This document shows, in pieces, positions 1 to 24,579 of a stretch of 24,579 bases of DNA. The notes under the pieces are model-generated. The model saw nothing but the letters and a program-made list of their open reading frames with translations, was not told the origin of the DNA and made no database searches. Each line of letters begins with the position of its first letter. The stretch's first letter is position 1. The position numbers and the translations under genes are program-made. The DNA is from a virus, in the IMG/VR virus record IMGVR_UViG_3300025128_000317, positions 1-24,579 of that record; one strand, written 5' to 3'.

Positions 1-3000
1 CTCAGTTTCTTTGAGTGATCTAGCTCACTCATCATCACAGCTTCTAGTACAAAGAAGTTATCCATCTCAGAAGCTTTCATTAAATTTTCATTGTTCCTGA
101 GTTCCACTTTTACTTTATCAGTGGCAGGATTAAAACCGTCTGTAGTTGCTATTAGTTTTTCTAGTTCTTTACCACGGGTCTTTGTTATTTTGTTTCTCTT
201 TTTGTCATCAGTATCCTGACGGAAAGAAGTTATATGGTCCTCTCTGTGTATTACATCTTCTACATTTTTATCAGCCACGGGATCATAAGTAGTTCTGATA
301 ATGCGTACAATTACATCTCCTGTTCTGGATCGTGGGAAGTAACCTGCTCTCCTCCCCTCTTCAAGCTTACCAATGGTCTCTATGTAATTTTCTAAGTCCT
401 TGGCATCTCTTACATTCTGTGCAGTATCTCGACCTGTCTGACCCGTCATAGCAGTCCTCTGGTCTAACCCTTCTTTAACTCTTTCCATTGCCGCCATGGC
501 AAGCCCAGCCTCAGTAAGTGGGTCCTGACCTGCAGTCTGCCTCTCTTGCACAATGGCTTGCCCTGCACTCTCCACCAAAGTTTTAATAGAGTTCATGCCT
601 GTGTCAGCTGTTTTAAAACTATTAAGAGTTCTATTGATAACAGCACTTATGGCCTGCTTGTACAAACTTTTAACGGTCTCCTGTTCTTGCTCCATGGCAT
701 CAATCAGCAGCTGTGTTTGTTTATTCTGTTCTGGAGAACCCTCTATGTTCTCTAAGACAAGCTCCCCTGTGGGGTAGTCCCTGTTGTACTGCTCCTCTGT
801 CAGGGTGGTGATACCGTAGATATCTTTGTACTTGAACAGAGCAGGTATCTTTTTATCTTTCCCTTCTTCAATTATTGTAAACTCCCCTGTGCGTTCTCCA
901 GTAAGAGGATTTAATTCTCCAAACAACTGAGTACGTGCATCCTTTTTTAATTTTGGATCGTACAAGTTAAGAACAAGTTTTTTCTCACCGTCTATACCTG
1001 ATACGCTTATGTCTTGATTAACAGTATTCTTTAGCTCTGTGATGCGCCTGTACACTGCAGTGTTCTCAGCGCCTAGTGCATAGACCAGCGACCTTCCCAT
1101 AAAAGCATTGTTCATTATGGAGCGCCACACTGTGTTGTATTCTTCCATGGTTCTGACAAGAGGCTTCAGAGCAGGGTACTTGTTAGCCTGTTGATAAGAA
1201 GAAGCCATAAACCTAGACCACAGACTAAGTTTTTTTGTCAGGGAATCAACGTCATTTCTAGATTTATCAACAGCATTTTTAAACTCTCTTCCCACTACTT
1301 GAGCAAGAGAATCAACACCTTCTTTTACTTCTGGATCAACAGCTACTTTAAGTATAGGTTTCTGAACAGGTTCTGTATCCACAGCTTCCATGAGCTTGGG
1401 AAATTTTCTTTGAAAAGTTTGTTGAAAGCTTTCAAGATTATCAACAGTCATTGAGTCATCAAACGACAACCCTGAAGACAATCGGTCTCTACCAGCTTTT
1501 AATTTATTTAAAACACTTGACCCACTTTCTTCTTCTAGATTGACAATTTCTCCTACTTTATCTAAAGACTCTTGTATCTTTAACTCCGAAGGTAAATAAG
1601 AAGCAGGTTCAGTACCAAACATAAGACCCTGTTCAAGACCTCCTTCAAGTCCTGCTATGGTAGCTTCTACGTCAGATAAGTAAGTAAGGTCTAGTTCTAA
1701 TTCCTGATCTAAAGCTTCTAGTAACTTTTTGTTATCTCCTGTGATACTCTTGTAAGCATCCTTGTATTTTAGTTTATTATTATTAGAATTTAAAAATGTT
1801 CTGTACTGTTCTAACTTTGCTTTCCTCTGTTCAATAAGCTCAGTGATATTAATATCTTTATCTAGTTCTAATTGTTGAAAGTCTGCATCCGGGTCCACAT
1901 TTCTAGCACGTAGCTGTCTCATCCTTTCAAGGATAGTAATTTCTGATCTAAGGTCAGTGATCTCTTGGTCTAGATTACTAGCTTTATCCTTTTGCTGCTC
2001 TACATCTGTGTCTACATCCTCTAGATTAAAAGCTAGACCTTCTCTGTTTAGTACCCCTGCATTGTTAAGATCAGTACCTTCAGAAGGTTCACCCTTATTT
2101 TCTTTTTCTTCTGCCACTTCTTGCACTGCCGTTGCCACTGCAGCTTCTTCTTGTTCTACCTTGGCAAGGTCATTGACGTTTATTCTCTGAGTTCTAACTC
2201 TACTTTCAGAGTCTTGTTCAACCACTTCTATAAAGGTATCATCACCCACAGTTTTTTCTTCTGTGCTTACAACAGTACTGGTCTGTTCGTCAAAGTCAGG
2301 AGAAGAGTTAGCCTCGTCAATGGTTAGAGACTCTTGTAACCTGTCCTGTCTTTCTTGTTCCACCTCTGCATCAGCTTTGGAACGGCCTGTAAGAGCACCT
2401 ACCATAGCGCCCGGAGCAGACCCTGCAATACCACCTCGGACAGCGGCGTCCAGAAGATTGTAACCGTAGTCTTCTACTTCTTCTCCCGTGGCAGTCTCTG
2501 CTGCAAAGGTTGTTATGGCCTGCTGTCCAGCCTCTGTTGCACCTTCTATAAATGCTTGGTTTCGCGCACCTGCTCCTGCTCTTCTAAGAGTGCCACGCCC
2601 CCTGATAGCTTTGTTATCTGCTAACTTTTTAATAGCATCTCTGCCCTCTAGGACAAGATTTTGAGCAGCTAGATCAGGGTTATCACCTGCCTCCTTTAGA
2701 GCCTGTCTACCTTTCTTAACCGCTTCCTCTGCTACCTCTGGGGCAACACCCTTAGAGACAAAGAACTTGGTCATTTCAGAGGTGGGGAGTATTTTTTTTC
2801 CTAGAAGTTTAGCCGTGGGAATAGCCAGAGCAATGGTATCTATGGCTCCTCCCGCTGCACCTGCCAGTAGCATGGTACCCGGAGATTCAAAGTCCTCGTC
2901 TTGAGAGAGTTGCTCCGCTGTTATCTGTGCCTCACCTGTGATGGTCAAGGCAGAAGGGAGGAAGGCAGCTATACCTGCGCCCACGGTGCCTGTGACAGCA

Positions 3001-3557
3001 GCGGCAGGGACCAGTGCTGCAGCTGTTGCACCTATTACTCCAGCCCCCACGGCCATACCAAAAGACGGGAGAGTTTCTCCTAGTGTTTGAATGACAAAGG
3101 TGGTAAGGTTATCCCCCGGAGATGCGTCTTCTAGTTCTATTCTGTCATATCTTTTAAGGGACTCTTCTGCTTCTTTCTCATTCTTATCCTGTAGCTCTTG
3201 TCCGTATTCCTCCAGTGTTTCTATGCCAGTGGCTTGTCCCAGTACCTTTGTACCTGCCCCTAGCATGGCCTGTAGATTGTCAGAACCATAGTCCCAAGCA
3301 GCGCCAAACCCATCGCTCTTCACTGGCTCTGGTGCAGGGAGCGGGGGAGGGGCTTCTGCCACTTCAGCTGGTTGAGAAAGAGCCTGTACTATAAAAGAAA
3401 GAACCTCTCCTTCAGACTTCCCTGCTAACTCAGGGTACTCTTCTTCAGTAAACCCGTACTTACCCATGTCAAAGGGAGCACCAGAAGCAGGCTCCATGGT
3501 AGGGATAGTAAGGTCAGCTGTAGGAATAGGTATGCTAGAAGTAGGTACCTCAGACAT
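1..3557 (-). CDS. Giant internal-virion / polyvalent protein, N-terminal 1185 residues (runs off left edge)
   Basis: An open frame without stops begins at ATG 3557 and continues through base 1, so the C-terminus is missing. A GGG-containing ribosome site lies about 12 bases upstream, and the gap to the preceding gene is 8 bases. The N-terminus is acidic and Pro-rich. Residues about 150-250 form long Ala/Gly-rich hydrophobic stretches that could insert in a membrane. Residues about 330-390 hold a second Gly/Ala-rich segment starting GATEAGQQAITT. A long charged, coiled-coil-prone region follows (about 460-700). Near residue 1070 there is GYFPRSRTGDVIV, which resembles the PLxRFG signature of giant phage polyvalent proteins. 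As the last gene after tail, fibre and other internal-virion genes, it is probably carried in the particle and ejected with the DNA. No catalytic domain is visible in this part; enzymatic modules may lie beyond the edge. I am sure of the gene and moderately sure of the class. Confidence 0.75.
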   Translation of the reverse strand, partial: MSEVPTSSIPIPTADLTIPTMEPASGAPFDMGKYGFTEEEYPELAGKSEGEVLSFIVQALSQPAEVAEAPPPLPAPEPVKSDGFGAAWDYGSDNLQAMLGAGTKVLGQATGIETLEEYGQELQDKNEKEAEESLKRYDRIELEDASPGDNLTTFVIQTLGETLPSFGMAVGAGVIGATAAALVPAAAVTGTVGAGIAAFLPSALTITGEAQITAEQLSQDEDFESPGTMLLAGAAGGAIDTIALAIPTAKLLGKKILPTSEMTKFFVSKGVAPEVAEEAVKKGRQALKEAGDNPDLAAQNLVLEGRDAIKKLADNKAIRGRGTLRRAGAGARNQAFIEGATEAGQQAITTFAAETATGEEVEDYGYNLLDAAVRGGIAGSAPGAMVGALTGRSKADAEVEQERQDRLQESLTIDEANSSPDFDEQTSTVVSTEEKTVGDDTFIEVVEQDSESRVRTQRINVNDLAKVEQEEAAVATAVQEVAEEKENKGEPSEGTDLNNAGVLNREGLAFNLEDVDTDVEQQKDKASNLDQEITDLRSEITILERMRQLRARNVDPDADFQQLELDKDINITELIEQRKAKLEQYRTFLNSNNNKLKYKDAYKSITGDNKKLLEALDQELELDLTYLSDVEATIAGLEGGLEQGLMFGTEPASYLPSELKIQESLDKVGEIVNLEEESGSSVLNKLKAGRDRLSSGLSFDDSMTVDNLESFQQTFQRKFPKLMEAVDTEPVQKPILKVAVDPEVKEGVDSLAQVVGREFKNAVDKSRNDVDSLTKKLSLWSRFMASSYQQANKYPALKPLVRTMEEYNTVWRSIMNNAFMGRSLVYALGAENTAVYRRITELKNTVNQDISVSGIDGEKKLVLNLYDPKLKKDARTQLFGELNPLTGERTGEFTIIEEGKDKKIPALFKYKDIYGITTLTEEQYNRDYPTGELVLENIEGSPEQNKQTQLLIDAMEQEQETVKSLYKQAISAVINRTLNSFKTADTGMNSIKTLVESAGQAIVQERQTAGQDPLTEAGLAMAAMERVKEGLDQRTAMTGQTGRDTAQNVRDAKDLENYIETIGKLEEGRRAGYFPRSRTGDVIVRIIRTTYDPVADKNVEDVIHREDHITSFRQDTDDKKRNKITKTRGKELEKLIATTDGFNPATDKVKVELRNNENLMKASEMDNFFVLEAVMMSELDHSKKL

Positions 3558-3565
3558 TTAGTATG

Positions 3566-6130
3566 TTACCCTTGCTTATATTGTTCTAATATATTAGCTA
3601 TCATTGCTTGAGTTTCAGGAGTTCCTCCTTGTATAGCTTGTCCTGTAGCTCCTTGCCCAAGTAATCTAGATTGAGCAGTTTCTACTGCGTGACTTTCAAG
3701 TACTTTTGCAAATGCTTGTCCTCTCCTTAGAGCTTGTGCATACTGTTGTCCCAGTGGAGACTCAGGTTTATTCTGGTAAGCAAATTTACCTGACTCACCA
3801 AGAGCAACTAAAGTATCTTTAACTGAATCAATTCCTTTCTGAGCAGCTTTCATTCTTTCAATTGCTGGAGCATCTCTGTTCATGGCTATCTGTGAAAGTG
3901 TTTCTGCATCTTTAAGAGCAGCTGAACGAGTGGCTCTAGCTGTTGCAGCTTTCTTCAGGTTAGCCTCGTTGATCTTCTGACGCTGGCTCATCTCTGTATC
4001 CTTAAAGCCCTTGTAAGCTTTCAGTGCTTCAGAGATATTGGCCAGACCCACGTTCTCTCCTGCAAAGTATCTCTTGGCAGCGTTCTGTCCTGCCTGAGAA
4101 TCTATCAAGCTGGCATAAGCTGCTTCTTCTGGGTCTCTGTAGAGTTTTACTTCTTCTGCTGTAGGTTTAGGCGCAGGTGTATCAGAAGCTTTAGGCTTAG
4201 AAGCAGGTGCCTTGGGAGCAGGTGCTATATCTAACTCTGCTGCTTCCGTAACCTCTGCATTGCCATCACCTAACCTAACAGATGCTTCTCCTATCTGAGC
4301 AACAGCCGGTCCTAAAGCAGGTCCTTCATCAAGGGATATTGATCTATTAGGAGACGTAGGGTCTGTAATTATGTCTAACTCTTTATTAAACATTTTGGGA
4401 ACATCACCTGCAGGATTTACATGAGTTCTTCTAGGATTAAAAAATCTAGCAAAAAATCCTTCTTCCTCTGTAACATCCTGATAAGCTGCCTTACCAAACT
4501 GCACCCTGTTACTGGGCAGGTTGACCATCTGTCTCAGGCCACCACCGTGCTTAAACGGTTGCCTCACTTGGTTACCTGTCTGAGAGAACGCCTGTCCTCT
4601 GGGAGCGCCTGCAGAAGATGCCTGCTGGCCCTGTGCTGCTCTCTGTCTAAGGAAAGCATCTTTCTGTTTAGCCAGTTCTTCTGGTGAAATAACCCTAGAA
4701 GCAGCGGGAATAGCAGCAGGAGGAGGAGCATCAGAACCACCACCTCCCATTAGATTATCCAAGCCCATTGGCAGCTTTCCCTGACCCAAGGCAAAAGCAG
4801 GGCTCATATATCCCATAAGACCTTTGAGACCTCCTTTTTTAGTGGCTCTTCCCATGCCATAGGCAGGACTTAAAACACTCATTATATCTTTAAAACCACC
4901 TCCACCTGCCATTCCTATGACAGGCTGAGTATCCAGACCCTCTGTGTTATTGATCAGAGAATTAAGAGCACCTCCTCCTTGGTACTTCTTCACGGGCATA
5001 CGACCCACCTGCCCACCTGCCTGACCAAAGGCACCCTTCAGAGCACCTGAAGCTCCCAGTGCTCCCAGTGCCTGCGTACCCACGCCCAGTAGCTGAGTAG
5101 ACAAAGGTTGAGCAGCGGAGAACTGTTGAGAACTGGTTGATCTGGTGGGGGCCAGCGGGAAACCTCTGAGCACAGAGGAGAACTCTTGCAGGGTCTGAGA
5201 GGGGAAAGCTTCCTCTGCCTCAAACTCTTGTCTGGCAAGGTCAATACCTCTCTGGGCCTGCGTCTGTCTGGCAGCGCCCACGCCTGAGAGCGCCCCTAGT
5301 TCCTTCAACTGTTGAGCAGGTATGGCAGAACCTAGGGCAGCTAGTTGCGTGGCCCCGGAAGCTTCTCTCCCGCGCTGCTGTGCTATTCTCTGTTGAGCGT
5401 CTTGGAAAGCAGCAAGCTGTCCCTGTGATTCTATGTCACCCAGTTGTTGGTTCAGATTCCTCTGTCTCTCTGCCTCTAGTATAGCTGCTCTGGAACCTCC
5501 AAAGGCTCCTGCCTGTGCCGCTGCAGCGTCCTGCTTCTGTCCCTGTACATCTGAAACTCTCTCTGCTTCTCTCTTTTGTATGTCAATGACATTCCTGACA
5601 AAAGGATTAGAGGCAGCTTGTAGTTCTTCAGCAGTGGGGAGGGGGCCAGAAGCACTACGTGCCAGCCTAGTGGCATCGTCAAAGAGTGGCTTAGTGGCAC
5701 CTGCTAGGTTTTCTATCTCCTGAAAAGACCTAGTCTGGGCAGGGTCAAACTCTGCTTGGAGAGGACCTTGGAAAGCTTGGAATCCTTCTTCTTCCTTGCT
5801 CTCTTGAATAGCCTGTGCCTTTCCAAAGATATCCTGAATAAAAGGTTTAAGCTCTGTGGGAAACTCACTCTGTTGTACACTGGTTGAAACAGCGGGAGCA
5901 GGTGCTTGCTGACCACCTCCACCACCACCCATGAATTGAACTAGATTAGTCACAGGATTGACTGTACCTGCACCGCCCATGGCACGGAGAACCACCATCT
6001 CTTCAGGATTTACATGGGCAAGCTCAGTGTCACCACCTAGTCCTTTTCCAGATAGGTCAGTGTACAAGCAGTTGTACAGTTCAATCTTTTCCCCTATGGA
6101 AAAGTCACTGATAAGTTGTTTTACGTCCAT
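3566..6130 (-). CDS. Putative internal virion / DNA-ejection structural protein (854 aa)
   Basis: The start is ATG 6130, overlapping the preceding stop as TAATG. Residues 28-66 carry GGDTELAHVNPEE followed by GGAGTVNP, a motif that also occurs in divergent form in the other 854-aa protein at 6573-9137. Residues about 165-330 are an Ala/Gln-rich helical region around QAGAFGGSRAAILEAE (206-221), a pattern I associate with internal or tail-associated proteins of marine phages. The centre is Gly-rich with repeated GGG patches (390-396, 409-412, 528-531) and two similar segments, SPAYGMG and SPAFALG. An Ala/Pro/Lys linker (636-656) leads to a helical C-terminus. There is no signal peptide and no recognisable enzyme domain. 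Position between a GNAT-like gene and the giant polyvalent gene supports a virion role. The molecular function is inferred. Confidence 0.72.
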   Translation of the reverse strand: MDVKQLISDFSIGEKIELYNCLYTDLSGKGLGGDTELAHVNPEEMVVLRAMGGAGTVNPVTNLVQFMGGGGGGQQAPAPAVSTSVQQSEFPTELKPFIQDIFGKAQAIQESKEEEGFQAFQGPLQAEFDPAQTRSFQEIENLAGATKPLFDDATRLARSASGPLPTAEELQAASNPFVRNVIDIQKREAERVSDVQGQKQDAAAAQAGAFGGSRAAILEAERQRNLNQQLGDIESQGQLAAFQDAQQRIAQQRGREASGATQLAALGSAIPAQQLKELGALSGVGAARQTQAQRGIDLARQEFEAEEAFPSQTLQEFSSVLRGFPLAPTRSTSSQQFSAAQPLSTQLLGVGTQALGALGASGALKGAFGQAGGQVGRMPVKKYQGGGALNSLINNTEGLDTQPVIGMAGGGGFKDIMSVLSPAYGMGRATKKGGLKGLMGYMSPAFALGQGKLPMGLDNLMGGGGSDAPPPAAIPAASRVISPEELAKQKDAFLRQRAAQGQQASSAGAPRGQAFSQTGNQVRQPFKHGGGLRQMVNLPSNRVQFGKAAYQDVTEEEGFFARFFNPRRTHVNPAGDVPKMFNKELDIITDPTSPNRSISLDEGPALGPAVAQIGEASVRLGDGNAEVTEAAELDIAPAPKAPASKPKASDTPAPKPTAEEVKLYRDPEEAAYASLIDSQAGQNAAKRYFAGENVGLANISEALKAYKGFKDTEMSQRQKINEANLKKAATARATRSAALKDAETLSQIAMNRDAPAIERMKAAQKGIDSVKDTLVALGESGKFAYQNKPESPLGQQYAQALRRGQAFAKVLESHAVETAQSRLLGQGATGQAIQGGTPETQAMIANILEQYKQG

Positions 6131-6561
6131 TACTTAATATCCTTTACAATGGTAGTATAGTACTTTTCAAAGTTGTGCTGTTTAGTAAATTTTAACCAAC
6201 CGTCTCTTACCGGGTGTTCTAATCTTCTGGCTCCTTGTTCTTTTGCAAACTTCTCCAGAGGAGAATCTTCACCACAAAGATAAGAATGCCATTTTTTTAT
6301 AGTGTGTGGTTTGGTACCTGCCCAAGGAATCATAAACACTTTGTACTTTGGATATTCCACCACCTGTGAAATACAGGCTCCAAATATTCCATCTTCTTCA
6401 CTGGTCAGAACCCACAGCTGCATCTGACCATGGAGCAGGGATAGGTAAATATCATCTAGATCACGTTCTCCTCTACTAACATCCAAAGCTTTTTTAATAA
6501 AGTCTTTTGCATAAGGCCATGTAACCTCAACACAGTTTTGCTCTATTCTTATTAGTTTCAT
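6130..6561 (-). CDS. GNAT-like acyltransferase-fold phage protein (143 aa)
   Basis: The protein has the short GNAT-like pattern often found beside internal-virion genes in podoviruses. QMQLWVL at 46-52 forms the entry strand, and GACISQVVEYPKYKVFMIPWAG at about 61-82 is the central strand pair ending in a pyrophosphate-loop-like turn. The sequence then runs through LEKFAKEQGARRLEHPVRDGW (about 102-122) to an aromatic C-terminus ending in a predicted strand. The length fits these minimal phage GNATs. A clear canonical acetyl-CoA loop (Q/RxxGxG/A) is not seen, so it may be a structural relative without activity; the T7 internal protein gp13 is a possible functional analogue. The start ATG 6561 has AGGA about 6 bases upstream, and the stop overlaps the next gene's start. 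Family assignment is by pattern memory. Confidence 0.7.
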   Translation of the reverse strand: MKLIRIEQNCVEVTWPYAKDFIKKALDVSRGERDLDDIYLSLLHGQMQLWVLTSEEDGIFGACISQVVEYPKYKVFMIPWAGTKPHTIKKWHSYLCGEDSPLEKFAKEQGARRLEHPVRDGWLKFTKQHNFEKYYTTIVKDIK

Positions 6562-6572
6562 TGTGTCCTTTT

Positions 6573-9137
6573 TTATGCAAGAGAACTAAGTCCTCCGCTC
6601 ATCTCTGGTGGTTGCTTGGGTCTACCGTATTTATCCATTCTAAAGTTATTTATAAACTGATCCAAGTCATTTGCACCTGCAGTGCTAGAACCATTTCCTA
6701 GCATAGCCACCACGTCTGCTGGGATAACGTACTCATCAGGAGAAAGGACAGCAGGTTGCATACCCATCTGACCCCCTTCTTGTCTCCCTGCTATGACAAA
6801 GGGAATGTTATCTGACATGCCGTCCTCTGTCATGTTACCTGTGGGCATCACTCTACCTTCAAAGTAAGGAGAAGGCATACCACCCATGGCAAAGGCTGAT
6901 ACTAAACCACCTCTCTGAGCTTCCACAGGTAATCCTGCAAGAACCTGCTGCAGTTGTTCCAGTTCATCAACGATAGGTTCAGGCTCATCCTGAATAGGTG
7001 TATCTATTGATATAGCAGCAGGAGGAGTAGTGGGAGCAGAAGCACCGGCAGTTTGTATCATATTCATTATATTACCATCAAACATCTTTTGCATTGCAGG
7101 ATTATTTAACAGTTTCATAAGATCACCACCCTGTGCCATTCCTATTGCTCCTAGGTAGCCGCCTTGTTTATAAGGATCACCTAGGGGTGTATTAATTTTT
7201 GCCAAGAGACCTCCTGTTTTATCTCCAGCAGGTCCTCCTCCTTCACCACCATCACCACTACCAGAAGAGTCATCACCACTACCATCAGGAGAATCTGATG
7301 TATCATCATCTTGGCTACCTTCTGTGCCGCCGATGTCATGCCCACCTCCAGTGGACCCACCACCACCAGAACCAGAGCCGCCACCGGGACCACCACCAGA
7401 TATATCTATATCCGCTGCGTGGCCTATGGCAGCTGCTGCCGCTGCTGCTTCTTCCACTGCCTCTTGTCCAACATCTTCTGGTGCATCTTCCTCTGCCATG
7501 GCTAAAGATGCTAAACCCATAGCTGCATTAAAACTTGCCTGTGCCTCTGCTTCTTCTGCTTCTGCCAAACCAATATCTAATTCACGCTGAGTTGTTAAGT
7601 TTGTATGCTGCTCTCCAATGGTTGGCCCAAGTCCAAATAAACTTGGAACGCTAAACTGCAAAGAACCTCGCTGTGCTTCAGGTATTGAAGCATATTGTCC
7701 AGCCTGTGCTATTCCGCTGGCTACCTGCCCTAGACCCGGAACACCTAGGCCTAACCCCGCAAGACCTCCAACAGTGCCTGCTACATTGGCAGCATCTACA
7801 CCAGAATTAGTTCCTTGACCTATGCCAAAACCAAAACCAGTGTCTGCTTCAGTTTCAGAGAAAGCTTCGCCTAGAGCACTTCCCGTATCCCCACCTGTTT
7901 GAAAGGGTTGAGGAGGTTGACCACCGCCCACGGCAATACCCGTGGTGGGCATACCGGGGGCAGTACCTGCTTTACCTACGGGGTACCCCTTACTGATTGA
8001 CTCTTCTTCTTCATCTTCAGGCTTGACAACTGACTGTGCAATCATGGGAAGCACAGAGGCACCACCGCCCCCTGTAAGAGCACCTATGGCCTCTTGAATG
8101 TTCCCGCCTGTTTGTAGTCTAAGAAGACCACCTTCTTTAGCTGCCTCTGTAAAGACACCGGGAGTGTAGAACCTAGAACTCTGTCCCTCTGGTAGTTCTT
8201 GTACCACCTCTAGGATATCCGCTTGTGTAACCTCCCCGTCCTCGTCTCTGTCTAGGTCTCTCCTACTCCGGGTGAAGTCAAAGTCTTTAGGAGTGAACGG
8301 TGTTCTGGGAGGACCAGAGGGAGCTTCTGGGAGAGGCTCATCTAGCTCTCCTGAGAGTGCTGCCATGCCCAGAGGCATAGCCACTCTCTTCATTGGCTCT
8401 GCTGCTAGGTAGTCAAAGGCTTCTGTGGGTGACCTAACGCTATCTAAGAAAGAAGCTTCACCAGTTCCAAATGTAGGAACTTGACTTAAAGGTACAGTTT
8501 CTGTGCCAAAAGCCGTAAGATCAGCACCATAATCTACACCTCCAAACAAGTTAGCATCTGGAGAAATTGCAGGAGAAGGTATTGCAGGAATAGCTGCTGA
8601 TGCTGATTCTACCGGAACAACATTTGCAAAATCTGGTGCTCCAGCAGTATCTCCTAACGATCCTAAACCAACATCTGTTCCTGCTCCTGCAACTTCAGCA
8701 GGGTTAAACGTAAGACCAGCAGTAAGACCAGAGCCTGCACCTGCCAGTAGCGCCCTCCCAAAGTCTAGGTCTTGACCTGTGACAGCCTGACCAGCAAGGT
8801 GACCAGCACCAGCTGCCAGACCTGTGCCTACTCCCATGGCCAGTGCTCCCGGAGCAGCACCTCCTGCAAATAATCCAGCAGCAGCAGGTCCTAAGAAGGC
8901 ACCAGCACCTATGGCAAGAACCGTGGGCAGCAGTTGTTTAAACAGACCCGCCTCTGGGAGACCTGTCTCTGGGTTTGTTCTCAGTGGTTCGTTAAACACC
9001 AGACCAGAAAGACCATTGAGCGCGCCTATCTCTGAGTCTGTCATGTGAATAAGCTGCGTATCAGGACCCCTGCCCATACGCTTCAGAGCCTCTGCTTGCA
9101 TTCTAGGGTTTGATACTTCTTGCTGCATATTATTCAT
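6573..9137 (-). CDS. Gly-rich internal virion protein with EF-hand-type loop and marine-phage C-terminal motif (854 aa)
   Basis: The start is ATG 9137, sharing bases with the preceding stop (TAATG). Residues 23-60 hold GPDTQLIHMTDSE and TNPETGLPEAG, matching in spacing the N-terminus of the other 854-aa protein. Residues about 68-145 are Gly/Ala-rich glycine-zipper-like hydrophobic stretches that could cross or disrupt a membrane. Residues 296-307 (DRDEDGEVTQAD) fit a canonical calcium-binding EF-hand loop. A low-complexity Gly/Ser/Asp linker spans about 578-640. The C-terminus contains GMSDNIPFVIAG (773-784) and SPDEYVIPADVVAMLGNGSS (799-818), a motif I recognise from many marine phage virion proteins. 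Short GG-L motifs recur at 660, 670, 743 and 848. It is probably packaged in the particle and used for genome delivery; the exact role is not known. Confidence 0.75.
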   Translation of the reverse strand: MNNMQQEVSNPRMQAEALKRMGRGPDTQLIHMTDSEIGALNGLSGLVFNEPLRTNPETGLPEAGLFKQLLPTVLAIGAGAFLGPAAAGLFAGGAAPGALAMGVGTGLAAGAGHLAGQAVTGQDLDFGRALLAGAGSGLTAGLTFNPAEVAGAGTDVGLGSLGDTAGAPDFANVVPVESASAAIPAIPSPAISPDANLFGGVDYGADLTAFGTETVPLSQVPTFGTGEASFLDSVRSPTEAFDYLAAEPMKRVAMPLGMAALSGELDEPLPEAPSGPPRTPFTPKDFDFTRSRRDLDRDEDGEVTQADILEVVQELPEGQSSRFYTPGVFTEAAKEGGLLRLQTGGNIQEAIGALTGGGGASVLPMIAQSVVKPEDEEEESISKGYPVGKAGTAPGMPTTGIAVGGGQPPQPFQTGGDTGSALGEAFSETEADTGFGFGIGQGTNSGVDAANVAGTVGGLAGLGLGVPGLGQVASGIAQAGQYASIPEAQRGSLQFSVPSLFGLGPTIGEQHTNLTTQRELDIGLAEAEEAEAQASFNAAMGLASLAMAEEDAPEDVGQEAVEEAAAAAAAIGHAADIDISGGGPGGGSGSGGGGSTGGGHDIGGTEGSQDDDTSDSPDGSGDDSSGSGDGGEGGGPAGDKTGGLLAKINTPLGDPYKQGGYLGAIGMAQGGDLMKLLNNPAMQKMFDGNIMNMIQTAGASAPTTPPAAISIDTPIQDEPEPIVDELEQLQQVLAGLPVEAQRGGLVSAFAMGGMPSPYFEGRVMPTGNMTEDGMSDNIPFVIAGRQEGGQMGMQPAVLSPDEYVIPADVVAMLGNGSSTAGANDLDQFINNFRMDKYGRPKQPPEMSGGLSSLA
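8217..8252 (-). other. EF-hand-type calcium-binding loop coding segment
   Basis: Twelve codons encode DRDEDGEVTQAD, residues 296-307 of the 854-aa protein. They have D at positions 1, 3 and 5, G at 6, V at 8 and D at 12, the canonical EF-hand or dockerin loop arrangement. A helical stretch (ILEVVQEL) follows, as expected for the exiting helix. Only one loop is visible. Calcium binding is inferred from the pattern. Confidence 0.55.
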
Positions 9138-9574
9138 TATGAGAAAGTTCCTATTGAATTATTAAGAGAAGAAAGACCACCCTGCATAGTCTGGTTTCCC
9201 GGATTAGGTGTATTCTGAGAAAGCTGCCCCGTGGTGGTACCCGTGACCATGGACCTCTGGCTCTGGTCATAGGGAGACATGCCTTGGTTTTCTTGTATGT
9301 TCCCTAGTACATTATAACCCTCTGGTATGACATTGGCAAAACTAGCACCGGGGTAGAGAGGAGAGGGTTTAAGAGTATTCAGCGTAAAGTCATAGTCTGC
9401 TTGAGCTTGTGGAGCAGAGGGAGGAGGAACCATCCTGTCTCCTAGACTAGCAGTGGGAATAGGAGAAGCAATAATAGGTTGAAGCACCATGGAACTCTGT
9501 CCTAGTGCTCCTCCCTGTGCATAGGAAGAACCTTGACCCAGAATACTCAATAGTTGATTCATATCATACTGCAT
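9137..9574 (-). CDS. Small Gln/Ser/Pro-rich virion-associated protein (145 aa), function unknown
   Basis: I do not recognise a named family. The protein is low in charge and rich in Gln, Ser, Pro, Gly and Asn, and looks largely disordered. It begins MQYDMNQLLSILGQG and carries YAQGGALG at 19-26, the same kind of aromatic/polar-GG-L motif that recurs in the 854-aa proteins downstream. Its C-terminal portion has MQGGLSSLNNS, closely matching MSGGLSSLA at the C-terminus of the next protein (6573-9137). Two TGTT/TGQL-like stretches near residue 110 are the only other internal similarity. The start ATG 9574 has AGGG 11 bases upstream, and the stop overlaps the next start. Position between nozzle and ejection genes suggests a small virion or assembly protein. 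Confidence 0.6.
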   Translation of the reverse strand: MQYDMNQLLSILGQGSSYAQGGALGQSSMVLQPIIASPIPTASLGDRMVPPPSAPQAQADYDFTLNTLKPSPLYPGASFANVIPEGYNVLGNIQENQGMSPYDQSQRSMVTGTTTGQLSQNTPNPGNQTMQGGLSSLNNSIGTFS

Positions 9575-9590
9575 CTATCTGTGCGCCCTA

Positions 9591-9887
9591 CTAACTAAAA
9601 GAATTAAAATCTGACCACCCAATGGTGGTACCTGCTACACTTACATAACCTCTGAACTTACCTGTCTTTCTCTCGTATACTATGTCTCCACCTTGTGCCT
9701 GTCCTAGTTCACCAGAGGATACAGCCCTGTTTATTCTAACTGTTCCTGTACGTGCACTGTCTAGGTCTCTCCCCTCTAGTTCATTTATCATAGCATCTGC
9801 CCACTGGCGTATCTCTGTATAGGTCCTGAGAAGTTCATCGTCTGTTAAACCATAGAGATCAGGAAGGGTAGGATAAACTGCTGCCAT
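9591..9887 (-). CDS. Conserved-looking 98-aa phage protein with N-terminal helix and C-terminal beta segment
   Basis: Residues about 12-40 (LTDDELLRTYTEIRQWADAM and onward) form an amphipathic, coiled-coil-like helix. Residues 60-98 contain AQGGDIVYERKTGKFRGYVS followed by a strand ending GWSDFNSFS, which looks like a small beta domain of a tail-associated protein. It begins two codons after the nozzle protein's stop with the strongest Shine-Dalgarno site in the window (AGGAGGGG, 6 bases before ATG 9887). That suggests it is made at high level and acts next to the nozzle. I know of similar short proteins in marine phages but cannot name a function. It is real, given the compact fit and strong ribosome site. 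Confidence 0.65.
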   Translation of the reverse strand: MAAVYPTLPDLYGLTDDELLRTYTEIRQWADAMINELEGRDLDSARTGTVRINRAVSSGELGQAQGGDIVYERKTGKFRGYVSVAGTTIGWSDFNSFS

Positions 9888-9899
9888 CTTCCCCTCCTA
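9888..9899 (-). promoter_or_regulatory. Strong ribosome binding site overlapping the nozzle-gene stop codon
   Basis: On the minus strand the sequence reads TAGGAGGGGAAG directly before ATG 9887. The TAG is the stop of the nozzle gene, so the ribosome site for the 98-aa gene includes the preceding stop codon. This implies translational coupling. Confidence 0.7.
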
Positions 9900-11999
9900 C
9901 CTAAGACCATCGTCTTGTATATCTAGTCTAAGGTCACCGTATCTCCACTCTGTACCCGTGGCATTGTTCTCCAGTTTAATTCTAGCCTGTCTTCCCCTAG
10001 ACCTGAACCTGACTGTCTCTGTGTTCTGCGTCACATTGAAAGGTCCCTTTGTTTTAAGCGCACCGTTTGGAAACTCTTTCGTCTGTATGGTAAAAGAAAG
10101 CTGACCATTGTTAATCTCAACATCAGGAATCAACCTGTCAACAAAGAGCATCTCGTTCCCGTCACCTATGCCAAAGTCAGCAGACTCAATAAAGGAATCT
10201 ATCTTCTCTCCCTTTCCTGTGAACAGGTCTTGTATCTCATTATCGTATATTCTAGTTGTACCCACAGAGGTACCAGTGTTTACAATGTTATCATATACAT
10301 CTCTGTCATCCCAAGTGGTCCAGATGGCATCACCGTATACCCAATAGTTTTCTTCCATGGACCAAGAGACATACTTGTTACACTCTGTGGAATCAGCAGA
10401 GGGGTACAGCCACGTGACTTCTTTAAACTCTGAGTTGACACCTGCGTATATCTTGTTCATCTGCTCTCTGTTTATATCAGAGAAAACATACCTTCTGACA
10501 GTGCAGTCTAGTCTCCTGACCCTCCCGTCAAAAGCAAAGAAGTTATCGTGGCCCATCCAGACAGGTGTACCGTCCATGTCTATGCCACCGTGTTGACTGA
10601 CTCCACCGCACCCTGTGCCTAGTTCAGAGAAGGAAAAGATAAAAGGAGGACCAGTGAAGCGCATACCGTATAGAACATGGTCAGTAAGAACTGCAATCTG
10701 GTTTCTGCTCCTGATACCTTGTACAATCTGAGTACCACCTGTAAGCGTGTTTTCTCCCGAAGTAGAACTGATAGAAGGCGTCCAATTAGTATAATCATTT
10801 TGATCTGACCACCTGACAAGTAAAGGTTCTTTTGTCCCTGCCACGTTAGAACAACCAAAACAAACAACGTGTCTGTCATTGGGAGAAACAATAAATGTAT
10901 TGACACTGACAGGTGCATTGGTCACGGCAACTGCTCTGACATCTCCTCCTGAAGTGGGAAACCACTGGTAGAGACCCCGTCCTCTTTTATTGGCCAGTAG
11001 TATTTCTCCAAAGGTATCTAGTTGCCAGTTGGCAGCTTCAAAGGTGATACCAGAAGAAACAGCAGGAGAGTTCCATGTCCTGTACCCAGCAGTGGTGCTG
11101 ACATTTACAAGGAACTGTGCTACAACAGAAGTACCTGCAGCGGCACTGGTGGCAGCAGCATTCACCAAAGAATCAATTGTAAAATTGTTTGCATCACTTA
11201 TAGAAACTACTTGAAAAATAGGCCCTCCAAAAGTAGGACTTGTCAAAACAATATTGCCACCCACTGGTGTAGCAGTGGTAAAGTATACAAAGTCATTCTC
11301 TTCTAACCCATGTCCTGTGCTATTGACACTAACTGCTGCTCTAGTAGCAACTACATTTATTTTTGTATTTAAGACCACAGAAGTAAAAACCTCTGCGTTA
11401 TAGTTAGAAGCTCCATACCCTGTGCCTGTGATACCAACAGAAGTTCCAGAAGGTATCAGGTACCGCGCAGTGGCATGTCCCGCTGCACTCTGGTTGGAAC
11501 CTGCTGTAGAAGTGTTATCAAAAGCAAAGGTGTTTATATTGATGACACTGACAGAGAATGTGTTATTAAAGGTGTAGTCTGTGGGGACAGAGGAAGACGC
11601 AAACACTGCGTAATCACCAGTGGTGAGACCATGGTTAGTATCTGATACACAGACTCTTACACTGTCCAGAGTAGTTCCAAAAGCATTGGTCAGATTTACA
11701 GAAGTTCTAACCGGGGTTATCTCATGTGTTACCCCGTTGTCATATTCATAGAGAAACTTCTCTGTTCCAGTGGCAAGGTGCTTCTGCGTGATGTTGTCCT
11801 GCCACGTAAGAATATCTCTACCAGTTCCCACCAGAGTTCCAGAAGTTTTAACCTCCCAGCCTCTGATGTTCTCTGGCTTCTTGTCTCTGAACCTAACTCT
11901 GTTCCCGTCATACCAAGAACCCTGCTCCGCGTACTGAGTAGATTCTCTGTGTATGCCTTGCCTAAAGTTAAGCTTTTTTGTTTGTGATAGTGTAGACAA
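9897..11999 (-). CDS. Tail nozzle / tail-tubular-protein-B-like beta-propeller protein (700 aa)
   Basis: The N-terminus (FRQGIHRESTQYAEQGSWYD, then NRVRFRDKKPENIRGW, 12-48) is the signature start of the large nozzle/hub protein of marine short-tailed phages. The core repeats beta-propeller blades: LLVRWSDQNDYTNWTP (393-408), GTQIVQGIRSRNQIAVLTD (422-440), LGTGCGGVSQ (460-469), VWMGHDNFFAFDGRVRRLDC (480-499), YVFSDINREQMNKIYAG (504-520). It ends with FRSRGRQARIKLENNATG and LRLDIQDDG. By family it sits at the tail tip like T7 gp12 or P22 gp10. Residues about 100-310 hold two HGL-type beta modules (H123, H230) not found in the core family. The start is TTG 11999, with AGAGGA 7 bases upstream; no in-frame ATG precedes the conserved N-terminus. 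It follows the short fibre gene directly. Confidence 0.78.
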   Translation of the reverse strand: MSTLSQTKKLNFRQGIHRESTQYAEQGSWYDGNRVRFRDKKPENIRGWEVKTSGTLVGTGRDILTWQDNITQKHLATGTEKFLYEYDNGVTHEITPVRTSVNLTNAFGTTLDSVRVCVSDTNHGLTTGDYAVFASSSVPTDYTFNNTFSVSVININTFAFDNTSTAGSNQSAAGHATARYLIPSGTSVGITGTGYGASNYNAEVFTSVVLNTKINVVATRAAVSVNSTGHGLEENDFVYFTTATPVGGNIVLTSPTFGGPIFQVVSISDANNFTIDSLVNAAATSAAAGTSVVAQFLVNVSTTAGYRTWNSPAVSSGITFEAANWQLDTFGEILLANKRGRGLYQWFPTSGGDVRAVAVTNAPVSVNTFIVSPNDRHVVCFGCSNVAGTKEPLLVRWSDQNDYTNWTPSISSTSGENTLTGGTQIVQGIRSRNQIAVLTDHVLYGMRFTGPPFIFSFSELGTGCGGVSQHGGIDMDGTPVWMGHDNFFAFDGRVRRLDCTVRRYVFSDINREQMNKIYAGVNSEFKEVTWLYPSADSTECNKYVSWSMEENYWVYGDAIWTTWDDRDVYDNIVNTGTSVGTTRIYDNEIQDLFTGKGEKIDSFIESADFGIGDGNEMLFVDRLIPDVEINNGQLSFTIQTKEFPNGALKTKGPFNVTQNTETVRFRSRGRQARIKLENNATGTEWRYGDLRLDIQDDGLR

Positions 12000-12006
12000 C
12001 TATGAT

Positions 12007-12012
12007 TCCTCT
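12007..12012 (-). promoter_or_regulatory. Ribosome binding site supporting a TTG start (nozzle gene)
   Basis: AGAGGA on the minus strand lies 7 bases before TTG 11999 and overlaps the preceding gene's TAG. It fixes TTG as the start of the nozzle protein. The conserved N-terminal motif begins only a few codons later, and there is no alternative ATG or GTG in a suitable place. Confidence 0.65.
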
Positions 12013-13111
12013 AGGTAGCAGTGGAGAAAGCTTTGACAACAAGAGTTGAAATAGCAGAGACAGCCTGTGCATTATAAACAAGAAGATCAACTGCGTTAGC
12101 CGCTGTGCTAAGTGTAGGAGCAGTACCACTTACAAAGGTATAAGCAGTGGCAAAAGAAAGTGTTCTACTACCTGTGCCGTCCTGAACAAGATAGATATGA
12201 CCTGTCTGTCCCGGTGTTACATTTGTGGGTGCTTCTAAAGTTCTATTACCTGCAAGGGTCAAAGCAAAGTTATTACCAAGGGCCATATTGACAGCAACAG
12301 ATACAGCATCTGTCAAGGAGACAACAGGAGCTATAACAGGAGCAGTGAATGTTTTAGCAGCAGTGATTGTACTGGTTGCAGAGGCTCTAATATATCTAAA
12401 ATCTGTAACGGATACTGGAGGAACAGAGGAGACACTAATTGTAGCAGTAAAGGTTAGCCCTGCATTATCTTCCAGAGTTACTGTAGTGCTGAGTACTATT
12501 TGAGTTGCACTATTGACAGTACTGACTGTGGTACCTTCTGGAATACCTACACCTTCTACAGTTTGTCCAACAACAATTGTACCTGATACACTATCAACAT
12601 TAACAGTTGCGCTACCTGTAACCGCACCGTTTACATTTGCAGTGGCTTGAGTAGAGATATCAGAAAGATTTGCAGTTGCTGCTGTTCCTAGGTCCAAACC
12701 AGTTGCATTAGATTGATGAACAGATACCCCGTCACAAATAAACCATCCATTAGCACTGACCCCAACAGTTGCGCCTGATCCTGTAAGAGTTTTAATCTTG
12801 GTAGTCTCAGTGGCTGAACGAGTTGTCTTGTTTCTGATAAAGTAGCTTTTAGATTTTGCAGGTATAACCACATTAACATCATCTGTCAAAGCTCCTTTTA
12901 GTTCTATAAAAGCACTTCTGGCTTGATCAGCTTGACCATCAATGTTTGTCAGTGTTACATCTGCACCAGCTAATTCTATTGTGGTATAGGCGGCTATTGC
13001 ATCATCAACAAGATCAATAACATTCTGATTAAGAACAGTTCCCCAAGAGTTAGGGTTAGCCCCGTCCTCTTGTTTTTCCAAACGTATTCTAGTTGTATAT
13101 GTAGATGCCAT
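12011..13111 (-). CDS. Short tail-fibre-like protein with fibre-type N-terminus and paralogous C-terminal domain (366 aa)
   Basis: The N-terminus (TRIRLEKQEDGANPNSWGTV, then LNQNVIDLVDDAI, 7-39; RSAFIELKGALT; VIPAKSKSYFIRNKT) matches the fibre/collar family of phages, which starts with a strand-rich virion-attachment domain ending near residue 135. Residues about 145-240 are Thr/Val-rich and contain GVGIPEGTTVSTVNSATQIV, an Ig-like beta pattern common in phage adhesins. Residues 265-366 (NNFALTLAGNRTLEAPTN, GHIYLVQDGTGSRTLSF, FVSGTAPTLSTAANAVDLLVY) are clearly homologous to the C-terminus of the 425-aa fibre at 18600-19877. Expected to be an exposed fibre or receptor-contact protein. The start ATG 13111 has AAGGA about 9 bases upstream. 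Its paralogue lies some 6 kb away, so the two probably share a trimerisation or attachment domain. Confidence 0.75.
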   Translation of the reverse strand: MASTYTTRIRLEKQEDGANPNSWGTVLNQNVIDLVDDAIAAYTTIELAGADVTLTNIDGQADQARSAFIELKGALTDDVNVVIPAKSKSYFIRNKTTRSATETTKIKTLTGSGATVGVSANGWFICDGVSVHQSNATGLDLGTAATANLSDISTQATANVNGAVTGSATVNVDSVSGTIVVGQTVEGVGIPEGTTVSTVNSATQIVLSTTVTLEDNAGLTFTATISVSSVPPVSVTDFRYIRASATSTITAAKTFTAPVIAPVVSLTDAVSVAVNMALGNNFALTLAGNRTLEAPTNVTPGQTGHIYLVQDGTGSRTLSFATAYTFVSGTAPTLSTAANAVDLLVYNAQAVSAISTLVVKAFSTAT

Positions 13112-13128
13112 CTATTTTGTTCCTTACT

Positions 13129-13338
13129 TTAAGACGTAAATACTTTTTGTATAATAGCAGACATTGCTGCTCCTATACCAGAGGCCACTAGAAAAACTCC
13201 TAGGATAACTCCCTTACCTTTGTCCAGTTGACTTTCAAGTTGATCAAGCCTGACAGAAAGTCTATCAACTTCAGTGCTCAACTGATCCACAGCTTGGATC
13301 ATCTTCCCTAGTTCAACACCTGTCAACTGACTAGCCAC
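13129..13338 (-). CDS. Holin-like small membrane protein: N-terminal coiled coil, C-terminal transmembrane helix (69 aa)
   Basis: Residues about 10-40 (MIQAVDQLSTEVDRLSVRLD, QLESQLDKG) show a clean heptad coiled coil. Residues about 43-65 (GVILGVFLVASGIGAAMSAI and onward) form one transmembrane helix. A short tail (VFTS) follows. This coiled-coil-then-membrane layout matches XhlA-type holin-associated proteins and many phage holins, so a role in lysis or in anchoring the lysis machinery is likely but unproven. No endolysin or spanin is seen in the window. The start is GTG 13338, with AAGGA 8 bases upstream (13347-13351), because the first in-frame ATG lies well inside the coiled coil. Two bases separate it from the secreted-protein gene. 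Confidence 0.6.
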   Translation of the reverse strand: MASQLTGVELGKMIQAVDQLSTEVDRLSVRLDQLESQLDKGKGVILGVFLVASGIGAAMSAIIQKVFTS

Positions 13339-13340
13339 TC

Positions 13341-13715
13341 CTAAATTCCTTTACTATCTGCTGGTGTTCCAGCAGCTACTATGTAACCTGCTACCATGTT
13401 ATCAGGTGTAGATATTTTCATTACAGAAGTCTCTACCTTGTTATAATCTCTATAACTTGTAATTACTTTATCAACTATAAATAACTTAGGTTGTCCTATA
13501 AATCTAATACAATCTCTAGACAATCTCTTTCTCATAACTTCACTGGCGTATGCTTCTTTACTTGTAGAGTCTGCCAGTGCTAGGTCCATTATATCTTTCT
13601 CTTCTTTACATATAAAAAATGCAGCTACCTTATCTCCCTTGCTCCATACTTCTTGTGCTGCTGTACAAGTGGGCAGTATTGTAAAACAAGCAATAAGAAA
13701 TAGTTTGGCAAGCAT
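13341..13715 (-). CDS. Secreted small phage protein with signal peptide and two mature cysteines (124 aa), function unknown
   Basis: I place the start at ATG 13715. The protein then begins MLAKLFLIACFTILPTCTAA, a classical signal peptide with probable signal peptidase I cleavage after residue 20. The start sits 5 bases past the preceding stop, with a purine-rich GAGAAAG site upstream. A longer in-frame form from 13781 would bury the signal peptide and overlap the previous gene by over 60 bases, so I reject it. The mature protein (about 104 aa) has Cys at 36 and 69, which could form a disulfide in the periplasm. Strands near the C-terminus (KLFIVDKVITSYRDYNKVET) suggest a small beta-containing fold. 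It lies between a fibre chaperone gene and a holin-like gene, so it may act in the envelope during lysis, entry or exclusion. I recognise no family. Confidence 0.6.
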   Translation of the reverse strand: MLAKLFLIACFTILPTCTAAQEVWSKGDKVAAFFICKEEKDIMDLALADSTSKEAYASEVMRKRLSRDCIRFIGQPKLFIVDKVITSYRDYNKVETSVMKISTPDNMVAGYIVAAGTPADSKGI

Positions 13716-13719
13716 CTGA

Positions 13720-14274
13720 CTATTTACTTTCTCTAGGATTAGAAGGCCAGTCATCAAACTCTGAGGCTTTCTTACCTGCATCTCTCATTTTTTCTGTAAA
13801 GATTGTCATAGCTTCAAGACCTGAAACGTCTGACTTTGCATCTATGGCAGTTTCTAGAGCAGCAGCTTTTGCTCTTAGGTCTGTACGCCACTTGGCAAGG
13901 TCTGCTGGCTTAGTAGTACCATTGTCTTGTTCTCTGATGACAATCCAATCAGTCTGCGCCAAGGTACTCTGAAGAACAGAAGATACATGGTTCTTCATTG
14001 TATCCTTAATATCTTTTATATCTCTAGGAGTTTGTGATCTGGTAACAACAACCTTGTCTGCTTGTACCGCAGGAGAAGACTCTGAAGAAGTGTAGAACAT
14101 ATTCTCTACGCTACTACCTTCATATACATAAGGAACAATGCCTAATGCTTTACGTTCTTCATCTGTCCATGCTCTGGTAAAAATTGAGACAGGATATTGG
14201 ATATCATTAATTGTCATTGCTTTAGGGATGTTGATAATCTCTACCAACTGACTACCCATAATTCTTGCCCACAT
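13720..14274 (-). CDS. Tail fibre assembly chaperone-like protein (Tfa / DUF4376-like, 184 aa)
   Basis: The N-terminus (DIQYPVSIFTRAWTDEERKA, then LGIVPYVYEG, about 24-53) matches the conserved strand-helix start of phage fibre-assembly and DUF4376-like proteins. The centre is helical, and residues about 105-135 carry QTDWIVIREQDNGTTKPADL and KWRTDLRAKA, the typical 'D-W-xxIR ... yR..lR' signature of these families. The gene directly follows the 1434-aa fibre, as Tfa chaperones usually do, so its likely job is to help fold or trimerise that fibre or attach to its tip. ATG 14274 is chosen because AAAGGAAAG sits about 7 bases upstream; an internal ATG at 14259 lacks such a site. Confidence 0.72.
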   Translation of the reverse strand: MWARIMGSQLVEIINIPKAMTINDIQYPVSIFTRAWTDEERKALGIVPYVYEGSSVENMFYTSSESSPAVQADKVVVTRSQTPRDIKDIKDTMKNHVSSVLQSTLAQTDWIVIREQDNGTTKPADLAKWRTDLRAKAAALETAIDAKSDVSGLEAMTIFTEKMRDAGKKASEFDDWPSNPRESK

Positions 14275-14295
14275 AGTCTACTTTCCTTTCTTGAA

Positions 14296-17200
14296 TTATC
14301 TGCCATACACAGGAGGAAGTGTACCGTTTCCTCCTATGTCTGCCATTGCTACGTATATGTATGTTACTCCAGAAGCATTACCATCAATATCATCTGATCT
14401 AAATTTAAAACCATCAGATAAAATATCTAAATCTAGTGCAGCATTAAACTCTGCTCCACTGTTGCTAGGGTCAAGACGATGATCAGCCATATTTATAGGG
14501 TCACGGCTTGTATCAAAAACTACCCAATCCCTTGCAGTAGTTGCAGATTTAAGCATAATCCAAGCAGGTTTAAATCCTGTGCTAACATAAGGACCATCAT
14601 CATTTAAATTACCAACGTAGCTTCCTACCTTACACACACCGGGAATTGATCTTAGTGTATAGAACACAAAACTTTCGGTATTTTCATTTAGTTCAGTATG
14701 AGTACCAATTTTAAACACATTAGCGGTTGGAAGGTCTGCATCTGATCCACCAAACTTTGTGTCATTAGCACTAAAGGCGGTATTCCTTGCAAAGTCTGCT
14801 GTATGTGTAGCACCTCCACCATCTACATGCCAAACCGCACCATATACAGCACGATCAAGGTTGTGGACTATAATCATTTCTGGACTACCGCCAAGCCCAT
14901 GTCCGACTGTAGAATTGTCAGTACCATTTCCAGTGTAACTCCCCACACTGAAATGACCTGTGTCAGCTACAATAGTTGTAGATGCAATAGTTCCAGCAGG
15001 GCTAGTTGTGCTACCAGTTGTTGCGCTGTCACCAAGCAACCACTGCCAAAGCACATAGCTTTCATTAGCAGTATTTACTGTTACATCACTACCAATCTCC
15101 ACACCTCTTTGTAGAAATCTCTGCACAGTATTAACATTAGTAAAAGGAGCCGCATCGCCAATGTTTGAAGCCCAAACCTTGCCTACCCCTCTAATCCTAT
15201 CTACTATGACATGATTATCAGTAGCATCTCTGTTTTTAATCCATGCCCAAGCTGTAATTTTAGATGCTGTATCGTCTAGGTTGTCTTGAGTAAATGGGGT
15301 AAATCCTGTTGGTGCTGTATGTTCAAAAGCAGCAGTTGCATTACGCATTGTTAGATTAGCTGTTCTAGCATTAGAACCGTCATACGCAACAAGAGTTACG
15401 CTGTCTGTGCCGGGAATTATGAAAGCTTCATTAGTTCCCGCTGCTGGATCACCAGAAGCAAAGAAAGTTCCTTCTGAACCAAACCAAATTTTTCTTGTGG
15501 CAGCATCAAATGCCCACATTACAGTCTGACCTGCACTAATACCACTGCCATACGATACACCAGTGCTATCACCATTAATCTTATTACCGTCAGACAATTG
15601 TAGTAAAAAGTTTTCACTGTCGCTGTTAGGGACTGTCGATGGATTTGTTGTATCTTGAGATGCTATGTCTCTAGCAAACCCTATACCAACGCTATTGCCA
15701 CTTACTGCATTGACAAGAAACTCACCGTAAAATTTTCCAGTACTTGAAAAATTTGCTATAGTTGGACGTAATCCATATACACTGTCGTTTAAATCTACTC
15801 TAGTATTACCTTCACTTATTGTACCAGTACCATCTGTAGCAAAAGTAAAAACATTGTTAGAAGGTGTGTCTGTAAACTGATCACCTGCCACCCAAGCACC
15901 AGCAGCTACTAGATCATTATTTTGACCAGAACTATCATTAGTTATTCCACCACCTGCTGTTTCATAAAGCTGTATTTCTCCTAACAATCTACGAAGACTT
16001 GCAGTGGTATTCATTTGAACATAGAAATACCTAAATGCTGTAGTGTTACTAGCAGCATCTATGGTGACTGCTGCTCCTTTCGTAATCCCATCTGCAACAG
16101 AGGCTGTACCTAAACTTGTTAAGGAAGAAAGATCATTATCACTTGTTGCTTGAGCAGAGTTGCTTCCATAAAGTGTCCATGTCACTGCACCAGAGACAGA
16201 GGTAAACCCAGCGGAAGAACCATCTCCTGTTTGGTTTCCAAAAATTGTAGCGGATTTGATTGTTTTGGTAACACCACTTCCAAAATCTACTCCCCACCAT
16301 GATTTAGTAGTAGAATTAGAATTTTGATATACAAGGTTAGAACCTGCATTCCAAGAACCGTACTGAGTACCATCTGTTAATAAAGAAACTGCACCTACAT
16401 CTAAGTCATCTGATTTTAGACCTGTCTCACTTGCTGCTATGTTTGTAGGACTATTTTCGTATTTAAGATAAAAACCATTTGTACCAAAGGTTAAACCAGA
16501 AACATCTTTAGGCACCCACCTATTTGTACTGGTATCTACTTGACCAAAACTTGAAGCTGTTAGTTGAGAACCATCTATAAGAACAGTCTCAGCTAAGTAA
16601 CCTTGAAAATCATCTGCTCCATTTGGTTTTTGTCCTATTGTATGCTCTGTTGCGGTATTTAAAAGAGTATCATAATCATCTGATGGGTTATCAGAAGTGC
16701 TAAGAGTTTGTCTTACTCCACCTACATAAATTATAATTCTATCATCAGCAGAAGCAGGACCACCATTTCCATTTGATCTAGTATCAACAGCTACTACTAT
16801 GTTATGCCAATTTGACATATCTTCAAAACCACCAGCAGTAACTATATCTGCATCGGTTGCAGAGCCATTATAAAAGAATACCTCTATAGAACCAGTAGGA
16901 CTATTGTGTAAAAGAATTTGAACTTCTTTGCTATTTGTTACGTTTAACAAAGAATAATCAGCATTAGCTTGTGTTCTTTTAATCCATGTAGAAAACGTCC
17001 AAGTCTTTTGATTACCTGCTGATGAAGGTGTACGTCTGAATGATCTTTCATCTGCTTCATTAAACATAGCAGAGTTATTGACAGTATAAACATCAGTAAA
17101 TGGTACAAAGTCACCTACTCTTTGACCTTCTCCATTGCCTTCATAGAGAGTAGGTGCAAAGTAATCTATTCCTTGATAGGAAGGTGCGTCAAAATTTTCA

Positions 17201-18600
17201 GACGCCCAGTTTACATATCCAGTTGGTGGCGTATGACTAAAGGAAGACTGCCCAAAATTTACTGTAACATCTGCCGCTGTGCCATCTGAGTTACCTACAT
17301 GGATTCCATATGATCCATCGGAACCTAGCGCAGTAAGATCAAAACCTCCTGTTCCAGCTAGTACCTGTGCAGCAGTAAGTGTTATTGTTGGATTACGGTC
17401 CATCGAATAAAAAGTACCATTTTTTGATACCCAAAATTTATCAGCATCAACGTCAATCAAAATACCCATCACATCACCAGTGGTATAGGAAGGGCATTTA
17501 TTACCAGAGGGACTACTAGAACTTACATAGATATCACCACCCTGTTGACAGGCTACTGCTCCAGTAGCTGCAAAACTTGTTGGATTAGTTCCATTAACTG
17601 CAACGCCTAAATAACTGTTACCAATTGCAGTGACTGTTATTTCTGCATACCTCTTACCAGCAGAGGCAAAAGCTGTTGAACGAATTGATGCATTTGCTTG
17701 TGCATTAACTCTTGTATTGCCTTCACTTAGAACCACAGTGGCAACATCATTAAGAGGATTCATTGTTGGGTAAACTAAACTAGGTGTATTAGTGCTTTGA
17801 TTAGCACTGTCAATACTTGTCGAGGTAAAATTATTAGCGTATGTGCTTATGTCTAAGCCTAGAGCATTAGATGCAGTCGGATCAGCTGGTTCATAATTTA
17901 GAAGAAAAGAATTGTCACTTCCAGCATCTACAAGTACTTTAATATCCGAATTTGTTTTTGGAATAAACTGGCTACCATTTGTGCCAAAAGTATGAGTGTT
18001 AAGAAAATCAGTTATAGCAAAGTCACCTTGTTGAATTGACTTGGTACCAATCATAAACGACTGTGCTAAATATCCTTCAAAAGCACCATTTTCGTAACTG
18101 TCTCCAACTTCATGGACATTGGCTAAATTAAAATCATAGGCATGATTTAGAGCAGGGTATGTACCCGAAAGGGTTGCCTCTACTCCATTGATAAGCATTC
18201 TTACTCTGTTTGAGCTTATGGCTTGAGTCGTATCAACAGAAACTAAAATGTGATACCAAGCTATATCCCTAAACACGGCTGTTGTGCTTAGAATATGAGA
18301 GCCAGCTTCAGTCTGTAGGTAAATTTTATTATCTGCGGCATGGCGTAGTGATGTGTATGTACCGCTTCCATTTCCAGCACAGAATAATGCGCCAGCAACC
18401 CCAAATTCTGTAAGCTGAAACCAAGTACCTAATGTAAATTCTTTACCATCTTCGGCATCAAAGTCACTTGCTCCCCTTGTAAAACCATCAGCAGAACCAT
18501 CTAACCAGACAGATTTACCAATCACAGTAGGGTCAAAAGGGGCTTGACCTGTACTCTGTCCACCTGCACCTAGAAGAAGATTGTTACTAAATACACTCAT
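14296..18600 (-). CDS. Large modular tail fibre / receptor-binding protein: LamG, SPRY, LamG, discoidin-like, SPRY, marine-fibre C-terminus (1434 aa)
   Basis: The N-terminus MSVFSNNLLLGAGGQS then PFDPTVIGKSVWLDGSADGF is a hallmark of marine phage fibres. Domains by pattern: LamG/concanavalin-like at about 50-215 (FTLGTWFQLTE, AWYHILVSVDTT, GYLAQSFMIG); SPRY-like at 305-460 (KRYAEITVTAIGNSYLGVAV, GDVMGILIDVDADKFWVSKN); second LamG at 505-700 (TWTFSTWIKRT, NWHNIVVAVDT, GYLAETVLIDG); F5/8C discoidin-like at 735-880 (WWGVDFGSG, WTLYGSN, YFYVQMNTTASLRRLLGEIQ); second SPRY at 935-1100 (GKFYGEFLVNA, TVMWAFDAATRKIWFGSEG); and a C-terminus at about 1110-1430 that I believe is DUF7483-like. All these folds bind glycans, so it is probably the main adhesin. 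It shares its start bases with the preceding stop and is followed by a Tfa-like gene. Confidence 0.82.
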   Translation of the reverse strand: MSVFSNNLLLGAGGQSTGQAPFDPTVIGKSVWLDGSADGFTRGASDFDAEDGKEFTLGTWFQLTEFGVAGALFCAGNGSGTYTSLRHAADNKIYLQTEAGSHILSTTAVFRDIAWYHILVSVDTTQAISSNRVRMLINGVEATLSGTYPALNHAYDFNLANVHEVGDSYENGAFEGYLAQSFMIGTKSIQQGDFAITDFLNTHTFGTNGSQFIPKTNSDIKVLVDAGSDNSFLLNYEPADPTASNALGLDISTYANNFTSTSIDSANQSTNTPSLVYPTMNPLNDVATVVLSEGNTRVNAQANASIRSTAFASAGKRYAEITVTAIGNSYLGVAVNGTNPTSFAATGAVACQQGGDIYVSSSSPSGNKCPSYTTGDVMGILIDVDADKFWVSKNGTFYSMDRNPTITLTAAQVLAGTGGFDLTALGSDGSYGIHVGNSDGTAADVTVNFGQSSFSHTPPTGYVNWASENFDAPSYQGIDYFAPTLYEGNGEGQRVGDFVPFTDVYTVNNSAMFNEADERSFRRTPSSAGNQKTWTFSTWIKRTQANADYSLLNVTNSKEVQILLHNSPTGSIEVFFYNGSATDADIVTAGGFEDMSNWHNIVVAVDTRSNGNGGPASADDRIIIYVGGVRQTLSTSDNPSDDYDTLLNTATEHTIGQKPNGADDFQGYLAETVLIDGSQLTASSFGQVDTSTNRWVPKDVSGLTFGTNGFYLKYENSPTNIAASETGLKSDDLDVGAVSLLTDGTQYGSWNAGSNLVYQNSNSTTKSWWGVDFGSGVTKTIKSATIFGNQTGDGSSAGFTSVSGAVTWTLYGSNSAQATSDNDLSSLTSLGTASVADGITKGAAVTIDAASNTTAFRYFYVQMNTTASLRRLLGEIQLYETAGGGITNDSSGQNNDLVAAGAWVAGDQFTDTPSNNVFTFATDGTGTISEGNTRVDLNDSVYGLRPTIANFSSTGKFYGEFLVNAVSGNSVGIGFARDIASQDTTNPSTVPNSDSENFLLQLSDGNKINGDSTGVSYGSGISAGQTVMWAFDAATRKIWFGSEGTFFASGDPAAGTNEAFIIPGTDSVTLVAYDGSNARTANLTMRNATAAFEHTAPTGFTPFTQDNLDDTASKITAWAWIKNRDATDNHVIVDRIRGVGKVWASNIGDAAPFTNVNTVQRFLQRGVEIGSDVTVNTANESYVLWQWLLGDSATTGSTTSPAGTIASTTIVADTGHFSVGSYTGNGTDNSTVGHGLGGSPEMIIVHNLDRAVYGAVWHVDGGGATHTADFARNTAFSANDTKFGGSDADLPTANVFKIGTHTELNENTESFVFYTLRSIPGVCKVGSYVGNLNDDGPYVSTGFKPAWIMLKSATTARDWVVFDTSRDPINMADHRLDPSNSGAEFNAALDLDILSDGFKFRSDDIDGNASGVTYIYVAMADIGGNGTLPPVYGR

Positions 18601-19877
18601 TATGAATATGCCTTTGTTACCAGAGCTTGAACATCTGTGGATGTTTGTACAATATAATCTAGCCTATCTACTGCTGCTGCATCTGTGGAAAGAACTGGTG
18701 CAGTACCACCAGCAAAGTCCCAAGAAGAACCATAGGCCAGTGTCCTGTTACCTGTACCGTCCTGTGTAATAAAGATACTACCCACCTGTCCAGCTACACA
18801 GTTGGTAGGATTATCAAGAGTTCTGTTACCTGCCAGTGTCACGGTAAAGTTCTGTCCCACGTTAAAATCTACAGAGATATTTGTACCATCTGTTAGTGCT
18901 TGTATATCAGCAACAGCAGCTTTTTCTATGTGTATGTCTTTACCCAAGAGTGCATTTGTTCCCACTGCCAAAGCACTGACATATACATCTGTTGCGCTAA
19001 GAATGCCTGTCAGTGTACCACCTGCCAGAGGTAACCTAGTTCCAATACTAGTGGCTAAAGCAGCAGAAACATTAGCAATGCTAGTAGCCATAGTTGAAGA
19101 AACATTAGCAATGCTAGTGGCTAGAGCAGTAGAGGTAGCAACAAGACGATCAGTGGTAGATGTATGAGCAGCGTTGATAGAAGTTACAGCATTTGTAAGT
19201 GTAGTAATATTAGTATTACTATTTCCTATGCTAGTTGCCATAGCAGCGGACACATTAGCAATACTAGCGGCTAGTGCAGCAGAGGCAGCTACAAGAGCAT
19301 TGTTAGTAGATGTATGAGCAGCGTTGATAGAAGTTATAGCAGCTGCATCAGGAACAGCAGTACCGCCTACAAAAATATTAGTAGAGGCATAGACATTAGC
19401 AGCGGAGACAGCCCCAGAAAACTCTGCTGCTACACCTGATACCTTGGTGGTGAAGCTGCCTGTACCTGCTACAAAGTTGGTTGCGCTGACAGAGGTGTTA
19501 AAGCTACCCGTGGCAGCGTCTACCTCTGTAAGACTAAGCGTAGGATTAACCACAACTGTGGCGCTGGTGGTGGCAGTGGATACTGAGACACCGCCTACAG
19601 TAATCTTTACAGTGTCATCACCTGCTGTCAGGGCAGTGAAGGCACCTGCTGCCAGACTATTAAGCTGATCTGCCGAGGCAGTCAAAACAGTCCCTGCCAG
19701 AGCAAACTGTCCCGTGACGTTTAACTGAGCCGTACTCATGGCAATGGGAGAAGCAGTTCCTCCTCCATCTTGAATAGTCCTTACGGTGCCGTCCAACCCT
19801 GCATTAGAAGTCTGTGCATTTACCTGTAAGAGGTCCTTATAGGTATTGGCTATCTTGGCATTTGTTAAGTCTGCCAT
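18600..19877 (-). CDS. Coiled-coil tail fibre with 50-residue duplication and paralogous C-terminal domain (425 aa)
   Basis: The N-terminus MADLTNAKIANTYKDLLQVN with GLDGTVRTIQDGGGTASPIA (27-46) is a common virion-attachment start of marine phage fibres. Residues 50-175 are Thr/Ser/Val-rich beta. Residues 182-281 contain two copies of a 50-residue unit, TSINAAHTST then helical ASIANVSAAMATSI hendecads, a probable trimeric stalk. LPLAGGTLTGIL (282-293) is a typical fibre hinge motif before the tip. Residues 325-425 (FTVTLAGNRTLDNPTN, QDGTGNRTLAYG, GGTAPVLSTDAAAVDRLDY) are homologous to the C-terminus of the 366-aa fibre. The ribosome site GAGGA lies 11 bases before ATG 19877. It comes before the large fibre, so it could be the proximal part or adaptor of a fibre complex. 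Confidence 0.75.
   Translation of the reverse strand: MADLTNAKIANTYKDLLQVNAQTSNAGLDGTVRTIQDGGGTASPIAMSTAQLNVTGQFALAGTVLTASADQLNSLAAGAFTALTAGDDTVKITVGGVSVSTATTSATVVVNPTLSLTEVDAATGSFNTSVSATNFVAGTGSFTTKVSGVAAEFSGAVSAANVYASTNIFVGGTAVPDAAAITSINAAHTSTNNALVAASAALAASIANVSAAMATSIGNSNTNITTLTNAVTSINAAHTSTTDRLVATSTALATSIANVSSTMATSIANVSAALATSIGTRLPLAGGTLTGILSATDVYVSALAVGTNALLGKDIHIEKAAVADIQALTDGTNISVDFNVGQNFTVTLAGNRTLDNPTNCVAGQVGSIFITQDGTGNRTLAYGSSWDFAGGTAPVLSTDAAAVDRLDYIVQTSTDVQALVTKAYS
19044..19334 (-). repeat. 150-bp direct duplication inside the coiled-coil fibre gene
   Basis: Two in-frame copies, 19185-19334 and 19044-19184, encode residues 182-231 and 232-278. They are identical over about 30 bases, at 19306-19336 and 19156-19186, and similar elsewhere. 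Within the copies, the helical part repeats every 11 residues (33 bases), with hydrophobic anchors at L202, M213 and I224 in the first copy and L252, M263 and L274 in the second. This indicates recent lengthening of a fibre stalk by duplication. Confidence 0.75.
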
Positions 19878-19894
19878 GTTGTTCTATTCCTCAC

Positions 19895-20173
19895 TTATAT
19901 AAAGTTCCACTGTGTAGTTTCTTCGCTCCATGTGGTGGTCACTGCGCTCCAGCTTTGGTTTCTGTCAGAATTATCAGGTGGTCTTGCATCTTTGATAACT
20001 TCTTTATCTATTGGAAATCTTACTCTATTCTGAGGATTGGTTACAAGATTAAATATACCATCACTTTCAGACTTAGCAACTATAAAGTCTGTTCCGGGTT
20101 CTCTTACTCTTTCGTCAAGTCTGTACCTGAAGCCTGATCTATCACTGATAAAAAAACCTTTCTTAAAAGACAT
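19895..20173 (-). CDS. Conserved-looking 92-aa phage structural protein, function unknown
   Basis: The N-terminus SFKKGFFISDRSGFRYRLDE followed by REPGTDFIVAKSESDG and NLVTNPQNRVRF is a pattern I recall from small proteins next to tail genes in marine phages. It is hydrophilic, has no signal peptide or cysteine, and ends in a Trp/Thr-rich segment (WSAVTTTWSEETTQWNFI). It lies between the basic cysteine-containing proteins and the first fibre, so it may help attach fibres to the tail or be a neck component. The start ATG 20173 has AGGTGG about 11 bases upstream and abuts the preceding stop (TAAATG). The gene is well supported; the function is not known. Confidence 0.65.
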   Translation of the reverse strand: MSFKKGFFISDRSGFRYRLDERVREPGTDFIVAKSESDGIFNLVTNPQNRVRFPIDKEVIKDARPPDNSDRNQSWSAVTTTWSEETTQWNFI

Positions 20174-20464
20174 TTAACATTTCCACCTTTTTCTAGCCTG
20201 TCTAAGTCTTGAGTTAGGATTCTTTGCAGCTTTGGGAAACTTCTTCATTTGTCCCGCTGATCTGGCACAGTAGCTTTTACGTCTCTTTGAATCCTTACTA
20301 CCCTTCTTAACACTCCCTGTCACCGCTGTCTTCAGCTTACTACCGGGGTTATCTCTTCTATACTTTGCCACACCTTTCTTGGTCATGCCAGCACCAGACT
20401 TGGTGGGTCTCTTCTGTCCACCTCTGATACTGTGACCCTTCATGCTACCTTTTTTTATAGGCAT
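20174..20464 (-). CDS. Highly basic DUF6321-like phage protein (96 aa)
   Basis: Nearly one third of residues are Lys or Arg. The C-terminal half (YRRDNPGSKLKTAVTG, RRKSYCARSAGQMKKFPKAA, NSRLRQARKRWKC) matches the pattern RKS(F/Y)CAR... (R)W+C found in many cyanophage and marine phage proteins, which I believe is DUF6321. Only two cysteines are present, in SYCARS and at the last residue, at positions that fit the family. The role is unknown. Its charge and location among virion genes suggest it binds DNA or acidic protein surfaces inside the particle, but that is inference. It is joined end to start with the 92-aa gene and follows the DUF5872-like gene by two bases. Confidence 0.65.
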   Translation of the reverse strand: MPIKKGSMKGHSIRGGQKRPTKSGAGMTKKGVAKYRRDNPGSKLKTAVTGSVKKGSKDSKRRKSYCARSAGQMKKFPKAAKNPNSRLRQARKRWKC

Positions 20465-20466
20465 CC

Positions 20467-20886
20467 CTACTTCTTCCTACTTGCAAAAGTTTTAACATTG
20501 GTGGGCTTACCCCTTACACCTTGCTTAACTGCTCTCTTACGTTGAACAGCTGACTTCTTTTCAGAAGATGACATACCCTTTGCCTTGGCAAGAGGAACAC
20601 ACTTAGGATATTTTCTCTTTGTACCTGTAGTAGATTTTCTACCACACGGTTGATATTTTCCATTTTTCTTAGGTGCTCCTATGTCTACCCATTCTTCAGA
20701 TACCCACTTCCTCAGACCACCTCCTGTCTTGGCCCCTACTACTTTTTTCTTCTTACCCTTCTTCTTACCACCGGGGGTGACCTTTCCAGAACAAACAGCA
20801 GAGGCGTACATATTGGCATAGGCAGAGGGGTATACATCAAACTTACGCTTTGCAGCTGCTTTACCTCTGGGACAAAGTTTAGCCAT
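20467..20886 (-). CDS. Lys-rich DUF5872-like phage protein (139 aa)
   Basis: The central segment GGGLRKWVSEEWVDIGAPKK (55-74) followed by CGRKSTTGTKRKYPKCVPLA (81-100) and GKPTNVKTF matches DUF5872, a short domain in phages and some giant viruses. The N-terminus LCPRGKAAAKRKFDVYPSAY (4-23) with a second cysteine at ASAVCSGK is also a recurrent phage segment. The four cysteines sit in Pro/Lys-rich loops, so a metal-binding or disulfide role is possible. Strong positive charge suggests contact with DNA. The start ATG 20886 has AGGTGG 9 bases upstream. The gene is adjacent to another basic, cysteine-containing protein, and I expect the two to act together. Function is not known. Confidence 0.72.
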   Translation of the reverse strand: MAKLCPRGKAAAKRKFDVYPSAYANMYASAVCSGKVTPGGKKKGKKKKVVGAKTGGGLRKWVSEEWVDIGAPKKNGKYQPCGRKSTTGTKRKYPKCVPLAKAKGMSSSEKKSAVQRKRAVKQGVRGKPTNVKTFASRKK

Positions 20887-20890
20887 TTAC

Positions 20891-21580
20891 TTAGACCACC
20901 TGTAGTCTGGGAGTGATAAAGAGACTCACTCGGTTTCTGTCTGAGTCCAGAGCACTGGTAAGAAGTTCTTCGTACTTTGCTTTAAGAACAGCTATTCTCT
21001 CTGCAGGGATACCGGCTCTCTTATAACTGAGGTAGTAGGCAAGGCCGCAGGTCAGAGCAGGCAGAAACCTGAAGGGAACATCTGCATTCTGAAGAGCACT
21101 CTTGCTAACATCTGCCAGACGTTTCATTCTATAGTTTCTAAAGGTGTAGGTATCTGCTGCGTCAGGCACAGGGAAGAAGAAAGCACTGACAGTCTCTCTT
21201 CCTCTGAGCGTGGCAAACTGTGTGGGCCTACCAGAGGTGGCTTTGTTGGTGATAGCCTCGTATTCCTCGTAGCCTATTCGGTTCATCTGAAAGTCATTGC
21301 TGTTGGAGGTCAGTCTGATATACCCAGAGAGAACGTCCACGGTCTCTGCAGGGAGCGTGTACTCTGCTGTTCCTGTGACCAGCGTGGTACTGGCTAGGTC
21401 TGTACCCCAGAGGAGGACACCACGGTTCTGCCAGTCTGTCAGCATCAGGTTGAGTGATCTTCTGGCAGTGATAGCATCATTGGCAAGCTCTGCCTGACCA
21501 CCTAGCATGGCATAGGCTTCTTCTATTACCTCGTCTATAAAGAAGGTACTGTCAAAGTCTGATGTGGTTGCAATGGCCAT
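20891..21580 (-). CDS. Head-tail adaptor, tail-tubular-protein-A-like (229 aa)
   Basis: The pattern is that of the adaptor ring protein that joins portal and nozzle in podoviruses (T7 gp11, P22 gp4 functional class). Residues 16-50 form helices (DEVIEEAYAMLGGQAELAND, ARRSLNLMLTDWQNRG). LLWGTDLASTTLVTGTAEYT (56-75) and LPAETVDVL form strands, and GYEEYEAITNK leads into TSGRPTQFATLRG (115-127). Residues 170-229 are the C-terminal helices (PALTCGLAYYLSYKRAGIPA, DSDRNRVSLFITPR). Length fits the family. The nozzle gene lies downstream as expected, although fibre genes are inserted between. The start ATG 21580 uses an AGG-rich site formed by the end of the previous gene. The family call is by pattern and order rather than by search. 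Confidence 0.72.
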   Translation of the reverse strand: MAIATTSDFDSTFFIDEVIEEAYAMLGGQAELANDAITARRSLNLMLTDWQNRGVLLWGTDLASTTLVTGTAEYTLPAETVDVLSGYIRLTSNSNDFQMNRIGYEEYEAITNKATSGRPTQFATLRGRETVSAFFFPVPDAADTYTFRNYRMKRLADVSKSALQNADVPFRFLPALTCGLAYYLSYKRAGIPAERIAVLKAKYEELLTSALDSDRNRVSLFITPRLQVV

Positions 21581-21586
21581 TGTGTA

Positions 21587-21832
21587 CTACCTGTTCCTCA
21601 TGCGTGATGGATTGCCAGCCAAACCGCCTACTTTTAAATTAGTTCTAGGAGCAGTAGCCATATAATGCTTTAACTGTCTTTTATTTATTGCACTCTTGGT
21701 AGCAGCTTTAGCATCTTTTTCATAGATGTCTCTAGCTTTAGCAAAAACTTCTTTTCTAGTAAGATCAGGATTATCTTTTGCTACCATATCTATGTAAGCT
21801 TCTACTTCTTTTTTATAATCTTTTCGTTTCAT
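21587..21832 (-). CDS. Small basic helical protein (81 aa), unknown
   Basis: The N-terminal 50 residues (YKKEVEAYIDMVAKDNPDLT, RKEVFAKARDIYEKDAKAAT) form a charged helical bundle-like segment. The C-terminus is basic and Gly/Asn-rich and ends SRMRNR. The same MRNR end occurs in the preceding 57-aa protein, encoded by an identical 14-base sequence. I recognise no family. One base separates it from the previous gene's stop, and it overlaps the ribosome site of the adaptor gene, so it is translated in the same block. It may be a small assembly factor next to the adaptor. Confidence 0.55.
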   Translation of the reverse strand: MKRKDYKKEVEAYIDMVAKDNPDLTRKEVFAKARDIYEKDAKAATKSAINKRQLKHYMATAPRTNLKVGGLAGNPSRMRNR

Positions 21833-21848
21833 TTTACCTGTTCCTCAT
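21588..21848 (-). repeat. Identical 14-base gene-end repeat carrying ribosome sites
   Basis: ATGAGGAACAGGTA occurs at 21588-21601 and again at 21835-21848 on the minus strand. In each case it encodes the final Met-Arg-Asn-Arg of one gene plus the first two stop-codon bases, and lies just upstream of the next start codon. The AGG motifs in it probably act as ribosome sites. It may be a copied translation-coupling module or a mark of local duplication. Confidence 0.5.
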
Positions 21849-22007
21849 CCAAGCTGGTTTCACAAGGGTATCCATAACTTTACCTCCTCCCTTCAGGGGA
21901 AGAGGTTTCATATAAGGTATCCTTCTACCAGAGGGAAGCTGTTGTTCTACGTTTACCTTCTTTATACCGTAGGGCTTCACTGTTAAATTATATTTTTCAA
22001 AAGCCAT
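21834..22007 (-). CDS. 57-aa basic protein, unknown, overlapping the holin-like gene's stop
   Basis: The reading frame starts at ATG 22007, overlapping the preceding stop as TGATG, and ends TAA at 21834-21836. The protein begins MAFEKYNLTVKPYGIKKVNV, continues QQLPSGRRIPYMKPLPLKGG and ends AWMRNR. It is basic and has no cysteine, signal or membrane helix. The fit between two genes with no spare bases, the AAAGG site upstream and the shared MRNR end with its neighbour support it as a real gene. I do not recognise a family. It is short enough to be missed by length filters. Confidence 0.6.
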   Translation of the reverse strand: MAFEKYNLTVKPYGIKKVNVEQQLPSGRRIPYMKPLPLKGGGKVMDTLVKPAWMRNR

Positions 22008-22285
22008 CAGGAACGGTACCTTTCTGTTGTTTCCTTTAGAAGAGGGTCTGAACGCTTTTGTAGAACTGTGTCCAGCTTAGAATCTAACCTCTGTACTAAA
22101 GTTTCTACTCTGTTGCTTTTATCTATCAGAGCAATTATAATATCATCTTGATTTTTAAGAGCAGATGCTACGTCTCTGAGCATAAAATGAAGAAGCTTCC
22201 AAGCTGCCGCTCCTGCTCCTATGGTGGCAACTATGGCAAGTCCGTAGTCTGATACAGCTTGAAATACACTAAAGTCTTCCACCAT
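22007..22285 (-). CDS. Holin-like small membrane protein: N-terminal transmembrane helix, C-terminal coiled coil (92 aa)
   Basis: Residues about 13-36 (YGLAIVATIGAGAAAWKLLH and FML) form one transmembrane helix preceded by an acidic N-terminus (MVEDFSVFQ). Residues 38-80 (VASALKNQDDIIIALIDKSN, RVETLVQRLDSKLDTVL) form an amphipathic coiled coil. This topology is the reverse of the 69-aa protein at 13129-13338. Similar phage proteins are annotated as holins or as unknown membrane proteins. AAGGAAA lies about 6 bases before ATG 22285. Its stop overlaps the start of the 57-aa gene. A role in lysis or in membrane contact during infection is plausible; I cannot decide which of the two is the holin. 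Confidence 0.6.
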   Translation of the reverse strand: MVEDFSVFQAVSDYGLAIVATIGAGAAAWKLLHFMLRDVASALKNQDDIIIALIDKSNRVETLVQRLDSKLDTVLQKRSDPLLKETTERYRS

Positions 22286-22301
22286 ATATTTCCTTTCTTA
22301 T

Positions 22302-22424
22302 CTATTCCCCTGAAGGAACTGGGTTACAAGAACAACCTCCTTCGCTGGTACAAGAACAATCTTCACAACCTGTGCACTGACAGGAAGGATTAGAACACCT
22401 CTTCTTCTCTTGTTCCTCAGACAA
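22302..22424 (-). CDS. 40-aa cysteine-rich metallothionein-like mini-protein (TTG start)
   Basis: The frame from TTG 22424 to TAG 22302-22304 encodes 40 residues, eight of them cysteine (10, 15, 17, 20, 23, 25, 31, 33). The arrangement is C-x4-C-x-C-x2-C-x2-C-x-C-x5-C-x-C, with no aromatic residue. The core CSNPSCQCTGCEDCSC is typical of metallothionein-like metal-thiolate proteins. The first nine residues are charged (LSEEQEKKR). AGGA sits 7 bases upstream of the TTG, the same spacing and the same TTG-TCT context as the TTG start of the nozzle gene. The frame starts within the last codons of the 64-aa gene and ends 16 bases before the next ATG, exactly filling the only unexplained gap in this block. 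There is no in-frame ATG. Metal binding is inferred. It may bind zinc or copper, act in redox, or be a small virion component. Confidence 0.6.
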   Translation of the reverse strand: MSEEQEKKRCSNPSCQCTGCEDCSCTSEGGCSCNPVPSGE

Positions 22425-22611
22425 CGTCCGGTCCTATTCTAGCTGCTCCGTAGCCCTGCCCTGTGGGTTTACCGTTGAAGGCGTTTAATTTTTCAGAGTC
22501 CACGGGAGGGTTCTGATCAGGAATAAGGTAGTCTTCTTTGTTACCTCCCTTTCCAACCTTACCTCCTTTTTTAAGTCCTCTCTTCTTGGCATTCATATAG
22601 TTCATAGGCAT
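22417..22611 (-). CDS. Small Gly/Lys-rich protein (64 aa), unknown
   Basis: The first half is basic and Gly-rich (MNAKKRGLKKGGKVGKGGNK); the second half is DYLIPDQNPPVDSEKLNAFN followed by GKPTGQGYGAARIGPDVV. It has no cysteine and no membrane segment, and is probably disordered. It starts at ATG 22611, 3 bases after the preceding stop, with AGAGGA about 12 bases upstream; Met 3 and Met 6 are possible alternative starts. Its last codons overlap the TTG start of the cysteine-rich gene. No family is recognised. It sits in a run of tiny basic genes, so it may be a virion or assembly cofactor. Confidence 0.55.
   Translation of the reverse strand: MPMNYMNAKKRGLKKGGKVGKGGNKEDYLIPDQNPPVDSEKLNAFNGKPTGQGYGAARIGPDVV
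22432..22435 (-). promoter_or_regulatory. Ribosome binding site for the TTG-start cysteine-rich gene
   Basis: AGGA on the minus strand lies inside the end of the 64-aa gene, 7 bases before TTG 22424. It implies coupled translation from the upstream gene. Confidence 0.45.
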
Positions 22612-22614
22612 TGC

Positions 22615-23457
22615 TTAAAATCCTCTCAGTGCTGCGCCAGAGCCTCTACCAGAGAACCCAGCTTTACGTTTACCCTTCTTATTCATTCCTTGGGTCTTGA
22701 GCTTACCTCTTCCCGGCCTACCGCCTGCCTTCTCACCATCGTCCATGTTGAAGTCTTTTTCAAACTGCTTCTGAGTAGCGTATTGCATTCCATGTTTTCT
22801 AGAGAAGTCTCCTAGACCTGTGCCTTCTTTACCGTAGAACTTATAACCATCGTCTTTAGAAGCTGGTTTAGCAGCTGTTTTCTTAACTCTACCAGAAGTC
22901 ACTCCTGTAGGTGTACTAAGTAATTCTGCGTCCATACCTCCTCCTGTAAGTCTACTAGGTTTAGGTCTAGGTCTAGGAGCTATCTTAGCAGCTTTTTTAG
23001 GTGCAGCTGGTTTAGGTGCAGCTGGTTTAGGCGCAGCTGGTTTAGGTTTAACTTTAGGACTGTCTGGATGAGGAGAGGGTCTAGGCGCAGCTGGTTTAGG
23101 TGCAAGTATTTTCTGTGCTTGGTCTTTTCTTTTCTGTCCTCTAGCAAGACCACCTGCTCTAATACTGTTAGCTAATTGATCTCCTTTTTGTAGCAAAGTT
23201 TGTTTAGGTGCATCTGTAGGATCAACAGGTTCATAACCACCCATTTTAGTAATCTGAGGATTATCCTTATTCTGATCAATAAGTTTACCAGATTTATTAC
23301 CAAGCAAAGTAGTCGCTAGGCTACGATTGATATCAGTAGCAGTGTTGTCTTCAAGCTTTAAAGGAGCAGGACTAAGATTATTATTTTTTTTCTCTCTTGT
23401 CTTAGCTCTATCAGTGACTTTCTTCATATAACTACGATTATCTACTGGAACTACCAT
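22615..23457 (-). CDS. Lys/Pro/Ala-rich protein with KPAAP tandem repeats (280 aa), unknown
   Basis: Residues 1-110 are charged and probably helical (MKKVTDRAKTREKKNNN; LANSIRAGGLARGQKRKDQA). Residues 119-169 are an extended KP-rich linker with KPAAP three times in tandem and once more nearby, similar to the flexible linkers of TonB-like or DNA-binding proteins. Residues about 204-240 (YKFYGKEGTGLGDFSRKHGM, QYATQKQFEKDFNMDDGE) are the only part that looks folded. The C-terminus is basic and Gly-rich, ending RGSGAALRGF, an ending I have seen on small marine phage proteins. There is no signal peptide or membrane helix. It is possibly a DNA-binding internal or scaffold-like protein. GGGGAG lies upstream of ATG 23457, and the preceding gene ends two bases before that ATG. 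Confidence 0.6.
   Translation of the reverse strand: MVVPVDNRSYMKKVTDRAKTREKKNNNLSPAPLKLEDNTATDINRSLATTLLGNKSGKLIDQNKDNPQITKMGGYEPVDPTDAPKQTLLQKGDQLANSIRAGGLARGQKRKDQAQKILAPKPAAPRPSPHPDSPKVKPKPAAPKPAAPKPAAPKKAAKIAPRPRPKPSRLTGGGMDAELLSTPTGVTSGRVKKTAAKPASKDDGYKFYGKEGTGLGDFSRKHGMQYATQKQFEKDFNMDDGEKAGGRPGRGKLKTQGMNKKGKRKAGFSGRGSGAALRGF
23000..23098 (-). repeat. 15-base tandem repeats encoding KPAAP
   Basis: The unit ggtgcagctggttta on the plus strand is present three times in tandem at 23000-23044, with one base changed in the third copy, and a fourth copy with the same change lies at 23084-23098. Each unit adds Lys-Pro-Ala-Ala-Pro to the encoded linker. Repeat-number variation between relatives is likely. 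Confidence 0.8.
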
Positions 23458-23459
23458 TC

Positions 23460-24116
23460 TTAATCACTCCCCTTGACCAGTGTATTAGGACCACCGGCTG
23501 TACTGAAACTAGTTTGCATATCATCTTGTCTGCTTCTTCTGGCTCTGTTTCTGAGCCTGTCTATCTCACTTTGGTACTCCTGCTGCCACGCCGCTGTGGT
23601 GTTAAAGCTTTTCATAAAGAGAGAAGCCTCTATCATAGAAGCATAGAACAGTGCGTTCTCACAGTGAGTGGTGAAGTAGTTTGTGGGACTTGTAGATGTA
23701 ATAGTTGTGATCTGTGCAATGAACCCTATCTCTGCGTCTAAATCAACAGCAGAGGGCGTGGGGGCCACTCTGATCTGTGTATTGGTCTTAAAGCCATAGT
23801 ACCTAGGTGTACCAGTGGAAGCTGACACAGGCCAATAGTCCAGCAGGTACTCATAGGGTCTATGCTTCAGTTGTGTTCTGGCACCTCCTACTTCTATGGA
23901 GAAGGTCTTGATGATCTCTCCACCAGAAGGAACAGAGACCTCTGCTTTATTAGCAGATACAGCTACACTGGTATAAGAGACCAGACCCTGATCATCCAGA
24001 TCATTCTGCATCTTTTCCTGTGCTCTCTGTATCATGGCAGGGAGAGCACCTACAAACTCTGATCCATCGTTCTCAGTAGTTTCTATGATGACGCTGACAA
24101 GAGAATTAAAATCCAC
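23460..24116 (-). CDS. Adaptor-like / head-completion virion protein (218 aa)
   Basis: The pattern is one seen upstream of tail-tubular genes in marine podoviruses. Residues about 24-45 (ALPAMIQRAQEKMQNDLDDQ) are a helix typical of adaptor proteins, followed by strands (YTSVAVSANKAEVSVPSGGE) and HRPYEYLLDYWP (84-95). Then comes TPRYYGFKTNTQIRVAPTP (102-120), strands, and C-terminal helices (FTTHCENALFYASMIEASLF; EYQSEIDRLRNRARRSRQDD). It resembles the adaptor at 20891-21580 in layout (N-terminal helices, beta core with a Pro/Tyr motif, C-terminal helices) but not in close sequence. The start is GTG 24116, with AGGAG 7 bases upstream (24124-24128) overlapping the previous stop. It is likely a structural protein at the head-tail junction; the exact ring is uncertain. 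Confidence 0.6.
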   Translation of the reverse strand: MDFNSLVSVIIETTENDGSEFVGALPAMIQRAQEKMQNDLDDQGLVSYTSVAVSANKAEVSVPSGGEIIKTFSIEVGGARTQLKHRPYEYLLDYWPVSASTGTPRYYGFKTNTQIRVAPTPSAVDLDAEIGFIAQITTITSTSPTNYFTTHCENALFYASMIEASLFMKSFNTTAAWQQEYQSEIDRLRNRARRSRQDDMQTSFSTAGGPNTLVKGSD

Positions 24117-24123
24117 AGCCTAG

Positions 24124-24128
24124 CTCCT
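24124..24128 (-). promoter_or_regulatory. Ribosome binding site for the GTG-start adaptor-like gene
   Basis: AGGAG on the minus strand, 7 bases before GTG 24116, overlaps the previous gene's TAG stop (24127-24129). It decides for GTG as the start. Confidence 0.55.
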
Positions 24129-24426
24129 AGCCATAATAAATATAAATTTTACCACCGTCACTCATACCAGCAACAGATACATTACCTAGACACCTTATCC
24201 CATCGTCTCCTATGTACACATCATCGCCTGTGTTAGCCGCCAGAACAGGTTGCTTTATCACAGGACCATTTTCATCAGCCACTACAATTTCTGAAGCAAC
24301 GGTGACAGCGTATACATATGATCTAATTCTAGTATTAGATATAGTAACACTGGCAGTCATATCTAAAAAGATACCGTTACCTCCAGCACCTCCAGCAACT
24401 TGAGCAACTCTAAAAGTAGTTGTCAT
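24127..24426 (-). CDS. Small beta-rich virion-type protein (99 aa), paralogue of the gene upstream
   Basis: The N-terminus TTTFRVAQVAGGAGGNGIFL is followed by repeated short strands (ASVTISNTRIRSYVYAVTVA). The C-terminal half VIKQPVLAANTGDDVYIGDD ends in GGKIYIYYG. That half is clearly homologous to the partial protein at 24442-24579. A short, beta-rich, low-charge protein made from a strong ribosome site (AGGAG 7 bases before ATG 24426) near the capsid side of the gene block suggests a decoration, head-fibre or neck protein, but no family is recognised. One cysteine (RCLG) replaces the basic residues of its paralogue. Confidence 0.6.
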   Translation of the reverse strand: MTTTFRVAQVAGGAGGNGIFLDMTASVTISNTRIRSYVYAVTVASEIVVADENGPVIKQPVLAANTGDDVYIGDDGIRCLGNVSVAGMSDGGKIYIYYG

Positions 24427-24441
24427 CTACGTTCTCCTAAT

Positions 24442-24579
24442 TTACCCATAATAAACATATACTTTAGCAGCAGCAGCGGCAGATACCATAATCCGATTTC
24501 CTTTGTGTGCTCTGACCCCATCATCTCCTATATATATTGAACTTCCTGTATTAGCTGTAAGTACAGGTTGTTCAATTAA
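24442..24579 (-). CDS. C-terminal 45 residues of a paralogous small beta-rich protein (cut by right edge)
   Basis: The reading frame enters at base 24579 and stops at TAA 24442-24444. The visible part, QPVLTANTGSSIYIGDDGVR and then KVYVYYG, matches the C-terminal half of the downstream 99-aa protein (QPVLAANTGDDVYIGDDGIR ... KIYIYYG), with near-identical spacing. The start lies outside the window. It indicates a tandem gene duplication at the head side of this block. Confidence 0.65.
   Translation of the reverse strand, partial: LIEQPVLTANTGSSIYIGDDGVRAHKGNRIMVSAAAAAKVYVYYG

Follow-up and report, generated by a model that had tools for sequence, protein, structure and literature searches.

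The minus strand of the window, the 24,579-nucleotide stretch of viral DNA analysed here, carries a genuine 40-codon gene whose conserved cysteines are under purifying selection. Its product very probably binds metal, and we put the chance that its job is metal buffering or sequestration at roughly 60%. From its sequence the peptide would be metallothionein-like, yet it belongs to none of the known metallothionein families tested.

Genomic setting and conservation of the gene

The original prediction described an open reading frame at 22302-22424 with eight cysteines in 24 residues, leaving the strand unstated. We find this frame on the minus strand, running from a TTG codon (22424-22422) to a stop at 22302-22304 and encoding MSEEQEKKRCSNPSCQCTGCEDCSCTSEGGCSCNPVPSGE, with a cysteine spacing of 4-1-2-2-1-5-1. 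The features that bear on it are as follows.

22302..22424, minus strand: cysteine-rich, metallothionein-like gene of 40 aa, running from TTG to a TAG stop
22432..22435, minus strand: Shine-Dalgarno-like AGGA, 7 nt ahead of the TTG of the cysteine-rich gene
22417..22611, minus strand: upstream small gene, 64 aa, with its TGA inside the overlap with the cysteine-rich gene
22007..22285, minus strand: downstream gene of 92 aa, coiled-coil-like after a single hydrophobic segment at the N-terminus, PHROG 18771 (function unknown)
20891..21580, minus strand: adaptor-like tail gene, 229 aa, PHROG 12985, the anchor of the presence/absence survey
19895..20173, minus strand: small structural protein whose orthologue in a lineage lacking the cysteine-rich gene has a CxxC...CxxC zinc ribbon; the four cysteines are lost here

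The frame had been said to fill the space between two genes exactly, which is nearly so: its 5′ end overlaps the TGA of the 64-aa gene by 8 nt, and 16 nt separate its stop from the downstream ATG. The overlap fits putative translational coupling to the 64-aa gene; two related loci (L017 and L037) keep the cysteine-rich gene with the 64-aa gene missing directly upstream. As had been pointed out, the start resembles that of the nozzle gene (TTG at 11999), which likewise reads AGGA, 7 bases, TTG-TCT. Promoter and terminator scans around the gene gave nothing useful and no promoter of its own is evident; an Rfam scan was equally uninformative.

Conservation settles that this frame is a gene. Using the downstream 92-aa gene as query we retrieved 41 IMG/VR relatives, 40 of them with upstream sequence, and the cysteine-rich frame lies at the same place in all 40. 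We also looked for related phages without the frame or its cysteines by a survey anchored on the adaptor (at least 74% identical, with at least 800 nt of upstream sequence), and all 57 loci that qualify have an orthologue in the corresponding position, including 10 that a strict regular expression had missed. The next clade out, in which the adaptor is 56-60% identical, lacks the gene. Most orthologues start with TTG; two lineages have an ATG behind a strong Shine-Dalgarno sequence (AAGGAGG in L014, TAGGAGGG in L210 and L279), and the start is therefore fixed independently. When codon changes in the cysteine columns were placed on a tree of the flanking gene, 21 of 22 were silent and one replaced Cys by Ser (P < 1e-10 under neutrality). 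The pooled dN/dS for the whole gene, a comparison proposed with the original prediction, is ~0.46 (pairs with moderate pS), because the tails of the peptide vary freely. The prediction of an overlooked, TTG-started gene is thus upheld by its conservation in related loci.

A chance open frame without a product is scarcely credible on these data. The TTG start and short length would suit such a frame, and cysteine-rich antisense frames are common in this DNA. It is contradicted by the conservation, by the silent changes at cysteine codons, and by the independent ATG-started orthologues. In dinucleotide shuffles only 0.0025 such frames are expected per window, and the remaining operon genes contain 29 cysteines in 8,050 residues (an average of 0.36%).

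The phages that carry the gene are uncultured and probably marine. Long contigs of the group contain portal, GroES, scaffold-like, capsid and tail genes. The structural part of the earlier description of a tail/lysis block stands; the lysis part is not borne out, the downstream neighbour being a single-TM coiled-coil-like protein of PHROG 18771. By capsid, portal and nozzle the nearest cultured phages are the HTVC023P-type pelagiphages, roseophages CRP-901/902 and phage DSL-LC04, with capsids 51-57% identical and a structural module with GroES in common. Whole-genome searches of HTVC023P, HTVC027P, CRP-902 and DSL-LC04, however, found neither the cysteine-rich gene nor the TM gene, and the sequences place the window group near these phages but well apart. 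Group G+C is 40-48%, which we take to speak against a SAR11 host. The window also encodes, at 13129-13338, a second small protein with a coiled coil and a TM segment, here C-terminal; it is XhlA-like by eye and has no family match.

The cysteine core and probable metal binding

The number of cysteines varies from 7 to 10 across the window family. The window clade has 8, with Ser at Cys6 in one subclade; the sister clade has 9 and ends in CxEPCxTxTCDC, with one member reaching 10. His takes the place of Cys3 in L295 and L299-L305 (NPNCGHEKC vs NPSCQCTGC), and this swap at an otherwise invariant position would be a typical exchange of metal ligands. The core contains no aromatic residue in 30 of 30 variants, none or one aliphatic residue, and a net charge between -1 and -7, a composition as in metallothioneins and unlike that of nucleic-acid-binding zinc knuckles. 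The peptide has no N-terminal hydrophobic signal and would therefore reside in the reducing cytoplasm. Variation and composition together make disulphide, DNA-binding and chance readings poor, and leave rival metal-binding readings unaffected. Without metal, a peptide of this composition would have nothing to fold around.

Three observations count against a metallothionein-like buffer. AlphaFold models of the peptide have mean pLDDT values of 70 and 67, of moderate confidence only, and structure comparison of the prediction gave no fold match. The loss of Cys6 is tolerated in one clade. Finally, the TTG start suggests modest expression, and a buffer would need many copies.

The description as metallothionein-like holds for the cysteine composition and the conserved cysteines; membership of a known family finds no support. 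In the broad sense the peptide has the marks of a metallothionein: low mass, many cysteines in CxC and CxxC groups (8 of 40 residues), and a core free of aromatics. It has no match in Pfam, NCBIfam, PHROG or PDB families, PDB metallothioneins are not hit by the window family at E < 10, and hhalign of the family against SmtA gives a probability of 0.5%; as a positive control, the SmtA sequence does retrieve 1jjd, 6gv6, 6gv7 and 6grv. In a marine cyanobacterium, SmtA-type metallothionein buffers or stores zinc in the cytosol (PMC9337993), and PflQ2 MT holds a Zn3Cys9His cluster (PMC7387436). These structurally characterized proteins (SmtA/BmtA and PflQ2 MT; 1jjd, 6gv6, 6gv7, 6grv) are likewise small and packed with cysteines in CxC and CxxC groups, with an occasional His ligand. 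However, they are 52-81 aa long in the PDB vs about 40 aa in the window family, the central region of SmtA is missing from the window peptide, and there is no profile similarity. Short eukaryotic Cu/Zn metallothioneins, such as the fungal CxC-repeat proteins, are very short, with few types of residue besides Cys and no aromatics, and in all of this the window peptide resembles them. In contrast to them, the window family has no Pfam match, and one mini-protein of the wider class described below reaches Metallothio_Euk at only E 3.1. Across kingdoms this likeness is convergent at most.

A bacterial origin was considered and rejected: neither the strict peptide nor the window-type spacing pattern brought up a relative among 84,980 species genomes, and searches of 398 Pseudomonadota genomes with the profile and the relaxed pattern were equally empty. 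The record 'Microcystis phage MaAM05' (MW495066.1) contains a canonical SmtA-like frame at 111775-111996, beside fabI; the record may be cyanobacterial host DNA, and the frame was set aside as no precedent. We found no report of a phage-encoded metallothionein in the literature searched, an absence that is weak evidence. A tblastn search of cultured phages with the window protein returned nothing; the BLAST low-complexity filter may mask cysteine-rich queries, and chosen isolates were therefore searched by whole-record profile or pattern. Looser cysteine patterns gave mostly low-complexity noise.

Neighbouring genes and a proposed function

The region around the gene offers one hint as to the metal. 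In relatives that lack the cysteine-rich gene (adaptor 56-60% identical), a zinc-ribbon gene follows the adaptor, and its four cysteines are kept in 7 of 7 such loci (L315-L327) and lost in 22 of 22 distinct loci with the cysteine-rich gene. The ribbon of the L319 orthologue scores E 0.0055 against Zn_ribbon_8, below Pfam's cut-off. The loss would be consistent with an altered zinc economy; drawn from one comparison of two clades, it is no more than suggestive and could be coincidental.

The downstream 92-aa gene accompanies the cysteine-rich gene in the loci examined and is absent from relatives without it. The peptide could thus be a metal- or redox-sensing partner of this single-TM coiled-coil-like protein, for instance a switch governing membrane insertion or the timing of lysis, and the two genes do abut or overlap as well as occurring and missing together. 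We consider this distinctly unlikely, since the co-occurrence again amounts to one clade contrast and a general link of cysteine mini-genes to small membrane proteins or holins found no support: small TM proteins are no commoner downstream of the wider class than in the background (14% vs 26% among small genes).

We favour a cytoplasmic metallothionein-like peptide in which 7-10 ligands, Cys or Cys plus His, would surround a small d10 metal cluster that substitutes for a hydrophobic core. The metal would most likely be Zn(II), with Cu(I) and Cd(II) as possible alternatives; zinc is favoured because of the Cys-His exchange and the zinc ribbon lost nearby, and copper may be bound instead. The peptide would be produced along with the products of the late head-tail genes, its translation probably coupled to that of the upstream gene, and would most likely buffer or sequester metal in the dying host cell. 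It could in this way shield thiol- or metal-sensitive assembly steps from Zn and Cu freed by breakdown of host metalloproteins, or it could deprive host enzymes of metal. Both the choice of metal and the benefit to the phage are speculative.

A wider class of viral mini-proteins

The gene had been viewed as a singular oddity; instead, its product belongs, as one branch, to a wider class of mini-proteins encoded by viruses. The relaxed pattern C-x-N-P-x-C-x-C-x2-C-x-C matches at least 120 stretches in IMG/VR, and most of the matches listed encode ORFs of 20-60 aa that start with ATG, for example MCNNPECKCENCTCDPCECSSENPCGCEVDDEQVAPV. At least 79 unique further ATG mini-ORFs with CxNPxCxCxxCxC are found in other uncultured viruses. 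The window protein itself is a short cysteine-rich ORF that starts with C-x-N-P-x-C-x-C-x2-C (in the window-family alignment N11 never varies and P12 is kept in at least 90%), and it scores 41.8 bits for membership of the wider class vs at most 35.7 in 30 shuffles with the cysteines held fixed. Aligned by hhalign, the window family (A3) and the wider class (A6) are related with 94% probability (E 1.4e-7), part of this profile similarity being due to selection, as the class was collected by an NP-containing pattern. L287, a relative with 10 Cys, forms a link between the spacing classes.

The mini-ORFs of the wider class behave as genes. A correctly placed Shine-Dalgarno sequence precedes 50 of the 79 listed (63%) vs 4.8% of all ATGs on the same contigs. 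They have a median of 24% Cys, and 62 of the 79 are acidic. Cysteine codon differences in 74 pairs that are at least 60% identical, among the matches listed, are silent in 111 cases and replacements in none, whereas other codons in the same pairs, which are not independent of each other, show 185 silent and 312 replacement differences. Pfam, PHROG and NCBIfam models have no match to them, and searches of seven myovirus genomes (cyanophages and pelagiphages) and of four podoviruses found no match to the class.

Their genomic surroundings are diverse. Contigs of the listed mini-ORFs carry T4-type genes (RNR, baseplate hub, tail sheath, DnaB-like helicase); other listed sites are on contigs with a portal like that of the window group, or have a phage lysozyme gene or a NifU-like gene as neighbour. 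This spread over many unrelated places tells against a structural zinc-knot, in which the metal would serve only to hold a small fold that either binds another phage protein while tail or head is being assembled or sits in the virion, as do the lack of hydrophobic or aromatic residues in the core and the drift in cysteine number. The conserved position among head-tail genes is what such a part would lead one to expect, and within the window's clade the N, P, T and G of the core match the cysteines in conservation, with motif and spacing fixed. On balance we regard the zinc-knot as rather unlikely.

A NifU_N/IscU-like Fe-S scaffold gene lies close upstream of the mini-gene in L465 (1313-1705; NifU_N E 2.4e-52, the one locus put to this test), and L409, L457 and L470 have similar-looking neighbours. 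Together with the high thiol content, such adjacency would suit a thiol antioxidant, or a peptide with an Fe-S-related role, in place of a Zn/Cu buffer. This we hold to be very unlikely, as a thiol pool needs neither a fixed cysteine spacing nor a Cys-to-His swap, and the window family shows no NifU neighbour.

Several further variants were seen. Among the matches listed, the diverse viral contigs L404-L523 hold more than 90 other short cysteine-rich ORFs that start with ATG and contain CxNPxCxCxxCxC; the shortest complete ones have 19-22 aa and 7-8 Cys. In L493 and L512 the motif sits inside a longer frame of about 208 aa (LPCSNPGCECDPCTCSPVCKCG). ATG-started 9-Cys mini-genes with the sister-clade spacing occur at a different genomic place in L369, L373, L374, L387, L391 and L397, after a small secreted-looking protein; in L369 and L374 the next gene resembles a small terminase subunit.

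Fremin et al. in 2022 reportedly predicted small overlooked phage gene families by comparative genomics; a review that cites their work makes no mention of cysteine or metal (PMC11323111). The metal-buffering reading extends, tentatively and at less than even confidence, to the class: many unrelated uncultured viruses may carry their own virus-specific, unrecognised mini-metallothionein that takes over or protects host metal homeostasis late in infection, and the window lineage, with this gene, may have done without a structural zinc ribbon. Trace metals limit life across much of the ocean. Real genes of 20-60 codons form a whole class that is missed by annotation and by family libraries. If the phage peptide binds Zn or Cu, metal handling would join the host functions that are under phage control.
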